Shown here: positions 1-64,000 of the stretch, one piece after another
Position numbering within the stretch: the stretch's first letter is position 1
Layout of the letters: every line of letters begins with the position of its first letter
From: Chloroflexota bacterium
GTDB taxonomy: Bacteria; Chloroflexota; Anaerolineae; UBA2200; JACIWT01
DNA length: 64,000 nucleotides
Direction of reading: 5' to 3'
Assembly (NCBI GenBank): GCA_014360825.1
Contig: JACIWT010000004.1
Coordinates: 1-64,000, forward strand
Notes under the pieces: generated by a model
The model's database searches: none
What the model saw: the letters and a program-made list of their open reading frames with translations, nothing else
Told to the model about the DNA's origin: nothing
Program-made: the position numbers and the translations under genes

Positions 1-284
1 GGCGGGCGATGTAGGGGCGACCCATGTGGGTGCCCTACTGGGCGGGCACGAGGCCTGCCCCTACGGTGAATGCCCTTGTGGGCGGGCGATGTAGGGGCGA
101 CCCATGTGGGTGCCCTACTGGGCGGGCACGAGGCCCGCCCCTACAGTGAATGCCCTTCTGGGCGGGCGATGTAGGGGCGACCCATGTGGGCGCCCTACTG
201 GGCGGGCACGAGGCCCGCCCCTACAATGAATGCCCTCGTGGGCGGGCGATGTAGGGGCGACCCGCCGGGTCGCCCCTACTGGGC
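1..284. repeat. 80-bp tandem repeat, about 3.5 copies
   Basis: Three near-identical 80-bp units begin at 1, 81 and 161, followed by a partial unit from 241. Each unit starts GGCGGGCGATGTAGGGGCGA and holds the core GTAGGGGCGACCC and its inverse. The last, partial unit ends in a perfect palindrome at 251-279 (13-bp arms GTAGGGGCGACCC around GCC). The array runs into the window edge, so its true length is unknown. It lies just past the stop of the DUF5615 gene. Units differ by only a few bases, which points to recent expansion. There is no constant-repeat/variable-spacer pattern, so it is not CRISPR. Confidence 0.9.
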
Positions 285-635
285 TTTCGGCCGGCGGATG
301 CGAAAGACGCTTGGCGTAATCACGGCAAATGTCCCTGGTAGTTCCGCTACGTGCTGGTTGATAGCCAAAGCGACTACTTCTGCCTTCTGCGTCGGTGATA
401 GGCCGGCAAGCCGGATAAGTACAATACCAGATGTGAGACGGTGTTGGCGAAATATCAGTTCGCCAAAGTCCTTATCTGCTGTCAGGAGTGGAGCACTCTT
501 CTGATTTGCCAGATCAAGTACCGCATCATCGGAGACCCCGGGCTCCATTTCGGCCACGTAATGTACAAGATGGCCATCCCGTCGAAGGCGATCTACGATC
601 TGACAGTCCACACTCTCGTCGGCTACGAAGTTCAT
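276..635 (-). CDS. DUF5615 PIN-like protein, putative toxin of a TA pair
   Basis: A 119-residue protein of the DUF5615 (PIN-like) family. The N-terminus reads MNFVADESVDCQIVDRL, with the acidic D6-E7 pair usual in this family. A second acidic cluster lies in LLTADKDFGELIF. These are the residues expected to bind metal in a PIN-like nuclease fold. The start codon overlaps the stop of the upstream DUF433 gene by 4 bp (632-635), indicating translational coupling. DUF433/DUF5615 pairs are widely regarded as VapBC-like toxin-antitoxin modules; nuclease activity here is inference. The stop codon lies at the edge of the repeat array, in repeat-derived DNA (palindrome 251-279). A second pair of the same type lies at 21431-22112. 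Confidence 0.85.
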   Translation of the reverse strand: MNFVADESVDCQIVDRLRRDGHLVHYVAEMEPGVSDDAVLDLANQKSAPLLTADKDFGELIFRQHRLTSGIVLIRLAGLSPTQKAEVVALAINQHVAELPGTFAVITPSVFRIRRPKAQ

Positions 636-868
636 TTAGCAGTTTCACCAATTGGATAGACCACGTCCGCTCTCAATGCCTCAGAGGCGAACGCTAATGC
701 AGCCTGAATGGCCTCGCGAGTTAACCGGGGATGAGCCTCAAGAATCTGCTCGATGGTTTCCCCAGCGGCCAGTTTTTCTAAGATGAGTTCGACGGTGATG
801 CGCGTTCCTGCAATGACAGGTTTCCCCATCATCACGTTCGGGTTCGATACGATCCATTGCTTTTGCAT
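632..868 (-). CDS. DUF433 protein, putative antitoxin
   Basis: A 78-residue DUF433 protein: SNPNVMMGKPVIAGTRITV near the N-terminus, then a helix-turn-helix-like stretch LEAHPRLTREAIQAALAFA. I chose the ATG at 868 because GGAGG sits 6 bases upstream. An in-frame start at 937 would overlap the gene before it and has no comparable site. It overlaps the DUF5615 gene by 4 bp. The family role as DNA-binding antitoxin of a PIN-like partner is known only in general terms; autoregulation is inferred. It follows the small membrane-protein gene at 886-1170 by 17 bp, so the three may be cotranscribed. Confidence 0.85.
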   Translation of the reverse strand: MQKQWIVSNPNVMMGKPVIAGTRITVELILEKLAAGETIEQILEAHPRLTREAIQAALAFASEALRADVVYPIGETAK

Positions 869-885
869 TTCTGCCTCCAAGTCCG

Positions 886-1170
886 TTACCTTTTTGCTGA
901 CAACCATCTCTTCAGTCCCCGCTTGCTCCCCGCCCACAGCGCGCCGACCACTACGAACGGCCGTACCAGGAGCCGACAGATTCGCTGCACCGCGGCGGTG
1001 GCTTCATAGACCCGGATGTGCAGGATCAGGAGCAGTGGCTTGAGACGCGGCTTGAAATGGCGGTACTCCCGCAACGTGACATAAAGTATCGCCCCTATGC
1101 CCAGCCCCAGTCCTGCCACCTCCAGGGCCAGCACAACCAGGGCTACGTCGCGCCAATTGGCGATGGTCAT
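886..1170 (-). CDS. small membrane protein, unknown
   Basis: A 94-residue basic protein not recognised as a member of a named family. Residues about 8-31 (VALVVLALEVAGLGLG...) form a clear membrane segment. A second hydrophobic patch lies near residues 62-78, and the tail is rich in Arg and Lys. The ATG at 1170 is preceded by a G-rich stretch that could serve as a ribosome site. It lies between nfnB (downstream of that gene's REP hairpin at 1197-1229) and the DUF433/DUF5615 pair, on the same strand. A bitopic or hairpin inner-membrane protein is the most that can be said. Confidence 0.5.
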   Translation of the reverse strand: MTIANWRDVALVVLALEVAGLGLGIGAILYVTLREYRHFKPRLKPLLLILHIRVYEATAAVQRICRLLVRPFVVVGALWAGSKRGLKRWLSAKR

Positions 1171-1196
1171 GGGCCACCCCCATCAAATCCTACCGG

Positions 1197-1229
1197 AGCC
1201 TTGCGAAGGTTCCGAACCTTCGCAAGGCT
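1197..1229. repeat. REP palindrome, TTGCGAAGG family, at end of nfnB
   Basis: Perfect 15-bp arms (AGCCTTGCGAAGGTT) around a CCG loop. The nfnB stop codon is read from 1228-1230, so the hairpin directly follows translation on the minus strand and may stabilise the mRNA end or stop transcription, though no T-run follows. The same family occurs at 47089, 58195, 60425 and 61092, the last two flanking a RAYT gene. Confidence 0.85.
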
Positions 1230-2646
1230 ATTCGGGCCCCACCCACCAAGGCCCGTTGGGGTCCTTCAGGTAGGCGTCTATATCGGCTGCGGCCCGTTTG
1301 CCCGCGCCCATAGCGCTGATCACTGTGGCCGCGCCGGTTACGATGTCGCCGCCGGCCCACACCCGCTCCATCTTCGTGCGCCCGTTTTCTTCGTTGGCCA
1401 CCACTGTGCCGTGCTTCGTTCGCTCCAGCCAGGGCGTGTTGCTGAACACCAGCGGGTTGGGTTGCGTACCCAGGGCCATGATCACCGTATCCACTTCCAT
1501 ATCGAACTCCGAGCCCGGCACCGGCACCGGACGCCGCCGACCACTGGCATCGGGTTCGCCCAGTTCCATGCGGATGCAGCGCATCCCGCAGACCCAACCC
1601 TTATCGGTGCCGTGGATCTCCACCGGGTTGGTGAGGAAGTCGAAGATAATGCCCTCCTCCTCGGCGTTCGCCACCTCCTCGGCCCGGGCCGGCATCTCCG
1701 CCCGCGAGCGACGGTACACGATGTGCACCTCGTCGGCTCCCAAGCGCAGGGCACAGCGCGCTGAGTCCATGGCCACGTTGCCCGCCCCCACCACGGCCAC
1801 TTTGCGGCCCACATTGATCGGCGTGTCATACTCGGGGAACAGGTATGCTTTCATCAAATTGGTGCGGGTGAGAAACTCGTTGGCGGAATAGACCCCGTTG
1901 TAGTTCTCGCCGGGGATGTTCATGAACATGGGCAGCCCGGCGCCCGTGCCCAGGAAGACGGCATCGAAGCCGTCCTTGAGCATCTCGTCAATGGTGTACA
2001 GTTTGCCGACCACGGTGTTCAGGCGGATCTCCACGCCCAGGCTCTGGACGTACTCCACTTCGGCGCGGACCACGTCCTTGGGCAGACGGAATTCGGGGAT
2101 GCCGTAGATGAGCACTCCGCCCGGGGCGTGGAGGGCCTCGAAGATGGTAACTTTGTGGCCCATCTTGGCCAGGTCGCCGGCGGCAGTCAATCCGGCCGGC
2201 CCCGCGCCGATGACGGCCACGTGTTTGCCTGTGGGCGGTGCCAGCGGCGGTGTTCTCATCCCTTGCTCGCGCTCCCAGTCGGCCACGAAACGCTCCAATC
2301 GCCCGATGGCTACCGGCTCGTGTTTCTTGCCCAAGACACATTGGATCTCGCATTGTGTCTCCTGGGGACAGACGCGCCCGCAGATGGCGGGGAGACTGTT
2401 CTTGTCCTTCAGTACCTCCACCGCGCGCCACATATCCTTTTCGCGCAGGGCCAGGATGAACTCGGGGATGCGCACCTGGACTGGGCAACCGGCGATGCAT
2501 TGGGGTTTCTTACATTGCAGGCAGCGTTCTGCCTCTGCCAGTGCCGTTTCCAAGTCGTAGCCCAGGGCCACCTCGTTGAAGTTGCGGCGGCGCACCCGCG
2601 GATCTTGGCGGGGCATCTCATTGCGCGGTGCGATTTCTTTCGGCAT
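1228..2646 (-). CDS. nfnB: NfnB/GltD-type FAD- and Fe-S oxidoreductase (large subunit of NADP-ferredoxin transhydrogenase)
   Basis: A 472-residue flavoprotein of the glutamate-synthase small-subunit family. The N-terminal part has two cysteine clusters (CLQCKKPQCIAGCPV and CGRVCPQETQCEIQC) for [4Fe-4S] centres. It is followed by an FAD-binding GAGPAGLTAAGDLAKMGHKV motif, an NAD(P)H-binding GAGNVAMDSARCALRLG motif, and the C-terminal GGDIVTGAATVISAMGAGK motif. The ATG at 2646 has AGGAGGG 6 bases upstream and lies 10 bp after nfnA. Paired with an FNR-like subunit and without a glutamate synthase large subunit, it is best read as NfnB/SudA, which with NfnA links ferredoxin, NADH and NADPH pools, possibly by flavin electron bifurcation. 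A plain annotation would be homotetrameric glutamate synthase (gltA); the context argues against it. It is cytoplasmic. Confidence 0.85.
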   Translation of the reverse strand: MPKEIAPRNEMPRQDPRVRRRNFNEVALGYDLETALAEAERCLQCKKPQCIAGCPVQVRIPEFILALREKDMWRAVEVLKDKNSLPAICGRVCPQETQCEIQCVLGKKHEPVAIGRLERFVADWEREQGMRTPPLAPPTGKHVAVIGAGPAGLTAAGDLAKMGHKVTIFEALHAPGGVLIYGIPEFRLPKDVVRAEVEYVQSLGVEIRLNTVVGKLYTIDEMLKDGFDAVFLGTGAGLPMFMNIPGENYNGVYSANEFLTRTNLMKAYLFPEYDTPINVGRKVAVVGAGNVAMDSARCALRLGADEVHIVYRRSRAEMPARAEEVANAEEEGIIFDFLTNPVEIHGTDKGWVCGMRCIRMELGEPDASGRRRPVPVPGSEFDMEVDTVIMALGTQPNPLVFSNTPWLERTKHGTVVANEENGRTKMERVWAGGDIVTGAATVISAMGAGKRAAADIDAYLKDPNGPWWVGPE

Positions 2647-2656
2647 GGCGACCCTC

Positions 2657-3508
2657 CTAATGTACCGTCTCGCGGTGGGCTTCACATAACTGTTGATAGC
2701 GTTCCAGGGCCAGTTTCTCCTTGTCCAGGTAGATGCGCTGGCGGGCCATCAGCAGGTCCCAATCCACCTCGTGGCCATCGAACTCCGGGCCGTGCACGCA
2801 ACAGAAGCGCGTCCGCCCGCCGACCACCACCCGGCAGGCCCCACACATACCGGTGCCGTCCACCATAATGGAGTTCAGACTGACGATGGTCTGGATGCCG
2901 AAAGGCTTGGTGGTCAACGAGACGAACTTCATCATAATGGCTGGGCCGATGCCCCACACGCGATGAATGGTCCTCCCACTCTGGCACAGTTCCTTGAGCG
3001 GCTCGGTCACCAGGGCCTTACGGGCGTAGGAACCATCGTCGGTGCAGACGATGAGTTCATCGGTAACGGTGCGCATCCGGTCCTCCCAGAAGAGCAGTTC
3101 CCTGGTCCGCGCCCCGATGATGCCGATGACGTAATTGCCGGCCTCTTTCAAATCGCGGGCGATGGGGAAAATGGGGGCGATGCCCACCCCGCCGCCGACC
3201 ATCACCACAGTGCCGTATTTCTCGATCTCGGTGGGCAAGCCCAAGGGGCCGGTGAGACTGGCCAGGCTGTCGCCAACGCCCAGGGTGCTCAACTCGGCGG
3301 TGGTCTTGCCGACTACCTGGAAGACGATGGTGAGTTCGCCGCGCTGGCGGTCGTAGTCGGCGATGGTGAGGGGCACGCGCTCGCCGTGCTCACTGACCCG
3401 AACGATCACGAACTGGCCGGACTTGCATTTGCGTGCTACCTCAGGTGCTTCCACTACGAATAATTTGGTGACGGGGGCCAGGTCCTCCCTGGCAGTGATT
3501 CGATACAC
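2657..3508 (-). CDS. nfnA: NfnA/SudB-like FAD/NAD-binding [2Fe-2S] subunit
   Basis: A 283-residue ferredoxin-NADP reductase-like protein, the usual length for NfnA or the sulfide dehydrogenase subunit SudB. An N-terminal FAD-binding barrel contains RVPLTIADYD. An NAD-binding domain follows with VVMVGGGVGIAPIFPIARDL. A C-terminal cysteine set (GMCGACR plus RFCCVHGPEFDG) is suited to a [2Fe-2S] cluster. Translation starts at GTG 3508, with AAGGAGG 7 bases upstream. It is the first gene of a two-gene operon with nfnB. Homologous PyrK and HydG-type subunits share the fold, but the PyrD partner is absent. The pair would supply NADPH or reduced ferredoxin in an anaerobe; that direction is inferred. 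Confidence 0.85.
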   Translation of the reverse strand: MYRITAREDLAPVTKLFVVEAPEVARKCKSGQFVIVRVSEHGERVPLTIADYDRQRGELTIVFQVVGKTTAELSTLGVGDSLASLTGPLGLPTEIEKYGTVVMVGGGVGIAPIFPIARDLKEAGNYVIGIIGARTRELLFWEDRMRTVTDELIVCTDDGSYARKALVTEPLKELCQSGRTIHRVWGIGPAIMMKFVSLTTKPFGIQTIVSLNSIMVDGTGMCGACRVVVGGRTRFCCVHGPEFDGHEVDWDLLMARQRIYLDKEKLALERYQQLCEAHRETVH

Positions 3509-3610
3509 GCTGGTGCCTCCTTGCCTGTAGTATATAGGCCCACTGCAATGCGGGCTATCTGTTTGGGAACACAGTCCAGTGGGGAATTATAGGCTGAGAG
3601 GGGGAGAGTG

Positions 3611-3808
3611 TCAAAAAAAGAACCCGCTGGCGCTGGCTCCAGCGGGCAAGAAGTCCACCAGCCGCGATATCGGTGGTGGGGTTGGGGTATTCAGTTCCTG
3701 TATGGCCTGCACGATCATGCTGCAGCCGTTGACCAGGAACGATATGCCGATGGCCAGCACGAGAAGGAGTATGAGTATGGTGCGCAATCTTTGGGTATCT
3801 TCTCTCAT
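3611..3808 (-). CDS. small membrane protein whose 3' end is a terminator hairpin
   Basis: A 65-residue protein with one membrane helix (TILILLLVLAIGISFLVNG, residues about 10-28) followed by a proline-rich linker and a tail ending SGFFF. No family is recognised. The last codons are the hairpin and U-run of an intrinsic terminator, and the TGA lies directly after the U-run, so the ribosome would run into the terminator. This is seen in some compact genes. The gene stands alone between nfnA and a REP-rich intergenic stretch. The reading frame could be fortuitous, but the combination of start, helix and terminator supports a short transcript. Confidence 0.5.
   Translation of the reverse strand: MREDTQRLRTILILLLVLAIGISFLVNGCSMIVQAIQELNTPTPPPISRLVDFLPAGASASGFFF
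3613..3646 (-). terminator. intrinsic terminator
   Basis: On the minus strand the stem CCCGCTGG / CCAGCGGG (3639-3646 and 3623-3630) is followed within a few bases by a run of seven T (3613-3619). It is the best Rho-independent terminator seen in the window. Confidence 0.85.
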
Positions 3809-4541
3809 CGTCTAATTCTACCTTGTAGGACAAATTGGCAATTTGTCCTACGGGCGGCTATGGAAAGCCGCCCGACGATCTATCGGGACTTTTCTGGGCC
3901 GGGCGGGTTTCCATACCTGCCCGGGATTGCTACTTCGCGTCCCCACCGTATGCGGCGGCTACGGTTGCCGGGCCCCGCCGTCGAATAAATCGCCCGCGGG
4001 CGACGGTTACGGTTGTAGGCCCCGCTGTCGAATGGAATTCGACGGCTACGCGTAGAAAGTCCCTGCGGGACTCTTTTGTCGGCGGGGCGGGTTTCCGTAC
4101 CCGCCCTGCGGCTCGCCGTCCAATGAAATGAAATGGCTCGTGTGTAACGGTTGCCGGGCCCCGCCGAATATGATCGCCCGTATGCGGCGGCTACGGTTGC
4201 CGGGCCCCGCCGTCGAATAGAATTCGACGGCTACTATTGGCAAGTCCCTGCGGGACTCTTCTGTCGGCGGGGCGGGTTTCCATACCCGCCCCGGGGGCAA
4301 CCACGAGGGTTGCCCCTACCGCCTATTTCAACGTGGGGCGGGTTTCCATACCCGCCCTGGGGGGCAACCACAAGGGTTGCCCCCTACGGGCGATTGAAAT
4401 CGTCCGCCTGTGCGGGCGTTGGCGTCCCCCTGCGGGGACGCCCGGCTGAGGGCCCCCGAGGCCGCGACCTCGGTCGCTGGCTGGGGTTTGTAGGGGTGGG
4501 TTTCCATACCCGCCCGGTAGGGGCGACCCGCCGGGTCGCCC
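3809..4541. repeat. REP-rich intergenic region without genes
   Basis: About 730 bp with no credible gene. It is a mosaic of short palindromes. They include GTAGGACAAATTG / CAATTTGTCCTAC (3825-3851), CGTCGAATAGAATTCGACGG, GTCCCTGCGGGACT, several GGGCGGGTTTCCATACCCGC blocks, GGGGCAACCACGAGGGTTGC blocks, and GTAGGGGCGACCC palindromes (4517-4545). Much of the mosaic recurs in the same order at 7070-7720, so the two stretches flanking the histidine kinase are related. The final palindrome runs into the last codons of the kinase gene. Confidence 0.85.
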
Positions 4542-6944
4542 CTACTTCGCCGCATTTCTATTTTTGGTGACGTCAGAAACGGGTTCCAGGTTCCCGTTGG
4601 TAGGAGTTTCCTCTTTCGCGGCGGGAAGCCGCACTGTAACCCAGGTCCCTTCCCCCAGGCGGCTCTCCACGCGGATGAATCCCCCATGGCGTTTCACCAC
4701 GCCATAGCAAGTGGCCAGGCCCAGCCCAGCGTGCCCTTCGCCCTTGGTGGTGAAGAAGGGCTCGAAAAGCCGCGCCTTCACCTCCGGCGGCATCCCCACC
4801 CCAGTGTCCGCCAGTTCCATCACCACCCAATCGCCATCGGTGCGGGTGCGGATAGACATAGTCCCGCCCTTGGGCATGGCCTCCACGGCATTGGCGATGA
4901 GGTTCATGAGCATCTGCTGCAGGTCGGCAGAATGGCCGCGGATGGAGCGAACTAACCCCAGTTGCAGGGATAGATGGATGGTGATGCCCTGCTCTTTTGG
5001 GGCGTCGTGCCACTGGGGGCGGGTGGACTGCACCACGTCGCGGATCAATTGGTTGATGCCGATCAACAGCGCGGGTTCCTCCTCGTCTCTGGGGCGATAG
5101 AACTCTCGCAGCCGGTTGACAATCCGCGTGGCGTCGAGGACGCCCTGGCGTACCTGCTCCAGGTCGCTGCGCACTTGACTCGGCAAGGCTGGGTCGCGCA
5201 GAGCCATCAACAGGAAACCCAACATCGGGGTGAGGGTGTTGTTGAAGTCGTGGACGATGCCCGAGGCCATTTCGCCCAGGGCGCGCAGTCGCTCTACTTT
5301 GAGCACCTCTTCTTGGGCCACCTGAAGGCGCTCGTAGGCTGCCTTTAAATCCTCATACATCCGGGCGTTCTGCAAAGCGACGGCGGCCTGGGCTGCCAAA
5401 AGGCGGATCAGCGAGACCTCCTCCTCGGTGAAAACGCGCTTTTTCCCGATCTCGTGCACGCCCAATGCGCCGATGATCTGCCCCTGCCACTCCATCGGCA
5501 CCGCCAGTGCCGAGCCAAAAGACACGCCGTCGTACTGGGGCGATCTCCCCTCCCAGTTGGCGTAATCCTCTACTGTCATTGGCTGGCCGGTCTGCACTAC
5601 TTTGCCGGCCAGACCCTCGCCTACTTTCAGCCGTGTGCCGATGAACCGGCAGGCCTGGTTGGAAGCGCTGACCAACTCGAGTTCTTGCGCGTCCGGGTAA
5701 TACAGATCTATGGTGCCGCCATCGGCGCCCAGGAGATCGGCAGCGTGGCGAACGATTTTCTGCAACAACTTCTGGGTATCCAATTGCGAAGTGATGTCCA
5801 GGCTGATCTCGTAAAGGGCGGCCAATTCTTGGGTGCGCCGATGTGTCTGCTCCAGAAGGCGGGCGTTCTGCAGGGCCACGGCGGCCTGGGCTGCTAAGAG
5901 GCGGGCCAGCGAGACCTCCTCCTCGCTGAAGGCGCGTTTCTTCCGCAGGGCTTGCGCCTCCAATACGCCTATGACCTGCCCCTGCCACTCCATCGGCACC
6001 GCCAGAATGGAGCCAAAGACGGCCTCAGCGAACTGTGGTGATCTTCCATTCCAGGTAGCGTAGTCCTCAACCGCGATGGGTTGGCCGGTCTGCACCACTT
6101 TCCCGTCCAGACCCTCACCGACTTTGAGCCTCGTGCCGATGAACTGGACATCGGGGCCATAGGCGCTGACCAACTCCACTTCCTCTGTCCCCGCATCATA
6201 GAGGGCGATGGTGCTGCCCTCGGTCCCCAGGAGTTTGGCGGCGTGGCGGGTGATCTTCTCGAATAGTTTCTGGGTGACCAGTAGCGAGGCGATGTCCAGG
6301 TTGATGTCGTGGAGAGTAGCCAGGTCCGCGCTCCTATCCCGGGCTTCTTTCAGCATCCGCGCGTTCTCCAGGGCTACTGCAGCGTGGTCGGCCAGGCCGG
6401 TGAGGAAATCCAGATCCCCTAGCTCGAACTCGCGCTCCCCCAGCCGGCGCAGGGTGATGACGCCGATGAGCCGATCTTGGAACAAAAGGGGCGCGGAGAG
6501 GAGCGATTCCGGTTCGCCACCAGGTGTGCCGGGGATGTGTTTCGCCCGCGGGTCACGTTCGGCGTGGTTCACGATCTCCCCGATCCTGGTCTGGGCTACG
6601 TAGCCGGTGATGCCTTCCCCCACCTTCACCGGGGCGGCCAGCGTCTCGGCGGCGAATTCGCCTATGGCGACGATGGGTTGTAGTTCCTGGCCGGATGAAT
6701 CTAAGAGGTAGATGGTGCCCTCGTCGGCGTTTAACAGTTGCAGAGCCCGGCGGACGATGGAGTCGAGGATGGTCTGCGTATCCAGAGAAGACGAGAGTTC
6801 GTGGATTACTCCGAGCAGGGCAACGAGTTGGTCGTGGCGCTGCTGGAGTCGGGCTTCGGTTTCGCTGGGCGGGGGAGCACTGCGCGCCGCATCGAGGTCC
6901 GATGTCACGTGGAGCGTCTTCCGATGCTTGCCCTGTTTGGCCAT
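4542..6944 (-). CDS. cytoplasmic histidine kinase with three GAF domains
   Basis: An 800-residue sensor kinase without membrane segments. Three GAF domains lie in tandem at roughly residues 35-190, 205-360 and 375-535; the second and third are close copies (both contain FIGTRLKVGEGL and VVQTGQP). They are followed by a short coiled coil, a phosphoacceptor domain (GEMASGIVHDFNN, His565) and an HATPase domain with N-box NLIANAVEAMP, G1 DTGVGMPPE and F/G2 FEPFFTTKGEGHAGLGLA. The VHDFNN form of the H-box is typical of NtrB-like kinases. ATG 6944 is preceded by GGAG at about 9 bases. No response regulator is adjacent, so the output partner is unknown. Upstream there is an AT-rich promoter candidate at 7037-7065. 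The ligand of the GAF domains cannot be told from sequence. Confidence 0.9.
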   Translation of the reverse strand: MAKQGKHRKTLHVTSDLDAARSAPPPSETEARLQQRHDQLVALLGVIHELSSSLDTQTILDSIVRRALQLLNADEGTIYLLDSSGQELQPIVAIGEFAAETLAAPVKVGEGITGYVAQTRIGEIVNHAERDPRAKHIPGTPGGEPESLLSAPLLFQDRLIGVITLRRLGEREFELGDLDFLTGLADHAAVALENARMLKEARDRSADLATLHDINLDIASLLVTQKLFEKITRHAAKLLGTEGSTIALYDAGTEEVELVSAYGPDVQFIGTRLKVGEGLDGKVVQTGQPIAVEDYATWNGRSPQFAEAVFGSILAVPMEWQGQVIGVLEAQALRKKRAFSEEEVSLARLLAAQAAVALQNARLLEQTHRRTQELAALYEISLDITSQLDTQKLLQKIVRHAADLLGADGGTIDLYYPDAQELELVSASNQACRFIGTRLKVGEGLAGKVVQTGQPMTVEDYANWEGRSPQYDGVSFGSALAVPMEWQGQIIGALGVHEIGKKRVFTEEEVSLIRLLAAQAAVALQNARMYEDLKAAYERLQVAQEEVLKVERLRALGEMASGIVHDFNNTLTPMLGFLLMALRDPALPSQVRSDLEQVRQGVLDATRIVNRLREFYRPRDEEEPALLIGINQLIRDVVQSTRPQWHDAPKEQGITIHLSLQLGLVRSIRGHSADLQQMLMNLIANAVEAMPKGGTMSIRTRTDGDWVVMELADTGVGMPPEVKARLFEPFFTTKGEGHAGLGLATCYGVVKRHGGFIRVESRLGEGTWVTVRLPAAKEETPTNGNLEPVSDVTKNRNAAK

Positions 6945-7722
6945 GATGTATTCTCCGTTTGGGCGGCAGATTTTGCGGCGAAACGCAATCATCCGCCATG
7001 GGGCGGATGATGCGGGAGAATTTATGTTGTAAATAATTTGTAACACAAAATCCGAATTTTGTCAAGTACCTTTAGCGGAGTGCACAGGGGGCGCCTGGCT
7101 GAAAGTTCCCCAGACCCGCCCCGCCGTCGAATGGAATCGCCCGTATGCGACGGCCACGGTTGCCGGGTCCTCGCCGTCGAATAGAATTCGACGGCTACGA
7201 GTAGAAAGTCCCTGCGGGACTCTGTTGTCGTAGGGGCGGGTTTCCATACCCGCCACGGGGGCAACCACGAGGGTTGCCTCTACGGGCGATTGAAATCGTC
7301 CGCCTGTGCGGGCGTTGGTGTCCCCGCAGAGGGACGCCCTTGGGGTAGGACAAATTGCCAATTTGTCCTACAGGCGGCTATGGAAAGCCGCCCGACGATC
7401 TATCGGGACTCTTCTGGGCCGAGCGGGTTTCCATACCTGCCCGGTAGGGGCGACCCGGCGGGTCGCCCCTACTTCGCGTCCCCACCGTATGCGACGGCCA
7501 CGGTTGCCGAGCCCCGCCGTCGAATGAAATCGCCCGTGTGCGACGGCTACGGGTCCCCGCCGTCGAATAGAATTCGACGGCTACGATTGGGAAGTCCCTG
7601 CGGGACTCTTTTGTCGTAGGGGCGGGTTTCTATACCCGCCCTGGGGGGCAACCACAAGGGTTGCCCCTACCGTCTCACGGAATATTCGTGGCCCCTGGGG
7701 CGACCACGAGGGTTGCCCGTAC
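6945..7722. repeat. promoter region of the kinase followed by REP-rich DNA
   Basis: The first 130 bp are AT-rich and hold the kinase promoter candidate. From about 7080 to 7720 the sequence repeats the palindrome mosaic of 3825-4541, including GTAGGACAAATTG / CAATTTGTCCTAC (7345-7371), GTAGGGGCGACCC around GGC (7444-7472), GTCCCTGCGGGACT and AATAGAATTCGACGG. No gene is seen. The GH57 gene ends at 7723, just inside the last repeat. Confidence 0.8.
7037..7065 (-). promoter_or_regulatory. sigma70-type promoter candidate for the histidine kinase
   Basis: On the minus strand TTGACA (7060-7065) and TACAAA (7037-7042) are separated by 17 bp, in the only AT-rich stretch of the neighbourhood, about 95 bp upstream of the kinase ATG. 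Confidence 0.5.
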
Positions 7723-9990
7723 CTACGCCAGTTTCACCAGGGTGAAAGTGTGCACGTCGCCCCGCGGCAATGTCTCTACGAGTGCCTCCCCCCGCGCCAG
7801 CGCCACCAGCAGACCCACCTGGTCTCCCAGCGCCAGCCCCAGTTCCCCCAAGGCCACTTGTACCTCCAGCACCTCGCTCCCCACCACTGCAGCAGGCCGG
7901 TAGTGTATTGGTCGCCACACCTCTTGGCCATCGGCGCGGGAGAGGATGACCTCGTGCTGGCCGGGCCAGTGTGCCAGTTCCCAAGCCAGCCCCAAATCAG
8001 CAGGAGCACCGTCTTGGCTTGCCTCAGCGGGGATAGCGAAGCGCACCCGTCCGTTGACTTTCTCGGCTCGGGGCACGGTCAGATAAAAGGCCGCGAAATA
8101 ATCGCCTAACGGCTCGTTCGCCTCCAGCCGCAGGTACAGGTGGGCCGGGTCGTAGCCAAAATACAGTCGCCGCACTACCGTGCGGGCTTGCTGCATCGCC
8201 CCGCTGGAGGGCATCGCGTCCAGATACCCCGCCCCAGCCCAATCGGCGGAGGCGACCGCCTCGCTGCCCAGTCGGGGCGAAATGTAGCCGCTTACCGGAC
8301 GGCGGTGCACGATCACCTCTGCAGCGATGGGTCTGCGCAGGTCTTCCGGCACGGGCAGGCCGAGGATGGTGTACACATTGCTCAGGTGAGCGCGGAAATC
8401 GTGGTCGAAGCGCGCTTCTTGGGCTGAACTATTATAACTGTAGTACCACCAGAACCAATCGCTGCCCTCAGCGATGTAGATCTCCTCCCAGGCCTCGGCC
8501 AACACCCCCAGGTCGGCGAGGGTATTTTCCCTTTGCCAGGTGATGAGGCGCTGGCGGGTGCGGGCCAGGTAGTCCCAGGCCAGGTTCTGCGACCCCTCGC
8601 CGATCCAGGTCTCGAAATTGGCGTTGATCCAGGAGCCGGCGAACAGGCGCGGGATGGTCTGGCGCGGCGGGTGCATGTCCAGGTATTCGCTGACCGTTAC
8701 TGCCCGCAAGTTGGGGTGCTCGTTCAGTCGCCCGTAGAGGGCGCGTAGGAAAACGTCGCCGTTGTGTTCGTATTCCTCCCAGGCATTCTCGCCATCCAGT
8801 ATGATGGTGACCAGATACGGTCCATCGTCGCCCAGGTTGCGGTGGATCGTCTCCAATCGCCCGACGAGATCGTTGGCGGCGTCCTGTCCGGTGGTGTGCT
8901 TGTAGACGAAGCCGATGCGATCGGAGAGGATGTGGTCGCGGAAGACGATGGCCAGGGGAGGCTGGTCTGGACGCCGCTCGGCCTGGGTCAACAAGTAGGG
9001 TTGGTAGAGCACTTGCGGGTTGGTGACGTGGCCCATGTTGTCGCGCCCGATGTCCACACCCAGCGAGCGGGCCAACACCCCCTCGTCGGAGGCGATCCAG
9101 CGCAAGCCATTGGTGCTGCCGAGCAGATCTACCAGGGCCTGGCTCACCGCCCCTTCGGACGGCCACATCCCCTTGGGCCGCTCGCCGAAAACATCCTCGT
9201 GGTACTCGATGGCGCGACGGATTTGCTCGGCGGCATCTTCAGGGTGGGCGAAGGCGGTCTCTGGCAGCGGTAGTTTTGGGCTGGCCTCGCGCGCCGACTG
9301 CACATCCATCACCAGGGGCAAGATGGGGTGATAATAAGGCGCAGTGGCCAGTTCCAACTGCCCCCGCTCTCGCAGTTCGCGATATAGGGGTACGATGCGG
9401 GCCATGATACGCCTCTGGGCCTCCAGAATAGCCTCGATGTCGGCGCGGGTAACACGGGGCTTAAGCCCCGTGTCATCCATCATCTTCTCCACCAGTGGAC
9501 GTAGAATGGCGTCTCGCTCCAGCCAGTTGGGGTCAATCCAGGCCAGGTTGAACCAGGCGATGAGGTCGAGGAAGTACTGGTCCGAGAGGAGCGAGACGTC
9601 GCCGCTCGCGGCCTGGCTCATTTGCAACAGTTTCCAGTAGTGTGGATAGTGGCGGATGATGTTGTCGTGGTGGATGTTGAAGAAGAAGGAGAGGATGGCC
9701 TCTTTGTCCTCACGGGTGAGGTGTTCCTTGCGGCTGAGGGCCAGCGCCTCATCCTCGGCCTGGCCGGCCAGGTAGTCCTGGATCTGCGCTATCAGACAGG
9801 GCGCCACGTCGAAGGTTACGTGCACGTTGGGGAATTCGGACAGCACCTCGGCCATGTGCAGGTAGTCTTTGACTGCGTGCAGGCGCACCCAGGGGAGGGA
9901 ATAGCGACCCGTCAGTCGGTCCTTATAATACGGCTGATGCATATGCCAGACGAAAGCGACGTACAATGGCGGTTTGGTCAACGTCCTCAC
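7723..9990 (-). CDS. GH57 alpha-glucanase (amylopullulanase/alpha-amylase type)
   Basis: A 755-residue glycoside hydrolase family 57 protein. Conserved regions are visible: HMHQPYY (residues 16-22), MWPSEGAVS with the likely nucleophile Glu279, and ILDGENAWEEY with the likely acid/base Asp399. The C-terminal 200 residues form a beta-rich accessory domain (SGYISPRLGSE... LYLRLEANEPLGDYF). No signal peptide is seen, so it is probably intracellular and acts on alpha-1,4/1,6-glucans such as glycogen, fitting glgP at 34868. The frame opens at GTG 9990 with little ribosome site. A TTG three codons later has GAGGTGAGG in front and may be the true start. An in-frame 22-bp palindrome (9452-9473) encodes residues about 173-180. 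Confidence 0.9.
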   Translation of the reverse strand: MRTLTKPPLYVAFVWHMHQPYYKDRLTGRYSLPWVRLHAVKDYLHMAEVLSEFPNVHVTFDVAPCLIAQIQDYLAGQAEDEALALSRKEHLTREDKEAILSFFFNIHHDNIIRHYPHYWKLLQMSQAASGDVSLLSDQYFLDLIAWFNLAWIDPNWLERDAILRPLVEKMMDDTGLKPRVTRADIEAILEAQRRIMARIVPLYRELRERGQLELATAPYYHPILPLVMDVQSAREASPKLPLPETAFAHPEDAAEQIRRAIEYHEDVFGERPKGMWPSEGAVSQALVDLLGSTNGLRWIASDEGVLARSLGVDIGRDNMGHVTNPQVLYQPYLLTQAERRPDQPPLAIVFRDHILSDRIGFVYKHTTGQDAANDLVGRLETIHRNLGDDGPYLVTIILDGENAWEEYEHNGDVFLRALYGRLNEHPNLRAVTVSEYLDMHPPRQTIPRLFAGSWINANFETWIGEGSQNLAWDYLARTRQRLITWQRENTLADLGVLAEAWEEIYIAEGSDWFWWYYSYNSSAQEARFDHDFRAHLSNVYTILGLPVPEDLRRPIAAEVIVHRRPVSGYISPRLGSEAVASADWAGAGYLDAMPSSGAMQQARTVVRRLYFGYDPAHLYLRLEANEPLGDYFAAFYLTVPRAEKVNGRVRFAIPAEASQDGAPADLGLAWELAHWPGQHEVILSRADGQEVWRPIHYRPAAVVGSEVLEVQVALGELGLALGDQVGLLVALARGEALVETLPRGDVHTFTLVKLA
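9452..9473. repeat. perfect 22-bp palindrome inside the GH57 gene
   Basis: Arms ACACGGGGC / GCCCCGTGT around TTAA. It is read in frame as DTGLKPRV within the GH57 protein, between two helices and outside the catalytic motifs. Its form is that of the dispersed palindromes seen elsewhere in the window. Confidence 0.75.
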
Positions 9991-10006
9991 CTCATTGTGG
10001 AGGATA

Positions 10007-11296
10007 TCACAGCGTCAGCGCTCGCAGCAGTTCCCAAGCCCCCTGCGCCACAACCTCGAACGAGATCTGCGCGAGGAGACTGCTGATCACCGGCCAGTAT
10101 TTCTTCTTGAAGCGGGGCAGGATGCCCTTCACCTGCTCTAGGTTCTCCCGCCTGCCTCCCTCAAGCCACTCTTCCACACTGGCCTGGCTCTCCTCTTCGC
10201 CCGGAGCGGCAGCGATCTCCCGGCTGATCCAGCGCTCGAAACTGGTGGAGAATATCATGTAGCACCCATCGCTTTCATCCAAAAGCCCTCGCTTGCCCAG
10301 CGAAACCACATCCAGATGAGCGCGCGGGTGCAGCCCAGACAGATTTTCCAGGTTGGGGAGGGTCTTCTTGGATGGTTCCTGCCTACACAAAGCCAGGATG
10401 CTCAGCAGCGTGATCTTCTCACTCTCAGAGCAATGACTCCACAGATAACTGTAGTGCGGGGCGGCCTGCTGATCGAACCTGGTGGTTACGTATCCTTCCA
10501 GGGCGTCGGAGGTCAGGCCCTGGGACTTGCTCTCCACCAGGTAGTAGCCCGCTATCTGTATGAAGCAGGGATGGCGTCCGGCCAGGGCGAAGACCAACTC
10601 CTTCTCCTGGGGTGTGAAAGCCAGGTCGGTCCCGCCGACGTAGCCCTCGATCAGTTCGTTCGCCTCCTGACGGGTGAAGGGGCGCAGAACCACATTGGCG
10701 AAGATGTTGAAGAACGGTGAACCCTTGATTTCGTCTGAATGGCACAGGTCCACCAGTTCCCGTCGCGTTGCCGAGACCAAGGCCAGCGGCTGGTGGATGG
10801 CCAGGGCCCTCAGGCCGCCGAAGAAGTCCGCCCCGAAATTCGGGTTCAGGGTAACGTATTCGAACTCGTCGAGGAAGAGGACGACGTTCAACCCCCGGTC
10901 GCCGATGGCTGCGAACAGGTCCTCCATATCGAACAGGTCGAACTGGGGCCGCTCCTGCAAAGTCTGGATGGTGGCGGCGAGGTCTCGGTCGGTGACGGTG
11001 CGGGCCATTTTGCCCAGCACCCGTTGCCAGAAGCGCTGCGGGGTGATGTCGGTCAATCCTTGGAAGTCAATGTACACCAATGCGTAGCGGTCGGGTGTCA
11101 GGCCGAGACTGACGGCTACGTTGGGGTGGGAGAGATAATAGAGCAGCGAGGTTTTGCCGATACGCCGCTCGCCCACCACCGAGGTGCTCTCGTGGGCACT
11201 GGACAGGAGACGGCTGACGATCTGGTGGATCTCCTGTCTGCGGCCGTAGAATCGCGCCGGGTCGCGGATTGGGTTGCCAAAGGTAAACGGGTTCGT
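10007..11296 (-). CDS. AAA/STAND-type ATPase with an ACG in place of the expected start
   Basis: A P-loop ATPase of about 429 residues, related to the N-terminal part of the giant protein at 12428-17392. Visible motifs are NPFTFGNPIRDPARFYGR, Walker A GERRIGKTS, Walker B VVLFLDEFE, a sensor-like ALVSATRREL, then helical and winged-helix-like parts. The family normally starts at the Met before NPF/NPY. Here that codon (11294-11296) is ACG, with GGAGGGAGGAGG directly upstream. The only standard in-frame starts (TTG 11359, GTG 11353) lie in a 66-bp tandem-repeat array and would add 20 repeat-derived residues. Either ACG is used inefficiently, translation begins in the repeat, or the gene has just lost its start. 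Function unknown; ATP-driven switch is inferred. Confidence 0.75.
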   Translation of the reverse strand, partial: TNPFTFGNPIRDPARFYGRRQEIHQIVSRLLSSAHESTSVVGERRIGKTSLLYYLSHPNVAVSLGLTPDRYALVYIDFQGLTDITPQRFWQRVLGKMARTVTDRDLAATIQTLQERPQFDLFDMEDLFAAIGDRGLNVVLFLDEFEYVTLNPNFGADFFGGLRALAIHQPLALVSATRRELVDLCHSDEIKGSPFFNIFANVVLRPFTRQEANELIEGYVGGTDLAFTPQEKELVFALAGRHPCFIQIAGYYLVESKSQGLTSDALEGYVTTRFDQQAAPHYSYLWSHCSESEKITLLSILALCRQEPSKKTLPNLENLSGLHPRAHLDVVSLGKRGLLDESDGCYMIFSTSFERWISREIAAAPGEEESQASVEEWLEGGRRENLEQVKGILPRFKKKYWPVISSLLAQISFEVVAQGAWELLRALTL

Positions 11297-11339
11297 AGTC
11301 CTCCTCCCTCCGAAACGATATCGTACGGGTGGGGCTTGT

Positions 11340-11775
11340 GTCTGGCAGGGCACCCACAAGGGGTGCCCCTACACCGCCTATCGTGGGGGCAGGCCTCGTG
11401 CCTGCCCACCCGGGGGCGAACCGCCAGAGTGCCCCCATACCGCCTATCGTGGGGGCGGGCCTCGTGTCTGCCCACCCGGGGGCGAACCGCCAGAGTGCCC
11501 CCATACCGCCTATCGTGGGGGCGGGGCTTGTGTCTGCCCACCCGGGGGCGAACCGCCATGGTGCCCCTACACCGCCTATCGTGGGGGCGGGGCTTGTGTC
11601 TGCCCACCCGGGGGCGAACCGCCATGGTGCCCCTACACCGCCTATCGTGGGGGCAGGCCTCGTGCCTGCCCACCCGGGGGCGAACCGCCAGAGTGCCCCT
11701 ACACCGCCTATCGTGGGGGCAGGCCTCGTGCCTGCCCACCTGGGGGCGAACCGCCGGTTCGCCCCTACACCACCC
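11340..11775. repeat. 66-bp tandem repeat, about 6.5 copies
   Basis: Units recur at exactly 66 bp (TATCGTGGGGGC at 11379, 11445, 11511, 11577, 11643 and 11709). Each carries CAGGCCTCGTGCCTGCCCAC and GGGGGCGAACCGCC blocks. Because 66 is a multiple of three and the unit lacks stops, long open frames exist in several frames on both strands; these are artefacts of the repeat, not genes. The array separates the ATPase gene from the RAYT gene at 11783. Confidence 0.9.
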
Positions 11776-11782
11776 GTTAATT

Positions 11783-12370
11783 CTACAGGGAATCCAGCCA
11801 CCGATCAAAATCATCCTCGCCCTGGCGATCAGGGTTTTCACGGTCCAACACCCAGCGTAGTGGGTTGGTGAGGATGTATTCCCGGATGCGATCCAGCGCC
11901 GCCTCGTTGCGGATGATGTGTTCCCAGTAGTTGCGTTGCCAGACAGGAGTGCCAGGGGCACCACGAGTTTTGGCGATGCGTTTGGTGACAATGGATTTGA
12001 ATTGGGCGACGATGGCGCCCAACGATTTAGAAACCAGCCCTGTGGGGTATCCGTTGGCAGTAGGGGCGACCCGCCGGGTCGCCCCTACTGCATCATCCAC
12101 AATCCAAACGATGCCGTGGATATGATTCGGCATAACCACGAATTCATCCAATTGCACGTATGGACGCACCAGGGCGGTCCTTTCCCATTCCTCCGCTACG
12201 ATTCTGCCGTATTCCGAAAGGATCATCTCCCCGTCCACCACCTCGCCGAATAACATTTCGTGCTGGTGGGCGACCAAGGTGATGAAATATGCGCCAGGCT
12301 GGGTGTAGTCGTAGCCTTTGAGGCGGATGGAGCGGCGGTGGTGTTTTTGCGGGTCGTAATATATGGGCAT
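11783..12370 (-). CDS. REP-associated tyrosine transposase (RAYT, Y1 family), copy 1
   Basis: A 195-residue Y1/IS200-like transposase of the RAYT group. It starts MPIYYDPQKHHRRSIRLKGY. The metal-binding HxH motif is MPNHIHGIV (H83, H85), and the conserved C-terminal helix reads WQRNYWEHIIRNEAALDRI followed by YILTNPLRW. Such proteins nick and join single-stranded DNA at REP hairpins and are thought to spread REP sequences rather than themselves. Residues 95-104 (VGATRRVAPT) are encoded by a perfect REP palindrome at 12060-12088, placed about 10 residues after HxH. The protein at 37492 carries a different palindrome at the equivalent point. It may still be active, since the frame is intact. 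Confidence 0.9.
   Translation of the reverse strand: MPIYYDPQKHHRRSIRLKGYDYTQPGAYFITLVAHQHEMLFGEVVDGEMILSEYGRIVAEEWERTALVRPYVQLDEFVVMPNHIHGIVWIVDDAVGATRRVAPTANGYPTGLVSKSLGAIVAQFKSIVTKRIAKTRGAPGTPVWQRNYWEHIIRNEAALDRIREYILTNPLRWVLDRENPDRQGEDDFDRWLDSL
12060..12088. repeat. REP palindrome inside RAYT copy 1
   Basis: Arms GTAGGGGCGACCC / GGGTCGCCCCTAC around GCC, identical to the free copies at 251-279 and 4517-4545. It is translated on the minus strand as VGATRRVAPT. Confidence 0.9.
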
Positions 12371-12427
12371 AACGCGTATTTCTTTCGATTGTCAATTGAC
12401 CGGTGGGGGCGAACCGGCGATTCGCCC

Positions 12428-15400
12428 CTACGGCAACGGCCAGATGGTGAAATCCTCGTACCGTGTTGTCCTGCCCACGATGCCGTGATTTTGCACCATC
12501 GCCGTGGCAACCCACACATCGCCGGCCACATCCCTGCCAGAGACATCCAGCGCCGTGATGTATCTATCGTTCACGAAGAAGAAAGCCGTGTTCCCCTCGA
12601 CGATCAAGCGCAGTTGATTGGAGCCGGTGGCGGTCAGGTCCAGGTTGTTGGCCTTCCCGTTGGCGATATTTTGGTACTCGGGTTTGTCATCGCTCTTGGT
12701 CACCAGGACCAGTTGCCAGTTGGCATCGGAGTCCACGTAGAGGCAATATTCGTTATCCACTCCCGTATACCGGAAAACAAAGCCGTAATCCCAGGTGCTC
12801 TCCGCACGATCATAGGGATTGTAGAACCGAGCCTCGGCTATGAAATCCCGCAGGTGTACATCTGCCTCGTGGCTGGATATCACGCCCGCCTGGTGCTCCA
12901 TGCTCCCGTCGGCAGGGCCATACATCTCGGAGAGCGGCCAGATGATGAAGTCTTCGTAGCGGGTGGATTTGCCCACCCTTTCGTGACCCTTCACCATGCT
13001 GGTGCCGACCCAGATGCTGCCGGGCACCAGTTTGCCGGAGAGGTCGAGGGTGGCGATGAATTCACCGTTGGCGAAGAAAAGACCCGTGCTGCCCTGGACT
13101 ATTAGGCGGAGGTGGTTGGAGCCAGTGGCGGTCAGATCCAGGTTGTTGACTTTCCCGCTGGCGATCTTATTGAACACCGGCTTATCGCCGCTCTTGGTCG
13201 CCAGGTTCAGAGTCCATCCGCCGCTGGAGTCCACATACAGGCGATATTGATTGTCGGATCCCGTCTCGCGGAAGCCGAATCCGTAGTCCCAACCGCCTTC
13301 CGAACGGTCGTACGGGTTGTAGAACCGGGCCTCGGCCACGAAATCCCGCAGTTGTAGCCCCGCGTTGCGACTGGCTATCACGCCCTCCCGGTGTGGCAGG
13401 CTTCCCACCATGGGGCCGTAAACCCCCGCCTGGGTCCAGATGGAGAAGTCTTGATATAGTGGCCAGATAGTGAACCCCTCATAGCGAGTGGATTTACCCG
13501 CCATCCCGTGTTCTTTCTTCAGGCCGGTGCCGACCCAGATGTCGCCAGCAACGTTCTTGCCGGAGACATCCAATGTCGCCACGTATTCGCCGTTGACGAA
13601 GAAAATGGCTGTGCCGCCCTGGGCAGCCAGATGGAGGAAGTTGGAGCCGGTTGGGGAGGTGTCCAGATCCCGTATTTTCCCTCCGGCTATCTTCTTGAAT
13701 TCCGACTCATCCCCGCTTTTGGTTACCGATTCCAGCGCCCAGACTCCTTCGGAATCTACGTAGAGGCGGTACTCGTTATCCCCTCCCATATCCCGGAAGC
13801 CAAAGCCGTAGGACCAGGTGCGTTCTGCGCGGTCGTACGGGTTGTAGAAGCGAGCGTAGGCCAGGAAATCGCGCAGGCGCAGGCCAGTGTACTGAGCAGA
13901 TAGCGAACCGTCTTCGTTGTGGGCGAGGGCTCCATCTGCAGGCCCGTAGATTTCGCCCAGCGGCCACACCGTGAAGTCCTCATAGCGGGTGGATTTGCCG
14001 GCGATAAGGTATCCTCGACGCATGCCGGTGCCCAGCCACACGTTCCCGGGAACGTTTTTCTCCGAGACATCCAGGGCGGTGATGTATTCATCGTTCACGA
14101 AGAAGAAGGCGGTATCGCCCTGGACCACCAGGCGCAGGCGATTGGCGCCGGTGGCAGAGGTATCCAAATTGGTCAGTTGTCCACTGGCGATGTTTTTGTA
14201 TTCCCAGACCCCGGCGGTGTGTCCGGTCAGTAATTCCAGGATCCACTCGGCATCGGAGTTCACGTGGAGGCGATAGTGGAGTTCGTCGGCCGTTTGGCGG
14301 AAGCCGAAGCCGTAATCCCAGCGCCCTTCTGAGGGGGCATAGGGGTTGTAAAAGCGGGCTTCGGCCGCGAAATCGCGCAGGTAGGCGCTGGCATATTGGC
14401 CCTGGGCTCGATCGCCCTCCTCGTGGCGCAGGTTTCCGTCCGCGGGGCCGTAGGTCTGGGTCAGTGGCCAGACCACGAAATCCTCGTAGCGTGTTCTTTT
14501 GCCGCTGATCCCATAGCCCCTTTGCATCACAGTGCCGAGCCACACGTCGCCGGGGACATCCTTCCCGGAGACATCCAGCGTGGCGATGTATTCACCGTTG
14601 GCGAAGAAGAGGGCTGTGTTCCCTTGCACCACCAGGCGGAGGTGGTTGGAGCCGGTGGCGCTTAGGTCCAGGTTCTCGACCTTGCCACTGGCCACGGTGT
14701 CGAACTGCGACCCTTCGCCCTGTTTGTTGGCGGACACGAAGGTCCAATCGCCCCCGGAGTCCACGTAGAGACGATATTCGTTGTCTGGTCCGATGCGCCG
14801 GAAGCCGAACCCGTAATCCCAGGAGCCTTCCGAGCGGTCGTAGGGATTGTAGAACCGAACCTCGGCCATGAAATCGCGGGCGTCCACGCCGGCGAACTGG
14901 AGAGATACGGAATCATCCCGCTCGTGGACCAGTTCGCCATCCACGGGGCCGTACATTCGCAGCGTTTTCGGAGTGGGGATGGAGACGACAGGCGTTGGCG
15001 TGGGTCTGGGCTTTCCGAATCCGGTTACATAGACGAGGAACGCACCCGCGCCGGTTACGAGCAGCACGAAGAGGGCACCCACGATCAGGAACGGGATCAG
15101 CGGCGACCCTTTCGGTCGTGCTGGGGTGAATTTGCCCGCGGTGCGGCGGAGTTCGATGGCCTGGGCTAAGACGCGCGGGGCGTCTCGGTAGGTCTCATCC
15201 TTGCTGATAATGCCTTTGAGCAGGGTGATGGCCCGGTCGTAGTCCTTCCTGGACATTGCCACTTGCGCTTCGATATAGGCGCGTGCCAATTCCCGCGAAC
15301 GTTCCACCTGTTGGATCTCAGACTGGGCGGCCTCAGCATCCTCCGGCTCGAGGGCCAGATACTCGTGCCAGATGGTCAGGGCCTCGTCCCATTTCTCCGC

Positions 15401-17392
15401 CTTGGCCAGGCTGCGGGCCCACACCTTGAGCGAGTTCAGTTGGCTCTTCCGCTGCCGCTCTCTGGCGTTGGCTAACCGCTCTTGGGCGGCAACGTCCTCA
15501 GGTTGCAGGGCGACGTATTCCTCCAACGCGGCTACAGCCTCGTCCCAGCGCCCTGACTCTGTGGCCTGGTTGGCTCGCCCCAGGAGACTTTCCAGACGCG
15601 CCGCCCGCTGTGCTTCTTGGGCTGCGGCAAGTCTTTCTTGAATGCGCTGGTCTTCCGGTGCCAGAGCCAGAGCCTCTTCCAGGATGGCGATGGCCCGTTC
15701 CCAGTTCTTGGCTGCCCCTTCTTTCTCTGCCCTGGCGAGCAGCCCGGCCAGGATCTTCGCCCCTTTCTGCTCGCGGAGGTCGGCGTATCGTGCCTCCAGG
15801 CCCTGATCTTCCGGTGTGAAACGTAGCGCTTCTTTCAATGCGCTCAGCGCTTCGTCGTCGCGACCCTCGGCCAGCGCTTTCTCTGCCCTGCGGTGGTGGA
15901 TGTCGGCCATACGTTGGCGGGCTTCACTGTGCTCAGCGTTGATGGCCAGCACCTCTTGATACGATTGCGTTGCTTCTATCAGCCTGCCTCTGGACAATGC
16001 CTGATCGCCGAGGGCCAGATGCGCTTCGCACAGGCCTGTTCGCGCCGCGACATCCCCCTCGTCTATGGCCAGCGCCTTCTGGTACTCCGCCGCCGCCTTC
16101 TGGTAAGCCTTTTGGGCCAGATAGACCGAGGCGATGCTCACCTGGGCCTGGATATTATCTGGGTCCACCTCCAGCGCCTGGCGGAAGCACTCTATTGCCT
16201 TGTCGTAGAGGCGCCTGGCTTTGTAATCGAGTCCCATCTCGATGTGCCGGCTGACGAGCGGGCCGACCTCGGTCAGTTCTTCCCGCACCCGTTCCAATGG
16301 GCGGTTTTTCTGTAGCCAGAGGCGCATCAGGTGGATCACAAACCGGTTATCCTCGGTCAAGACGTCGCTCTCACGCAGGTGCAAAAGTGCCGACTCCAAG
16401 TCCTGATTGCTGAGGGGAACCCGCTGGCGGCGGAGGAAATCGGCCAGGATGCGGACGTTAGGTTTGCCTTCCAGGTGGGTCAGGCCAGCCAAGACCCATT
16501 TCTCCACGTAGGAGGCTTCGTCCCACACCGATTTCAGGTTCACGGTGCCGCGCTCCACTACATCGTCGAGCACCGCCAGCACGTCCTCCTCGCCTATGCG
16601 CCGCTGGTTCGTCTTCTGGCAGTGCCAGAATAGTTCGTGGCACACCAACTGGGTGAAATAGGGGTGGCCGGAGGTGATCTCGCAGATGAGGTTCACCGCG
16701 CCGGGGTCGTATTCGAGTACGCCCTCCACCGGGCGGGTGATCAAATTGCAGGCATCTTCCCGAGTTAGGAAACTGATCCTCTTATAGAGGGCGGCTTTGA
16801 AGAACTCGGTGTAGGAGGCTTGCATGTTCTCCAATTTGCGGCCGGAAGAGCCGATGGAGAAGATGAAGTTCAGGCCCTCGCGTCCCATCAGCCGGCGCAG
16901 GTAATCCACTAATGGGCGGGCCAGTGTATCCCTGACCTCTGTCTCCTGCAACACATCGAACTCGTCGAAGGTCAAGAGGAGGTTGCGGTCACCGAGGAGA
17001 GGCTGGAGAGCGGGCAGGAATTGGCCGTCGAAATAATCTGGGTCGGCGGAAAAAACCTCTTGGTCGGCCAGGGGGATGCTGATGTCGCGGTCTTGTTTCA
17101 GTGTGCGCACGATCTCGCGGGCCAGCCACCACAAGAAGCGGTCCAAGGTGGTGTGGGTTCGGCCCTGCAGGTCGAAGAAAACCGGGATGTAGCGTTCGGG
17201 CAGACGGTTGGGGAGTTGCTTGAGGACGGAGGTCTTGCCGACACGACGCTGGCCATGGATGACCAGGATATGGTCGGCGTAGCGACCGGCGAGGTTATGC
17301 GCGATCCAGTCGAAGACATCGTCCCGACCGAAGAACATCCTGGCGTCGGTAACGGGTGCTCCGGCGATGTAGGGGTTGATCCGCTCGCTCAC
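12428..17392 (-). CDS. giant STAND NTPase - TPR - membrane helix - five beta-sandwich repeats
   Basis: A 1654-residue protein starting at GTG 17392 with AGGAGG 6 bases upstream. Domains in order: a STAND/AAA NTPase (Walker A GQRRVGKTS 47-55; Walker B LLLTFDEFD 138-146); a winged-helix part to about 360; TPR repeats about 385-740; one membrane helix about 768-790; a Pro/Thr linker; then five repeats of about 168 residues from 812 to the end. Each repeat opens with YGP.DG.L.H, contains RDF.AEARFYNPYDR and YGFGFR, and closes with YEDF.IWPL. The repeats resemble laminin-G/concanavalin-like (DUF1080-like) sandwiches. The expected topology is NTPase and TPR inside, repeats outside. Function unknown: a signalling or surface-recognition receptor is a guess. 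The neighbouring ATPase at 10007 shares its N-terminal domain. Confidence 0.85.
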   Translation of the reverse strand: MSERINPYIAGAPVTDARMFFGRDDVFDWIAHNLAGRYADHILVIHGQRRVGKTSVLKQLPNRLPERYIPVFFDLQGRTHTTLDRFLWWLAREIVRTLKQDRDISIPLADQEVFSADPDYFDGQFLPALQPLLGDRNLLLTFDEFDVLQETEVRDTLARPLVDYLRRLMGREGLNFIFSIGSSGRKLENMQASYTEFFKAALYKRISFLTREDACNLITRPVEGVLEYDPGAVNLICEITSGHPYFTQLVCHELFWHCQKTNQRRIGEEDVLAVLDDVVERGTVNLKSVWDEASYVEKWVLAGLTHLEGKPNVRILADFLRRQRVPLSNQDLESALLHLRESDVLTEDNRFVIHLMRLWLQKNRPLERVREELTEVGPLVSRHIEMGLDYKARRLYDKAIECFRQALEVDPDNIQAQVSIASVYLAQKAYQKAAAEYQKALAIDEGDVAARTGLCEAHLALGDQALSRGRLIEATQSYQEVLAINAEHSEARQRMADIHHRRAEKALAEGRDDEALSALKEALRFTPEDQGLEARYADLREQKGAKILAGLLARAEKEGAAKNWERAIAILEEALALAPEDQRIQERLAAAQEAQRAARLESLLGRANQATESGRWDEAVAALEEYVALQPEDVAAQERLANARERQRKSQLNSLKVWARSLAKAEKWDEALTIWHEYLALEPEDAEAAQSEIQQVERSRELARAYIEAQVAMSRKDYDRAITLLKGIISKDETYRDAPRVLAQAIELRRTAGKFTPARPKGSPLIPFLIVGALFVLLVTGAGAFLVYVTGFGKPRPTPTPVVSIPTPKTLRMYGPVDGELVHERDDSVSLQFAGVDARDFMAEVRFYNPYDRSEGSWDYGFGFRRIGPDNEYRLYVDSGGDWTFVSANKQGEGSQFDTVASGKVENLDLSATGSNHLRLVVQGNTALFFANGEYIATLDVSGKDVPGDVWLGTVMQRGYGISGKRTRYEDFVVWPLTQTYGPADGNLRHEEGDRAQGQYASAYLRDFAAEARFYNPYAPSEGRWDYGFGFRQTADELHYRLHVNSDAEWILELLTGHTAGVWEYKNIASGQLTNLDTSATGANRLRLVVQGDTAFFFVNDEYITALDVSEKNVPGNVWLGTGMRRGYLIAGKSTRYEDFTVWPLGEIYGPADGALAHNEDGSLSAQYTGLRLRDFLAYARFYNPYDRAERTWSYGFGFRDMGGDNEYRLYVDSEGVWALESVTKSGDESEFKKIAGGKIRDLDTSPTGSNFLHLAAQGGTAIFFVNGEYVATLDVSGKNVAGDIWVGTGLKKEHGMAGKSTRYEGFTIWPLYQDFSIWTQAGVYGPMVGSLPHREGVIASRNAGLQLRDFVAEARFYNPYDRSEGGWDYGFGFRETGSDNQYRLYVDSSGGWTLNLATKSGDKPVFNKIASGKVNNLDLTATGSNHLRLIVQGSTGLFFANGEFIATLDLSGKLVPGSIWVGTSMVKGHERVGKSTRYEDFIIWPLSEMYGPADGSMEHQAGVISSHEADVHLRDFIAEARFYNPYDRAESTWDYGFVFRYTGVDNEYCLYVDSDANWQLVLVTKSDDKPEYQNIANGKANNLDLTATGSNQLRLIVEGNTAFFFVNDRYITALDVSGRDVAGDVWVATAMVQNHGIVGRTTRYEDFTIWPLP

Positions 17393-17509
17393 AAAGTGCC
17401 TCCTGTGCGAAGGCGCAAGGACAAAAGGCAGGCCCAGGGAGGTGTGTTGTATCGAGTGTTAGTGGACGCTGGATTATTATACAGGAAGCCATGTGTGGCG
17501 CAAAACTCC

Positions 17510-17620
17510 AAGCAGAAGCATTGTTCAGCGCAGAAGCATTGCTCAGCGGCAGTTGCACTGCCGCGCCCATCCGCTGGTTGCCACGGCGACCCCGCAGTGC
17601 AACTGCGGTGGAACGCAGGG
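17510..17620. repeat. palindrome cluster of the CGGCAGTTGCACTGCCG family
   Basis: GCGCAGAAGCATTG is tandemly repeated, then AGCGGCAGTTGCACTGCCGC and CCCGCAGTGCAACTGCGG form adjacent hairpins. The same pair recurs at 29388-29425, 32568-32600, 52870-53092 and 63035-63245. It lies between two divergent genes, just before the ABC exporter promoter. Confidence 0.8.
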
Positions 17621-17625
17621 CGCGC

Positions 17626-17654
17626 TTGTGGGGCTGGCAGTATCGCGGTATAAT
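17626..17654 (+). promoter_or_regulatory. promoter candidate for the ABC exporter operon
   Basis: TTGTGG (17626-17631), a 17-bp spacer and a perfect TATAAT (17649-17654). The predicted transcript would start at about 17661, right at the ribosome site GGAG before GTG 17670, so the leader is very short. Confidence 0.6.
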
Positions 17655-17669
17655 CCCCCTGGAGTCGTC

Positions 17670-19424
17670 GTGGAAAAACGAGAGTTCACCGTCGCAAACG
17701 AATACCGCTACGACCGCTCAGGGCCAGTGCGCTGGATCATCTCCCATCTGATTCGCTATCCCCTCCTGCCAGTGGCCGCAGCCGCATCCGCCGTCCTGAA
17801 CAACACTTTCTACAGTTACATCCAGATCTTCATCGGCCGCGGGTTCGACCTGATCACCACACCCGGCTGGCGCACGCCGGAATTGTTGACTTTGGCGTTG
17901 AGCGTCATGGCCTGCGCTGTGGGGCAGGGGCTCACGGGGCTGGGGCGCAACTACTCGCTGGAGTTCCTGGCCCAACTCATTGAGCGCGACGCCCGCGATG
18001 AACTTTACATAAGTTTATTGGGCAAGAGTCAGACCTTTCATGGCCGGCAGCGAATCGGCGACATCATGGCTCGGGTCACCAACGACGTGCACATGCTCAA
18101 CCTGATGTTCAGCCCTGGGGTGATGTTGATCTTGGATTCCCTGCTGGCAGCGGTCATCCCCATCTTCCTGATCGCCCGGCTCAATGTAGACCTACTGCTG
18201 ATCCCGTGCATCTTCCTCCTCTTGCTGGTCATCACCGTGGCCGACTACAACCACAGGCTCAGCCCGGTGAGCATTGCGTTGCGCGACCAATTTGGGGTGA
18301 TGAACGCTGGGCTGGCAGAAGCCATCGCTGGCATCGAGGTCGTCAAGGGCAACGTCCAGGAGCGGCAGGAGTGGGAGAAATTCGTGCGCGATGCCCGCCG
18401 GTACCGCGATTATTTCGTGCAGCAGGGGGAAATCCAGGCCCGCTACTTGCCGATGTTGGTGTTCAGCCTGGCCTGGGCGGCTGCGCTCCTGCACGCCCTT
18501 TTGTTGTGGCGAGGAGGACACATCAGCCTGGGGGAGGTCATCGCTTTCATGGGCTTGGTGGGCACCCTGCGCTTCCCCACCTTTATCTCCATCTTCTCTT
18601 TCAACCTGGTACAACTGGGGATCGCAAGCGCGAAACGCATCCTGCAACTGATCAACACGCAGACGGAACTGGACGAGAACGAGGCGGGCGTGGCAAAACC
18701 GATGCGGGGAGAGGTGATCTTCGAAAACGTCAGTTTCGGCTACGATAGCAGGCCCGTGCTCAAGAACATCAGTTTCATCGCCCGGCCGGGGGAGACCATC
18801 GCCATCGTCGGGCAGACCGGCTCCGGCAAAACGACCCTCACCCGGCTCATCAACCGCATCTTTGACGTGGACAGTGGCCGGGTGTTGGTGGACGGGGTGG
18901 ACGTGCGCGACTGGAACTTGGAGTCGCTGCGCTCGCAGATCTCGACCATCGAACAGGACGTGTTCCTTTTCTCCCGCTCCCTGGCGGAGAACATCGCCTT
19001 CGGGCGGGCCGATGCCACCCAAGAGGAGATCGAACAGGCGGCACGCGAGGCGCAGGCCCACGAGTTCATCACCGGTTTTGCCGAAGGATACGACACCGTG
19101 ATCGGTGAGCGCGGCGTGACTTTATCCGGTGGGGAGCGGCAGCGCATCGCTATCGCTCGCGCTTTCCTCACCAACCCCCGCATCCTGATCTTAGACGATA
19201 GCACCAGCGCCATCGATAGCGCCACCGAGGATCAGATTCAGCGCGCCATGCGCCGCATCAGCCGTCAGCGGACGACGTTCCTCATCACCCACCGCCTCAG
19301 CCAGATCCGTTGGGCGGACCGCATCCTGGTCTTGCGCAGGGGCGAGTTGGTGGATCAGGGAACACACCAGGAATTGATGCAGCGTTGCCCGGATTACCGG
19401 CGCATTTTCGCCCGATACACGTAG
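17670..19424 (+). CDS. ABC exporter half-transporter, subunit with degenerate ATP site
   Basis: A 584-residue type IV ABC half-transporter. Six membrane helices occupy about residues 25-310, followed by the nucleotide-binding domain: Walker A GQTGSGKT (381-388), signature LSGGERQ (485-491), Walker B ILILDD (505-510). The residue after the Walker B Asp is Asp510 instead of the catalytic Glu. In heterodimeric exporters (TM287/288, LmrCD, BmrCD families) one subunit carries exactly this change. GTG 17670 is preceded by GGAG at 5 bases; longer open sequence upstream is repeat DNA. The partner lies 66 bp downstream. The substrate (drug, lipid or peptide) cannot be told. Confidence 0.9.
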   Translation: MEKREFTVANEYRYDRSGPVRWIISHLIRYPLLPVAAAASAVLNNTFYSYIQIFIGRGFDLITTPGWRTPELLTLALSVMACAVGQGLTGLGRNYSLEFLAQLIERDARDELYISLLGKSQTFHGRQRIGDIMARVTNDVHMLNLMFSPGVMLILDSLLAAVIPIFLIARLNVDLLLIPCIFLLLLVITVADYNHRLSPVSIALRDQFGVMNAGLAEAIAGIEVVKGNVQERQEWEKFVRDARRYRDYFVQQGEIQARYLPMLVFSLAWAAALLHALLLWRGGHISLGEVIAFMGLVGTLRFPTFISIFSFNLVQLGIASAKRILQLINTQTELDENEAGVAKPMRGEVIFENVSFGYDSRPVLKNISFIARPGETIAIVGQTGSGKTTLTRLINRIFDVDSGRVLVDGVDVRDWNLESLRSQISTIEQDVFLFSRSLAENIAFGRADATQEEIEQAAREAQAHEFITGFAEGYDTVIGERGVTLSGGERQRIAIARAFLTNPRILILDDSTSAIDSATEDQIQRAMRRISRQRTTFLITHRLSQIRWADRILVLRRGELVDQGTHQELMQRCPDYRRIFARYT

Positions 19425-19490
19425 GCGCGACCCGTGGATATACGTAGGGGCACGCCTGGTGCGTGCCCACCGAACAATTGAGGGAGCGAT

Positions 19491-21314
19491 ATGGGTTTCA
19501 TTTTGGATGGCCTGGAAACCGAGGCCTACGACCGAAGTTACAGCGATAGGGAACTGCTACGGCGCATCATCGGCTACTTTCGGCCATACAGCCGACAGAT
19601 GTTCCTGGTGGCGATCATGATCGCGCTGAACTCCCTGGCGGGGACTGGCGGACCCATCCTCATCGCCCGAGGGATTGACTTGGTGGCCGAAAACCCATCC
19701 ACCGAGGTCATGCTTGCGCTGGCGGGCGGCGTACTCCTCTTGGGAGTGATGGCCTGGGTGATGAACTTCGCGCGGCAACTGCTCTCCGCGCGGGTGGTGG
19801 GCGACGTGGTGCTGAGGCTGCGGGAGGACGTTTTCGACGCCACCATCCGCCATGACCTCTCCTTCTTCGATGAACATCCGTCCGGCAAGATCGTCAGCCG
19901 CATCACCTCCGACACGCAGGACTTCTCCGATGTGGCCACCTTGACGATGGACCTGTTGAGCCAGGTGTTGCTGGTGCTCATCCTCCTGGTCTGGCTGTTG
20001 CACATCAACGTGTGGCTGACTCTGCTGCTGGTGGGGATGGCACCCATCGCCGCCGGCATTGCGCTCAGTTTCCGGCGTTTCGCACGGGAGGTTACCCAGC
20101 ACGCCCGGCGGGTAACCGCCAAGATCAACGCTCAGATACAAGAATCCATCAGCGGCATTATGATAGCCAAGGGTTTCCGCCAGGAGCGCGCCATCTACAC
20201 CACCTTTGCGGCCAATAACACGCAGGCCTACCAAGTGGGCTTGCGGCGTGGACTGACGCTGAGCGGCATCTTCCCCATGATGGGCATTGCTTCTGGGTTG
20301 GGAGTGGCGCTCTTGGTCTACGCAGGCGGGCTGGCCACTCGCGGCGGGGCAGTCAGCCCGGGCAACTGGTACCTGTTCATGCAGGCGGTGGGGTTCTTCT
20401 GGTGGCCGATGATGAGCATCGCCTCCTTCTGGAGCCAGTTCCAGGATGGTCTCTCAGCCGCGGAGCGGGTGTTCGCCCTGATAGATGCCCAACCCAAGGT
20501 GGTGCAGACGGCAGCCGAACCGGTGGGGGCACAGTCTCTGCAAGGACAGATCGAATTCCGCCACCTTCAGTTTACCTACACCGGTTCCGAGGTGGTGTTG
20601 CCCGACTTCTCCCTGGTGGTGCACCCCCGGGAGACAGTGGCCTTCGTGGGACATACCGGCGCTGGCAAATCCAGCCTGGCGCGGCTATTGGCTCGCTTCT
20701 ACGAGTTCCAGGGCGGAGAACTGTTGATAGATGGGCGGGACATCCGCCGTCTGGATCTTGCTCAATACCGGCGGCACATTGGGCTCGTGCCGCAGGAACC
20801 TTTCCTCTTCTCGGGGACGGTGCGCGAGAACATCCGCTACAGCCGGCCCGAGGCGACTGACCAGGAGGTGTACGAGGCAGCCATGCGCATCGGCAACGGC
20901 GATTGGCTCGCTGACCTGCCGGATGGATTGGACACCGATGTGGGCGAGCGTGGGGCGAACCTTTCGATGGGGCAAAGGCAACTGGTGGCCCTGGCGCGGG
21001 TGCTACTCAAAGACCCATCCATCCTCATCCTGGACGAGGCCACGGCCAGCGTGGACCCCTTCACCGAGGCGCAGATCCAGGAGGGGTTGGATGTGGTAAT
21101 GCACGGGCGCACCGCCATTGTGATTGCCCACCGCCTTTCCACGGTGCGCAATGCGGACCGAATCGTGGTGCTGCGCGATGGTCAGATCATCGAGGAGGGG
21201 GATCACGAGTCGCTGCTGGCGGCGGGCGGCCACTACAGTGAACTATACAACACCTACTTCCGCCACCAGTCGCTGGAGTACATCGAGCAGGCAGGCTTCT
21301 TGCGTGAAAGGTGA
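19491..21314 (+). CDS. ABC exporter half-transporter, partner subunit
   Basis: A 607-residue ABC half-transporter with six membrane helices (about residues 35-320) and an NBD. Motifs are Walker A GHTGAGKSS (387-395), signature LSMGQRQ (491-497) and Walker B ILILDEATAS with the catalytic Glu516. Its signature has Met where the consensus is Gly. Together with Asp510 of the partner, both deviations fall in the same composite ATP site, the hallmark of an asymmetric heterodimer. ATG 19491 follows GAGGGAG. A repeat remnant (GTAGGGGCACGC) sits in the 66-bp gap between the two genes. The palindrome at 21322-21345 follows the gene. Confidence 0.9.
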   Translation: MGFILDGLETEAYDRSYSDRELLRRIIGYFRPYSRQMFLVAIMIALNSLAGTGGPILIARGIDLVAENPSTEVMLALAGGVLLLGVMAWVMNFARQLLSARVVGDVVLRLREDVFDATIRHDLSFFDEHPSGKIVSRITSDTQDFSDVATLTMDLLSQVLLVLILLVWLLHINVWLTLLLVGMAPIAAGIALSFRRFAREVTQHARRVTAKINAQIQESISGIMIAKGFRQERAIYTTFAANNTQAYQVGLRRGLTLSGIFPMMGIASGLGVALLVYAGGLATRGGAVSPGNWYLFMQAVGFFWWPMMSIASFWSQFQDGLSAAERVFALIDAQPKVVQTAAEPVGAQSLQGQIEFRHLQFTYTGSEVVLPDFSLVVHPRETVAFVGHTGAGKSSLARLLARFYEFQGGELLIDGRDIRRLDLAQYRRHIGLVPQEPFLFSGTVRENIRYSRPEATDQEVYEAAMRIGNGDWLADLPDGLDTDVGERGANLSMGQRQLVALARVLLKDPSILILDEATASVDPFTEAQIQEGLDVVMHGRTAIVIAHRLSTVRNADRIVVLRDGQIIEEGDHESLLAAGGHYSELYNTYFRHQSLEYIEQAGFLRER

Positions 21315-21321
21315 GATGCAG

Positions 21322-21345
21322 GCCCTTAGGGTTTCAGAACCTTAA
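21322..21345. repeat. palindrome flanking the DUF433/DUF5615 pair, left
   Basis: CCCTTAGGGTTTC followed by AGAACCTTAAGG, an imperfect hairpin of the same family as that at 22130-22163 on the other side of the toxin-antitoxin pair. It may also end the exporter transcript. Confidence 0.6.
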
Positions 21346-21354
21346 GGATTTGCG

Positions 21355-21383
21355 TTGCCTTGCGGGAGAATCGGAGGTATAAT
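21355..21383 (+). promoter_or_regulatory. promoter candidate for the DUF433/DUF5615 pair
   Basis: TTGCCT (21355-21360), 17-bp spacer, TATAAT (21378-21383), 47 bp upstream of the DUF433 ATG. Confidence 0.6.
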
Positions 21384-21430
21384 TACGGCGCGGCGGGCTA
21401 CATAGGATTTCGAGTGGCACGGAGGTTTTG

Positions 21431-21754
21431 ATGGGCGCTGTAAGGACGGAGTATTTGTATATCACTCGTCAGCCCGGGGTGTGCGATGGCCGGCCAATCA
21501 TCAAGGGCACGCGGACGCCGGTCAAAGCGATTGTGGGCTACTATAAACTCGGTCTTAGTGTGGAAGAGATTCTCGAGGGCCTACCCCATTTGACCCCTGC
21601 TCAGGTCTATGAGGCCCTCTGCTACTATCATGACCACCAGTCGGAGATTGAACAGGACATCGAAGAAAGCCGGGTTGAGCGACTGATAGAGCGCTATGGC
21701 CTAAAAATGACGGCAGATGGTCGCATCATAGCAGAGGGAAACCGTGAGTCCTGA
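21431..21754 (+). CDS. DUF433 protein, putative antitoxin (second pair)
   Basis: A 107-residue DUF433 protein with RQPGVCDGRPIIKGTRTPVK near the start and LEGLPHLTPAQVYEALCYY as the helical recognition part. A C-terminal extension (HHQSEIEQDIEESRVERLIE) may contact the toxin. ATG 21431 is 5 bases after GGAGG. The gene overlaps the DUF5615 gene by 11 bp. It has its own promoter candidate, as expected for an autoregulated module. It is longer than, and only distantly similar to, the DUF433 protein at 632-868, so the two pairs are unlikely to be a recent duplication. Confidence 0.85.
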   Translation: MGAVRTEYLYITRQPGVCDGRPIIKGTRTPVKAIVGYYKLGLSVEEILEGLPHLTPAQVYEALCYYHDHQSEIEQDIEESRVERLIERYGLKMTADGRIIAEGNRES

Positions 21755-22112
21755 ATCCCTCCTCTTCATTCGGCTTTACCTGGATGAAGATGTCCACAAG
21801 CGCGTGGCCACTGCGCTTCGATTACGTGGTTTCGACGTGATCAGCGCCCACGAAGTGGGCCGTTGGGGTTTGAGTGACGAAGAACAACTGGCCTATGCGA
21901 CCGCTGAAGGACGGGCTCTTTTCACCCACAATACCTCTGACTACCTGCAGCTTCACCTGGACTGGCTACAACATGGAAAGGAGCACTACGGTATTATCCT
22001 GTCTGATCAAGTGCCCGTTAATGTGTTAGTGCGTCGCCTGCTCAACTTGCTGAACCACGTAACTGCTGATGAGATGCGTAACCAGATCCGCTGGCTACAG
22101 GCCTTCAGGTAG
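21744..22112 (+). CDS. DUF5615 PIN-like protein, putative toxin (second pair)
   Basis: A 122-residue DUF5615 protein with RLYLDEDVHKRVATALRLRG at the N-terminus (acidic D13-E14-D15) and FTHNTSDYLQL, where the first module has TADKDF. The GTG start at 21744 lies inside the 3' end of the DUF433 gene. The family is PIN-like and expected to cut RNA, but activity is not shown for this protein. A palindrome at 22130-22163 follows the stop. Confidence 0.8.
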   Translation: MSPESLLFIRLYLDEDVHKRVATALRLRGFDVISAHEVGRWGLSDEEQLAYATAEGRALFTHNTSDYLQLHLDWLQHGKEHYGIILSDQVPVNVLVRRLLNLLNHVTADEMRNQIRWLQAFR

Positions 22113-22129
22113 AACGACCTCGAAAGTAT

Positions 22130-22163
22130 AGCCCCTTAGGATTTTCGGAAACCCTAAGGGGCT
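22130..22163. terminator. bidirectional terminator-like palindrome, right flank of TA pair
   Basis: Perfect 11-bp arms AGCCCCTTAGG / CCTAAGGGGCT around a 12-base loop, followed by TTGTTGTTGT. It lies between two convergent genes (stops at 22112 and 22175), so it could end both transcripts. It shares its core with the hairpin at 21322-21345. Confidence 0.6.
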
Positions 22164-22174
22164 TGTTGTTGTCC

Positions 22175-23404
22175 CTATAACGGTGGGAACTGCCCGGTGC
22201 GGCTGTCGGCTCGGATGAGCAAAGCGTCGCTCTGCTTGGCTTCGCTGAATTTGATTAGTCCGGCGAGATAGGCGAAATCCCCGTCCACCACTAAACCGTG
22301 AACCACATCCTCATCTGCGCCACCCCAGCGGCTTTCCCAGAGGAGTTGACCTTCGGGGCTGAACTTCAGCAGGAAGATATCCGTGGGGCTGGTGCTGGTT
22401 TGGCGCGAGTTCACGGCCAGCAAGACATTTCCAGAAGGGTCCATTGCGGCAGCGCGACCCGTGTGTTCGCCGCTTTCGTCGCCCCAGAGCCTGTCCCAGA
22501 GCAAGTGCAATTCTCTGTCGTACTTCAGTAGGAAAATCTGGTTGCCGCTCCCGAGTTTCATGTTGATGCCCACGACGTACAAAGATACCCCATCGCTGGT
22601 CATACCCAGGCCGTCCGCCAATGCCGACTGGCCCCAGGTGACGTGCTGGAGATATGCGCCGGTTTCTTTGGAGAACCTGGCGACGACCGCCTGGCCTCCG
22701 AGGAACATGTTGGTGCCGTTCACTCGCCCGGAGACGTGGATGCTGTCTTCGGTCACCACCATTTGTCCATCCGCTGTGTCGAAGCCTTCTGTCCCCCAGA
22801 CAGTCTGCCAGATTTCCTTGCCCTGTCGGTCCAGTTTCAGGACGCCGATATCGTAGCCGGTCTTTTCACTGGTGGTCCAGCCGGAGACATAGATATAGTC
22901 GCCATCCACCACCAGTCCGTCCACTTCTTCGTAGCCGAAGCCCTGCCCCCAGGTGAACTCCCACAGTAGGCTGCCCGTGTTTGCGTCGAGAGCCAGGACA
23001 GCCATATCCGCCTCTGTAAGCCCGGCAGCGGTGTGGGTCAGCCCGCCGACGTACACGAACGGCTCTGCCACATCCACGATGAACGCTTTTTCCTGAAACC
23101 TATCGCCCCATTCGGTATGCCACAATTCTTCGCCCTCTGGCGTGAACTTGTAGATGGACATATCAGTGAACCATTGGTCTGGTTTCTGTTCGTATGCGGC
23201 GAGGTAGATGTTGCCTGAGGAGTCCACATCCACACCCCAGGCCTGGTCGGCTTTGGGACCGCCACGCAGGAGGTACCAAAGATGGGCGGGGTGGACGGTC
23301 GGGGTGGGGGAGGACGTAGGTGGGAGAGGGGTGGATGTCGGGGTCCGCCGACAAGCGAGCGCTGTTAGTATCAGCACCGCGAGCGCAAGAAGCATTCTTC
23401 TCAT
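22175..23404 (-). CDS. beta-propeller lipoprotein
   Basis: A 409-residue exported protein. The N-terminus MRRMLLALAVLILTALAC is a lipoprotein signal peptide with lipobox LTALAC (Cys18). It is followed by a Thr/Pro-rich linker and a chain of about seven blades with the recurring pattern VDxxGNIYLAA, WGDxxxE and LLWE.WGG. These are typical of SBBP/PQQ-like beta-propeller repeats. It should be anchored outside the membrane. The start at 23404 was chosen for the signal peptide; the longer open frame upstream runs into the next gene. No enzymatic motif is seen, so a binding or scaffolding role is inferred. It is followed by the terminator-like palindrome at 22130-22163. Confidence 0.8.
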   Translation of the reverse strand: MRRMLLALAVLILTALACRRTPTSTPLPPTSSPTPTVHPAHLWYLLRGGPKADQAWGVDVDSSGNIYLAAYEQKPDQWFTDMSIYKFTPEGEELWHTEWGDRFQEKAFIVDVAEPFVYVGGLTHTAAGLTEADMAVLALDANTGSLLWEFTWGQGFGYEEVDGLVVDGDYIYVSGWTTSEKTGYDIGVLKLDRQGKEIWQTVWGTEGFDTADGQMVVTEDSIHVSGRVNGTNMFLGGQAVVARFSKETGAYLQHVTWGQSALADGLGMTSDGVSLYVVGINMKLGSGNQIFLLKYDRELHLLWDRLWGDESGEHTGRAAAMDPSGNVLLAVNSRQTSTSPTDIFLLKFSPEGQLLWESRWGGADEDVVHGLVVDGDFAYLAGLIKFSEAKQSDALLIRADSRTGQFPPL

Positions 23405-23436
23405 CAGATGCCTGTCCTTTTCCCCAATTGGGCGTC

Positions 23437-23640
23437 TCAAAGCGGTTCGAGTTCCGCCTCGCGGAGTTCGACCACTCTCCCCGTCAGTGAGGAGTAAACA
23501 ACGTAACCATTGTAGGGATGTCCTGGTTGGGCTGGTATCGCCCTCAGGATCTGCACTTCGTCGCCGTAGTTGAAAAACGTCGTGCCATCGATGATGACTC
23601 GCAACGTCCTGCACGTTTCTCCTTCTTTGTACACGAGCAT
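23437..23640 (-). CDS. small conserved-looking protein, unknown
   Basis: A 67-residue protein (MLVYKEGETCRTLRVIIDG... ending REAELEPL). It has a strong ribosome site, AAGGAGG, 5-6 bases before the ATG at 23640. It is predicted to be all-beta, with no membrane segment or signal. It is not recognised. It lies 32 bp upstream of the beta-propeller lipoprotein gene on the same strand. Confidence 0.6.
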   Translation of the reverse strand: MLVYKEGETCRTLRVIIDGTTFFNYGDEVQILRAIPAQPGHPYNGYVVYSSLTGRVVELREAELEPL

Positions 23641-23693
23641 GGCTGCCTCCTTTTGTGCTTCTTCCTTGCTTCCGGATGGCTTTTGCCTGCGTT

Positions 23694-24182
23694 TCAGAAC
23701 GGCAACGGAAGTATGTTAGCCCATGGAAAACTCTTGCTCCGGTCAAGCAGGTGCAGGTTCTCACGCCACAGCGAGATGACCTTTTCCATGATTTGCCACG
23801 GCTGCACTTTCAGTATTCGCTTACCACACCACTCGGATAACTCTACCGCAGGAAAATCTTCTCGCATCGCCCAGTAAGGCAGTGTCTGTTGTCCGTATTC
23901 TTGCTGTTTGGGCATTCCTCCGTGCAAGAGGCCATTTCGAATGACGTCCCAGAAATTCTGAGCAGTCTCTTTGTCTACACCGAAGTCGGTCGCAAACTGA
24001 CTGATAATCGCGCTTGTGTCAGCATTGTGACCTGATTTCTCAATTACCGCTACCGCATACCGCTCGTATAGGAAACAGCACGTCGCAAGTGCGACAAAGC
24101 CCCCAGCCCCGTTAGGTATTTCTCGCAGTCTCTCCAGGGGTTGTACGTACCATTTCTCAAATAGATCCTCTGGTCTATCCAT
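23694..24182 (-). CDS. hypothetical protein, 162 aa
   Basis: A soluble 162-residue protein (MDRPEDLFEKWYVQPLERLR...). AGGAGG stands about 7 bases before ATG 24182. The middle has VIRNGLLHGGMPKQQ, a pattern seen in HEPN-like or abortive-infection-type helical proteins (RNxxxH would be the HEPN motif; here RNGLLH fits R-N-x3-H). This makes a HEPN-type RNase fold possible, but the assignment is uncertain. It lies between the M20 peptidase and the 67-residue protein, all on the minus strand. Confidence 0.6.
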   Translation of the reverse strand: MDRPEDLFEKWYVQPLERLREIPNGAGGFVALATCCFLYERYAVAVIEKSGHNADTSAIISQFATDFGVDKETAQNFWDVIRNGLLHGGMPKQQEYGQQTLPYWAMREDFPAVELSEWCGKRILKVQPWQIMEKVISLWRENLHLLDRSKSFPWANILPLPF

Positions 24183-24229
24183 AACTTCCTCCTACGAACT
24201 ACATCTCTTCTTTCTCCTCCGCCGCGAGA

Positions 24230-25456
24230 TCATCCCCGAGCCAACACTCGCACCGCCGTGAGCGCATAGATCGCCGCGCAATTGTAGATATCAGCGAGCC
24301 GGACGAACTCATCCGGCCCGTGTGAGACCGACAAGAGCCCTGGCCCATAGGCGAAAGCCGGGATGCCCCGCTGGGCGTAGAAGCGAATCTCGAGGAGTCC
24401 AGGACACATTTCGAATGAGGGCGACCGCCCCGTGATTGCCTCCACGCTCTCCGCCAGCGCCTGTGCCACCGGGTCATCCTTGGAACAGCCCGCGGACGTC
24501 CCCTCCTGGAGGATCTCCACGTCCAGATCCATCCCCTCCCCTCTTAGTCCCTCAAAGAGCGCGAATAGCCTGCGTTTCTCTGTCTCCAGGTCCTCCTCGG
24601 GATTGATCCGGCGGTCCACCGTGAACGAGCACTCGGCCGGGACGAGGTTGAAGTTCGTGCCGCCCTCGCATCGTCCACCCACCAGCAGGATAGAGCGTCG
24701 GGCCGCTTCCGGCTCGATGGCGAAGCCTGTGCTTCTGGACTCCACCTCGGCCTTGAGTTCCAGCAGTGCATTCGCCACGGCGAGCATCCGCTCGAATGCA
24801 TTGACGCCCTGATAATGTAAGCCAACGTGAGCGGGTTTGCCCTTCACCGTTACACGCAAGGAAAGAGCACCGCGATTCGCGTTCCAAATCACGCCGCTGG
24901 TGGGTTCCGACATGAGCATGCCGATGCCGTCCACCCCGAGCAAACCTGCATCGGCGAGGTAGCGCGATCCGAAGGCGCCGCCCGTCTCCTCATCGGGGAC
25001 GATGGTCAGGCCAACTCTGCCTTGCAGGGCGATGCCACAGTCCTTTAGGGCTTTGACGGCATAGATCATGGCCGCGAGACCGCCCTTCATGTCCGACGAA
25101 CCGCGCCCGAAAAGTTCCCCGCCCTTTACATAAGGATGGAACTGCGCCTCGCTCGATGCGGGCACAACGTCGTAGTGACCGTGGAAGTAGAGCGTCCTTT
25201 CGCCTTTGCCGTAGGAACTCAGGAGGCAATAGCGGGGGTGAAGTGGTGGGCCATCGGGGACCTCCAGGATGGTGGGGTCTAATCCGATTTCCTGCAACTT
25301 GCTGGCGATCCGCTCGACGCACGCCGAGTATGATTTGCCAGGCGGGTTCTCGGTGGGGATGGCCACCAGTGCTTTGGTGAAATCTACGATTTCATCGCGG
25401 TACGATGCGATGGCGTCGAGGATCAGGTTTTGCATTGTCTCTGGTGTTGTGGTCAT
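24230..25456 (-). CDS. M20 family metallopeptidase (ArgE/DapE-like)
   Basis: A 408-residue zinc peptidase/deacylase. Metal ligands are recognisable in YFHGHYDVVP, GRGSSDMKGG, IVPDEETGGAFGS, the SEPTSG motif and the C-terminal SVSHGPDEFV. The dimerisation domain lies between, with KGKPAHVGLHYQG. The family hydrolyses N-acyl amino acids or dipeptides in the cytoplasm. The exact substrate (acetylornithine, succinyl-diaminopimelate or other) cannot be told, and no arginine or lysine pathway gene is adjacent. The ATG overlaps the stop of the upstream PIN-like gene by 4 bp (ATGA), so the two are translationally coupled. Confidence 0.9.
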   Translation of the reverse strand: MTTTPETMQNLILDAIASYRDEIVDFTKALVAIPTENPPGKSYSACVERIASKLQEIGLDPTILEVPDGPPLHPRYCLLSSYGKGERTLYFHGHYDVVPASSEAQFHPYVKGGELFGRGSSDMKGGLAAMIYAVKALKDCGIALQGRVGLTIVPDEETGGAFGSRYLADAGLLGVDGIGMLMSEPTSGVIWNANRGALSLRVTVKGKPAHVGLHYQGVNAFERMLAVANALLELKAEVESRSTGFAIEPEAARRSILLVGGRCEGGTNFNLVPAECSFTVDRRINPEEDLETEKRRLFALFEGLRGEGMDLDVEILQEGTSAGCSKDDPVAQALAESVEAITGRSPSFEMCPGLLEIRFYAQRGIPAFAYGPGLLSVSHGPDEFVRLADIYNCAAIYALTAVRVLARG

Positions 25457-26301
25457 GTGGGATTGCGCCTAGCTCCTTTCCACTCCCAGTCTCTGAAGAA
25501 ATCTACGTTTCGTACCATTGTGGAATCAAGAACATCGTGGTGTCGCTTGATCTGGTCTAGCACGTTACACAGGTCGCGTTCAACGATTGCCAATTTGCAG
25601 TATGGTAAAGCAGACAAGTGACCCAAATCGCCGAAGTCGGATAGTTTGTCAGGTTCACGGCGTCCGAGGTAATACTTATAGAAGATGACTAGGGCAAAAA
25701 GCCTGATAGATAGAAACACCTCAGTGTGTAGATCCTGGCTCTTGTCCTTGAAGGATGCTAGGAAACTACGGTGTGTGTTGGCCAACCATTGGATCACGAT
25801 GAAATCGGCGAACTGGCCAGACTGCCGCGCTGTGTACTTGCCTGATTTGGAAAGAGGGAAGTTGCCCTTCAAACTGTCGTGCCTGGCGCGCATCTGCTTG
25901 GCGTGTGCCAATTGCTGGCGGCGAGCCTCAGCCAGTTTCTCCGATGTAAACCAGCCGAGCAGGGTCTCATGACCGTCGCGCTGAAGTAAGAGCTGGTTGA
26001 GGGGATAAAGCAGTAAGGAATCTTGTCGGCGCTGTGGATGAGATTCCACCTCCTCATCGAGGATAGCATCCCATGTCTTGACAGCAGCCGATGGTAGTAG
26101 GATCAGCAGATCTGTCAGTGTCGCATGGAGGTCTGTAGCATCTGCGAGTTCCGCTAGGTTGGCACTACTTAGCGCAAGGCACAAATCGTTTGTCAGCAAA
26201 AAGTCCAGCAAACGATTCCACAGGTGAGTATTCTGGGCAAGGTGGCTGTAGATGTTTGTATCCAGATATACGAAACGCGAGAAAGAAATGTTGCTCATCA
26301 T
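25453..26301 (-). CDS. PIN-like domain protein, 282 aa
   Basis: The N-terminus RFVYLDTNIYSHLAQ matches the first acidic motif of PIN-fold nucleases (Asp14). LSSANLAELADATD could supply the next acidic residue, and GQFADFIVIQWL the third. The rest is helical and longer than a usual toxin (282 versus about 130 residues), as in PIN-like effector or DUF4935-type proteins. It overlaps the M20 peptidase start by 4 bp. The ribosome site before ATG 26301 is weak. RNase activity is inferred only. Confidence 0.6.
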   Translation of the reverse strand: MMSNISFSRFVYLDTNIYSHLAQNTHLWNRLLDFLLTNDLCLALSSANLAELADATDLHATLTDLLILLPSAAVKTWDAILDEEVESHPQRRQDSLLLYPLNQLLLQRDGHETLLGWFTSEKLAEARRQQLAHAKQMRARHDSLKGNFPLSKSGKYTARQSGQFADFIVIQWLANTHRSFLASFKDKSQDLHTEVFLSIRLFALVIFYKYYLGRREPDKLSDFGDLGHLSALPYCKLAIVERDLCNVLDQIKRHHDVLDSTMVRNVDFFRDWEWKGARRNPT

Positions 26302-26394
26302 GAATCATTTGTTTACATACAGGACAGTGGCACATAACGAGAAAGCTCAGTGGCGCTGTTGTAGCACGGGGGAGGTGAGTCAGCTGCACGCAGG

Positions 26395-27111
26395 TTAGCC
26401 TGTGTCAGGATTATACTCCTGCCTGTATTTTCCCATCGCAGTTGCTAACAGACTCCTGAACTGTAGTATGCGATCACGCAATTCCTCAAGGATGCTCAGG
26501 TCGCTTAGCGTGTAGTTCATGGGTATTACCAGGGCCCAAGGTGGCATATCGGACATCTGAGTGACATAATTTACAAGCTTGTCTGTAAAGCCTTTCATAT
26601 GGACCCAGTCTTGGGAGAGTTTACCCCATAAAGCAACAAAATCATTCGCTCTCCCTAATTCCTCCCCTAATTCTTTCATAATTTTGGAAGTGCTCAGCTC
26701 CGCTTGATGGATCTCCTGCTCTAATAGCTCCAATCTCTCCTGAAAGAACGGCACTTCTGGGTGTTGTGAGTCTGCAAGATAACACTTCACTAGCGATTCA
26801 AGTATCAACCTAAGTTCCATGAAACAGGCAGGAACATTGCCCGCCAGCAAGTCGAAGTAAACAGCGTAGCTCAAAGGCATGAGGACGTGATGGGTAAAGA
26901 ATGCCATTGCACGCTCGACATAATCCTTTTCCCTCTCTGGTCTCTTCACAGCACAGGCTACTTCGTCTATAGCGTCATTGATGAGTTCTATGACTTCCTC
27001 ACAAGTTCCCTTCGCATTCTCGGAAAGGAACCTCTCATTCTCTGCCATCACCTCAGCGATATGGGCAACATACTCAGCTGCTGCTGAACCACCATTGACC
27101 TCTTCCGTCAT
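26395..27111 (-). CDS. hypothetical helical protein, 238 aa
   Basis: A soluble, largely alpha-helical 238-residue protein (MTEEVNGGSAAAEYVAHIAE...). A central hydrophobic helix pair (HHVLMPLSYAVYFDLLAG, CFMELRLILESLVKCYL) resembles the helical proteins that accompany abortive-infection or HEPN-like genes, but no catalytic motif is visible. A TTGACG box about 65 bp upstream on the minus strand could belong to its promoter. The G+C content is lower than that of its neighbours, as for the two genes at 23694 and 25453, suggesting that these came in by transfer. Confidence 0.5.
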   Translation of the reverse strand: MTEEVNGGSAAAEYVAHIAEVMAENERFLSENAKGTCEEVIELINDAIDEVACAVKRPEREKDYVERAMAFFTHHVLMPLSYAVYFDLLAGNVPACFMELRLILESLVKCYLADSQHPEVPFFQERLELLEQEIHQAELSTSKIMKELGEELGRANDFVALWGKLSQDWVHMKGFTDKLVNYVTQMSDMPPWALVIPMNYTLSDLSILEELRDRILQFRSLLATAMGKYRQEYNPDTG

Positions 27112-27216
27112 CTATCAGCCCTCTACCTTAGTTTGTTCGGAATCCGCCCGCGTAAAATAAGAGCCATAACCCGTCAACGACCCGCGGAACCCGCGAGGCA
27201 CATACCCTACGAGCCA

Positions 27217-27280
27217 TCTCTTGCTTCTTGCCTCCTGCATCTTGCCTCCTGCATCCTGCCCCTTGCCTCCTGCCCCTACT
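27217..27280. repeat. short tandem repeat TTGCCTCCTGCATC, overlapping the lysS stop
   Basis: Degenerate 7-bp-based units (CTTGCCTCCTGCAT...) repeated about four times. On the minus strand it reads GCAGGAGGCAAGATG, the same minisatellite as at 58245-58308 in opposite orientation. It begins at the lysS stop codon. Confidence 0.8.
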
Positions 27281-28742
27281 CCCGGGCCCGCAACTGCGGG
27301 AAGGCGATCACCTCGCGGATGGAGGTCTGGTCGGTGAAGATCATCACCATCCGCTCGATGCCGAAGCCCAGTCCGCCGGTGGGCGGCATGCCGTGCTCCA
27401 GCGCCAGCAGGAAATCCTCGTCCATCGGATGCGCCTCTTCGTCGCCCAGGTCGCGGTCGCGGGCCTGGGCTGCGAAGCGCTCCCGCTGGTCCAGCGGATC
27501 GTTCAGTTCGCTGTAGGCGTTGCCCAATTCCAGCCCGCCAATGAAGAACTCGAAGCGCTCCACTACCTTATCGGATCCCGGCTTCGTTTTGGCCAGGGGG
27601 GAGATCTCCAGCGGGTACTCGGTGACGATGGTAGGGGCGATGAGGCGGGGTACCACGTGCTCGCCGAAGAGTTCGTCCACCAGTTTCCCGTAACTGGGTT
27701 GGGGTTCCAGGGCCAGATTTCGCTCGCGCACCTGGGCCTGGAGCGCCGCCAGATCGTTTGCCGCCTCGATGTCTATGCCGGTGGCGTCGAGGATGGCCTG
27801 GCGCATGGTGATGCGCTGCCAGGGTGGAGTCAGGTCAATGACGTGGCCCTGATAGGTGATCTGGGTCGAGCCCAGCACCTCGCGGGCCGCGGTGGCCCAC
27901 ATATCCTCTACCAGCGCCATCATATCGTGGTAGTCGGCATAGGCCACATAGACCTCCAGTTGGGTGAACTCGGGGTTGTGGCGGGTGGAGATGCCCTCGT
28001 TGCGGAAGTCCTTGCCGATCTCATACACCTTGTCCAGGCCGCCGATAATCAGGCGCTTGAGATAAAGTTCGTCGGCGATGCGCAGGTAGAAGTTGGCCTT
28101 CAGTTCATTATGGTAAGTGATGAAGGGGCGTGCTGCCGCGCCGCCGTAGATGGGCTGGAGGATGGGCGTCTCGACCTCGATGAAGCCGCGCTCATCCAGG
28201 TAGCGCCGCAGGGCAGCCACGATGCGGGTGCGGGTGAGGAGGATGCGCCGCGCCTCTTCGTTGGCCAGGAGGTCCAGGTAGCGCTGGCGGTAGCGGATCT
28301 CCACGTCGCGGATGCCGTGCCACTTCTCCGGCATCGGGCGCAGCGCCTTGGCCAGCATCTGGAAGGAGCGCACGTGGACTGTGACCTCGCCGGTGTGAGT
28401 GCGGAAGAGGGTGCCTGTCGCGCCGACGAAATCGCCCAGGTCGAAGTAGCGCTTGAAGAATTCGTACTCTTTCTCGCCCAGCGTGTCCAGCCGGAAATAA
28501 AGTTGCAGGCGTCCATCGCCATCCTGGATGTGGGCAAAGGCGGATTTGCCCATAATGCGGATGCCCACCAGCCGCCCGGCCACTGTAACCTCACTGCCCT
28601 CGCCGTCCTGATCGAAGGCGGCCAGCGCTTGGGCGGTGGAATGGGTGCGTCGGAAGCGGGGCGGGTAGGGATCCACGCCCATCTCGCGCAGGGCACGCAG
28701 TTTGGCCAGGCGGCTCTCGTGCTCGTCGGTGATCCCGGTCAT
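27276..28742 (-). CDS. lysS: lysyl-tRNA synthetase, class II
   Basis: A 488-residue class II LysRS of normal length. An N-terminal OB-fold anticodon-binding domain (VTVAGRLVGIRIMGKSAFAH) is followed by the catalytic core with motif 2 (DKVYEIGKDFRNEGISTRHN) and motif 3 (GGLGFGIERMVMIFT). It charges tRNA-Lys in the cytoplasm. It begins 4 bp after the greA stop and is clearly cotranscribed with it from the promoter candidate at 29316-29344. The greA-lysS arrangement is common in bacteria. Its stop codon abuts a short tandem repeat. Confidence 0.97.
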   Translation of the reverse strand: MTGITDEHESRLAKLRALREMGVDPYPPRFRRTHSTAQALAAFDQDGEGSEVTVAGRLVGIRIMGKSAFAHIQDGDGRLQLYFRLDTLGEKEYEFFKRYFDLGDFVGATGTLFRTHTGEVTVHVRSFQMLAKALRPMPEKWHGIRDVEIRYRQRYLDLLANEEARRILLTRTRIVAALRRYLDERGFIEVETPILQPIYGGAAARPFITYHNELKANFYLRIADELYLKRLIIGGLDKVYEIGKDFRNEGISTRHNPEFTQLEVYVAYADYHDMMALVEDMWATAAREVLGSTQITYQGHVIDLTPPWQRITMRQAILDATGIDIEAANDLAALQAQVRERNLALEPQPSYGKLVDELFGEHVVPRLIAPTIVTEYPLEISPLAKTKPGSDKVVERFEFFIGGLELGNAYSELNDPLDQRERFAAQARDRDLGDEEAHPMDEDFLLALEHGMPPTGGLGFGIERMVMIFTDQTSIREVIAFPQLRARE

Positions 28743-28746
28743 GTAT

Positions 28747-29214
28747 TCACTCCACGTTGAGAAGACGGAAGACTAATCTCCCATCTGGGGTCTGGACGTA
28801 CACCAGGTCGCCTTTCTTATGACCCATCAGGGCCCGGCCCAATGGGGACTCATTGGAGATGCGCCCGTTGGCGGGGTCAGATTCCGCTGCGCCAACGATG
28901 TGGAAGGTCTCGGGAGGATTGCGGCCCTCGCGCACGGTTACCTTGCTGCCCAGGGTGACGACACCGGGGGAAGTCGGCTCCTCGATGATGACGGCGTTCT
29001 TGAGCAGCGCCTCCAGGGTCATGATGCGCCCTTCGACGAAGGCCTGTTCATCTTTGGCGGCATCGTAGGCGACGTTCTCCATGATATCGCCGCCCTCCTT
29101 GGCCTGGCGGATGTTCTCGGCCACTTGGGGGCGGCGCACCGTGCGCAGGTACTCCAATTCCTCTTGGAGTTTGCGCTTCCCCTCGGGGGTGAGGAAGACT
29201 GGCTTTTCAGCCAT
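28747..29214 (-). CDS. greA: transcription elongation factor GreA
   Basis: A 155-residue protein. The N-terminal coiled coil (LTPEGKRKLQEELEYLRTVR, ending near GGDIMENVAYDAAKDEQ with acidic tip residues) and the C-terminal FKBP-like domain (ISNESPLGRALMGHKKGD) are typical of GreA. It rescues backtracked RNA polymerase by stimulating transcript cleavage. The start at ATG 29214 (MAEKPVFLTPEG) fits the family; AAGGAG lies 12 bases upstream. It is the first gene of the greA-lysS operon. Confidence 0.95.
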   Translation of the reverse strand: MAEKPVFLTPEGKRKLQEELEYLRTVRRPQVAENIRQAKEGGDIMENVAYDAAKDEQAFVEGRIMTLEALLKNAVIIEEPTSPGVVTLGSKVTVREGRNPPETFHIVGAAESDPANGRISNESPLGRALMGHKKGDLVYVQTPDGRLVFRLLNVE

Positions 29215-29315
29215 GGAACTGCCACACTCCTTGTAGATTTTTGCTGTATGGAGCACGCGAAGCCGCGCGGGGCATAGCAAAAAAGCGCCCAACGGCGCGG
29301 CGTATTACCATCAAT

Positions 29316-29344
29316 ATTATAGTCCAAAATCGAGAAAAATGCAA
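29316..29344 (-). promoter_or_regulatory. promoter candidate for greA-lysS
   Basis: On the minus strand TTGCAT (29339-29344), 17-bp AT-rich spacer, TATAAT (29316-29321), about 100 bp upstream of the greA ATG. A GC-rich inverted repeat (GCGCCCAACGGCGC, about 29285-29298) lies in the leader. Confidence 0.65.
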
Positions 29345-29453
29345 AAACCGTGCTAAGCCTGAATCATTTGCCCGCAATTGTTCAGTGGCAGTTGTCATTG
29401 TTCAGTGGCAGTTGTACTGCCGCTGAGCGCGCTCGTTGCCAACTTGTCCTACG

Positions 29454-29482
29454 TTGACATCATCCCGCGCCCGTGCTATAAT
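29454..29482 (+). promoter_or_regulatory. consensus sigma70 promoter for the DUF211 gene
   Basis: A perfect TTGACA (29454-29459), 17-bp spacer, perfect TATAAT (29477-29482). It directly follows half of the ACAAGTTGGCAACTTGTCC-type palindrome (29436-29453). It is the only fully consensus promoter seen in the window. Confidence 0.8.
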
Positions 29483-29507
29483 CCCGCCAGAAAGGAAGGG
29501 AATAGAA

Positions 29508-29795
29508 GTGGCAAATATCCGGAGGCTGGTTTTGGACGTGCTCAAGCCCCACGATCCTTCCATCGTGGACCTGGCAGCCAAATTAGGCGATCTGCCGGGT
29601 GTGGAGGCGGTGAACATCAGCATCTACGAAATAGACCGCAAGGTCGAGAACGCCAAGATCACCCTCGAAGGGTCCAACGTCGTTTACACCGAGGTCATCA
29701 AGATCATCAACGAGAACGGTGGCACAGTGCACTCCATTGATGAGGCCGTCGCTGGCCGGCTGATCATTGACGACGCTGCCACCCTCCAAGACTGA
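29508..29795 (+). CDS. DUF211 (MTH889-like) protein
   Basis: A 95-residue protein of the DUF211 family, ferredoxin-like fold. It contains IRRLVLDVLKPHDPSIVDLA near the start and INENGGTVHSIDEAVAGRL near the end, with NISIYEIDRKVENAKITLEG between. GTG 29508 has AAAGGAAGGG in front and matches the family start. Members form oligomeric rings and some bind metal ions; the cellular role is not established. It precedes a VIT1-like membrane protein by 46 bp, a pairing that suggests a metal-linked role (inference). A consensus promoter lies 26 bp upstream. Confidence 0.85.
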   Translation: MANIRRLVLDVLKPHDPSIVDLAAKLGDLPGVEAVNISIYEIDRKVENAKITLEGSNVVYTEVIKIINENGGTVHSIDEAVAGRLIIDDAATLQD

Positions 29796-29841
29796 TCACG
29801 CTGCCGACGCATAATACGCCTCGACCGAAGAATTTCCGCCG

Positions 29842-30441
29842 ATGCTTTTCCTGCACGAAGGACTGGAAAGACTGCGCGAAGACATGGAGGTCGCCGAAGT
29901 CGGTGAGATCGCCCGGCGGCTTTTCGCTATGAACGCCTTCGATGGCGTGCTCACCATGGTCGGCGTGCTGGTGGGCAGTTTCACCGCCCACGTGCGCCAT
30001 CCCCGCGTGGTGCTCATCACCGGGCTGGCCACCAGCGCCTCGATGGGCATCTCCGGCCTCTGGGGGGCCTACCTGACCGAATCCGCTGAGCGCAAGCGCA
30101 GCCTGGACGAACTGGAAGAATACACTCTCACCGACCTGACGGCAACGCGCATCGGCCAGGCCCAGCGCCTGGCGGTGATCATCGTCGCCCTGGTGGACGG
30201 GCTGGCCCCGCTCCTGGCGGCGCTATTCGTGCTCTCGCCGTTTTTCGCGGCGGCGCTGCTGGGTGAGATCACCCGGATGTACTATCTCTCTGCGGGAATG
30301 GCCATGCTGGCCCTCTTTGGGCTGGGCATGCTCTTGGGCTCCATCTCCAGGGAGAGCCTGGTCGTCTCCGGGCTGAAGATGGTGGGGGCCGGGCTGGTGG
30401 CGGTGATGGTGGGACTTCTTTTGGGGCCGGCGGCGGAATAA
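29842..30441 (+). CDS. VIT1/CCC1-family membrane protein
   Basis: A 199-residue membrane protein with about five helices. The first, RLFAMNAFDGVLTMVGVLVG, carries the FDG signature seen in VIT1/CCC1 iron-manganese transporters. A further long hydrophobic segment (VLITGLATSASMGISGLWGA) with SMGISG also matches the family. It is probably a divalent cation transporter or storage exporter. The ribosome site before ATG 29842 is poor, so translation may depend on the upstream DUF211 gene. The gene is followed by a REP-rich gap. Confidence 0.75.
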   Translation: MLFLHEGLERLREDMEVAEVGEIARRLFAMNAFDGVLTMVGVLVGSFTAHVRHPRVVLITGLATSASMGISGLWGAYLTESAERKRSLDELEEYTLTDLTATRIGQAQRLAVIIVALVDGLAPLLAALFVLSPFFAAALLGEITRMYYLSAGMAMLALFGLGMLLGSISRESLVVSGLKMVGAGLVAVMVGLLLGPAAE

Positions 30442-30609
30442 AGGCAAACGCGTAGCGACGGCTACATAGGCGAAGCCTCGCCGTCGAATAAAATCGCCCG
30501 TGTGCGACGGCTACAGGTAGAAAGTCCCTCTGGGACTTTGTGGGTGTAGCCCGGAAATTTATTTCTGGGCGACCTGAGGGACGAAATTTCACCCATGGAG
30601 TTGTGATAG
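30442..30609. repeat. REP-derived spacer before ptsI
   Basis: Contains CGACGGCTAC..CGTCGAATAAAAT blocks, GTCCCTCTGGGACT, and AGCCCGGAAATTTATTTCTG-type inverted repeats. The same block order occurs at 32380-32470 after ptsI, so ptsI is bracketed by related repeat DNA. No promoter box is evident. Confidence 0.7.
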
Positions 30610-32343
30610 ATGGAGACATTGAAAGGGATCGCTGCTTCCAAGGGCGTGGCCTTGGGCCCCGCGTATATCTATCGCCCTGTTATCTGTGGCCCCTCGCGCC
30701 CGGCCCAAGCGCCTGCGGATGCGGAGACCGAATTGGGTCGCTTGGCCGAGGCCATAGATGCCTCGCGCCAGCAACTGCAGGACATCTATGAGTCGGCTGT
30801 GCGCGAGATCGGCGAGGAGGCGGCGGCCATCTTTCAGGCCCACCAGGCTTTCCTCGACGATCCTATGCTCTTGGATTCCATCCGCGAGCGCATCCAGAAA
30901 GGCGAGGACGCCGAGACCGCGGTGCGTGGCGCTTTCGCCGCCTTTGCCGCCCAGTTCGATGCCATGGAGGACCCCTATTTCCGTGAGCGCGCCGCTGACC
31001 TGCGGGATGTGGGCGAGCGCGTATTGCGCAACCTGTGCGGTGCGGAGACCTCTTCCTCCCTCACCCGGCTGGACCGGAACGTCATCGTCGTCGCCCAGGA
31101 TCTGACGCCCTCCGACACTGCCCAGATGGACAAGGCCCACGTCCTCGGTTTCGCCACTGCCCGCGGCGGCGAGACCTCCCACACTGCCATCATCGCCCGT
31201 ATCCTGGGCATCCCGGCGGTGGTGGGCATCGGCGACGGCATCATGAACGTCGGGCCGGGCCAGGAACTGATCTTGGACGGCGAGCAGGGGCTGGTCGTTG
31301 TCGCGCCCGACCAGTCCACCCGCGAGGAATACGAGCGCCAGCGAGCATACTTGGCAGCACAATGCGCACTGGAGATGAAGGCGGCCCAGGAGCCTGCCGT
31401 AACTCTGGACGGCCACCGGGTGGAGGTGGTGGCGAACATCGCCGATGTAGGGTCGGCCTGCGAGGCGCTGGAGTACGGGGCCGAAGGGGTGGGGCTTTTC
31501 CGCACCGAGTTCCTCTACCTGGACCGCACCTGTATGCCCGACGAAGAGGAGCAATACGCCGCCTACCGCGCCGTTGCCGACGCGATGGGCGACCGCCCGC
31601 TCATCATCCGCACTTTGGACATCGGCGGCGACAAGCAACTGCCTTATCTCGACATCGGCCAGGAGATGAACCCCTTCTTGGGCTACCGCGCCATCCGCTT
31701 GAGTCTGGGCACACCGGACCTTTTCGCCGCCCAGTTGCGGGCCATCCTTCGCGCCGCTTACGAGCGCAACGTGAAGGTGATGTTCCCCATGGTGGCCACG
31801 GTCGAAGAAGTGCACGCTGCCAAAGAGGCACTGGCCCAGGCCCAAGCCGAACTGGCGGCCCGGAAATGCCCCTTCGCCACGCAAATGGAAGTGGGCATCA
31901 TGGTCGAGATCCCAGCCGCGGCCATCGCCGCGGACATCCTGGCCCCCGAGGTGGATTTTTTCAGCATCGGCACGAACGACTTGGTGCAATACACCCTGGC
32001 CGTGGACCGGGTGAACGAGAAGGTCTCGTATCTCTATCAGCCGCTGCACCCCGCCATCCTGCGCCTGATTGACCACGTGATCCGCGCCGCCCACGCCGAG
32101 GGCAAGTGGGTGGGGATGTGCGGGGAGATGGCAGGCGATCTGTTGGCCATCCCGATTCTGTTGGGGTTGGGGCTGGACGAGTTCAGCATGAACGCCTCGG
32201 TCATCCCGGCGGCGAAGGCCCTGATCCGCCGGTTGAAGGTAGAGGAGATGCGCCACTTGGCCCAGGAATGCCTGAAGTGCAAGACCGCCGACGAGGTGCA
32301 CGCCTGGGTGGTGGAGGTGGTGGGGGAGAAACCCGCCGGCTGA
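30610..32343 (+). CDS. ptsI: PTS enzyme I (phosphoenolpyruvate-protein phosphotransferase)
   Basis: A 577-residue enzyme I of full length. It has an N-terminal HPr-binding helical part, the phosphohistidine motif GGETSHTAI (His191), the PEP-binding barrel with VGLFRTEFLYLDR and the FSIGTNDLVQYTLAVDR motif, and the C-terminal active-site GMCGEMAGD. It transfers phosphate from PEP to HPr in the cytoplasm. Neither HPr nor any EII gene lies in the window, so it may serve a dispersed or regulatory PTS. ATG 30610 is preceded by GGAG at 9 bases. The last 59 bp of the gene are duplicated exactly at 32597-32655. Confidence 0.95.
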   Translation: METLKGIAASKGVALGPAYIYRPVICGPSRPAQAPADAETELGRLAEAIDASRQQLQDIYESAVREIGEEAAAIFQAHQAFLDDPMLLDSIRERIQKGEDAETAVRGAFAAFAAQFDAMEDPYFRERAADLRDVGERVLRNLCGAETSSSLTRLDRNVIVVAQDLTPSDTAQMDKAHVLGFATARGGETSHTAIIARILGIPAVVGIGDGIMNVGPGQELILDGEQGLVVVAPDQSTREEYERQRAYLAAQCALEMKAAQEPAVTLDGHRVEVVANIADVGSACEALEYGAEGVGLFRTEFLYLDRTCMPDEEEQYAAYRAVADAMGDRPLIIRTLDIGGDKQLPYLDIGQEMNPFLGYRAIRLSLGTPDLFAAQLRAILRAAYERNVKVMFPMVATVEEVHAAKEALAQAQAELAARKCPFATQMEVGIMVEIPAAAIAADILAPEVDFFSIGTNDLVQYTLAVDRVNEKVSYLYQPLHPAILRLIDHVIRAAHAEGKWVGMCGEMAGDLLAIPILLGLGLDEFSMNASVIPAAKALIRRLKVEEMRHLAQECLKCKTADEVHAWVVEVVGEKPAG

Positions 32344-32708
32344 CTGAACATTGTGGGAGCAATCTCCAGATTGCGACTGCCGCCGCCGTCGAATAAAATT
32401 CGACGGCTACGTGTAGAAAGTCCCTGTGGGACTTTGTGGATGTAGCCCGAGTATGTATTCTTGGGCGGGACTAATAGAGCCTCCGCTCTACCTGTATGGG
32501 CCGCCCGGCTATGTTGCCACAGTGGGATGCCGGCCCATGGGACCTGCAGGCGCGGGTTCAATTGCCTGTCAGAGTGGCAAGCCCGCAGTACAACTGCCGC
32601 CGACGAGGTGCACGCCTGGGTGGTGGAGGTGGTGGGGGAGAAACCCGCCGGCTGAACAAATTTGCCCGTGTGCGACGGTTATTGAAACCCATCGGTCCCG
32701 GGTGTAAC
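32344..32708. repeat. ptsI-proC spacer with a 59-bp duplicate of the ptsI 3' end
   Basis: REP blocks (AATAAAATTCGACGG, GTCCCTGTGGGACT) are followed at 32597-32655 by a perfect copy of 32285-32343, the last 19 codons and stop of ptsI. The copy is fused to a partial GCAGTACAACTGCCGC palindrome, the likely crossover point. No gene is seen; the copy has no start signal. Confidence 0.9.
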
Positions 32709-32710
32709 AT
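32682..32710 (+). promoter_or_regulatory. promoter candidate for proC
   Basis: TTGAAA (32682-32687), 17-bp spacer, TAACAT (32705-32710). If used, transcription starts near 32717, past the ATG at 32709, favouring the in-frame ATG at 32721 as the true start. Confidence 0.4.
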
Positions 32711-33563
32711 GGATGAGAGAATGTGGGATAATGTGCAAATAGCGTTTGTTGGCTCAGGAGTGATGGCCGAAGCCATGATCAGGGGCCTCTTGACACAAAA
32801 TGTAGTTGCCCCGGAGCAGATTGTGGCGGCTGGACCGCGTTTGGAGCGCGGTGCCGAACTCCAACAGAAGTACAAGGTGCGAGTTACCACTGACAACCGC
32901 GAGGCGGTCCGGGGTGCCGAAGTAGTGGTCCTCTCGGTAAAACCACAGGTTCTGTCGGGCGTTCTATCGGACTTGCGGGGAGATATCCCCAGTCCGGCCC
33001 TGGTACTCTCCATCGTCGCCGGGGCCCGTTTGGCACTCATCCAACGCGAATTGGATCACCCATACGTGGTGCGTTCGATGCCCAACACTCCCGCCCAGAT
33101 TGGTCAGGGTATAACGGTGTGGACAGCGTCGCCTGCCGTGAGTCCTGAGCAACGCGAGCGGGCTCGTGCTATTTTGAAAGCGCTCGGTGAAGAGATTTTT
33201 GTGGAGGACGAAGATTATTTGGACATGGCCACCGCTCTCTCGGGCACCGGGCCGGCGTACGTTTTCCTGTTCATCGAGGCTTTAGTGGATGCTGGGGTGC
33301 ACCTCGGCTTTCCACGCTACATGGCTGAGCGTCTGGTGCTGCAAACAGTGAAAGGTTCCGTGGAATATGCCCAGCGGGATCGGCACCATTTGGCCCACCT
33401 GCGCAACCAGGTGACCTCACCAGGTGGCACTTCGGCCGAGGCGCTGTACTACCTGGAGAAGGCGGGCTTTCGCACTGCAATTTCTCGCGCTGTCTGGGCA
33501 GCCTATCAGCGCTGTGTGCAGTTAGGACGGGGAAAGAAGCAGAGCACGATTGAGGAAGGGTGA
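32709..33563 (+). CDS. proC: pyrroline-5-carboxylate reductase
   Basis: A 284-residue ProC of normal length. It has an N-terminal Rossmann fold with IAFVGSGVMAEAMIRGL, the family motif VVRSMPNTPAQIGQG, and the C-terminal dimerisation helices with ALSGTGPAYVFLFIEALVDAG and NQVTSPGGTSAEALYYLE. It reduces pyrroline-5-carboxylate to proline with NAD(P)H in the cytoplasm. Two starts are possible: ATG 32709 and ATG 32721. The promoter candidate supports the second, while neither has a strong ribosome site. Open frame upstream is the duplicated ptsI end and is not part of the gene. A strong hairpin follows the stop. Confidence 0.95.
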   Translation: MDERMWDNVQIAFVGSGVMAEAMIRGLLTQNVVAPEQIVAAGPRLERGAELQQKYKVRVTTDNREAVRGAEVVVLSVKPQVLSGVLSDLRGDIPSPALVLSIVAGARLALIQRELDHPYVVRSMPNTPAQIGQGITVWTASPAVSPEQRERARAILKALGEEIFVEDEDYLDMATALSGTGPAYVFLFIEALVDAGVHLGFPRYMAERLVLQTVKGSVEYAQRDRHHLAHLRNQVTSPGGTSAEALYYLEKAGFRTAISRAVWAAYQRCVQLGRGKKQSTIEEG

Positions 33564-33574
33564 GCCCTGCCACT

Positions 33575-33611
33575 AAAGACTTCCGAAGTCTTGAAGACTT
33601 CGGAAGTCTTT
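33575..33611. repeat. REP hairpin GACTTCCGAAGTC, left flank of RAYT copy 2
   Basis: Perfect 16-bp arms AAAGACTTCCGAAGTC / GACTTCGGAAGTCTTT around TTGAA. Each arm is nearly palindromic by itself. It also lies 12 bp after proC and could end that transcript. Confidence 0.9.
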
Positions 33612-33656
33612 AAGTCTTTAGGTTGAAGTCTGACAAAGACAAGGAGATGTTTGCTT

Positions 33657-34250
33657 ATGCCTCGACGCACCATTCAATTTGTGCCTGGCGAATACTACCA
33701 CCTCTATAATCGAGGTAATAATCGGCAGAACATTTTCTTTGAGCGTGAGAACTATCTGTTCTTTCTGCGGCAGATTCGCCTATACCTCGCCCCGCAGATA
33801 AGGACTTCGGAGGTCTGTAAAGGTATAGTGGTAGCCTATTGCCTGATGCCAAATCACTTTCATTTGCTGCTCACTCCTCAGAGTGAGAATCTCTCCCACC
33901 AGATGCAATTGTTGTCCATTTCTTTCACCAAAGCGATGAACCGACGGTACAGCCGGGTTGGAGCGCTCTTCCAGGGGGCGTTCCAGGCCGTGCACGTAGA
34001 ACGGAATGAGCACCTGTTGCACCTATCACGTTATATTCATCTGAACCCCGTAGCAGCAGGGCTAGTCAGACGGCCCGAGGATTGGGAGTTCTCCAGCTAC
34101 CGTGACTACATTGGCCAACGCAATGGCGCCTTGCCCGCGCCCGGGATTATCCTCTCGCAGTTCTCTAGTTGTAGGGAATATCAGTCGTTTGTAGAATCCT
34201 ACGCCGAACACGACTTGAGCGTTATCGCCCATCTGTTGATAGATGACTAG
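33657..34250 (+). CDS. REP-associated tyrosine transposase (RAYT), copy 2
   Basis: A 197-residue Y1 transposase starting MPRRTIQFVPGEYYHLYNRG. It contains HxH (MPNHFHLLL, H67/H69), the GALFQGAFQAVHV segment and RYIHLNPVAAGLV. AAGGAG lies 10 bases before ATG 33657. Perfect hairpins of one family flank it on both sides (33575-33611 and 34261-34299), and a degenerate half of the same palindrome (33801-33816) is translated inside the gene as RTSEV, just before the HxH strand. This suggests the enzyme acts on that hairpin family. The protein differs strongly from the copies at 11783 and 37492 and is closer to the one at 60483. Confidence 0.92.
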   Translation: MPRRTIQFVPGEYYHLYNRGNNRQNIFFERENYLFFLRQIRLYLAPQIRTSEVCKGIVVAYCLMPNHFHLLLTPQSENLSHQMQLLSISFTKAMNRRYSRVGALFQGAFQAVHVERNEHLLHLSRYIHLNPVAAGLVRRPEDWEFSSYRDYIGQRNGALPAPGIILSQFSSCREYQSFVESYAEHDLSVIAHLLIDD

Positions 34251-34260
34251 CCCACAGACT

Positions 34261-34299
34261 CACAGACTTCCGAAGTCTTCAAGACTTCGGAAGTCTGTG
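34261..34299. repeat. REP hairpin GACTTCCGAAGTC, right flank of RAYT copy 2
   Basis: Perfect 19-bp arms (CACAGACTTCCGAAGTCTT and its inverse) around a single C. It lies 10 bp after the RAYT stop and 10 bp before the stop of the convergent membrane-protein gene. Confidence 0.9.
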
Positions 34300-34309
34300 A
34301 TGTCCATAC

Positions 34310-34651
34310 TTAATGTCTCCCCATCAGCCACTGTATCCCCGTCACCAAGCCCCAGGCCGTGTATCCCACCAGAATCACCCGCGCGATTGGCCAGCCCTGC
34401 CGCAGCGCCCACCAACTGGTTACCGCGAAGGCAAAGGTAGCCACCAGCCCGATCGTCGCGGCCCGGGCGAATTCGGCGGAGAGGACGTAGTCCCCGCCCG
34501 TGTTGCTGAAAACGATCCACAGCGTCAGCGGGATGGTCAGCGGCATCGAAGCGATGATCCCACCTAACACCCGCCACCTATCGCCTATCAGCGACACGGT
34601 GGTGATCACCACCATCGAGATGAGGATCTGATAAACGCGATTGGTGTCCAT
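34310..34651 (-). CDS. small four-helix membrane protein (DUF3147/GlpM-like?)
   Basis: A 113-residue membrane protein with four predicted helices: residues 8-24, 30-50, 58-80 and 87-108. Length, helix count and the GGIIASMPLTIPL segment recall the GlpM/DUF3147 family, but the match is from memory and uncertain. The start at ATG 34651 (MDTNRVYQILI) was preferred, because the open frame upstream is made of repeat DNA encoding Arg-rich sequence. Role unknown. Confidence 0.65.
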   Translation of the reverse strand: MDTNRVYQILISMVVITTVSLIGDRWRVLGGIIASMPLTIPLTLWIVFSNTGGDYVLSAEFARAATIGLVATFAFAVTSWWALRQGWPIARVILVGYTAWGLVTGIQWLMGRH

Positions 34652-34671
34652 GGGCTTCGTGTTCTCCCGTT

Positions 34672-34812
34672 CGGCGATTGAAATCGCATCTTGAGGGCGC
34701 CTGCGGCGCCGGCCGTCCGCCTGCGCGGATGGAATGTTTGCGTCCCTGTTGTCGGCGATTGAAATCACATCTTGGGGGCGCCTGCGGCGCTGGCCGTCCA
34801 CCTGCGCGGACG
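34672..34812. repeat. two copies of a 60-bp intergenic repeat
   Basis: Copies at 34672-34730 and 34752-34812 begin CGGCGATTGAAATC and contain GGGCGCCTGCGGCGC and GTCCGCCTGCGCGGA. A third copy lies at 43103-43162, and diverged ones lie at 4390, 7286 and 40826. Confidence 0.85.
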
Positions 34813-34867
34813 GGGTATTTGCGTCCCCGCAGGGGGACGCTTGGTCGAAGGCCCGCGAGGCGCAGTT

Positions 34868-37459
34868 TCAACCGCCTGCGATCTCCGCCCAAAGAATCAA
34901 GTCCAGCCCTGCCTCGAACGGGTTGGTCAGGTCTTCGTGGTGTGGGACGACCCGCACCGTGTAGCCATAGAGCCCACTCGCCGAGCAGGGCACCGTGCCC
35001 ACGAAGACGTAGTCTCCGTCGGATTTCGCCTCGGCACAGGCCATATCTTTCACCTGCCCGTGGGTAATGCGACCATCGGCGTCCACTGGGCCACAGTACA
35101 GTTGCACCCGCACGTCCTCCGGCGACAAGTCGCCCAGGTGAACGTGCGCCCACACCTCCACCTCGGCCCCCACGTTCACCACGCCAGCGCGGTTGCTGGT
35201 TACCTCGCCGATCTCCACCTTGTCCCAGCCCAGGCGTAGGGTGGCCTTCCACTGCGCCAGCGTCCGGGCCCGGGCAGCGTTCTCTTGCACCAGGCGGGTG
35301 TAGCGCTCGGCAGCGGGCAGGTACAGTTGTTCGGTGTACTCTCTCAGCACGCGATCAGTATTATAGGTCGGACACAGTGCCCGCATAGATGCTTTCATGC
35401 GACTGATCCAGCGCCTGGGCAGGCCGTTGGCTCCACGGTCGTAGAAAAGAGGCACGATCTCCTTCTCCAGAAGGTCGTAGAGGGCGTTGGACTCGACCTC
35501 GTCTTGATATTCGAGGTCCTCGTACTCCTCGCCGCGGCCGATGGCCCAGCCCACTTCGGGCGTGTAAGCCTCATCCCACCAGCCGTCCAGGATGCTCACG
35601 TTCAGGACCCCGTTGGCAGCGGCTTTCATACCACTTGTGCCACTGGCCTCCCGTGGGCGGCGTGGCGTGTTCAGCCAGATGTCTGCTCCCTGGAGGAGAT
35701 AGCGGGCCACGTTCATATCGTAGTCCTCGATGAAGACGATGCGGCGGCGGAACTCGTCCTGCCGGGCCACGTGAATGATCTGGCGGATCATCTCTTTGCC
35801 CTCGTTGTCGTGGGGGTGGGCTTTCCCGGCGAAGATGATTTGCACCGGACGGTCCGGGTCGTTCAGGATGCGGGCCAGTCGCTCGGGGTCGTGCATCAGT
35901 AGGGTAGCGCGCTTATAGGTGGCGAAGCGCCGCGCGAAACCGATGGTCAGCGCCCCAGGATCGAGCACCTCGTCGGCCTCGGCGATCTCCGCTGGTGACG
36001 CGCCCTGCTGCTCCCTTTGGGCGCGCAGCCGCATCCGGACGAAGGCCACCAGTCGCTCGCGGCGGCGCTCGTGCGTGCGCCATAGTTCCTCGGCGGGCAC
36101 CTGGTCTATTCGCGCCCAGAGAGCAGCGTTGGTCGGATCGTTGCGCCACTGGGGCCCCAGATAGCGGTCGTATAGCCCCGCGATGTCCTGCGAAACCCAG
36201 GAGAGAAGATGGATACCGTTGGTGATGGACGTGATGGGTATCTCGTCCTCTGGGACATCGGGCCACACTGACTGCCACATCGTCCGCGCCACCCTCCCGT
36301 GGAGTTTGCTGACCCCCGCTGTGACAGCGGAGAGGCGCATGGCCAGGATCGCCATGTTGAAGGGCCCGTCGTTGTCACCTAACGGTCGCCCCAGGGCCAG
36401 GAATTCCTGCGGCGATAGACCCAGGGCGGGGAGATAATCAGCGAAATACTGGTTTACGAGAGCCGGAGGGAACTGGTCAATCGCGGCCGGGACATTGCTG
36501 TGAGTGGTGAAGATATTGCCGGCGGCAGCGGCCTCCCGCGCTTCGGAGAAGGAGAGACCCTCTTCTACCATCAACATGCGGATGCGCTCCAGGCCCAGGA
36601 ACGCCGAATGCCCCTCGTTCATGTGGCATACAGTAGGCCGCAGGCCCAATGCCGCCAGGGCACGCATACCGCCGATCCCGATCATGATCTCCTGCTTGAT
36701 GCGCATCTCCAAGTCGCCGCCGTACAGGGTATCGGTGATATCTTGGTCTTCGGGACTGTTGGCGGCCACGTTGGTGTCCAGCATATACAGTGGCACCCGC
36801 CCCACCTGGATGCGCCACACCTGGGCCACAACCTTCCGCCCAGGGTAGGGCACCTCGACGGTGACCGGGCTGCCATCCTCCTTGCGCTCCAGGGTGATTG
36901 GCATATTGTAGAAATCGTTGACCGGATAACGCTCGCCCTGCCAACCGTCGGCGTTGAGGTACTGGCGGAAATATCCTTGCTGATACAATAGTCCCACGCC
37001 GACGAGTGGCAACCCCATATCGCTGGCCGATTTCAGGGAGTCACCCGAGAGCACGCCCAATCCCCCCGAATAGAGGGGGATGGCATCGGCCAGGCCGAAT
37101 TCCGGGGAGAAAAAGGCGATGAGCAAAGGCGGTTGGCCCGGCGCCGCTGCGCTACCGTAGGTCTTCGGATACCAGGCGGTGGTGTTGCCGATGTACTGGT
37201 CGAAGCGGTGCAATACGCGCTCCATCTGAGCCAGAAAACCCTCATCCGAGGCAATGGCATCCAGCGCCTCCTGGCGCATCACGCCGAGCATCCGCACCGG
37301 GTTATGACCGCTGGTCTCCCACAGGTCGCGGTCGAGACGGCGGAACAGGTCAATGGTCTCGTGGTCCCACGACCAGCACAGGTTATACGCCAATTCCCTG
37401 AGCCTGGATATTTTCTCCGGCAGGGCAGGGATAACGGTGATGGTCCGGATCGGTCGCAT
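34868..37459 (-). CDS. glgP: alpha-glucan phosphorylase
   Basis: An 863-residue glycogen/starch phosphorylase of the TIGR02094 type, with the N-terminal DUF3417-like segment (LPEKISRLRELAYNLCWSWD). It has the glucan-binding core (SPEFGLADAIPLYSGGLGVL), ITNGIHLLSWV, and the pyridoxal-phosphate lysine in EASGTSGMKAAANG. It releases glucose-1-phosphate from alpha-1,4-glucans in the cytoplasm, complementing the GH57 enzyme at 7723. A C-terminal beta-rich extension (about residues 760-863) follows the catalytic domain. ATG 37459 has AAGGAG 12 bases upstream. It stands alone, with a RAYT gene upstream and a 60-bp repeat downstream. Confidence 0.95.
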   Translation of the reverse strand: MRPIRTITVIPALPEKISRLRELAYNLCWSWDHETIDLFRRLDRDLWETSGHNPVRMLGVMRQEALDAIASDEGFLAQMERVLHRFDQYIGNTTAWYPKTYGSAAAPGQPPLLIAFFSPEFGLADAIPLYSGGLGVLSGDSLKSASDMGLPLVGVGLLYQQGYFRQYLNADGWQGERYPVNDFYNMPITLERKEDGSPVTVEVPYPGRKVVAQVWRIQVGRVPLYMLDTNVAANSPEDQDITDTLYGGDLEMRIKQEIMIGIGGMRALAALGLRPTVCHMNEGHSAFLGLERIRMLMVEEGLSFSEAREAAAAGNIFTTHSNVPAAIDQFPPALVNQYFADYLPALGLSPQEFLALGRPLGDNDGPFNMAILAMRLSAVTAGVSKLHGRVARTMWQSVWPDVPEDEIPITSITNGIHLLSWVSQDIAGLYDRYLGPQWRNDPTNAALWARIDQVPAEELWRTHERRRERLVAFVRMRLRAQREQQGASPAEIAEADEVLDPGALTIGFARRFATYKRATLLMHDPERLARILNDPDRPVQIIFAGKAHPHDNEGKEMIRQIIHVARQDEFRRRIVFIEDYDMNVARYLLQGADIWLNTPRRPREASGTSGMKAAANGVLNVSILDGWWDEAYTPEVGWAIGRGEEYEDLEYQDEVESNALYDLLEKEIVPLFYDRGANGLPRRWISRMKASMRALCPTYNTDRVLREYTEQLYLPAAERYTRLVQENAARARTLAQWKATLRLGWDKVEIGEVTSNRAGVVNVGAEVEVWAHVHLGDLSPEDVRVQLYCGPVDADGRITHGQVKDMACAEAKSDGDYVFVGTVPCSASGLYGYTVRVVPHHEDLTNPFEAGLDLILWAEIAGG

Positions 37460-37491
37460 ATTCTCAATTGCTCCTTTGGAATAACTTCACC

Positions 37492-38040
37492 CTATGTTTT
37501 CCGTTCAGGATTCTCGATGTCCTGATCCCATTGGGTTGGGTTCAGGTAGATGTATTCGCGGATGGCATCCCATTCGCGTTCATTGCGGATAATGTGTTCG
37601 TAATAATTGCGTTGCCAGACGACAGCGCCGGGGGTACAGCGCCATTCATTGATGCGTTTGGTAGCAGCGGATTTAAATGAGCGCACGATAGTTGCCAATG
37701 AACCCGACAATGGCCTACCAAATCGTTCCATCGTAGGGGCACGGCATGCCGTGCCCCTACGATAATCCGCGCGGTCGAGGATGACGATGATCCCGTGTAT
37801 GTGGTTGGGCATGACCACGTATTCGTCCAATTCCACGTCGCGAAAATGTACTGGTATGGCGTTCCAACATACGGCTGCAATCTCGCCCAATGGGTTCAAC
37901 ACCATCTTGCCATCCGCGATCGTGCCAAATAGGCATTCTCGGTTCTGGGTGCAAATGGTCACGAAATACGCCCCGGCCTGCGAATAATCGTATCCGCGCA
38001 GGCGAATGGAACGGCGACGATGTTCTGCCGGATTGCACAT
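37492..38040 (-). CDS. REP-associated tyrosine transposase (RAYT), copy 3
   Basis: A 182-residue Y1 transposase of the same subgroup as the one at 11783 (HRRRSIRLRGYDYSQAGAYF; HxH MPNHIHGII, H80/H82; WQRNYYEHIIRNEREWD). The ATG at 38040 follows GGAGGG by a few bases; the longer frame upstream is 31-bp repeat DNA. Residues 94-103 (RRGTACRAPT) come from a perfect 28-bp palindrome at 37733-37760 with the core GTAGGGGCACGG. The site is equivalent to the palindrome in the copy at 11783, but the palindrome sequence differs. The gene lies 32 bp upstream of glgP in the same direction and may disturb or drive its transcription. Confidence 0.9.
   Translation of the reverse strand: MCNPAEHRRRSIRLRGYDYSQAGAYFVTICTQNRECLFGTIADGKMVLNPLGEIAAVCWNAIPVHFRDVELDEYVVMPNHIHGIIVILDRADYRRGTACRAPTMERFGRPLSGSLATIVRSFKSAATKRINEWRCTPGAVVWQRNYYEHIIRNEREWDAIREYIYLNPTQWDQDIENPERKT
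37733..37760. repeat. perfect palindrome inside RAYT copy 3
   Basis: Arms GTAGGGGCACGGCA / TGCCGTGCCCCTAC with no loop, 28 bp, translated in frame as RRGTACRAPT. Confidence 0.9.
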
Positions 38041-38069
38041 CATCCCTCCGTGGGGCACACCCGTGTGCT

Positions 38070-38220
38070 GGGCGGACACAAGGCCCGCCCCTACACCGAT
38101 GGGCGGACTCATAGGCCCGCCCCTACACCGATGGGTGGACACAAGGCCCGCCCCTACGCCGATGGGCGGACACATAGGCCCGCCCCTACGCCGATGGGCG
38201 GACACATAGGTCCGCCCCGA
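38070..38220. repeat. 31-32-bp tandem repeat, about 5 copies
   Basis: Units start GGGCGGACACA at 38070, 38101, 38133, 38164 and 38196, each with AGGCCCGCCCCTACACCGAT. The array covers the last codons and stop of hypB and the leader of RAYT copy 3. Confidence 0.9.
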
Positions 38221-38860
38221 CAAGCCAATCGGCCCAATCGCCGATGCCCTCCTTCGTCGTTGCCGAAACCTGAAAGATGCGCGCCGTGGGGTTCAATCCC
38301 TGCACCAGGGCGCGGAACTCAGCCAGTCTGAACGGCAGGTAGGGCAATAGGTCCACCTTGCTGATGACCACGGCATCGGCGCGAATGAAAATGCCTGGGT
38401 ACTTATAGGGCTTGTCATCGCCCTCAGGAATGCTGGCCAATACCACCCGCCGATGCTCGCCCAGGTCCCACTCAGAGGGGCAAATCAGATTGCCCACGTT
38501 CTCGATGAACACCAGATCCAGTTCCGCAAGGGGCAATTGCTGGATGGCCTTCTGCACCATTGCCGCCTCCAGGTGGCAGGTACCATGGGTGTTGATCTGC
38601 ACGGCGGGTACACCGGCCTCTGCCACCCGGTCGGCGTCTAAACGTGAGGCGATGTCACCCTCGATGACGCCGATGCGCGCCCGCCCGCGCAGGGCCTCGA
38701 TAGTGGCCAGGATCAGACAGGTCTTGCCCGCGCCGGGCGAAGCCATGATGTTGACTGCCAGAATCCCGTGCTGATTCAGGAGCGCCCTGTTCTGTGCGGC
38801 GATCTCGTCGTTGGCGCTGAGGATGTGTTCCACGACTTTCACTCTAGTCTCATTGCTCAT
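38186..38860 (-). CDS. hypB: hydrogenase maturation GTPase HypB
   Basis: A 224-residue SIMIBI-class GTPase: P-loop ASPGAGKT (40-47), GDIASRLDADRV, the metal-site GTCHLEAAMV, FIENVGNLICPSEWDLG and ISKVDLLPYLPF. It delivers nickel to [NiFe]-hydrogenase together with HypA. It lacks the N-terminal histidine-rich stretch of some homologues. The last residues (GADLCVRPSA) and the stop are supplied by the 31-bp tandem repeat that overlaps the 3' end. It lies 18 bp after hypA. No hydrogenase structural gene or other hyp gene is in the window, so the client enzyme is elsewhere. Confidence 0.93.
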   Translation of the reverse strand: MSNETRVKVVEHILSANDEIAAQNRALLNQHGILAVNIMASPGAGKTCLILATIEALRGRARIGVIEGDIASRLDADRVAEAGVPAVQINTHGTCHLEAAMVQKAIQQLPLAELDLVFIENVGNLICPSEWDLGEHRRVVLASIPEGDDKPYKYPGIFIRADAVVISKVDLLPYLPFRLAEFRALVQGLNPTARIFQVSATTKEGIGDWADWLVGADLCVRPSA

Positions 38861-38878
38861 AATGTCTCACCTACAGTC

Positions 38879-39259
38879 CTAAGTTCGGGCATCTTCCTGC
38901 TCAGTCCGATCTGCTTTTTGGCATACCTCGATGCTTTCCACTAAGAACTCTTGTCCGGCCACCACTTCGCCGCCGATAGCCCCACACTGGGGGCAAACCC
39001 ACTCGTAGTCATTGGCGGTGAACTCGGTTCCACAATCGCGGCAGCGGAAAAGCGGCTCGACATAACGGAAACAAAGTTCTGCACCGGCCGCCAGCGTGTT
39101 TTCGCTCAGCAGGTCGAAATACATCTGGACGGATTCGTCCACGATGCCGGTCAGCCCACCGATGACCAAGTTCACTCGGGTGACGCGGGTTGCTCCGGCT
39201 GCTCGGGCGTGCTTGAGGACGATATCCAACATATTGTGTGTAACCGCATACTCGTGCAA
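38879..39259 (-). CDS. hypA: hydrogenase nickel-incorporation protein HypA, TTG start
   Basis: A 126-residue HypA. The zinc-ribbon CRDCGTEFTANDYEWVCPQC and the N-terminal helix HEYAVTHNMLDIVLKHA are typical. HypA needs the N-terminal Met1-His2-Glu3 to bind nickel. The only codon that gives Met-His-Glu here is TTG at 39259 (TTGCACGAGTAT), so I place the start there rather than at another TTG five codons upstream (39274), which would bury the metal site. GGACAGG precedes it. It works with HypB downstream in nickel delivery. The palindrome at 39296-39324 lies just upstream. Confidence 0.9.
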   Translation of the reverse strand: MHEYAVTHNMLDIVLKHARAAGATRVTRVNLVIGGLTGIVDESVQMYFDLLSENTLAAGAELCFRYVEPLFRCRDCGTEFTANDYEWVCPQCGAIGGEVVAGQEFLVESIEVCQKADRTEQEDART

Positions 39260-39295
39260 TATCTGCCTGTCCAAAGCGAATTCCGCGTGGCGGTT

Positions 39296-39324
39296 GTAGG
39301 GGCAGGTCTGAGACCTGCCCCTAC
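39296..39324. repeat. REP palindrome between hypA and the HAD gene
   Basis: Arms GTAGGGGCAGGTCT / AGACCTGCCCCTAC around G. It overlaps the stop region of the HAD hydrolase gene (39321). Confidence 0.85.
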
Positions 39325-40022
39325 GAGAGTGCCTCCGCTTTCGCCGGCGGGGGAGCCGGTTCCAACCCCAATTCGGTGAGCAATTCCGTCAGCGAGCGGA
39401 TGCGAGGGACATCCACCTGGGGATGCCGGTCCCGGCGGTCAATCAGATACGCCCTCATGCCGAGGGCGAGGGCAGCGCGCACGTTCTCCACCACATCATC
39501 CACGAAGACGGCCGCCGCGGCGGGCACGCCCATCCTTTGCAAGGCCACTTCGTAGATCCCGGGCTCCGGCTTCGCCCATCCCACCAGTGTGGAGATGATG
39601 ATGTGTTCGAAGTAGCGCGCCAGGTTCAGGGCCTCTAACAGGCGCATCATCCCCGGCCAGGCGTTAGAGACCACGCCTAATGAATAGCGGCCGTGAAGGC
39701 GCTCCAGTGTCATCCAAGTATCGTCGAAGACGCCCACCCGAGCGCGATAGTGCTTGTCGGAGCGCAGGAATGGGGCAAAAGGCCCGTAGTTTTCTGGCAG
39801 ACGCAGCGCGTCTAAGATCCGACGGTACACCCGGGAGAGGGGATGAGCCTCCTCACCTTTCCGCCGGGCGTGGGCGTAAACCCGCTCCAACCATTGGTCG
39901 AAGCGGGCGAAAGGTCGGCCCAGTGTCATAAGCGGATGCGATGACCACGGCTTGTCGCCACGGTAGCGAACGTAGAGGAGAGTGTTGCTGGCATCGAAGA
40001 GAATGGCGCGTATCTCATCCAT
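39321..40022 (-). CDS. HAD-superfamily hydrolase
   Basis: A 233-residue HAD hydrolase, class C1 cap. Motif I is ILFDASNTLL, motif II LGVVSNAWPG, motif III the Lys in GWAKPEPGIYEVAL and motif IV VFVDDVVENVRAAL. In motif I the second Asp of DxDxT is Ser (D-A-S-N-T), as in some dehalogenases and poorly active phosphatases, so phosphatase activity is uncertain. AAGGAGGT lies unusually far (about 18 bases) before ATG 40022, and an AT-rich stretch fills the gap. The gene sits between hypA and a membrane protein gene on the same strand. Confidence 0.85.
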   Translation of the reverse strand: MDEIRAILFDASNTLLYVRYRGDKPWSSHPLMTLGRPFARFDQWLERVYAHARRKGEEAHPLSRVYRRILDALRLPENYGPFAPFLRSDKHYRARVGVFDDTWMTLERLHGRYSLGVVSNAWPGMMRLLEALNLARYFEHIIISTLVGWAKPEPGIYEVALQRMGVPAAAAVFVDDVVENVRAALALGMRAYLIDRRDRHPQVDVPRIRSLTELLTELGLEPAPPPAKAEALS

Positions 40023-40045
40023 TTTGTTTTTAAGATTGTACCTCC

Positions 40046-40738
40046 TTAGTTGTTTTCAGATTTCTGCGGCTGAACCCTGACGCTCTCGGGCACCCACCGG
40101 CCGGTCCACACGGGCAAGCACAATAGCGCGTATCCCAGCCAGAACAGCGGCCAGTTGAACCGGCTGGGGCGAACATTTGCGACGGTTTCCAACCCTCCCG
40201 GCAGGGCGGCGATGGCGTCGGCCATGAACGTGTAGAGACAGAGCAACGCGCCACTTATGCCCAACCCCCATTGTATCGGCCCCAGGTGGAGACGCTGTTT
40301 GGCGTCGGTCTGGCCGGTGAGCAAGACCCCTGCCAGCGCCATAAGGAAAGCGATGAGCATTGGTGCAATCACCGGGCCCCACCAGGGCAGGGGGAGAAGG
40401 AAGAGCACATCCCACTCCAGTAGTGAGCGGGGCCAGCCCAGGAAAAGGCGCAGCCAACCGTAGTATGTGATATCCCATACCCCAAAGGTCAGCATAGCGT
40501 ATCCGATACGATCCTGGAGGCAACGCCCCACCGCCCACCCGAAAGCCAGCAGCATGATGAGCGTGGCCGCCTCGCGGCCCAGTTCCACGAAGGTGATCTG
40601 ATCCAAGACTCCCACGTAATCACGGACAACGTCCTCGATGTTGTAGACCTGCCGTAAGTAAACGACCACTGCGCCTTCGAGGTAAGCCATAGTGATAGCG
40701 AAGACGCCGGTTGCCAATATCTTCTGTCGCCACTGCAT
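40046..40738 (-). CDS. multi-helix membrane protein, unknown
   Basis: A 230-residue integral membrane protein with about six helices (ILATGVFAITMAYLEGAVVV, AATLIMLLAFGWAVGR, and others). The motif GVWDITYYGWLRLFLGWP lies in the middle. I do not recognise the family. ATG 40738 was preferred, since the frame upstream runs through its own promoter region and a REP. The promoter candidate at 40759-40786 is a duplicate of one at 41525-41552. A palindrome-free 23-bp gap separates it from the HAD gene, so the two could be cotranscribed. Confidence 0.75.
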   Translation of the reverse strand: MQWRQKILATGVFAITMAYLEGAVVVYLRQVYNIEDVVRDYVGVLDQITFVELGREAATLIMLLAFGWAVGRCLQDRIGYAMLTFGVWDITYYGWLRLFLGWPRSLLEWDVLFLLPLPWWGPVIAPMLIAFLMALAGVLLTGQTDAKQRLHLGPIQWGLGISGALLCLYTFMADAIAALPGGLETVANVRPSRFNWPLFWLGYALLCLPVWTGRWVPESVRVQPQKSENN

Positions 40739-40792
40739 TTGCTGTCTTTGCGGTGCGTATTTTAGCCGAGAAAGGCGGGGAGTCAAACTGTC
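40724..40792. repeat. duplicated promoter segment, copy A
   Basis: Shares a perfect 38-bp block (40755-40792) and an outer CTGTCGCCA.TGCATTT block with copy B at 41492-41558. The two copies enclose the DUF2283/DUF4258 pair. No gene is seen between 40793 and 40963, which holds a diverged 60-bp repeat (GGCGCCTGTGGCGC). Confidence 0.9.
40759..40786 (-). promoter_or_regulatory. promoter candidate for the membrane-protein gene
   Basis: On the minus strand TTGACT (40781-40786), 16-bp spacer, TAAAAT (40759-40764), 20 bp upstream of ATG 40738; identical boxes in copy B. Confidence 0.6.
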
Positions 40793-40963
40793 GGGGGAAG
40801 GGTAGCGGAGTACAGATGAGGCGATAGAAATCACTTCCTCGGGGGCGCCTGTGGCGCTGGCGGTCCGCGCAGGCAGAGAGTCCACCGATTGCATCTTCGC
40901 GGGGGATGCCTGGGCTTGGGGTCTGCAAGCGCGGTTTCAACCGCCTGCTGTCCTGTGGCCCCG

Positions 40964-41176
40964 TTACATACTCACAGTTTCAAACGCGAATCGCAGGTGT
41001 TCCGGCCCAGGTATTGAGAAGTTGAGCTTTTCGAAGCCGATGACTCGCCCGCTTCGATCTTTCATTAAGATAACTTCATCACCGATTTCCTCGCAGATGT
41101 ATTCATCCTGCGGGTCACCGAACCAGACAGTCAGGGTATTGCCTGTACGGTCGTGGAAAACTTTCACTTGCTCCAT
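40964..41176 (-). CDS. DUF2283 protein, putative antitoxin (pair A)
   Basis: A 70-residue DUF2283 protein (VFHDRTGNTLTVWFGDPQDE, EVILMKDRSGRVIGFEKLNF). Its start overlaps the DUF4258-like gene by 13 bp. DUF2283 genes commonly follow DUF4258 genes in bacteria in a toxin-antitoxin-like layout; a role as antitoxin is inferred. The pair is the mirror image of the one at 41707-42163. Confidence 0.8.
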   Translation of the reverse strand: MEQVKVFHDRTGNTLTVWFGDPQDEYICEEIGDEVILMKDRSGRVIGFEKLNFSIPGPEHLRFAFETVSM

Positions 41177-41481
41177 ACTCGTTCACCTTCCTTGATCGTA
41201 TCGGTCGGATACGTGGTGATCAGGAACCCTTCACTATCAAGGCGCTTCACTACGGCACAGATCCAACGCCCTGGGCTCTCCAGGCGATAGAAAAGATGCA
41301 CAGCCAAATCACTGCGGCTCCGCCGAATCTCATCGGGCGTCTGCAAAACGGCTTGCACATCTGCTTCACGTCCGCGCATAACAGGATGTTTAGTGTTAAC
41401 AATCAAATCCCAGTAGGCACGGGTGACTCGAACCCTGAAACCCAGGGGTGTAGGTACCTCAAAGAGTATGTCGTCGGCCAT
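41164..41481 (-). CDS. DUF4258/RelE-like protein, putative toxin (pair A)
   Basis: A 105-residue protein: HPVMRGREADVQAVLQTPDE, then RRSRSDLAVHLFYRL and TTYPTDTIKEGERVWSK. This layout (helix, beta-strands, conserved Arg and His) matches small RNase-like DUF4258/PBECR-type domains. ATG 41481 lies 40 bp after the TAAAAT of promoter copy B. It overlaps the DUF2283 gene. Toxicity is inferred from pairing only. Confidence 0.7.
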   Translation of the reverse strand: MADDILFEVPTPLGFRVRVTRAYWDLIVNTKHPVMRGREADVQAVLQTPDEIRRSRSDLAVHLFYRLESPGRWICAVVKRLDSEGFLITTYPTDTIKEGERVWSK

Positions 41482-41491
41482 TTCAGTCTCT

Positions 41492-41558
41492 CTGTCGCCA
41501 TTGCATTTCTTACCCTTGGCGCGTATTTTAGCCGAGAAAGGCGGGGAGTCAAACTGTC
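41492..41558. repeat. duplicated promoter segment, copy B
   Basis: Perfect 38-bp identity (41521-41558) with 40755-40792. It places the same promoter in front of the DUF4258/DUF2283 pair. Confidence 0.9.
41525..41552 (-). promoter_or_regulatory. promoter candidate for DUF4258/DUF2283 pair A
   Basis: On the minus strand TTGACT (41547-41552), 16-bp spacer, TAAAAT (41525-41530), within the duplicated segment. Confidence 0.6.
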
Positions 41559-41706
41559 AGGGTATAGCCCTCATCCCTAGTCTATCTTCGCGCCGGGAAG
41601 AGAAAAATTGACACATCCACCAATCCGAGGTGCAGTGAGGCATCCGTTGATAAGCATTATGCAGTAGTACCAAGATAGAGTATAATTACAGTGAAGGTTT
41701 GAGATA

Positions 41707-41991
41707 ATGAAGGGCACAATACCGGATTTCGAATTGTCTTTGCACGCCCGAGAGATGCTGGCGGAACGAAAGATACCAGTAGAGTGGATATGGCGTACGA
41801 TCAGTTCTCCAAATCGCATTGAAACCAGCGCAGACGGCAGTATTCACTACATTGGAGCCATCTCTGAGCATGAGGGGCGATTCTTGCGAGTGGTGGTCAA
41901 TCCGTACGTGAAACCAAATCGAATTGTGACGGTCTTCTTTGACCGGCGCCTGAGGAGGAAGGATGAGACTGAAAATAGACAGAGAAAATGA
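41707..41991 (+). CDS. DUF4258 protein, putative toxin (pair B)
   Basis: A 94-residue DUF4258 protein: FELSLHAREMLAERKIPVEW at the start, SADGSIHYIGAISEHEGRFL and VVVNPYVKPNRIVTVFFDRR at the end. The family is thought to be RelE-like. It overlaps the DUF2283 gene by 29 bp. A TATAATTAC box lies about 20 bp before ATG 41707 and may be its -10 element. The gene region is clearly lower in G+C than the surroundings, suggesting recent gain. Confidence 0.85.
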   Translation: MKGTIPDFELSLHAREMLAERKIPVEWIWRTISSPNRIETSADGSIHYIGAISEHEGRFLRVVVNPYVKPNRIVTVFFDRRLRRKDETENRQRK

Positions 41992-42163
41992 CGCGCTGTA
42001 CTTTCGACTGGATGAAACCGCAATTGTAGAGTCTGAGGAAGTCCAACCAGGAGTGATACTGGATTTTGATAAAGATGGTCGTGTGGTGGGTATCGAAATT
42101 CTAGCCCTGAGCACGCGTGTGGATTTGGAGAAACTCCGTGTTCTCCAGTTCGAGACGGCGTAG
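41963..42163 (+). CDS. DUF2283 protein, putative antitoxin (pair B)
   Basis: A 66-residue DUF2283 protein (MRLKIDRENDALYFRLDETA, GVILDFDKDGRVVGIEILAL). GAGGAAGG precedes ATG 41963, which lies inside the DUF4258 gene. Together with pair A it makes two divergent modules of the same type within 1.2 kb; the proteins are only moderately similar. Confidence 0.85.
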   Translation: MRLKIDRENDALYFRLDETAIVESEEVQPGVILDFDKDGRVVGIEILALSTRVDLEKLRVLQFETA

Positions 42164-42307
42164 CGCGCGTCACAATATCCCACCACCCTCTCCTTCAGGC
42201 ACGGCTTCAACCGCCCGCCGTCTAACCCGCGATGCCGCAGGCCATCTGTTGATAGGCCTTGGCTGAGGCGGGCAGGACGTTGATTTCTTCTCGCATGGCG
42301 CGTGCGC

Positions 42308-43051
42308 TCAACTCTCTTCCCTCTCCTCCCATCCCAAACTCCGCAAGTACTCCCGGTCCTCGTCAGACAGGCGGGCGCGGGCGAGGAGGTCGGGTCGGCG
42401 CTCCAGGGTGCGGCGCAGCGATTCCCGCCGCCGCCAGCGCACGATTTCGGCGTGGTTGCCGGAGAGGAGCACCTCGGGCACACGGTGGCCGCGGAATTCA
42501 GCCGGGCGGGTGTAGTGCGGGTGCTCCAGTAGCCCCTCGGCGTAGGAGTCGCGCAGCGTGGCCATGGGATCGCCCAGGGCCGACGGCAACAGGCGTGTCA
42601 CTGCCTCCACAATGACCATCGCCGGTATCTCGCCTCCGCTTAGCACGTAGTCGCCGATGGAGATCTCATCCGTGGCCAGGTGCAGTCGTACCCGCTCGTC
42701 CACACCCTCGTATCGCCCGCAGATCAAAACCAGGCGCGGCTGGGCAGCCAGTTCCAGGGCCATTTCTTGAGTGAAGAGACGCCCCTGCGGGCTGAGCAGG
42801 ATGATCGGCCCGGCTGGCCCATCTGCCATTACCGCTTCGACAGCGCGGAAAATAGGCTCCGGTTTCATCACCATCCCGCCGCCGCCGCCATAGGGCATGT
42901 CGTCGGTGATGTGATGTTTGTCTGTGGTGTAATCGCGGATATTGTGCAGGTGTATGGACACCAGGCCCGATTCGATGGCCCGCTTCACGATGCTCTCCTC
43001 GAATATGCCAGCGAATAGGCCGGGGAATAGGGTCAGAATATCGAATCGCAA
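42308..43051 (-). CDS. trmD: tRNA (guanine37-N1)-methyltransferase TrmD
   Basis: A 247-residue SPOUT methyltransferase: [36 protein letters not shown], the knot motifs [18 protein letters not shown] and [13 protein letters not shown], then [17 protein letters not shown]. It methylates G37 of tRNAs to keep the reading frame. The start is TTG 43051: AGGAGGT lies 5 bases before it and the next residues match the family N-terminus. ATG 43069 would place the ribosome site inside the gene. The usual partners (rpsP, rimM, rplS) are absent, which is unusual. A REP palindrome (43075-43101) is just upstream. Confidence 0.95.
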
Positions 43052-43074
43052 TTCGCACCTCCTATACATGACCC

Positions 43075-43162
43075 GTAGGACAAGTTGCCAACTTGTCCTA
43101 CGTCGGCGATTGAAATCGCATCTTTGGGGCGCCTGCGGCGCCGGCCGTCCGCCTGCGCGGAC
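43075..43162. repeat. palindrome plus 60-bp repeat between trmD and the M23 gene
   Basis: GTAGGACAAGTTG / CAACTTGTCCTAC (43075-43101) followed by a copy of the CGGCGATTGAAATC repeat (43103-43162). Both families recur elsewhere in the window. Confidence 0.85.
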
Positions 43163-43169
43163 TTTGAAA

Positions 43170-43198
43170 TTGCCACCGCGCGAAAGGTATGCTATAAT
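43170..43198 (+). promoter_or_regulatory. promoter candidate for the M23 gene
   Basis: TTGCCA (43170-43175), 17-bp spacer, TATAAT (43193-43198), directly after the repeat. Confidence 0.6.
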
Positions 43199-43220
43199 TC
43201 CGCCCGATTGGAGGCCCCCA

Positions 43221-44183
43221 TTGAGTATACCCGACCATATGAAAGCCATGCAAACTACGGCGACCACCCACAGGGCGCTGGCGATGGTTGCCTTGCTGAG
43301 TCTGGTGCTAGTCGGCTGGTGTCCCATCCATCCCGACAGCCACACATCTCTGTTCGCTCTGACTCCCACGCCAACTGCGTCTCCTACCATAGATCCAGGC
43401 GATGCGCCCACGGCCACGCCAGCATCGTCCAATCCAGAACATTTCTGGTTTGGCCGCCCTATCCCGCCCAGCGGAGCAGATTATGTGAGCCGCTTCTATC
43501 CCTACGGGTCCACTGCTGGCGGAGAACTCCCCGTGCATCATGGCGTGGAATTTGTGAACCCGACTGGCACGCCTGTGCTCGCTGTGGCCGACGCCACGGT
43601 GGTCTGGGCGGGCGATGACCACATCATCGGCTTCGGGCCGCGACGGGATTTCTACGGCACTCTGGTTGTCCTCGAACACCACCAGCGCTACAACGGCCAG
43701 CGTCTCCTCACCCTGTACGGGCATCTCTCCCGCGTCCTGGTGGAGCGAGGGCAAGTCGTCCGGCGCGGCGAGGTTATCGGCGAGGTGGGTATGACCGGCG
43801 TGGCGATGGGCCCCCACCTGCATTTCGAGGTGCGTGTGGGCCGCGACGATTACGCCTCCACACGCAACCCTGAACTCTGGCTGGAGCCTTATCCCGGACG
43901 CGGCGTCATCGCCGGGCGACTGGTGGATGGTGATGGAAATCCTATCCCACAGGCCCGCATCGTGATCCGTTCGGCGGGGGCAGGGGATGACTATTGGCGC
44001 GAGATATGGACGTACGCAAGTGACGGCATCAACCCTGACGACGAGTGGGGCGAGAACTTCGCCCTCGGCGACGTGCCGGCTGGACTATACATAATAGAGG
44101 TGAAATCGGCTGACGGAACGGCGACCCAGCGGGTCGGGGTAACCGGTGGCAAGATCAGTTTCGTTAACATACAAGTGCAGTGA
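43221..44183 (+). CDS. secreted M23 (LytM-like) peptidase
   Basis: A 320-residue exported protein. A signal peptide or anchor ([20 protein letters not shown]) is followed by a Thr/Pro-rich linker and an M23 domain with [16 protein letters not shown] and [11 protein letters not shown]. The usual Asp of the HxxxD metal motif is Glu here (HGVEF). A C-terminal beta-sandwich of carboxypeptidase-regulatory type follows ([20 protein letters not shown]). Expected to bind or cut peptidoglycan cross-links outside the membrane; the D-to-E change leaves activity open. TTG 43221 has GGAGG 6 bases upstream; ATG 43239 is the alternative. The adenosine-specific kinase gene follows by 9 bp. Confidence 0.85.
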
Positions 44184-44192
44184 GGAGGGGAT

Positions 44193-44702
44193 ATGGAACT
44201 CAAACTGGTCTCGCTTAAGAACACTCTGCGCGACCCGGTGACCGGCGAGGAGAAGACGGTCAATTTGATCCTGGGGCAGAGCCATTTCATCAAGACGGTG
44301 GAGGACCTGCACGAAATCTTGGTGCAAGCGGTGCCCGGCATCCAGTTCGGTCTGGCCTTCTGTGAATCCTCGGGCGATGCCCTCATCCGCCACACTGGCA
44401 CCGACGAGGCGCTCCGCCAACTGGCCATCGAGAACGCCCAGGCCATCGCCGCCGGGCACGCCTTCGTCATTGTGTTGGGCAACGCCTGGCCCATCAACGT
44501 CCTCAACGCGGTGAAGATGGCTCCCGAGGTGTGCCGCATTTTCTGCGCCACTGCCAATGCCGTTCAGGTGGTCATCGCCGAGACCGAACAGGGTCGCGGG
44601 GTATTGGGCGTGATTGACGGCATCCACACCAAAGGCGTGGAGGACGAGAAAGGCATCGCCTGGCGCAAAGACCTCTTGCGCAAGATCGGCTACAAACTCT
44701 AA
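44193..44702 (+). CDS. adenosine-specific kinase family protein
   Basis: A 169-residue protein of the Adenosine_kin (DUF355) family: ILGQSHFIKTVEDLHEILVQ, FGLAFCESSGDALIRHTG, AGHAFVIVLGNAWPINVLNA, ETEQGRGVLGVIDGIHTKGV. The family is known from archaea and thermophilic bacteria, where a member was described as binding adenosine. The cellular role is not settled. GAGGAGG lies just before ATG 44193. It ends in a 4-bp overlap with the convergent gene. Confidence 0.9.
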   Translation: MELKLVSLKNTLRDPVTGEEKTVNLILGQSHFIKTVEDLHEILVQAVPGIQFGLAFCESSGDALIRHTGTDEALRQLAIENAQAIAAGHAFVIVLGNAWPINVLNAVKMAPEVCRIFCATANAVQVVIAETEQGRGVLGVIDGIHTKGVEDEKGIAWRKDLLRKIGYKL

Positions 44703-45073
44703 CAGGTCACGTGGATGATAGCGGCCAGTCTCCGGCCCTCGCCTGCCAGGCGGTTGTACAGTTCCAGGGCCTGGGGCGCGTGCAGGACGTGCACTTCCAC
44801 ACCTCGCTGGCGCAACACCTCCTGGGTCTGCTCCATGATCGGCAGGTCGCCGAATTGCCCCGCGCCGATGACCAGTATTTGTGGGTCGCCGACCAACGCC
44901 TCGGCGATCTCCTCGGGACCCAGCGGGGTGTGACCGCGGCTGTATTTGCGGGATAGTTCCTTGGGCCTCGCCTTTACCTCGCCGCCAGCGGTGATGAGGA
45001 TGTCCTCCTCGTAGCGCACGCCATCCACCTGCACCCATCCAAAGCCCGTCTCCTCCAAACGCGGGTATTGCAT
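44699..45073 (-). CDS. Mth938-like domain protein
   Basis: A 124-residue protein of the DUF498/Mth938 (NDUFAF3-like) family. It contains YEEDILITAGGEVKARPKEL, the glycine-rich ILVIGAGQFGDLPIM and VEVHVLHAPQALELYNRL. It is a small single-domain alpha/beta protein of unknown biochemical function; the eukaryotic relative helps assemble complex I. The stop overlaps that of the adenosine-specific kinase tail-to-tail by 4 bp. Confidence 0.85.
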   Translation of the reverse strand: MQYPRLEETGFGWVQVDGVRYEEDILITAGGEVKARPKELSRKYSRGHTPLGPEEIAEALVGDPQILVIGAGQFGDLPIMEQTQEVLRQRGVEVHVLHAPQALELYNRLAGEGRRLAAIIHVTC

Positions 45074-45094
45074 CTTCTCTCTGTCTCCTTGTCT

Positions 45095-45141
45095 CCCCTT
45101 CTCCCTCTCTCCCTACAGGGAGAGGGGCTGGGGGTGAGGGC
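45095..45141. repeat. CTCTCCCT palindrome repeat
   Basis: CTCTCTCCCTACAGGGAGAG followed by GGGCTGGGGGTGAGGG. Related to the larger hairpin at 56284-56346 and placed between two genes on the minus strand. Confidence 0.75.
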
Positions 45142-45145
45142 TATC

Positions 45146-45967
45146 TCAATGCGCGGACAACAGCCAGCGCTCCCGAAGGGCATCCAGCACGCACTCCTCA
45201 CGCAATTGCACCAAGATGCCGTTCACTTTCTCCAATAGGATCGGGCTCTGCAAGGTGACGGCTATCACGTAGGGCTCATCCGTCAATAGAATCCCTTCGA
45301 CTATCTGTACACCACCGCGTCCCACGAACTCGTAGGCGGTGATGGCATCCACGACTACGACATCCACCTCGCCGTTCAGGAGCGCATCGCGGGCCTCCTC
45401 GGGCGTGGTGAAAGGGGTCAGTTGCAGGGCCACACCTTTCTCTCGCTGTAGGGTTCGGAGCCGCTCGTGTCCGGCGCTGCCCAGTTCGACGCCCACCCGC
45501 CGCCCGTCCAGATCGGAGAGCGACTGGACGCTGGATTCACCCTCGCGTTCGAGGATTACCTGGCCGGCGTTGAAATAGGAGTAGGAGTAGAGCACGTCGC
45601 GGGTCAGGAATCGGTCGTAGGGCAAAGCGGAGATGATGAGGTCGAACTTGCCCGTCCGCAGCGCGTCGTAGAGGCCATCGAAGTGCACGTTCACGAACTC
45701 CACGCCCACGCCAAGCCGGCTCCCGATCTCTCGTGCCAGGTCCACGTCGTAGCCCTGGTAACTGCCATCCTGCAACTGCACCTCGAAGGGCGGGTAACTG
45801 GCGTCCATACCCACCCGCATCACGCCCTGCCGCTGGATGCGCTCCCAGGTCGGGTCACGCTGGGGAGCCAGTGGTCCGACGGTGAAAAGGACGGCGATCG
45901 CGGCGATCAGTCCCAGGCTGGCGGCCAGGACGATGAGCACTCGCCGGTCGCGCCCATATCTCCGCAT
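45146..45967 (-). CDS. amino-acid-type ABC transporter substrate-binding protein
   Basis: A 273-residue family 3 solute-binding protein. A membrane anchor or signal (RRVLIVLAASLGLIAAIAVL) is followed by the bilobal domain: MRVGMDASYPPFEVQ, GYDVDLAREIGSRLGVGVEF, FDLIISALPYDRFLTRDVLY and GEVDVVVVDAITAYEFVG. It binds a polar amino acid or similar solute outside the membrane. No permease or ATPase is adjacent, so it may serve a remote transporter or act as a sensor. ATG 45967 with GGTGGG in front was chosen; it lies 10 bp after the glycosidase gene, pointing to cotranscription. Confidence 0.85.
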   Translation of the reverse strand: MRRYGRDRRVLIVLAASLGLIAAIAVLFTVGPLAPQRDPTWERIQRQGVMRVGMDASYPPFEVQLQDGSYQGYDVDLAREIGSRLGVGVEFVNVHFDGLYDALRTGKFDLIISALPYDRFLTRDVLYSYSYFNAGQVILEREGESSVQSLSDLDGRRVGVELGSAGHERLRTLQREKGVALQLTPFTTPEEARDALLNGEVDVVVVDAITAYEFVGRGGVQIVEGILLTDEPYVIAVTLQSPILLEKVNGILVQLREECVLDALRERWLLSAH

Positions 45968-45977
45968 GGCGTCCCAC

Positions 45978-47159
45978 CTACCAGCCGACATTGGATCCCA
46001 CCTCCTTGCCCTGGGCATACTGCTGTACCGCCAGATAGACCGGCTTGGCGATGAAATCAACGGTTACAAAGGTGAAGTAGTCCTGGTAAGTGCCGGCAGA
46101 GCGCGGATAACGAAAGGCCCACATCGCCACCGCCTGGCACCAATCCCATTCCTCCAGCGCCTTCTGGTAAGCGCGGACGGTGTACTCGATGCGTTGGTAG
46201 GGGCGCACCGCCTTTGTCCAGCGCGGGTGGTCGTTCCAGCCGCCCTCGGTGATGAGGCATGGCTTATCGCCATCGCCATTGCGGACCATCACCTGGTGGA
46301 TCAACTCGGCGCGGGCGAAATTCACCACCTCGGCGCTGGCCGGGTCGTCCGGCGGAAAGGTCAGCCCGTAAGCGTGAATCGCCATCGCGTCGAAGCAATC
46401 CCTTGCCCCAGCATCGTACATCCGTTGCAAGAACTCCAGGTCATCCATGCCCCACTCACTCCCCGGTGGGGCCAGGGTAGGGGCCAACCCCGCTGCCACC
46501 ACTTGCACCTCCGGGTTCGCCTCTTTGGCGCGCTGGCAGGCCAGGCATAGGAGCCGCGTGTAGGCCTCCGGGTCCACCGGGCGATAACCCCACTCGAAAC
46601 TCAAATTTGGCTCGTTCCAGACGATCACGTAGCGCACTTTGCCCTTGAAATGCTCGACGAAGGCGGCCACGAAATCGGCGTAGTCAGCGAAATGGGTCTC
46701 ATCCAGGTAGCGATAGGTGGTCTCGGGAGGGCGGGCCCATTCGGGCACGAAGTCAATCCGCGCCACCACCGTCAGCCCCTGGTTCACGGCGTGGTTGACC
46801 ACCACATCGGGGTGGGCCCACTCGTAGCGCCCCTTCTGCGGCTCGTAGTAGCCCCAGGGGAAATACTCCACGATCCACGAAGCGCCCATCTCCCGCACCA
46901 TCTCCAGGGTGTGCTTGATCTTCCACTCCTCCACCTCGTCGGTCAGACGGGTGTGGACGCCGATCTTGGGGTTGATGGTCTCCACGCGCTGGGGTGGACC
47001 GAGGCGCACCACCGGGCGGGGAGCCCGCGCCAACTGGCTCACGATCACCAGGAAGAGCGCCAGGCGTACGAGATCCGCCCACTTGATAACCTTGCGAAGG
47101 TTGTGGAACCTTCGCAAGGTTTGTCTGTTGAGCAGAGGATTGCCGTTATCTTGCGCCAA
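45978..47159 (-). CDS. clan GH-A glycoside hydrolase (GH39/GH5-like), membrane-anchored
   Basis: A 393-residue protein with one N-terminal membrane segment (about 28-45, LVRLALFLVIVSQLARA) and a TIM-barrel: GASWIVEYFPWGYYEP, the acid/base Glu183 in VIVWNEPNLSFEWG and the likely nucleophile Glu305 in CLITEGGWND. The pattern fits GH39/GH5-type retaining enzymes; the substrate is unknown. TTG 47159 is the only good start in frame. Residues 14-24 (TLRRFHNLRKV) are encoded by a REP palindrome (47089-47120), so a mobile hairpin has become part of the cytoplasmic N-terminus, or a former start downstream was lost. The solute-binding protein gene follows by 10 bp. Confidence 0.8.
   Translation of the reverse strand: MAQDNGNPLLNRQTLRRFHNLRKVIKWADLVRLALFLVIVSQLARAPRPVVRLGPPQRVETINPKIGVHTRLTDEVEEWKIKHTLEMVREMGASWIVEYFPWGYYEPQKGRYEWAHPDVVVNHAVNQGLTVVARIDFVPEWARPPETTYRYLDETHFADYADFVAAFVEHFKGKVRYVIVWNEPNLSFEWGYRPVDPEAYTRLLCLACQRAKEANPEVQVVAAGLAPTLAPPGSEWGMDDLEFLQRMYDAGARDCFDAMAIHAYGLTFPPDDPASAEVVNFARAELIHQVMVRNGDGDKPCLITEGGWNDHPRWTKAVRPYQRIEYTVRAYQKALEEWDWCQAVAMWAFRYPRSAGTYQDYFTFVTVDFIAKPVYLAVQQYAQGKEVGSNVGW
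47089..47120. repeat. REP palindrome inside the GH-A gene
   Basis: Arms ACCTTGCGAAGGTT / AACCTTCGCAAGGT around GTGG, the TTGCGAAGG family that flanks the RAYT at 60483. Translated in frame. Confidence 0.85.
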
Positions 47160-47627
47160 TGGATGATCACCGCCTCTGGCGTAATTGTAACATTAGGCAC
47201 GCGAGGGCACAAAATATCAAGCCTTGCGAAAGTGGGAGCCGACTCCAGATGGCGACAAGATGGTCGCAATCTGAAAATTGCTCTCACACTGCCCGGCAAT
47301 GGAACGTCCAAGTTATAATCCCGAAGTCCCGCAGGGACTTGACAGAATAGCCGCCGAATTCTATTCGGCGGCTTGAGTGCTTCCGACGGCGATCTTTGCT
47401 CGCAGGTGACAATTGTCATCCAACTGTCCGCCAGTTGTCAGGTTCCCGTCCGTTTCCTGTCGTGCAAAAGGAATATATCGGGCTATACTATGATGTAAGT
47501 CCCTAAGACTTGGGTATTACTCAAAATTTCCACCGCTGAGGACGCGGAGAAATCGCTTTTCCTCCTTTTGGCAGCGGTGAAATTCCGTGTGCTGTATGTC
47601 CAAGCACACCCCAGATGGAGGAGAGAA
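47160..47627. other. intergenic region between divergent genes
   Basis: About 470 bp. It contains fragments of REP blocks (GTCCCGCAGGGACT, GCCGAATTCTATTCGGC) and a CTATACTATGATG stretch near 47482 that could hold a -10 box for the methyltransferase gene. No gene is seen. The last 50 bp before ATG 47628 supply GGAGGAG as ribosome site. Confidence 0.6.
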
Positions 47628-48356
47628 ATGGAGAATGTGGAGCAACCAAAGGGGGCATCTCAGGCGCTCAGGGCGGTTGGCTGGAAAGCATGGCTTCGGT
47701 TCGGCGCATACACGCTGCTGCTGCCTATGATCCTGTTCATCGCGGCAGGTCGCCTGAATTGGGTGTGGGCGTGGGTCTATGTCGGCATAGCTGTTTCTTT
47801 TACATTTGTCAGTCGGATTATCGTGATGCGGACCAACCCGGATTTGCTAGCGGAACGTGCGCAATTTCTGGAGCGGGAGGATGTCAAAGGCTGGGACCGA
47901 CCAATTTTGTTTTTCACAACCCTGGTCGGCCCGCTGGCCTGGTTGATCGTGGCCGGGCTGGATGAACGCTTCGGGTGGTCGCCACAGATTTCTCTCGCTC
48001 TCAGACTCGCTGCCCTGGCCATCATAGTGCTGGGCTACAGCGTGAGCACCTGGGCCATGGCGGTGAACAAGTACTTCTCAGCCGTAGTGCGCATCCAGAA
48101 AGACCGCGGCCAAACCGTCGTCACCGACGGGCCATATCGCTTCGTACGCCATCCGGCCTACGCCACTGGGATTGTAGCCAGCCTCATGGCGCCGATTTTG
48201 CTGGGCTCGCTGTGGGCGTTCATCCCGTGTGGTCTGGTAGCAGTGGCTACGGTCATCCGCACGGCACTGGAGGACAGGACGCTGCTGCAAGAACTGGACG
48301 GCTACAAAGAGTATGCCCAGCGCGTGCGCTACCGCTTGTTGCCGGGCGTGTGGTGA
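47628..48356 (+). CDS. isoprenylcysteine/phospholipid methyltransferase-like membrane protein
   Basis: A 242-residue membrane protein of the ICMT/PEMT superfamily with about five helices. The C-terminal motif TDGPYRFVRHPAYATGIVAS, followed by EDRTLLQELDGYKEYAQRVR and YRLLPGVW, is the cofactor (SAM) and lipid-binding signature of the family. Bacterial members act on unknown lipids or isoprenoids. ATG 47628 has GGAGGAG upstream. It is followed by a MacB-type operon 106 bp downstream on the same strand, but a link is not evident. Confidence 0.85.
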   Translation: MENVEQPKGASQALRAVGWKAWLRFGAYTLLLPMILFIAAGRLNWVWAWVYVGIAVSFTFVSRIIVMRTNPDLLAERAQFLEREDVKGWDRPILFFTTLVGPLAWLIVAGLDERFGWSPQISLALRLAALAIIVLGYSVSTWAMAVNKYFSAVVRIQKDRGQTVVTDGPYRFVRHPAYATGIVASLMAPILLGSLWAFIPCGLVAVATVIRTALEDRTLLQELDGYKEYAQRVRYRLLPGVW

Positions 48357-48462
48357 GCGCGGTACGGAAACAGAATTTCTGGACTAAGGCCACAGCAGCG
48401 ATCTTTGTGCCTTTGGGTCTTTGCGGTAGATAAGTCTTTCTAGCCGATCTGTGAGAGTTATT

Positions 48463-50727
48463 ATGAATCTTCTGTTCATCCTACGAAATCTAGCGCGCCG
48501 CCGCATGCGCACCATATTGACGGCGACAGGTATCGCCATCGGTGTGGCTGCCATCGTTGCCCTCGGCACCTTGGCGGGTGGCTTTGCCCTGGGCTACGAT
48601 GCCATGTACACGAGAAGCGGTGCCGACCTCATCGCTCTCCAGAAAGACGCCATAGATGTGTCGCTCAGCGTGGTGGATGAGGATATCCGATCGGACCTCC
48701 TGGCCACACCTGGGGTCAAGGCGGCGGCCGGGATGCTGGTTGGCTTCGTGAAGACACCCCAGGCGCCACTCCTCTTCCTCTTCGGCTATGAGCCGGGCAC
48801 ATTCAGCCTGCAACATTTCAAGATCACAGAGGGCGTCGGGCTGGATGAATACCAGGGCCGTGGCAGGGCAGTCATCGTGGGGACAGTGGCAGCCAAGGCG
48901 ATGAAATTGGGCGTAGGCGACACGCTCCGTATCACCGACTCCAATTTCCGCATCGTGGGCATCTACGAGACGGGCGACCCCTTCGAGGAGGGCGGTGCGG
49001 TGATTTCCCTGCGCGATGCCCAGGCATTGCTGTCCAAACCCCGCCAGGTGGGTGCATTTCAAATACAGTTGAAATCCCCACAGGACGAAGCGGCAGTGCG
49101 GGCACGCATCCAGCGCAAATACCCTGGGCTTACGGTAGTGGCAGCAGAGGAGATGGGGCGTGCCACCCAGACGACGCAAATCATAGGGGCCATGGGCGCT
49201 ACCCTCGGTGCCCTAGCCATCCTCATTGGCGGGGTCGGGGTGATGAACACTGCCCTGATGAGCGTGTTCGAGCGCACGCGAGAGATCGGCATGTTGCGCG
49301 CCATTGGCTGGCGTCGGCGGCGCATCACACTGCAGGTACTCGGCGAGTCCATCGCTCTTAGTTTGGTTGGGGCGCTGATCGGAACGGCGCTGGGCATCAG
49401 CCTGGTCTTGCTCGTCGGGCGGATTCCCGGCCTCACGTTCCTGAGCAGCTATTTCCCGCCCTCGATTTTTGCCCAGGCGTTTACAGTTTCTTTCCTGCTG
49501 GGCACTGTGGGCGGCCTTTATCCAGCCTGGTATGCGGCACGCCTCGAGCCCATCGAAGCCATGCGCTACGAGGGTGGCGGAGCGAGGATGCGCCGGAGCC
49601 GCATCCAAGCAGTCGTCGGCTGGACCCACTGGCCCCTCAGCCTGAGGAACGTGATCCGCCGCCGCACCCGCACTATCCTCACCGCCCTTGGCATCGGCAT
49701 CAGTATTATGACCCTCCTCACGGTGAAGGGTATCAGCGATAGTTTCTCCGCGCAGTTCACAGCGTTGGCCACCGCGGGCGGTACCGACCTGATGGCCGTC
49801 CAGGCGAATATGACCGATGAGGGTTACAGCGCCATAGACGAGCGCCTCGGCAAGAAGATCGCGGCCATGCCCGAAGTCAAGGCGGTTTCGGGGATTATCT
49901 GGTGGGCGGCCAGTATGCCCAACGCACCCCTATTTATGGTTTTCGGCTATCATCCGGCAGAATACGGCATCCAGCGCTTCAAAATCATACGCGGGCAGGG
50001 GCTACGTGCCACTGGCGAGATCATTTTCGGACGCCAGATCGCGGACTCCTTGGGGATAGATGTCGGGGATAGTGTCCGCATCTACGAGCGCACCTTCCGC
50101 GTGGTCGGCATTTTCGAGACGGGCAATGCCTACGAGGACGGCGGCGGGGTCATCTCCCTGCGCGATGCCCAAACCTTGTTTGGCAAGCCCCGTCAGGTGA
50201 GCCTATACAGCATTAAATTGCGCGACCCTCGCCAGGTGGAGACGGTGCTATCCCGCTTGAAGCAGGAGTTCCCAGGCTTGACGTTCTCCAAGTCGGCTGA
50301 GTTCGCCGACAGCCTATCCGATATGCAACAGATGCACGCTATGGTGACCGGGCTTTCCATCCTGGCGGTAGTGGTCGGTGGGTTGGGGGTGATGAACACC
50401 ATGCTGATGAGCACCTTTGAGCGCACCCAGGAGATCGGGGTGCTACGAGCCGTCGGCTGGTCCAGGCGACGCATCGGTGGGCTGATCATCCAAGAGTCGG
50501 TGCTGTTAGGCCTGATCGGGGCGGTGGTGGGTGGCCTGAGCACTGGGGTGATCGGCTGGCTGATAGGACTCATACCCGCTCTCGCTGGTCTGTTGAGCAT
50601 ACAGATCAATGCCGGCCTGGTCATCCAGGCTATCGTCGTGGCCCTGTTCACGGGCATCGTCGGCGGGCTCTATCCGGCCTGGTGGGCCTCGCGCCTGCAG
50701 CCGGTAGAAGCCCTGCGCTATGAATAG
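48463..50727 (+). CDS. tandem-fused MacB/FtsX-type ABC permease
   Basis: A 754-residue permease made of two homologous MacB-FtsX modules in one chain. Each has an N-terminal helix after a basic LARRRMRTILTATGIAIGVA-type segment, a periplasmic/extracellular MacB core, and three C-terminal helices with the signature GGVGVMNTALMSVFERTREI or GGLGVMNTMLMSTFERTQEI. Each ends LYPAWYAARLEPIEAMRYE or LYPAWWASRLQPVEALRYE. Most MacB permeases are single modules that dimerise; here the dimer is covalent, allowing the halves to specialise. The start ATG 48463 was chosen over GTG 48451. Adaptor and ATPase genes follow, giving a complete MacAB-like efflux or lipoprotein-release system. Confidence 0.9.
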   Translation: MNLLFILRNLARRRMRTILTATGIAIGVAAIVALGTLAGGFALGYDAMYTRSGADLIALQKDAIDVSLSVVDEDIRSDLLATPGVKAAAGMLVGFVKTPQAPLLFLFGYEPGTFSLQHFKITEGVGLDEYQGRGRAVIVGTVAAKAMKLGVGDTLRITDSNFRIVGIYETGDPFEEGGAVISLRDAQALLSKPRQVGAFQIQLKSPQDEAAVRARIQRKYPGLTVVAAEEMGRATQTTQIIGAMGATLGALAILIGGVGVMNTALMSVFERTREIGMLRAIGWRRRRITLQVLGESIALSLVGALIGTALGISLVLLVGRIPGLTFLSSYFPPSIFAQAFTVSFLLGTVGGLYPAWYAARLEPIEAMRYEGGGARMRRSRIQAVVGWTHWPLSLRNVIRRRTRTILTALGIGISIMTLLTVKGISDSFSAQFTALATAGGTDLMAVQANMTDEGYSAIDERLGKKIAAMPEVKAVSGIIWWAASMPNAPLFMVFGYHPAEYGIQRFKIIRGQGLRATGEIIFGRQIADSLGIDVGDSVRIYERTFRVVGIFETGNAYEDGGGVISLRDAQTLFGKPRQVSLYSIKLRDPRQVETVLSRLKQEFPGLTFSKSAEFADSLSDMQQMHAMVTGLSILAVVVGGLGVMNTMLMSTFERTQEIGVLRAVGWSRRRIGGLIIQESVLLGLIGAVVGGLSTGVIGWLIGLIPALAGLLSIQINAGLVIQAIVVALFTGIVGGLYPAWWASRLQPVEALRYE

Positions 50728-50729
50728 CC

Positions 50730-50756
50730 GTAGGACAAGTTGTCAACTTGTCCTAC
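50730..50756. repeat. REP palindrome between permease and adaptor genes
   Basis: Arms GTAGGACAAGTTG / CAACTTGTCCTAC around T, immediately after the permease stop. Other members lie at 3825, 7345, 43075, 58104 and 59335. Confidence 0.85.
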
Positions 50757-50784
50757 TACAACCGTAGGGTACAGGAGGTCGAAC

Positions 50785-51921
50785 ATGTCCAGGAGAAATC
50801 TCATCATCATTGCAGTGGTCCTGGTGGTTGTCGTTCTCGGATACATGGCCTATGCGCAAGGGAGGGCATCGAAGCCAGAGGCGCAACCAATGGCGCAAGA
50901 GGAGCCCACCCTTACGCCGGTGGTCTCTGTCTCAGGAGTGGTCGTGCCCAGAACTTGGGCTACTCTGAGTTTCAGCGTTGGAGGGCGGCTGGTAGAATTG
51001 CCGGCGCGCGAGGGGGCGAGCGTCGCCCCAGGCGATGTGTTGGCCCGACTGGATGATATTGCGCTCCGGGCGGCTGTGGAGAGTGCCGCGGCGGCTGTAG
51101 ATGCGGCCCGAGCCACCCTGGCGAAGACTACTGCGGGCGCGCGGCCCGAGGAGATCGCGGTAGCCGAGGCGAACCTGGCCGCTGCCCAGGCTGCTCTGGA
51201 AAAGGCGTTGCATAGCCCGCGCCCGGAAGAGGTGGCTGTGGCCCAGGCGCAGGTGGATCAAGCCGCCACCGAACTGGCCTATGCCCAGAGCAAATACGAC
51301 CGCTACGCTCACCTGGGTGGCGAGGAGGAACTGCGCCACGCCCGGGATGCCGCGGGTGCAGCCCACAGCCTTGCCGTCGCCCAACTGAATCTGCTCAAGG
51401 CCGGGGCCCCGGCCGAAGATATCGCCGCGGCACGGGCGCAAGTGAAAGCTGCGCAGGCACAATTCGACCTACTGCGCGCCGGGGCTAGCGAAGCCGATAT
51501 CGCTTTGGCCAAAGCGCAACTGGCCCAAGCCGAAGCCAGCCTGGCCGCCGCCCAGGCTACCCTTGATCAAGCCGTCCTGCGTGCCCCCTTCGCCGGGACG
51601 GTGGGCCGGGTGCACGTCCGGCTGGGCGAGATGATCTCCCCCGGCGTTCCGGTGGTTACGCTGGGCGATCTATCCGACCTGGTGGTCGAGATCACCGACC
51701 TAAACGAGATGGACGTCTGGCGGGTGAAGGTGGGTCAACGCGCGGATCTGACCTTCGATGGTCTGCCTGGGCGGGTGCTGCGAGGGCATGTGGAGCGCAT
51801 CGCACCTATGGCCACCCCTGGCGCGGGCGGCACCAACTTCCCGACCATCATCGTCCTGGATGAGACTGATCCCGGCCTGCGGTGGGGGATGACCGCGTTC
51901 GCCGACATCTATGTCCAATGA
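50785..51921 (+). CDS. HlyD/MacA-type periplasmic adaptor protein
   Basis: A 378-residue membrane-fusion-type protein. It has one N-terminal helix (LIIIAVVLVVVVLGYMAYA), a split biotinyl-lipoyl domain (PAREGASVAPGDVLARLDD and VLRAPFAGTVGRVHVRLGE), a long Ala/Gln-rich coiled-coil hairpin (about residues 90-245) with repeats such as ARPEEIAVAEANLAAAQAAL, and a beta-barrel with MDVWRVKVGQRADLTFDG. It couples the permease to its exterior part. AGGAGGT precedes ATG 50785. The coiled coil has near-repeats of RPEEVAVAQAQ. In a monoderm cell it would act outside the single membrane. Confidence 0.9.
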   Translation: MSRRNLIIIAVVLVVVVLGYMAYAQGRASKPEAQPMAQEEPTLTPVVSVSGVVVPRTWATLSFSVGGRLVELPAREGASVAPGDVLARLDDIALRAAVESAAAAVDAARATLAKTTAGARPEEIAVAEANLAAAQAALEKALHSPRPEEVAVAQAQVDQAATELAYAQSKYDRYAHLGGEEELRHARDAAGAAHSLAVAQLNLLKAGAPAEDIAAARAQVKAAQAQFDLLRAGASEADIALAKAQLAQAEASLAAAQATLDQAVLRAPFAGTVGRVHVRLGEMISPGVPVVTLGDLSDLVVEITDLNEMDVWRVKVGQRADLTFDGLPGRVLRGHVERIAPMATPGAGGTNFPTIIVLDETDPGLRWGMTAFADIYVQ

Positions 51922-51967
51922 GACCGGTAGCCCTTTCGGTGATGAAAGCGTTCGAGGAGCGATGACG

Positions 51968-52822
51968 ATGAACCGAAACGTCATCTTGGAAGTCCAAGAT
52001 TTGGTGAAAATATACGGCGATGGTGCGGAAGTGCGGGCATTGGACGGCGTGAACCTCACCGTGCGCGAGGGGGAGTTCCTGGCCATCGTGGGGCCATCGG
52101 GCAGCGGCAAGTCCACTCTGCTGAACCTGATCGGCGCGCTCGACCGGCCCACCAGTGGGCGCGTGGTGGTGCGCGGTACCGATCTGGCGGAGGTGAAGGA
52201 CCTGGACGCGTTCCGCAGCCGCACCGTGGGTTTCGTCTTCCAGTTGCACAACCTGATCCCCACGCTGACTGCCAGGGAGAACGTCGAGGTGCCGATGTAC
52301 GAGACCATTCCCGATGCTCGGCAGCGCCGGGAACGGGCGATGACGCTGTTAGAGATGGTCGGCCTGGGCGAACGGATGGAGTTCCTGCCCCAGACCCTCT
52401 CTGGTGGTGAGAGGCAGCGCGTGGCCATCGCCCGCGCGCTGGCGAACCAACCCGCCATCATCCTGGCCGACGAGCCGACAGGCAACCTGGACTCTGCCAG
52501 CGGCGAAGAGGTGATGCGCGCCTTGGCGGATCTGAATGCCCGGCAGGACACGACGATCATCGTGGTGACCCACAACCCTGCCGTCGCCCGAGCCACACAG
52601 CGGGTAGTCACCCTGCGTGACGGGCGCATCGTGGACGACCACCCCGTTGCCGATCCCTTGGCGGAGGATTTGTACGCTCTGATCCATTCTGAATTGGGGC
52701 GGGCGCTATTGACGGGGAACCACGAGAGGCTGAAGGCTGCGGGTCTGATGGAGAATCGCCGCCTCAGCGAGATGGCCGTTCGCCTGCAGGAGTTGCTGGG
52801 AGGAATTGGCGAGGAGAAATAG
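51968..52822 (+). CDS. MacB/LolD-type ABC ATPase
   Basis: A 284-residue ATPase: Walker A GPSGSGKST, Q-loop FVFQLHNLIPTLTARENVEV, signature LSGGERQRVAIARALANQP, Walker B IILADEPTGNLDS, H-loop VVTHNPAVA. DEPTGNLDSASG is the MacB/LolD hallmark. A C-terminal extension of about 60 residues follows the core. ATG 51968 was preferred: GAGGAG lies 8 bases upstream and the residues match the family. An ATG at 51911 inside the adaptor gene would add an unsupported tail. It powers the tandem permease encoded two genes upstream. Confidence 0.93.
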   Translation: MNRNVILEVQDLVKIYGDGAEVRALDGVNLTVREGEFLAIVGPSGSGKSTLLNLIGALDRPTSGRVVVRGTDLAEVKDLDAFRSRTVGFVFQLHNLIPTLTARENVEVPMYETIPDARQRRERAMTLLEMVGLGERMEFLPQTLSGGERQRVAIARALANQPAIILADEPTGNLDSASGEEVMRALADLNARQDTTIIVVTHNPAVARATQRVVTLRDGRIVDDHPVADPLAEDLYALIHSELGRALLTGNHERLKAAGLMENRRLSEMAVRLQELLGGIGEEK

Positions 52823-52883
52823 CCACGCCGCCAAGTGAGTTTGGCGGCTACATTCGCCCACAAGCCCACTATGTTCAGCGGCA

Positions 52884-53092
52884 GTTGCACTTATGTTCAG
52901 CGGCAGTTGCACTGCCGCGACTCGTATTGCTTGGCACTCGATGTTGCGGATACCCCCGCAGTGCAACTGCGGGGGAACAGATTTGTGGCCGTTGCACTTA
53001 TGTTCAGCGGCAGTTGCACTGCCGCGACTCGTATTGCTTGGCACTCGATGTTGCGGATAGCCCCGCAGTGCAACTGCAGGGGAACGGATTTA
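52884..53092. repeat. two direct copies of a 107-bp block
   Basis: Copies begin at 52884 and 52991 with GTTGCACTTATGTTCAGCGG. Each contains AGCGGCAGTTGCACTGCCGC and CCCGCAGTGCAACTGC hairpins separated by CTCGTATTGCTTGGCACTCG. A shorter half-unit precedes them at 52870. The block fills the gap between the MacB operon and the convergent restriction-type genes; no gene is seen. Confidence 0.9.
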
Positions 53093-53131
53093 CGCCTATT
53101 TCGTGCGCTGAAGGGCAGTTGGTATAGGAGT

Positions 53132-54310
53132 CTAAGTCCTGTAGCGAGTGATCAAATCCTGGGCTGTCTGATATCCCCGGCACATGCCATTGATCGGACA
53201 GTCCGTGCACCTCGGCACGTCATGGTTAAAGCAGTAGTTTGTGCCAATGTGTACGAGGCCATCATCCAAATCGCCGATAGCGTAGCCGGAGTCCAAGAGG
53301 AGTGCATTCGGGATTCTTTGGATCTCGATTTTTGTTGGGACTCTTCGTTGCACTGCCAAGTGCTCCAGCACGACAGATTTATATGCCTCTCCAAACTCAC
53401 CCGATATCTCGGCACGAGTCGATTTCTTACCCCGGATGTTCGTTACCCGCAGGTAGTCTAATCCGCCTTTTCCCTTGCCCCTCTGAATGACGTTCCATCT
53501 TTCATAGTCTTCTATGCTTGCCCAGTCAAGTAAGAATCCGGTGCGGAATAAGACGCGTCCCACATTGCTGTCCAGTGGCAATTCATGCGAGAGAGGCCCC
53601 CAGGTGTTGCCTTTCCTTTTCACCAACCTGAAAGTGTAAACGTACCATTTGGCGAACAAATGGCCTGCTTTATCTCCTATTGCTTTGCCCAGGCCATAGC
53701 GCCTGTGATCCTTTATCTGCTGGCTCATAATCTCGGCAGAGGGCCAACTTTCAAAGTAATCCACAAGGGGTTCAATCGTGTCCTCCTGGCTCCTCTCTTT
53801 TTCCAACAGCAGAGGGAGACACAATGCAGTGCCCCATCGCGAGACAGCATAATTCAGAGCTTGTTTTGAGTTGTCCAGGAACAGATTGTACTTATTGGCG
53901 CTGGTTTTATTCACGCGGGCCCAATCATCTGCTCGGATCTCTTTGATGCTATCATGCTCTTGCAAAATCCTGTCAATGGAGATTCCAAATTCCCTGAAGA
54001 ATTCTAATGGCTTATGAAAGATGCGGATCTCTCTTCGATACAGATCGTTCACTACACTTTTCACTAATAGTCGAACGCCTTCGAGATCTGGGCCTTGATC
54101 CAAGACTGCACTCAAAAGTAAGAATCTGGTCAAGACCTCTCTGCGAGTCCATAACCCATCAATTTCATCCAGCCCCATCAGGGAACCATCCTGGCTTAGG
54201 TAGTGACGAAAGGGGAAGAACTCGCTCAACGGCGGAGGGGAGGGATGTTGTCGTCCCAGGTGGGCAATCTCGAGTACGAGTTCGTTACTCTGAATCTGGT
54301 TCCGAATCAT
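53132..54310 (-). CDS. HhH-GPD/[4Fe-4S] DNA glycosylase-like protein paired with a methyltransferase
   Basis: A 392-residue protein whose second half looks like the EndoIII/MutY superfamily. It has a helix-hairpin-helix-like YGLGKAIGDKAGHLFAKW (Lys214), an LPLDSNVGRVL segment with Asp247 at the place of the catalytic Asp (compare VPVDTHV), and a C-terminal cluster C360-x7-C368-x2-C371-x5-C377 like the EndoIII iron-sulfur loop (x6 there). An N-terminal 100-residue part has no match that I know. It overlaps the DNA methyltransferase gene by 26 bp (start ATG 54310), the usual layout of a restriction-modification pair. I infer a glycosylase or AP-lyase-type restriction enzyme. Other roles (repair of the modified base) are possible. 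The pair is lower in G+C than its surroundings. Confidence 0.6.
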   Translation of the reverse strand: MIRNQIQSNELVLEIAHLGRQHPSPPPLSEFFPFRHYLSQDGSLMGLDEIDGLWTRREVLTRFLLLSAVLDQGPDLEGVRLLVKSVVNDLYRREIRIFHKPLEFFREFGISIDRILQEHDSIKEIRADDWARVNKTSANKYNLFLDNSKQALNYAVSRWGTALCLPLLLEKERSQEDTIEPLVDYFESWPSAEIMSQQIKDHRRYGLGKAIGDKAGHLFAKWYVYTFRLVKRKGNTWGPLSHELPLDSNVGRVLFRTGFLLDWASIEDYERWNVIQRGKGKGGLDYLRVTNIRGKKSTRAEISGEFGEAYKSVVLEHLAVQRRVPTKIEIQRIPNALLLDSGYAIGDLDDGLVHIGTNYCFNHDVPRCTDCPINGMCRGYQTAQDLITRYRT

Positions 54311-55250
54311 ATTTACCGCCCTTTTCCCGGAAAGCAAGGTCGAACAAACTTTGCTGGGGCGATTGACGTGCGCGTGTCTTCTGGCTTCGCTTTGCAGTAC
54401 CCTTTTGGGCTCCTTCATACACAGGCAATTTCTCGAAAACGGCAATGAGCTGTTCTCTGAGGTTCAGAGGTTCATTTAGCCGTTGCTTGGCGATTTGCAC
54501 GTACTTTTCCTTCACTTCGTAGCCAATCCAGTGCCGTTCGAGGGCGCGAGCCACCTTTGTTGTGGTTCCAATACCCAGAAATGGATCTAACACCAAATCA
54601 CCTGGGTAAGAGAAGAGGCTAATCAGCCGATAAGGGATCTCTTCAGGAAAGGGGCAGGGATGCTCGTACTGGTTAGGAGGAACGGGCGCAATGTGCCAGA
54701 CGTTGTTGGCCAATTCTTTGGTGAACAGGTCATCAATTGGGATTCTGTTGTGCTCTTTTTCTGTATGGGTTTTCCCGCGATAAATTTTGGGGCCCGGTTT
54801 TCGGAAGATAAGGATATACTCTGTCATGATATTGGGACAGTAATAGCCAGGATACGGGTGTTGTATTGTGACCCCTGCCCTTTTCACTCCCCCTGTAACT
54901 TTGTGCCAGACAATATCCTGATGAAACTCAAAGCCCAGTTTTTCCATCAAAGACACGAAATGTTGAGGCAAGGGATAGTGCTTTCCATTAAACAGGACAG
55001 TGCCGATCACCACACAGCAGAACCTCCCTGGCTTCAGAACGCGATAACATTCTTGGAAGCAAGTGTTTAACCAGGCCAGGTACTTCTCGTAAGCATCGCC
55101 TTTTCGCGTGCGATACCAGCTGGTCTCGTCTTGAACGTGAACATCGTAGTCAATTGCGTTCCAATACGGAGGGGAAGTGATGATCAAATCTACTTGACCA
55201 TCTGCCAATTCATCCATTTTCTCACAGGATTTCAGTAAAATCTCGTCCAT
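54285..55250 (-). CDS. type II DNA methyltransferase, N4-cytosine/N6-adenine class
   Basis: A 321-residue DNA methyltransferase of beta organisation. The catalytic motif IV is TSPPYW (25-30), the form most often seen in N4-cytosine enzymes. The SAM motif I comes near the end, LVLDPFLGIGTTTKVARALE, with WIGYEVKEKYVQIAKQRL. A target-recognition part lies between. The C-terminal tail is basic and rich in Gln. ATG 55250 was taken as start; AGGA lies about 11 bases upstream. The HhH-GPD/Fe-S gene overlaps its 3' end. The recognition sequence cannot be told. Codon use and G+C differ from the neighbours, suggesting transfer. Confidence 0.9.
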   Translation of the reverse strand: MDEILLKSCEKMDELADGQVDLIITSPPYWNAIDYDVHVQDETSWYRTRKGDAYEKYLAWLNTCFQECYRVLKPGRFCCVVIGTVLFNGKHYPLPQHFVSLMEKLGFEFHQDIVWHKVTGGVKRAGVTIQHPYPGYYCPNIMTEYILIFRKPGPKIYRGKTHTEKEHNRIPIDDLFTKELANNVWHIAPVPPNQYEHPCPFPEEIPYRLISLFSYPGDLVLDPFLGIGTTTKVARALERHWIGYEVKEKYVQIAKQRLNEPLNLREQLIAVFEKLPVYEGAQKGTAKRSQKTRARQSPQQSLFDLAFREKGGKYDSEPDSE

Positions 55251-55363
55251 CCGGGCTCATTCCTTTGCGACTATCGGATACCCACCGCTAGCCTGCCTTG
55301 CCAGCGCCTCGCATACACATTATAATCGCAATAGCGATTCTATGTCAAAGGAAGGTGGCAGTT

Positions 55364-56272
55364 ATGCTCGCACTCGTACTTAGCGGGGGCGGCTGCCGTG
55401 GCGCAATCCAGGCCGGCGCCGCCCAAGAGTTATTCGAACACGGCATCATTCCGGAGATGTACGTCGGCACCTCAGCCGGGGCGCTGAACGCCGTCTTCTT
55501 GGCCACCGAGTCCACGTTGGCCAACGCCCAGCGGCTGAGCAGCGCCTGGCTGAGCGCCCGCGCCGAGGACATCTTCCCTCGCAACCCCGTCCTGGCTGCT
55601 GCGCGGCTCCTGGGCCGTCGCGACGGCCTCTTTGACAACGATGGCTTGCGCCAGTTTATCGCCTCCCGACTTCCACCCGGCGTGCGCCGCTTCGGGGACC
55701 TGGCCGCCCGCGCCTACGTCACCGGCACCAATCTGAATACCGGGACCCTCCGGGTCTTCGGAGATGACCCCGATGACCTGATCCTGGATGGCCTGATGGC
55801 CAGCACCGCTCTGCCACCCTACTTCCCGCCCTGGGAATGCGAGGGCTACCAATACGTGGACGGTGCGGCCGTGGCCGGGCTGCCCATTGGCGTGGCCCTG
55901 GACCGCGGCGCCACCGAGATCTACGCCGTCACCGTGGAGTACTGCGGGGAGACGGTGGGCGAGGTACGGGGTATCCTGCCCATCGTCGAGCAGACCCTGA
56001 ACGCGATGACCTACCAGCAGTTGCTCTGCGACTTGGAACGTTGCCGCCAGAGACCCGGCGTGACCCTGCACCTGGTTGCCGTCTGCCAGTTCCAGGGCAT
56101 CCCGATGTGGGATATGAGCCAGGCCGCCGAGATGGTGAAGGCAGGTCGCGCTGCCATGCGGACCTACCTGGAGACCGGCAAGCCGCTCATTGTTACCCCA
56201 CCGCGGCGTGACCTCTGGGGGCAAATCCGCCGCCCCCTGCAACGCGCTCTGACTCGCCTATCCCGCCGCTGA
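55364..56272 (+). CDS. patatin-like phospholipase
   Basis: A 302-residue patatin-family lipid acyl hydrolase. It has the oxyanion-hole motif LSGGGCRGAIQAGA, nucleophile Ser37 in VGTSAGALNA and catalytic Asp166 in YVDGAAVAGLPIG. It has no signal peptide, so it acts in the cytoplasm or at the membrane face. ATG 55364 has GGAAGG upstream. Members hydrolyse phospholipids; some are effectors of defence systems, but nothing here shows that. It is divergent from the restriction-type pair, with starts about 110 bp apart. Confidence 0.9.
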   Translation: MLALVLSGGGCRGAIQAGAAQELFEHGIIPEMYVGTSAGALNAVFLATESTLANAQRLSSAWLSARAEDIFPRNPVLAAARLLGRRDGLFDNDGLRQFIASRLPPGVRRFGDLAARAYVTGTNLNTGTLRVFGDDPDDLILDGLMASTALPPYFPPWECEGYQYVDGAAVAGLPIGVALDRGATEIYAVTVEYCGETVGEVRGILPIVEQTLNAMTYQQLLCDLERCRQRPGVTLHLVAVCQFQGIPMWDMSQAAEMVKAGRAAMRTYLETGKPLIVTPPRRDLWGQIRRPLQRALTRLSRR

Positions 56273-56283
56273 GGATACCTCAC

Positions 56284-56346
56284 CCCATCCTCCTAGCCCC
56301 CTTCCCCTCTCCGCAGGCGGAGAGGGGAAGGGGGTGCGGGGGTAGA
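56284..56346. repeat. CCCCCTTCCCCTCTCC palindrome
   Basis: Arms CCCCCTTCCCCTCTCCGC and GCGGAGAGGGGAAGGGGG around AG. The hairpin is long and GC-rich. It follows the patatin gene and may end its transcript. A smaller relative lies at 45095. Confidence 0.85.
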
Positions 56347-56355
56347 GGTGAGGTT

Positions 56356-56384
56356 TTGCATTATCCTGGTGCAGGGATTATAAT
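56356..56384 (+). promoter_or_regulatory. promoter candidate for the winged-helix gene
   Basis: TTGCAT (56356-56361), 17-bp spacer, TATAAT (56379-56384), 31 bp before ATG 56415. Confidence 0.6.
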
Positions 56385-56414
56385 CTCCTTGACAACATTG
56401 CTACCGAGGAGTGC

Positions 56415-57566
56415 ATGATCTCCGTTCAAAAACTCGTTGCCCTGCGCGCCCGGCGCCAGCACCTTTCGCCCGACGCTCACGGCAAAGGCGAGACCGACGT
56501 CCAACACATCATCCGTGACCTCCAGCCCCTTCCCCTAGCGCCATCCAGCAGATCGCCCTATTTCGACAGCCGTGTGGACGGCTATCAACCTCTCTGGTAC
56601 CGCGAGTTGCGCCGCGCCCACCGCATTGTCGAGGGCCACTTCGTGTCCGGCCAAATCGCCTGTGTCGCCACCGACGATCTGCCCCTCTACGCCGCCGCTT
56701 TCCGCGTCTTCTGCCCCCGCAGCCTGGCCACCGAGGCTGAGCGCTTCTTGGCCCTCCTGCGCCGCTTGGGGCCGCTGCGCAAATCCCAGTTGCAGGAGTT
56801 GCTGGGCTGGGATGTCCGTCTGTTCACCCGTGTGCTCACTGCCCTGAGCCGCAGTTTCCTCATCGTGCAGATGCCGCAGGATGCCGAATGGGACAATCCC
56901 TGGGCGCTTATGTCTGCTGCCTACCCGATGGTGGAGCACAGCGATTGGGACCCATTGTCGGCTCGCGGGGAGGCTCTGCGCCGCTTCGTGATTGCCTTCG
57001 GAGCGGCCAGCCTACGGCACATGGTAGAATGGTCTGGTTGGGGCGCTGCTGAGGTGAACCGGGCCCTGGCCCCACTGCTCAGTGGGGGGACGCTCACCCA
57101 ACTGAAGGTGAAAGGCCAGCCCGATACCCTGTATGTCCCGCCTGGTGACCTGGACGAATTGCAGGAGCAGCCTGATCTGCCCCATTTCCTCACCGCTTTG
57201 CCCCCCAACGACCCCTTTGTACTGCCCCAATGGTCTTCCGTCATCGAACGCTACCGCACTGCATCGCTGCCCCTCTGCCACGCCGTCCTGGTGATGGATG
57301 GGGAGATCGCGGGCGCGACCTGGGGACATCCGCGGCGCCATTATGTCTGGATCGAGAGCCTGAACCTGCACCCCGAGATCGAGGCTGGCGATGATCTCTT
57401 CGATCAGGCTCTGGCTGCTATCGAGTCCTATGTCTCCGGCGGGCGGGTTCCCATCCGCATCTACGCCCCCAACCATGACGAATCCCCTCGCATGGCCAAG
57501 CGCCTGGAGCGCCACGGCTATGAGCGAGAGATAGGTTACTATATCAAGACGTTCGGACGGATATGA
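56415..57566 (+). CDS. YcaQ/AlkZ-like winged-helix protein
   Basis: A 383-residue protein with the layout of the HTH_42 (DUF1006, YcaQ/AlkZ) family. The N-terminal segment LQPLPLAPSSRSPYFDSRVDGYQPLWYREL corresponds to the AlkZ start. Tandem winged helices follow (LGPLRKSQLQELLGWDVRL, LRHMVEWSGWGAAEVNRAL), then LPPNDPFVLPQWSSVIERYR and a C-terminal HDESPRMAKRLERHGY. AlkZ enzymes open DNA cross-links or alkylated bases with a Q-x-Q/D motif. Here the corresponding LQPL lacks the acidic or second Gln residue, so glycosylase activity is doubtful. A DNA-binding regulator is an alternative. GAGGAG precedes ATG 56415. Confidence 0.6.
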   Translation: MISVQKLVALRARRQHLSPDAHGKGETDVQHIIRDLQPLPLAPSSRSPYFDSRVDGYQPLWYRELRRAHRIVEGHFVSGQIACVATDDLPLYAAAFRVFCPRSLATEAERFLALLRRLGPLRKSQLQELLGWDVRLFTRVLTALSRSFLIVQMPQDAEWDNPWALMSAAYPMVEHSDWDPLSARGEALRRFVIAFGAASLRHMVEWSGWGAAEVNRALAPLLSGGTLTQLKVKGQPDTLYVPPGDLDELQEQPDLPHFLTALPPNDPFVLPQWSSVIERYRTASLPLCHAVLVMDGEIAGATWGHPRRHYVWIESLNLHPEIEAGDDLFDQALAAIESYVSGGRVPIRIYAPNHDESPRMAKRLERHGYEREIGYYIKTFGRI

Positions 57567-57585
57567 GAGGGAAAGGGGTTGCGAA

Positions 57586-58092
57586 ATGCGTCACCGCGTC
57601 CAGAGAAAGCAGCCCAATTCCAAGATGTGCTTCGTTTGCGGGCTGAAAAACGAATTCGGGCTGCACGCCTCCTTCTACGAATTGGACAACGGCGAAGTGT
57701 TGGCGGTTTTCACGCCGGCGGCGATACACCAGAGTTACCCAGACCGTGTGCATGGCGGCATCGCCACCGCGATCCTCGATGAAACCATCGGCCGCGCCAT
57801 CATGATTCGACATAATGAAGAAGTGTGGGGCGTGACCATTGAGTTTACCACGCGGTATCGAAAGCCGATCCCCGTGGCTACGCAATTGCGCGCCGTGGGT
57901 CGGATCACAGTGGACGCCAGGCGGTTTTTCGAGGGCGCGGGCGAAATACTGCTGCCGGATGGGACTATCGCGGCCGAGGGATGGGGCAAATACCTCAAGT
58001 TGCCGCCCGGGAAGATAACGGCTTTCGATGCTCAGGAGCAGGAATGGCGGGTGACTTGCCTGCCCGATGACCCGGCAGAGGTTGATATTTAG
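57586..58092 (+). CDS. PaaI-type hotdog thioesterase
   Basis: A 168-residue single hotdog-fold protein. It has CFVCGLKNEFGLHASFYELD near the start, DRVHGGIATAILDETIGRAI as the active-site helix (HGG with Asp/Glu in DET) and WGVTIEFTTRYRKPIPVATQ. It would hydrolyse an acyl-CoA. The CxxCG at the N-terminus is common in this subgroup. AAAGGGG lies before ATG 57586. It follows the winged-helix gene by 19 bp and is likely cotranscribed. A degenerate ACAAGTTG palindrome (58104-58126) follows the stop. Confidence 0.85.
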   Translation: MRHRVQRKQPNSKMCFVCGLKNEFGLHASFYELDNGEVLAVFTPAAIHQSYPDRVHGGIATAILDETIGRAIMIRHNEEVWGVTIEFTTRYRKPIPVATQLRAVGRITVDARRFFEGAGEILLPDGTIAAEGWGKYLKLPPGKITAFDAQEQEWRVTCLPDDPAEVDI

Positions 58093-58194
58093 CCACCCGT
58101 AAGGGCAAGTTGCCAACTTGTCCTACGAGCCAAGCGAGCGGTCCGGTAGGGACTTGACAAGCGTGGCCGTCGAATTTGATTCGACGGCGGGATT

Positions 58195-58221
58195 CTTGCG
58201 AAGGTTCCAAACCTTCGCAAG
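58195..58221. repeat. REP palindrome, TTGCGAAGG family
   Basis: Arms CTTGCGAAGGTT / AACCTTCGCAAG around CCA, in a repeat-rich stretch 58095-58308 before the terpene cyclase-like gene. Confidence 0.85.
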
Positions 58222-58244
58222 GTTCCAGGGTGATATAAAGCAGG

Positions 58245-58308
58245 GTGCAGGAGGCAGGATGCAAGATGCAGGAGGCAGGATGCAAGAGGCAGGAGGCAAG
58301 ATGCAAGA
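58245..58308 (+). repeat. GCAGGAGGCAGGATG minisatellite supplying a translation start
   Basis: Degenerate 7-bp-based units, each with AGGAGG followed 4-5 bases later by ATG: GCAGGAGGCAGGATG, AGGAGGCAGGATG, AGGAGGCAAGATG. The last unit provides the ribosome site and ATG (58301) of the following gene. The same element lies in the other direction at 27217-27280. Confidence 0.85.
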
Positions 58309-59338
58309 GTGGATGGAACTTTTGAGTGGCGACCCATTGCCATGGCTGTTGGAGTCGGACCCTGAGAACCCGGGGGTGCGCTATTTCACCCTCACCGAGT
58401 TGCTCGACCGACCGGAGGATGACCCCGAGGTGCTGGATGCTCAACGGGCGGTGATGTCCACCGGCCCGGTGCCGCGCATTCTGGAGGCCCAGGAGCCCGA
58501 GGGCTACTGGATGAAGCCTGGCTCTGGCTACGGCCCCAAGTACCGCGGCACAGTGTGGTCGGTGATTATGTTGGCGCAACTGGGCGCCGGCGGCGATGAC
58601 CCCCGCGTGCGCCGGGCCGCCGATTACCTTCTGAATCATGCCATCGCCTCCACCGGCGCGTTCTCCGTCAATGGCACACCCTCCGCTGCCATCCTCTGCC
58701 TGGGTGGGAATCTGGGTGCGGCGCTGTTGGACCTGGGCTGGTTGGGGGATGAGCGGCTGGATCGGGCCCTGGACTGGTTGGCCCGCGCCGTTACCGGCCA
58801 GGGCATCGCCCCGGCCGAGAAACAGGATGCGCCGCTGCGCTATTACAAATCGGGCACTTCTGGACCGGGCTTCCGTTGCACCGCCAACAACAATCTCCCC
58901 TGCGCCTGGGGCGCGGTCAAGGTGATGCTTGCCCTCGGCAAAGTCCCCGAGGCGGCTCGCACCCCAGTTATCCGGGCGGCCATCGAAACCGGCGTCGAAT
59001 TCCTGTTCAGTCGCGACCCTGCCGTCGCCGACTATCCGATGGGCTGGGCCACTAAACCGAGCGGTAGTTGGTTTCAGTTCGGCTTTCCGGTGTTCTACGT
59101 TACCGACGTGTTGCAAAACCTGGAAGCACTGGCGGCACTCGGCCACGGCGCCGATCCGCGCCTGGCCGCAGCCGTGGACCTGGTGCTGAGCAAGCAGGAC
59201 GAGGACGGCCGCTGGGCGATGAAGTACACCTATAATGGCAAGACCTGGGTGGACATCGAGCGGAAGGGCCAACCTAGCAAGTGGGTGACCCTGCGGGCCC
59301 TGCGGGTGCTCAGGCAGCGTGGGGTGGCGAGGGAGTAG
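58301..59338 (+). CDS. squalene-cyclase/prenyltransferase-fold (alpha-alpha barrel) protein
   Basis: A 345-residue protein built of repeated helical pairs as in the terpene cyclase/prenyltransferase superfamily: LEAQEPEGYWMKPGSGYGPK, CTANNNLPCAWGAVKVMLAL, VLSKQDEDGRWAMKYTYNGK. The last is a QW-like repeat. It lacks a DxDD or metal motif that would prove cyclase activity. Bacterial homologues are often called prenyltransferase or squalene oxidase repeat proteins without known role. ATG 58301 arises from the minisatellite, with AGGAGG 4 bases before it; ATG 58313 is an alternative. It is followed by a palindrome (59335-59359). Confidence 0.8.
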   Translation: MQEWMELLSGDPLPWLLESDPENPGVRYFTLTELLDRPEDDPEVLDAQRAVMSTGPVPRILEAQEPEGYWMKPGSGYGPKYRGTVWSVIMLAQLGAGGDDPRVRRAADYLLNHAIASTGAFSVNGTPSAAILCLGGNLGAALLDLGWLGDERLDRALDWLARAVTGQGIAPAEKQDAPLRYYKSGTSGPGFRCTANNNLPCAWGAVKVMLALGKVPEAARTPVIRAAIETGVEFLFSRDPAVADYPMGWATKPSGSWFQFGFPVFYVTDVLQNLEALAALGHGADPRLAAAVDLVLSKQDEDGRWAMKYTYNGKTWVDIERKGQPSKWVTLRALRVLRQRGVARE

Positions 59339-59359
59339 GACAAGTTGCCAACTTGCCCC
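59335..59359. repeat. REP palindrome
   Basis: GTAGGACAAGTTG / CAACTTGCCCC, a slightly imperfect member of the ACAAGTTG family, at the stop of the preceding gene. Confidence 0.75.
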
Positions 59360-59386
59360 ATCGCTGGGGAAGGGGATCAAACAACG

Positions 59387-59473
59387 ATGAAACCCGAATA
59401 CTGGATTGGGACTATGGCGTTCATCGGTGCTGTTATTGGCTACATCGAAGGAAAAGAGAATAACTTCACATAA
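59387..59473 (+). CDS. 28-residue membrane peptide, possible
   Basis: ATG 59387 to TAA 59473 encodes MKPEYWIGTMAFIGAVIGYI plus EGKENNFT. It has one predicted membrane helix (residues 6-20) and a charged tail. AAGGGG lies about 12 bases upstream. It lies between two genes in the same direction. It could be a genuine small protein, but a chance frame of this size cannot be excluded. Confidence 0.35.
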   Translation: MKPEYWIGTMAFIGAVIGYIEGKENNFT

Positions 59474-59487
59474 TACAGGTTCGGATC

Positions 59488-59967
59488 ATGCGTTTGTGGT
59501 CTATTCATCCCCAATATCTGGACCGCCAGGGCTTATTGGCGCTTTGGAGGGAGTCGCTTCTGGCGCAGAAGGTATTAGCCGGTGAAACCAGCGGATACAG
59601 AAACCATCCCCAGTTGGAGAGATTCAGACGACACCCGGAGCCTATGTCCGCAATCGGCTTCTACCTGTATTGTGTGTACCAAGAGGCTGCCGGCAGGGGG
59701 TACCATTTTGCCGCCGACAAAATATCGGTTGTTCAGAGGGAAGTTGCGCCGATAGAAGTTTCTGATGGGCAGATCCGCTTTGAATTCGCGCTCCTAATGG
59801 ATCGGCTGAGGACGAGGGACCCCGAGCGGTATCAAAAAGTCGCGGGGATCAGGGAGATCGAGCCCCATCCGATTTTCAGGGTGGTGAGTGGTGATGTGGA
59901 ACTGTGGGAAAGACAAAAACCTCCCGTGGTTTCTGGGCCTGCGGGAGGGGGTCATAAAGATATCTGA
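59488..59967 (+). CDS. pyrimidine-dimer DNA glycosylase family protein
   Basis: A 159-residue protein starting MRLWSIHPQYLDRQGLLALW and continuing QKVLAGETSGYRNHPQLERF. This matches the Pyr_excise family related to T4 endonuclease V, in which bacterial members are annotated as cyclobutane pyrimidine-dimer glycosylase/AP lyase. The N-terminal nucleophile (residue after Met removal, or the conserved early residues) cannot be checked here. The tail (PPVVSGPAGGGHKDI) is probably disordered. It ends 12 bp before mscL, whose ribosome site it carries, so the two are cotranscribed. Confidence 0.8.
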   Translation: MRLWSIHPQYLDRQGLLALWRESLLAQKVLAGETSGYRNHPQLERFRRHPEPMSAIGFYLYCVYQEAAGRGYHFAADKISVVQREVAPIEVSDGQIRFEFALLMDRLRTRDPERYQKVAGIREIEPHPIFRVVSGDVELWERQKPPVVSGPAGGGHKDI

Positions 59968-59979
59968 GGAGGGACGGAA

Positions 59980-60426
59980 ATGTTGGAGGAGTTCAAAAAG
60001 TTCGTTATGCGGGGGAACGTGTTGGATATGGCCGTGGGCATCATCATCGGCGGGGCTTTCGGCAAAATCGTCACTTCACTTGTGAACGACGTTTTGATGC
60101 CGCCCATCGGGCTGTTGCTGGGCAAGGTGGATTTCTCCAACCTGTTCATCAATCTGTCGGGCCGGCCCTACACCTCGCTGGCAGATGCGAAAGCGGCTGG
60201 AGCAGCCACTATCAACTACGGCGTATTCCTCAACACCGTGATCGATTTCATCGTCGTGGCCTTCGCCGTCTTCCTATTGATCCGACAGGTCAACCGATTG
60301 TGGCAGCCCGAGGCACCGCCAGCCGCGCCCACTACCAAAGAGTGCCCCTATTGCCTCTCCACCATCCCCATCCAAGCCACGCGCTGCGCGTATTGCACTT
60401 CGGAACTGAAGGCGGCAAAAACATAG
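59980..60426 (+). CDS. mscL: large-conductance mechanosensitive channel with C-terminal zinc ribbon
   Basis: A 148-residue MscL. It has an N-terminal amphipathic helix ([19 protein letters not shown]), TM1 with [20 protein letters not shown], the external loop, and TM2 ([20 protein letters not shown]). The usual C-terminal helix is followed by a four-cysteine ribbon [18 protein letters not shown], a form seen in some Chloroflexota and cyanobacteria. It opens under osmotic downshock. GAGGAGGG lies 6 bases before ATG 59980. A RAYT gene follows after a REP hairpin. Confidence 0.95.
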
Positions 60427-60457
60427 TCTTGCGAGGGTTCCAAACCCTCGCAAGACT
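60425..60457. repeat. REP palindrome, left flank of RAYT copy 4
   Basis: Perfect 15-bp arms AGTCTTGCGAGGGTT / AACCCTCGCAAGACT around CCA, overlapping the mscL stop. Confidence 0.9.
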
Positions 60458-60482
60458 TAGGGCTCAGAGGATTAGATCAAAC

Positions 60483-61040
60483 ATGCACTTAGCAGGCCAC
60501 TATTACCACGTCTACAACCGAGGCAGCAATCGAGGGCGTATTTTTGCCAACCCAGGCAATTACCTATTCTTGCTAAAACGCACCAAACTATTTCTAGCCG
60601 GCTACCCGCTGAGCATGATCGCATACTGTCTCATGCCCAACCATTACCATTTCTTATTGCGCCCAGAAGAAGACAACGTCCTCTCACCATTTATCCAACG
60701 CCTTTTCAGTAGCTACACCCAGGCATTTAACAAACAACAGAAACGTAGCGGCACGCTGTTCGAGGGACGCGCAAAAAGCGTCCTGGTGGATACTGAAGAA
60801 TACATTCTTCACCTCTGTCGCTACATTCACTTGAACCCTGTTCAGGCTGGACTGGTTGCGCATCCAGGGGAGTGGCCCTACAGCAACTATCTTGAATGGG
60901 TCGAACGACGCGATGGTACTCTTGTGGACCGTGCATTTGTGCGGCAGTTTTTCCACACCGCAGCCGATTATGAGGCATTCGTGTTGAGCGAGATAAACCC
61001 ACTACTGGAGCAAAAACTCCGCGCGTATTACCTGGATTGA
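60483..61040 (+). CDS. REP-associated tyrosine transposase (RAYT), copy 4
   Basis: A 185-residue Y1 transposase: MHLAGHYYHVYNRGSNRGRI, HxH MPNHYHFLL (H54/H56), the segment RSGTLFEGRAKSVLV and RYIHLNPVQAGLV. ATG 60483 was chosen because the residues match the family start; the open frame before it runs through the REP and mscL. It is flanked by hairpins of the TTGCGAGGG family at 60425, 61048 (partial) and 61092, making it the likely enzyme for that family, which also occurs at 1197, 47089 and 58195. It contains no internal palindrome, unlike the copies at 11783, 33657 and 37492. Confidence 0.92.
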   Translation: MHLAGHYYHVYNRGSNRGRIFANPGNYLFLLKRTKLFLAGYPLSMIAYCLMPNHYHFLLRPEEDNVLSPFIQRLFSSYTQAFNKQQKRSGTLFEGRAKSVLVDTEEYILHLCRYIHLNPVQAGLVAHPGEWPYSNYLEWVERRDGTLVDRAFVRQFFHTAADYEAFVLSEINPLLEQKLRAYYLD

Positions 61041-61047
61041 TGGGATA

Positions 61048-61124
61048 GCCTTGCGAAGGTTGGAAACCTTCTCTCTACAGCCTTGCTCTACAGCCTTGCG
61101 AGGGTTCCAAACCCTCGCAAGGCT
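61048..61124. repeat. REP palindromes, right flank of RAYT copy 4
   Basis: A broken copy (AGCCTTGCGAAGGTTGGAAA, from 61048) and a perfect one at 61092-61124 with arms AGCCTTGCGAGGGTT around CCA. Together with 60425 they bracket the transposase gene. Confidence 0.9.
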
Positions 61125-61150
61125 TGTGTAATACTTCGCCAGGCTGGGGC

Positions 61151-61528
61151 TTAGGCTTTGACCACTTTCTTTAGAAAGCGGTACAGCGTCCCCGGCAGAT
61201 CCCGGATCCCTTGCTTGAATTCCTCTCGCTCTTCGGGGCTGCTGCCCCTGCCCATAGCAAAGAGGCCGGACAGAAAGCCTCCGACGCCGAAAATAAGCGC
61301 GCCGATTGCTGCGCCAGACCGAAGGCCCGCTGAGCCGCCGAATATGGCCCCGATGAATCGGAATTGCTTGCCATCTACTGTGAAGGTGGTTGAATCTATC
61401 TTGACGGGCGCTAATGGAGGTACTGGCGATGGCTTAGAAGTCGCTCCTCCAGGGAGGGGGCCACACGCCATCAATAGCAAAAGGCTCAGGCAAACTACAG
61501 CACTATAACGGGAGCGCAGCGTTCTCAT
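61151..61528 (-). CDS. small lipoprotein with glycine-rich membrane segment
   Basis: A 125-residue protein. The N-terminus MRTLRSRYSAVVCLSLLLLM ends in a lipobox LLMAC (Cys22), so it is a lipoprotein. A short beta stretch (KIDSTTFTVDGKQFRFIG) is followed by a glycine-rich hydrophobic segment (GAAIGALIFGVGGFLSGLFA) and a charged tail. No family is recognised. AAAAGGA lies upstream of ATG 61528. It is 30 bp downstream of the DDAH gene on the same strand and may share its transcript. Confidence 0.65.
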   Translation of the reverse strand: MRTLRSRYSAVVCLSLLLLMACGPLPGGATSKPSPVPPLAPVKIDSTTFTVDGKQFRFIGAIFGGSAGLRSGAAIGALIFGVGGFLSGLFAMGRGSSPEEREEFKQGIRDLPGTLYRFLKKVVKA

Positions 61529-61558
61529 AGTTATATTTCCTTTTGCGCTCTGCTGCCT

Positions 61559-62332
61559 TCAGAACCGCAGCGACAGACAACTCAAGCCGCCATCCATCTT
61601 GCGGTACTCGGAGACATCCAGCACGATCACCGGATACCCCAGGTTGCGGATGAGCGTCTCCAACATAGGATAGCCGGCAGCTACCAATACGTGTTCGTTG
61701 ACCCGCACGCAATTGGCCGCGTACTCCTCGCCTACTGGTACACGCACCAGTTCGTAGCCGTGGAATGCCGCTTGGTCTGCCAGAGTGTCCACGACCACCA
61801 GCCGGTTGTCGCCCAAGTACGCTAAGCCGCTTTTCAGGTGAAGTAGGCCCGGCAGCCTGCGGATGTCCACGCTGGTAGATGCATATCCGAGCTGCGCCAG
61901 CCACTCCGCCAACTGCTGCGCTCCCTCTTCGTTGGTGCGCTCCGATATGCCAATGAAGAAATGCCCCTCGGCGTCGCAGACGTCACCGCCGTCCAGCGTT
62001 CCAGGGGCTTGAATGGAGGCCAAGGTGGGGTAGAACCGGGTGAGGATCTCGCGCATGCCCGCCACTTCTCCCAGCCGGCTGGGTGCGCCTGGGCGGGTGA
62101 GCATAGCGCCACGTGGGGTCAGGATGGCGGTATCCTCCACGAAAGTGGAGTCGGGGTGGGATGGGTCGGGTGGCAAGCGAGTGAGGGCGAGACCGCACTG
62201 CTGCAAGGCGAAGCAATACCGCTCGTGTTGTTTGAGGGCCAACTCGTAGTCCGGCGGCCCTAGGCCGGCAGTGGTCAGACCGTCGGCAAAGTTAGGGGCG
62301 GGTGGGCGGACGATGGCGTGGGTGAAACGCAT
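61559..62332 (-). CDS. dimethylarginine dimethylaminohydrolase family protein
   Basis: A 257-residue amidinotransferase-fold enzyme. Visible are PDSTFVEDTAILTPRGAMLT, the propeller motif GTLDGGDVCDAEG, the catalytic His in HLKSGLAYLGDNRL and the C-terminal Cys in MDGGLSCLSLRF. This matches DDAH, which converts methylated arginine to citrulline; related arginine-hydrolysing enzymes share the fold. Cytoplasmic. ATG 62332 lies 2 bp after the stop of the HEAT-repeat gene, so the pair is cotranscribed. The physiological substrate in this organism is not known. Confidence 0.9.
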   Translation of the reverse strand: MRFTHAIVRPPAPNFADGLTTAGLGPPDYELALKQHERYCFALQQCGLALTRLPPDPSHPDSTFVEDTAILTPRGAMLTRPGAPSRLGEVAGMREILTRFYPTLASIQAPGTLDGGDVCDAEGHFFIGISERTNEEGAQQLAEWLAQLGYASTSVDIRRLPGLLHLKSGLAYLGDNRLVVVDTLADQAAFHGYELVRVPVGEEYAANCVRVNEHVLVAAGYPMLETLIRNLGYPVIVLDVSEYRKMDGGLSCLSLRF

Positions 62333-62334
62333 GG

Positions 62335-62970
62335 TCAGGCCGCTCGCCTTTCTGCCTCTCTCATCACCCTCTTCAGTCGTGATGCTTGCGAACTCCTCAT
62401 CTCCGTCATCCTGCTTTCCAGGACCCGGAGGAAATCGTCCCGGTTGCTGGCGTTCACTGCCACAGCGGTGCTTTCCGCATGTTGTGGGACATCCTTGGGA
62501 CGGCAGGTTTCCAGGTGCTCCAGCAGATAGGGGAATATGGCTTTTCGATATTCGTCCCTCGTGGAGGCGATGGCGGCAAGGATCTTGACCCCGTTGTCTC
62601 GCGTGATGACCGAGCCCTGTTCCATCAGGCGCTGGATTTCTCCGACGTGTGGGTATATCTCATCTGCACGGATCGCCGCGATGGTGGACAGAGCGATCAT
62701 GCTCCCCCAAACCATGCGGTTGTTCTTGCTCTGCAATAGTCGCAGGAAATCGCCCACATAGTCTGCTATTAGCCCGGGTTCGAGATAGCCGATCTCGTAC
62801 AGGACTTTCAGGCGGTCGCTCTGAATGTTCTGGTTCTCGTTCCACAGGTTACGAGCGATTTCCTGTATGCCCTGCCGATCCCTTTTCTCGGCCAGGTCTC
62901 TGGCCAGTTCCTGATTGGGAACTTCGTCGCGTCGGTTTTGAAAGTAGGCGATGCGGTTCAAAACGGACAT
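62335..62970 (-). CDS. HEAT/ARM-repeat protein
   Basis: A 211-residue helical-repeat protein (MSVLNRIAYFQNRRDEVPNQ...). About four HEAT-like pairs are seen, for example MVWGSMIALSTIAAIRADEI and VITRDNGVKILAAIASTRDE. AAGGAGG lies 7-8 bases before ATG 62970; an earlier in-frame start would run into REP DNA. Such repeats bind proteins. It is tightly linked to the DDAH gene, but a shared function is not evident. Confidence 0.8.
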   Translation of the reverse strand: MSVLNRIAYFQNRRDEVPNQELARDLAEKRDRQGIQEIARNLWNENQNIQSDRLKVLYEIGYLEPGLIADYVGDFLRLLQSKNNRMVWGSMIALSTIAAIRADEIYPHVGEIQRLMEQGSVITRDNGVKILAAIASTRDEYRKAIFPYLLEHLETCRPKDVPQHAESTAVAVNASNRDDFLRVLESRMTEMRSSQASRLKRVMREAERRAA

Positions 62971-63034
62971 AAGTACGCGCCTCCTTGGTCGGGCGGTGCT
63001 GTGGCCGCTGGCGAGCCGAGCGAGGTGAAGCCTT

Positions 63035-63245
63035 ATGTTCCCCCGCAGTTGCACTGCGGGTTGCCCTGGTCAGCGCGGCAGTACAACTGCCGCTGAACGA
63101 TGGGCAGTATAACTACCGCTGAACGATGAGGGTTGCCTTTTCACGGCATCTTATGTTCTCCCGCAGTTGCACTGCGGGTCGCCTTGTACCGCGCGGCAGT
63201 ACAACTGCCGCTGAACGATGAGTACAACGGCTGCTGAACGATGAG
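63035..63245. repeat. cluster of CCGCAGTTGCACTGCGG palindromes
   Basis: CCCGCAGTTGCACTGCGGG (about 63041 and 63161) alternates with GCGGCAGTACAACTGCCGC (63077 and 63193), each followed by TGAACGATG. No gene is seen between 62971 and 63354. The block lies upstream of both divergent genes, beyond the SARP promoter. Confidence 0.85.
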
Positions 63246-63263
63246 CGCGATTTTCGGCATCGT

Positions 63264-63292
63264 TTGACCAGGGACGGGGCCTGGTGTAAAAT
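63264..63292 (+). promoter_or_regulatory. promoter candidate for the SARP regulator
   Basis: TTGACC (63264-63269), 17-bp spacer, TAAAAT (63287-63292). Confidence 0.6.
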
Positions 63293-63354
63293 GTATGGTA
63301 CGATCTTGACAGCCCCTGCATTCGCTCATGCCTTAGCCTCTTGGAGGAGCACAC

Positions 63355-64000
63355 ATGGCCCTCCTGTGCCTGTCTTTTCTGGGGCCACTGGCGCTGTTCG
63401 ACGAAGACCAGCTGCTGCCCCTGCCCGCAACGCAGAAATCGCAGTCGTTGCTGGCCTATTTGGTGATGCACTGCCACCGTACCCAACGCCGGGCCCGGCT
63501 AGCGGGTATGTTTTGGCCCGATGTGCCGGAGGCACGAGCACGCCGCAACCTCAATACCGCCCTCTGGCAAATCCGCCGCGTGTTGCCCTCTGGCGATTAT
63601 CTCTTCACCAGCGCTCAGGAGGTGCAATTCAATTCCCGTAGCGCCTACTGGCTGGATGTGGCCGAATTTGAGTCGTTGCTTTCCTCACTGCCGCCGGGCG
63701 GAACCGAAAACCCTGCACAGTTGGTGCGCTTGCAGCAGGCTGTATCCCTCTACCGCGGGGATTTTCTCGCCGGATTCTACGACGATTGGGTGATAGAGGA
63801 ACGCTACCGCCTGGAAGCGGCGTTCCTGGAAGCACTGGCACGCTTGGCGCTGGCCTGTCAGCGAGAGGGCAAATACGCCGACGCTCTGAATTACGCGCAA
63901 CAATTGTTACATTATGACTCCCTGCGCGAAGACATCCATCGTCTGGTAATCTATCTGCATCTGACTCTGGGTGACACGGTGGCGGCGGTGCGCCAGTGCA
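63355..64000 (+). CDS. SARP/BTAD-type transcriptional regulator, 5' part
   Basis: The open frame starts at ATG 63355, 6 bases after GGAGGAG, and is cut by the window end after 215 codons. Residues 1-95 look like a winged-helix OmpR/SARP DNA-binding domain (LAYLVMHCHRTQRRARLAGM, RRNLNTALWQIRRVLP). The BTAD helical domain follows, with VSLYRGDFLAGFYDDWVIEE and YADALNYAQQLLHYDSLRED. In Chloroflexota such N-termini often continue into an NTPase and TPR tail, which would make a long protein; that part is outside the window. The target is unknown. Confidence 0.85.
   Translation, partial: MALLCLSFLGPLALFDEDQLLPLPATQKSQSLLAYLVMHCHRTQRRARLAGMFWPDVPEARARRNLNTALWQIRRVLPSGDYLFTSAQEVQFNSRSAYWLDVAEFESLLSSLPPGGTENPAQLVRLQQAVSLYRGDFLAGFYDDWVIEERYRLEAAFLEALARLALACQREGKYADALNYAQQLLHYDSLREDIHRLVIYLHLTLGDTVAAVRQC

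Follow-up and report, generated by a model that had tools for sequence, protein, structure and literature searches.

The closest described relatives of the genes analysed here are the TnpAREP enzymes of subclass 2.4 (Quentin et al. 2018, PMC6006769), which corresponds to RAYT group 4 in the scheme of Bertels et al. 2017. The parts of the report covered here name in-frame REPs between the HuH and Y motifs as a unique hallmark of the subclass, describe these in-gene REPs as often "double foot" (GT[AG]G...C[TC]AC), give a median HuH-Y distance of 88 aa, and regard the insert as peripheral and of little consequence for activity. In the canonical REPtron, E. coli TnpAREP/rayT, REPs with a GTAG foot flank the gene, enzyme and REP co-evolve, and the DNA-binding helix α3, equivalent to αC, contacts the REP stem, where K82 makes a specific contact with a base (Corneloup 2021, PMC8266576); PDB 4er8 is this enzyme bound to a REP hairpin. 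The same authors stated that the recognition of perfect-palindrome REPs by TnpAREP was unresolved. Palindromes in frame within genes have also been reported elsewhere. Some of the GTAG-tagged palindromes of Di Nocera et al. 2013 (PMC3733652) lie in frame inside unrelated genes, and the Rickettsia palindromic elements (RPE), as far as that paper's coverage of them extends, occupy open reading frames of many unrelated host genes without an enzyme-substrate match.

The in-gene hairpin itself is thus already described (PMC6006769). What seems to be new is a readable match between a protein helix and the hairpin, together with signs that the two are swapped jointly between genes; our survey of the literature on the repeat sequence and on group 4 found nothing beyond the works cited here. 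The parts of PMC6006769 covered here report neither a link between insert and recognition residues nor cassette exchange, both of which we propose, and in contrast to that report we tie the insert to the recognition helix. In our reading, the in-gene palindrome is probably the enzyme's cognate double-foot REP, read by αC and swapped with its reader as a cassette. The window (the whole stretch of 64,000 nucleotides analysed) carries two such genes, with the following features.

11783..12370, minus strand: TnpAREP/RAYT gene 1 (195 aa, P0001), assigned from a sub-threshold NF047646 match and an AlphaFold2 model compared with 4er8
12116..12124, minus strand: HuH motif codons H83 I84 H85 of gene 1, invariant in the homologue alignment (A2)
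12057..12091, minus strand: in-frame perfect palindrome GCAGTAGGGGCGACCCGGCGGGTCGCCCCTACTGC of gene 1, 35 bp, residues 94-105
12060-12088, minus strand: double-foot REP of gene 1, GTAGGGGC-GACCCG-N-CGGGTC-GCCCCTAC, within the 35-bp palindrome
12002..12025, minus strand: first 8 αC codons of gene 1 (SLGAIVAQ), putative recognition residues from covariation with the palindrome core
12002-12091, minus strand: proposed specificity cassette of gene 1 (palindrome, spacer and first αC codons), delimited by an identity boundary
37492..38043, minus strand: TnpAREP/RAYT gene 2 (183 aa, ATG at 38043), 53% identical to P0001
37730..37763, minus strand: in-frame perfect palindrome ATCGTAGGGGCACGGCATGCCGTGCCCCTACGAT of gene 2, 34 bp
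37733-37760, minus strand: double-foot REP of gene 2, GTAGGGGC-ACGGCA-TGCCGT-GCCCCTAC
37678..37701, minus strand: first 8 αC codons of gene 2 (SLATIVRS)

A preliminary description had reported perfect in-frame palindromes some 10 to 12 residues past the HxH motif of both proteins, and coordinates and translations agree: VGATRRVAPT of gene 1 begins at residue 95, 10 past the second His (H85) of H83-I-H85, and RRGTACRAPT of gene 2 likewise begins at residue 95, 12 past H83 (HxH at 81-83). Perfection also holds; the length of 28-29 bp was too short, the palindromes measuring 35 bp (17-base arms, 1 central base) and 34 bp (arms of 17, no loop). The end of gene 2 at 37492 stands, while its start moves from 38040 to the ATG at 38043. 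The predicted folding energies of the in-gene hairpins are strong (-29.8 to -34.7 kcal/mol), and the window contains 10 palindrome centres with 14-base arms, against a mean of 0.0 in shuffled windows. Five genes of this type exist across the genome of 2.89 Mb (64 contigs); each holds a palindrome at the corresponding position, and no two of these palindromes are alike.

Judged by sequence and predicted fold, both window genes are TnpAREP/RAYT Y1/HuH single-strand DNA nucleases of the subclass 2.4/RAYT group 4 kind. NCBIfam NF047646 (REP_Tyr_transpos) matches gene 1 with E=8.3e-19 and 67.9 bits and gene 2 with E=2.8e-17 and 62.9 bits, both below the curated cut-off of 80; Pfam Y1_Tnp gives no match to gene 1 and 23 bits, exactly its cut-off, for gene 2. 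The AlphaFold2 model of gene 1 (pLDDT 84.8) finds 4er8 as its best match among all PDB entries (Z 12.5; rmsd 2.5 over 129 residues), so the fold is that of the E. coli enzyme. HuH, WQRN and Tyr165, presumably the catalytic tyrosine of gene 1, are invariant in the homologue alignment. In the model, the palindrome-encoded residues 94-105 fall in a loop (95-108, pLDDT < 50) between strand 83-90 and helix αC (117-136).

We gathered 253 distinct homologous genes from genome contigs and whole-genome searches. An anchored palindrome with arms of at least 8 is present in 195, a share that is probably biased upward because the queries contained the insert peptide. GTAG-footed palindromes accompany the genes both internally and in the flanks, as in RAYTs generally. 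The subclass assignment rests on three features: the in-frame REP between HuH and Y, found in both window genes and in 195/253 homologues; the double foot, GT[AG]G...C[TC]AC, with feet exactly GTAGGGGC in 150/195 and tails GCCCCTAC in 132; and an enlarged HuH-Y distance, with a median of about 84 aa in our set. The HuH/Y1 core, the long and variable HuH-Y distance and the scatter over phyla are likewise shared with subclass 2.4 as far as PMC6006769 is covered here. The E. coli REP, by contrast, has a bulge and lies outside its gene, whereas the REPs described here form perfect palindromes footed at both ends and lie within theirs. Palindrome-bearing genes occur in isolates (Thermus scotoductus DSM 8553, Thermus arciformis, Desulfacinum infernum DSM 9756, Nitrosomonas halophila and Desulfobulbus elongatus), and we accordingly rejected chance or an artefact of metagenome-assembled genomes. 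Relatives were found in 8 of 398 Pseudomonadota genomes, and viral contigs gave two weak relatives only. At several loci the gene carries an additional C-terminal palindrome, for example RDDVRARHAVPLE in L124. In genome G203, the in-gene palindrome region of L177 (and L176) has grown into a long VGAKN run of 15-bp units, with far more repeats in one gene than in its near-identical neighbour.

Compared across these homologues, the in-gene palindrome behaves as DNA rather than as peptide. It is read in phases numbering 126, 64 and 5 genes (n=195), the rare phase being the frame that would read TAG, and in those five genes the foot is degenerate. The palindrome GACCGGCCGGTC is read in two frames (10 and 6 genes), as is ACGGCATGCCGT (4 and 5 genes), and the resulting peptides are unrelated. 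Arms average 12.8, compared with 5.4 when codons are shuffled synonymously so that the peptide is unchanged, with p<=0.01 in 81% of 176 genes. Base pairs run through all four types with pairing retained. It is conceivable that a VGATRRVAPT-like peptide matters and that the palindrome is its by-product, and motifs such as RRVAPT do recur within a class; however, two-frame use, perfection above codon shuffles and the disorder of the loop make this highly improbable, and we rejected it on the first two grounds. The preliminary description had named, as the pattern that would speak against its own view, a peptide conserved while synonymous changes destroy the palindrome. We looked for this and did not find it as a pattern among the homologues: the same palindrome is used in two frames, and in similar-gene pairs the palindrome is 86% identical, compared with 49% and 41% for the 21 bases on either side.

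The match between protein and palindrome emerged from the covariation of protein columns with the six core bases, the insert being masked. The strongest columns (97, 100, 101, 104 and 105, with 94 and 96) form one face of αC, and a second set (49, 52, 53, 56 and 57) forms one face at the end of αB and is most strongly coupled to the innermost base of the core. In an hhalign profile alignment, E. coli K82 falls on column 100 (A122 of gene 1), and the covariation thus recovered the known DNA-reading helix unprompted. The partial rank correlation between αC and core, controlled for identity, is 0.41 (random column sets: mean 0.07, maximum 0.26). Used as a predictor drawn from proteins of other genomes that are <60% identical elsewhere, six αC residues give a core similarity of 0.78 with 48% exact five-base matches, as against 0.36 and 5% for random columns and 0.39 and 8% for the rest of the protein. 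Since the αC columns had been chosen on the same data, a split test was run with Desulfacinum-phylum genomes as the test set, yielding 0.65 versus 0.35 with a training set that holds a few members of this phylum and from which close relatives are excluded by the identity limit. For gene 2, the core predicted from the αC and αB residues, ACGGCA, is the one observed. In the αC consensus numbering S94 L95 G96 A97 I98 V99 R100 G101 F102 K103, the correspondences read as follows.

αC PT..R[SA]: core ACGGC
αC GA..GQ: core GACCC
αC GA..GS: core GACGC
αC GA..R[AS]: core GCAGC
αC ..F.AG: cores centred on GGCC
αC GR..GA: core GGTTCG
αC [PS]E..R plus FKTF: core GGGTTT
αC GQ..R: core GCAATT
αC PK..G: core AATTCA

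In Thermus, the T. scotoductus gene (L057) has αC SIGAIVGAFK with core GACGCG, and the T. arciformis gene (L059) has αC SLGAIVRSFK with core GCAGCG. The code is not strict, because two L056 paralogues with identical αC carry GACCC and GACGC. Shared ancestry alone, with recognition absent, could in principle produce such covariation, as αC and the palindrome are near neighbours in the gene and move jointly, and gene pairs share ancestry and are hence not independent. We consider this distinctly improbable. The remaining columns of the protein do no better than chance pairs in predicting the core (0.39 versus a baseline of 0.37), and the coupled positions, the K82 equivalent among them, share one face of the helix. 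Moreover, in 20 genes without an internal palindrome the flanking REPs match the αC prediction at 0.71 versus 0.41 (0/1000 permutations), so the link between αC and REP is independent of the internal copy, though flanking REPs could also be inherited with the gene. A tree built without insert and αC is poorly supported; on it, core classes change 65 times versus 84 in shuffles, and the core is therefore labile. Independent pairs on supported branches go in the predicted direction, each comparison having too few pairs for significance.

Repeats around the genes bear on what the enzymes recognize. REPs within 1 kb match the gene's own in-gene core at 0.85, as against 0.39 for other genes' cores. 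In 24 genomes with paralogues of differing core, exchanging the internal cores between paralogues always lowered the fit to the prediction from other genomes (0.838 before, 0.560 after; 0/5000), and all five paralogues of the window genome fit their predicted core. In 59/250 genes, internal and nearby flanking REPs are both absent. The window repeats related to the two genes are the following.

11743..11765: flanking REP-like palindrome GGGGCGAACCGCCGGTTCGCCCC, just downstream of gene 1 and counted as a flanking REP of L005
12403..12431: flanking REP-like element GTGGGGGCGAACCGGCGATTCGCCCCTAC, imperfect, just upstream of gene 1
251..279: free copy of the gene 1 palindrome
4517..4545: free copy of the gene 1 palindrome
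7444..7472: free copy of the gene 1 palindrome
39296..39324: free double-foot palindrome with core AGGTCT, matching in kind the palindrome inside the gene of paralogue L008

The free copies of the first palindrome noted earlier are thus confirmed as three exact 29-mers in the window; for the gene 2 palindrome, a search of the whole genome returned no exact free copy. The suggestion that the in-gene type predicts the type abundant in the same genome fared less well. Across seven genomes the match is 0.44 to the own genome versus 0.18 to others, yet it fails in G318, where the in-gene palindrome is GGTTCG and the abundant types are GGGTTT and GCAGCA. The stronger form, in which the in-gene type is the most abundant genomic type, was set aside as only partly true, the free-copy test being small (seven genomes) and mixed. 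As for the idea of a self-target, it holds at the level of sequence, with flanking REPs of the gene's own type and a core predicted by its own DNA-reading helix; cleavage of the in-gene copy in vivo is presumed.

The preliminary description had also considered a tolerated landing site, in which REPs proliferate near RAYTs and in-frame hits in the loop survive without a role. The low pLDDT (<50) and disorder of the loop in the model fit this, as do the REPs found inside unrelated genes of other species (PMC3733652) and the decayed copies, such as L144 and L070 with 13/14 pairs; the position and frame of the insert vary between genes, implying repeated insertion. Set beside the REPs of Di Nocera et al. 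and the RPE, the palindromes here keep to a single site of their cognate enzyme and match it. We regard a tolerated landing site as unlikely. Of 25 sites in the window genome, 4 fall within the five RAYT genes, an enrichment of about 190-fold relative to the remaining sequence, and in-gene copies are perfect more often (88/96) than nearby non-coding ones (30/44; free copies, 90/141), a gap to which mutational constraint on coding sequence could contribute. Passive tolerance also leaves unexplained that each paralogue carries its own type rather than its neighbours' type, and that the boundary of the exchanged unit takes in αC.

This last point comes from mosaic genes, which are best read as the exchange of palindrome, spacer and the first half of αC as one unit. 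L135 and L180, which sit in different families and have the cores GACCGG and ACGGCG, share 93% DNA identity outside the region; identity drops to 33-72% between the loop and mid-αC and then recovers. The L180 cassette resembles those of ACGGC genes with dissimilar backbones, and the L135 cassette those of GACCGG genes. L093 and L259 show the same pattern. In 129 similar-gene pairs with different cores (pairs that are not independent), the first 8 αC codons are identical at 0.58 and the next 10 at 0.79, whereas in pairs with the same core both stretches reach 0.83. By ungapped comparison, the nearest relative shares the core in 100/171 cases when chosen by cassette and in 48/171 when chosen by backbone.

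We turn to a mechanism in which the in-gene palindrome would be the cognate REP, laid out as a GTAG foot, a GGGGC clamp, a six-base specific core and the same elements mirrored up to a closing CTAC. Once single stranded, it would fold into a hairpin with GTAG serving as foot and guide; the αC face would read the core and the end of αB the bases nearer the hairpin tip. The tyrosine most likely nicks at CT, as in characterized TnpAREP enzymes, and the CTAC of the 3' foot would supply a CT that pairs with AG within GTAG, in keeping with the published guide model. The palindrome is maintained as DNA in the disordered surface loop between β3 and αC, where any encoded peptide would be tolerated as long as the frame stays open. 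Binding and nicking of the in-gene copy, also in vivo, would keep it refreshed or promote cassette conversion. Recombination would exchange a unit of about 90-130 bp (palindrome, short spacer and first half of αC) between genes; with the unit exchanged whole, substrate and reader would change together.

Alternatively, the enzyme might bind the hairpin in its mRNA, or in its single-stranded gene DNA, and so limit its own expression. The hairpins are stable (median -22.9 kcal/mol) and lie within the coding region of the very enzyme predicted to read them, and some REP-bound transposases are regulated by mRNA structure, as indicated by the part of the ISPpu9 report covered here (PMC8450116). Yet enzymes of this family are known to act on single-stranded DNA and are not known to bind RNA, the DNA-style GTAG foot is conserved, and a leader could host a regulatory hairpin while sparing the protein. 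An RNA role alone would not predict covariation with a DNA-reading helix. Autoregulation thus appears quite unlikely. Candidate roles of the internal copy are cis propagation with tolerance, cassette conversion and autoregulation; we lean towards a cis target that would be retained, and would be refreshed and exchanged with its reader. Extended to group-4 RAYTs as a whole, we tentatively envisage an exchangeable cassette of ~100 bp with a residue-to-base code, in which self-nicking might drive the conversion that renews both specificities together. The mosaic genes suggest a one-step origin of new REP families that keeps enzyme and substrate matched. With a matched hairpin inside every gene, genomes yield ~170 enzyme-substrate pairs directly. 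These single out a handful of residues on one face of the helix and so provide predictions, residue by residue, of how a single-strand nuclease might be retargeted.

The window contains further repeats of related kinds. Tandem repeats of half-REPs adjoin both genes, at about 11390-11760 beside gene 1 (~60 bp units) and at about 38050-38215 beside gene 2 (~33 bp units). A hairpin family GCCGTCGAAT-NNN-ATTCGACGGC, with no RAYT assigned, is present in six copies (4209, 7173, 7559, 32385, 47349 and 58166), one of which reads GCCGCCGAAT. Another RAYT gene (33651-34250, plus strand), over the Y1_Tnp cut-off and without an internal palindrome, lies between near-identical palindromes of 39-41 bp (33574-33612 and 34260-34300, AGACTTCCGAAGTCTT...), forming a classical REPtron. 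A further RAYT gene (60300-61040, plus strand) is flanked by AGYCTTGCGAGGGTTCC hairpins, with palindromes at 60425-60457 and 61092-61124; free hairpins related to AGYCTTGCGAGGGTTCC are found at 1197, 47088 and 58195. Palindromes of the GTAGGACAARTTGNCAAYTTGTCCTAC family stand at 3825, 7345, 43074 and 50730, and at 1421-1447 and 2105-2133 of L010. On genome contig C8, GTAGGACAARTTGNCAAYTTGTCCTAC also flanks a different RAYT-like gene, and at least four RAYT/REP systems hence coexist in this genome.

Follow-up and report, generated by a model that had tools for sequence, protein, structure and literature searches.

A two-gene module in the window, the 64,000-nucleotide stretch of Chloroflexota DNA analysed here, probably encodes a mobile, Type II-like restriction-modification system in which the restriction component, R, is a DNA glycosylase/AP-lyase built on an EndoIII/MutY-type scaffold. 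Its partner, M, is a DNA amino-methyltransferase. We also consider it fairly probable that R represents a second, independently evolved class of restriction glycosylase, in which a repair fold with an Fe-S cluster has become a sequence-specific toxin that works with two methyltransferase subfamilies. The gene pair, the fold of R, its candidate catalytic and Fe-S residues, the linkage to the methyltransferase, the mobility of the pair, the exchange of partners and the decay of R were read from sequence comparison and structure prediction.

Both genes are on the minus strand. M (54285..55250; 321 aa) is the first gene of the pair and is followed by R (53132..54310; 392 aa, ATG at 54310), the predicted HhH-GPD/[4Fe-4S] protein proposed as the restriction glycosylase/AP-lyase. 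The first-pass annotation had described a methyltransferase gene overlapping a 392-codon gene by 26 bp, and this was borne out, the overlap running from 54285 to 54310. A longer form of R beginning at a TTG codon (437 aa) was ruled out because the closest relative keeps the ATG at 54310 and the added residues are merely an other-frame reading of the methyltransferase gene. In the TA06 member (L002:5944-6072), R-frame homology was observed upstream of the first ATG, in a stretch that holds no ATG, GTG or TTG. Upstream of M, a promoter-like TTGACA-18-TATAAT sequence (55319..55348, minus strand) agrees with the consensus at 12 of 12 positions and reads through M into R; the same promoter stands ahead of the pair in the nearest relative (L023).

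M was readily classified, matching PF01555 (N6_N4_Mtase) with E=5.8e-48 and the PADLOC family MTase_II PDLC03353 with E=5.2e-72. Its motif IV is TSPPYW, a beta-class N4mC-type signature and the typical motif of N4mC enzymes. The nearest solved structures were TTHA0409 (2zie, E=3.9e-36) and the cytosine-N4 methyltransferase 8s9m (E=4.6e-17). M is read as modifying an exocyclic amino group, in the window copy probably N4 of cytosine.

R matched no Pfam family over the cut-off, no NCBIfam family and no PADLOC family, there was no nuclease match in Pfam or PADLOC, and the HhH-GPD profile PF00730 did not match R even at E<=10. Since PF00730 does not recognise it, we regard the R family as a divergent sister family that is neither EndoIII nor MutY. 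Scans of the R sequence alone against Pfam, NCBIfam, PADLOC and PDB picked up only the Fe-S segment, and the last 40 residues resemble MutY (TIGR01084, E=0.0067). A relatives search of GTDB contigs returned two full-length homologues with 55% and 61% identity, and searching whole genomes, either with R or with its alignment, brought in further members from Chloroflexota and from the phylum of the TA06 genome. The family now holds 18 open-frame members, one of them cut by a contig end; in addition, L110 is a decayed copy, and L030 and L108 are short C-terminal fragments. Viral contigs, phages and plasmids yielded no relatives. Weak class-wide matches restricted to profile positions ~310-391 (L018-L022, L046-L052 and similar ones) were not counted as members because they look like ordinary MutY/EndoIII Fe-S loops. 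Between the window R and its nearest relative (G341), dN was 0.027 and dS 0.49, so the reading frame is under strong purifying selection. R thus belongs to a genuine, conserved family.

The motifs that the first reading had picked out, GLGKAIGDKAG with K214, LPLDSNV with D247, and C360-x7-C368-x2-C371-x5-C377, are all present in R, and their conservation in relatives shows that they are not accidental. Across 15 relatives of about 50-94% identity, the residues invariant wherever covered are QGPD (72-75), RYGLG (204-208), K214, P245-x-DSN (247-249) and the cysteines. QGPD (codons 72-75; 54086..54097, minus strand) falls in the register of the AQ-T-D / QQT intercalating-loop residues of EndoIII/MutY. 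K214 (53669..53671, minus strand), within the HhH-like AIGDKA, is the candidate Schiff-base lysine in the register of EndoIII K120, and D247 (53570..53572, minus strand), within PLDSN, is the candidate catalytic Asp in the register of EndoIII D138. Both are kept in every alignment row reaching these positions, even in the decayed L110, in which, as in L038, the motif's other lysine (K209) is replaced by Ser. A conserved Lys at the place equivalent to K214 marks bifunctional glycosylase/lyases, unlike MutY. The four cysteines (53180..53233, minus strand), candidate [4Fe-4S] ligands in a segment matched by the MutY profile and by hhalign, are kept in all frame-intact members covering them. The divergence from EndoIII proposed earlier likewise stands: K and D lie 33 positions apart rather than about 18, the first cysteine interval is x7 rather than x6, and PF00730 is silent. 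In the HhH of R, AIGDKA also takes the place of GVGRKT, the first hairpin Gly being Ala.

As a line of evidence separate from the structural model, the R family alignment was compared with 30 EndoIII/MutY proteins from related genomes. By hhalign, the family matched Chloroflexota EndoIII/MutY over the pre-cluster helix and the four cysteines with E=2.7e-5; the four-Cys loop of R is one residue longer than C-x6-C-x2-C-x5-C, yet it was aligned to it. When the Fe-S segment was removed, hhalign gave E-values of 0.01-0.08, none significant alone, with a best local match that placed D247 on the catalytic-Asp column, and a diagonal test with permutations was therefore used. About 98,000 ungapped diagonals of 20 columns were scored; outside the Fe-S region, the top one put D247 on the catalytic Asp (z=6.1), a score reached by 6 of 1000 permutations. 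The registers of K214 and of QGPD/Q72 (both z=4.4) ranked 40 and 37, respectively, of 104,760. All the matched segments are collinear.

The structure of R was predicted with AlphaFold2 from 22 rows of the family only, EndoIII/MutY rows being kept out as circular. An earlier model from 13 rows reached a pLDDT of 48 and was discarded along with its fold search. The final model (pLDDT 83.3, pTM 0.83) is nearly all helix, lists a single three-residue strand and has low confidence in the region 101-160. The second helix of the HhH (212-227) bears K214 near its start, and the helix 248-256 starts directly after D247, as in EndoIII. A Foldseek search of the model against 350,542 PDB chains returned HhH-GPD DNA glycosylases as its top six matches: 8fay, 3n5n_X/Y, 7ef9 and 7ef8 (MUTYH), and 1xqo (AGOG). 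The probability was 0.82-0.96 for five of these six, with modest E-values of 0.085-0.55 and a TM-score of at most 0.51 when target-normalised (MUTYH) and 0.22-0.37 when query-normalised. The modest E-values and low query-normalised TM-scores are due to insertions in R, which amount to about 60 residues between wedge loop and HhH, about 15 between K214 and D247 and about 60 between D247 and the cluster, relative to EndoIII. These three lineage-specific insertions are candidates for sequence-specific recognition.

The seventh match was the DUF2419 queuine salvage enzyme, which we take to have a glycosylase-like fold likewise. No nuclease fold, HALFPIPE or UDG was present among the PDB matches, and a search of a viral fold library yielded nothing. 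The agreement on one superfamily among the top matches is beyond chance, and the predicted fold of R is HhH-GPD. The glycosylase-type core first suggested from the motifs thus agrees with the model, which is helical, has HhH-GPD proteins as its best PDB matches and lacks a PD-(D/E)xK or HNH core.

The link between R and a methyltransferase, whose lack in relatives would have counted against the first reading, holds across the family: at 19 of the 19 loci with a visible neighbour, the gene immediately upstream of R is an amino-methyltransferase of like orientation that either overlaps R or ends no more than about 20 nt from it. The Chloroflexota members of R are partnered by TSPPYW methyltransferases, and the four members from the TA06 phylum by TDPPF methyltransferases resembling CcrM. 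Identity of the window R is 61-62% with its TA06 counterparts and 49-55% with most other Chloroflexota R proteins, whereas the window M shares only 26-27% with the TA06 M proteins and 54-66% with those of Chloroflexota. Because R is near its TA06 counterparts and M is far from theirs, R has swapped its methyltransferase partner and come to lie directly against the replacement. Such a swap with renewed abutment is expected if R needs protection by a methyltransferase and is poorly explained by passive synteny. Two neighbouring arrangements were also observed. In the TA06 genome (L002:3671-5025), two extra genes, one without a family and one of DUF6884, lie directly before the M-R pair, beside type I restriction-modification genes. 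In G847 (L107:4420-5505), R is followed by a second methyltransferase, to which a MerR-like helix-turn-helix domain is fused.

The pair is mobile, co-inherited and patchily distributed, like Type II restriction-modification systems. Its GC content is 0.488, compared with 0.599 +/- 0.030 for the window, and lies under that of all 124 sampled windows. R was present in three of the seven genomes of the order; class-wide, 17 of 396 gave hits, about 11 of them true R members. Other genome sets gave matches in 4 of 48, 3 of 20 and 17 of 251 genomes, several of these matches being plain MutY-type. The copies in the window and in G341, at 93-94% identity, have no flanking genes in common within the compared stretches. 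Decay was seen on the R side of the pair: beside an intact M, the R gene of G686 is missing the N-terminal region, roughly 80 residues ahead of the Fe-S loop and one of the cluster cysteines; its sister locus, in G685, is complete. The R gene of G421 has shrunk to a C-terminal remnant, its last 66 codons; a PLD-type nuclease gene lies against this remnant (L030:437-1499), as if one defence gene had been swapped for another. The low GC content, patchiness, differing flanks, partner exchange and decay of R beside an intact M are hallmarks of a restriction-modification system.

For such a system we infer a defence role in which R would have glycosylase and lyase activity and would be sensitive to methylation. 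The cell would probably be protected because R removes bases from incoming DNA lacking the mark, with no direct cut of the backbone. M would methylate an exocyclic amino group within a short target and thereby shield the site, and R would bind the same target. At an unmethylated site, R would flip out a base and, aided by D247, break its N-glycosidic bond. A Schiff base formed by K214 would then lead to beta-elimination, cleaving the strand where the base is missing; alternatively, host AP endonucleases would complete the break. The lyase role is assigned to K214 because this residue is conserved as in the bifunctional EndoIII and is not replaced as in MutY.

HhH-GPD enzymes mostly act in repair, and the MUTYH-, AGOG- and ROS1-like matches of R are repair or demethylation enzymes, so R could instead accompany M as a glycosylase for repair or guarding, clearing mismatches or lesions that arise from M itself or from deamination of its product, in the manner of MIG or Vsr. 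Among the rival readings this is the main one. Mismatch glycosylases linked to methyltransferases do exist, and nonetheless we judge this reading unlikely. M is an amino-methyltransferase, and N4mC deaminates to uracil, which general repair deals with, so that a dedicated partner is unneeded, unlike for 5mC. The host also has EndoIII/MutY-like genes elsewhere, R is tied to two methyltransferase subfamilies, R and M move as a unit, and it is R that decays while M stays. In a second reading, R excises the methylated base itself. It would then be either a ROS1/DEMETER-like demethylase, making the mark an epigenetic switch that can be reversed, or a restriction enzyme dependent on modification. 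Plant ROS1/DME, which belong to the HhH-GPD [4Fe-4S] enzymes, remove a methylated base, and ROS1 was among the weak profile matches to the Fe-S segment of R. Constant removal of the self mark placed by the product of the overlapping gene would be suicidal, though, and the common operon together with the state of intact M and decayed R fits protection by M better; we hold this reading to be very improbable.

We give the least credence to an ordinary Type II nuclease in which an HhH-GPD-like scaffold serves for DNA binding only and the insertions hold a phosphodiesterase site. The insertions of about 60, 15 and 60 residues relative to EndoIII could house such a site, further invariant acidic residues lie outside the glycosylase motif, and the region 101-160 is of low confidence in the model. 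Against this, the almost fully helical model could accommodate neither a PD-(D/E)xK core nor an HNH core of the beta-beta-alpha type, the PDB matches include no nuclease fold, and both glycosylase residues are invariant. A restriction glycosylase remains our preferred reading of R, although several points count against it: PF00730 does not detect R, the Foldseek E-values are modest and the query-normalised TM-scores low, and the Ala in the HhH hairpin, the K-D spacing and the Cys interval depart from EndoIII.

R can be set against several known groups of proteins. MIG is a T/G mismatch glycosylase of the HhH-GPD [4Fe-4S] type encoded beside a 5mC methyltransferase. R resembles it in being a predicted HhH-GPD [4Fe-4S] glycosylase whose gene is linked to that of a DNA methyltransferase; however, MIG has a 5mC methyltransferase as its partner and repairs the deamination product of that partner's mark, whereas the partner of R is an amino-methyltransferase (PF01555 N6/N4) from two exchangeable subfamilies. 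With the EndoIII/MutY branch, including MUTYH and ROS1/DME, R shares the predicted fold, the registers of the catalytic Lys and Asp, the helix preceding the Fe-S loop and a candidate four-Cys cluster at the C-terminus; it differs in being missed by PF00730, in its three insertions, in the K-D spacing of 33 and the Cys x7 interval, and in always being linked to a methyltransferase. Hydrolytic Type II endonucleases have PD-(D/E)xK, HNH, GIY-YIG or PLD cores, and R has no nuclease core by Pfam, PADLOC or fold search.

In a 2023 review, those who discovered restriction glycosylases state that all known restriction families except PabI are phosphodiesterases, and the PabI/HALFPIPE family is the only known family of restriction glycosylases (PMC10273834). 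In PabI systems, R is disrupted more often than M (PMC4615327). The PabI family (R.PabI, R.CcoLI) would resemble R, by analogy, in base excision and AP-lyase action at an unmethylated site, which for R is proposed only; it also resembles R in its tight linkage to an amino-methyltransferase, its mobility and the frequent disruption of R beside an intact M (PMC10273834, PMC4615327). In contrast, R.PabI has the HALFPIPE fold, whereas the window R has an all-helical HhH-GPD model and a four-Cys loop. The antiviral DNA glycosylases Brig1 and Brig3 use base excision as anti-phage defence (PMC11078745, PMC13160076); unlike R, they belong to the uracil-DNA-glycosylase superfamily, act on modified bases of phage DNA and work without a partner methyltransferase.

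Restriction by base excision is thus a known strategy, and the fold and family proposed for it here are new; no paper on an HhH-GPD restriction enzyme was found in a search of the open-access literature. If the proposal is true, base excision would have arisen two or more times as a means of restriction, a fold from DNA repair would prove convertible to sequence-specific attack, and a tractable fold would provide a sequence-specific tool for base removal. The two genes offer a direct test of a general question, namely whether epigenetic immune systems employ whichever DNA-damaging chemistry is available.

Two further features flank the pair in the window. Upstream, divergent and overlapping promoter-like sites were observed at 55298-55348, one for the restriction-modification operon (12/12) and one for a patatin-like gene (55298-56272; 11/12), with the palindrome AATCGCTATTGCGATT inside this region. 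This arrangement could permit shared regulation of the operon and the patatin-like gene. Just downstream of R, at 52880-53091, a 105-nt element with 22-nt inverted arms is present in two tandem copies (96% identical, spacing 107). There is no third copy in the window, and at other loci the element was found solely where they overlap the 52880-53091 stretch. It is possibly a small mobile element or an integration scar.
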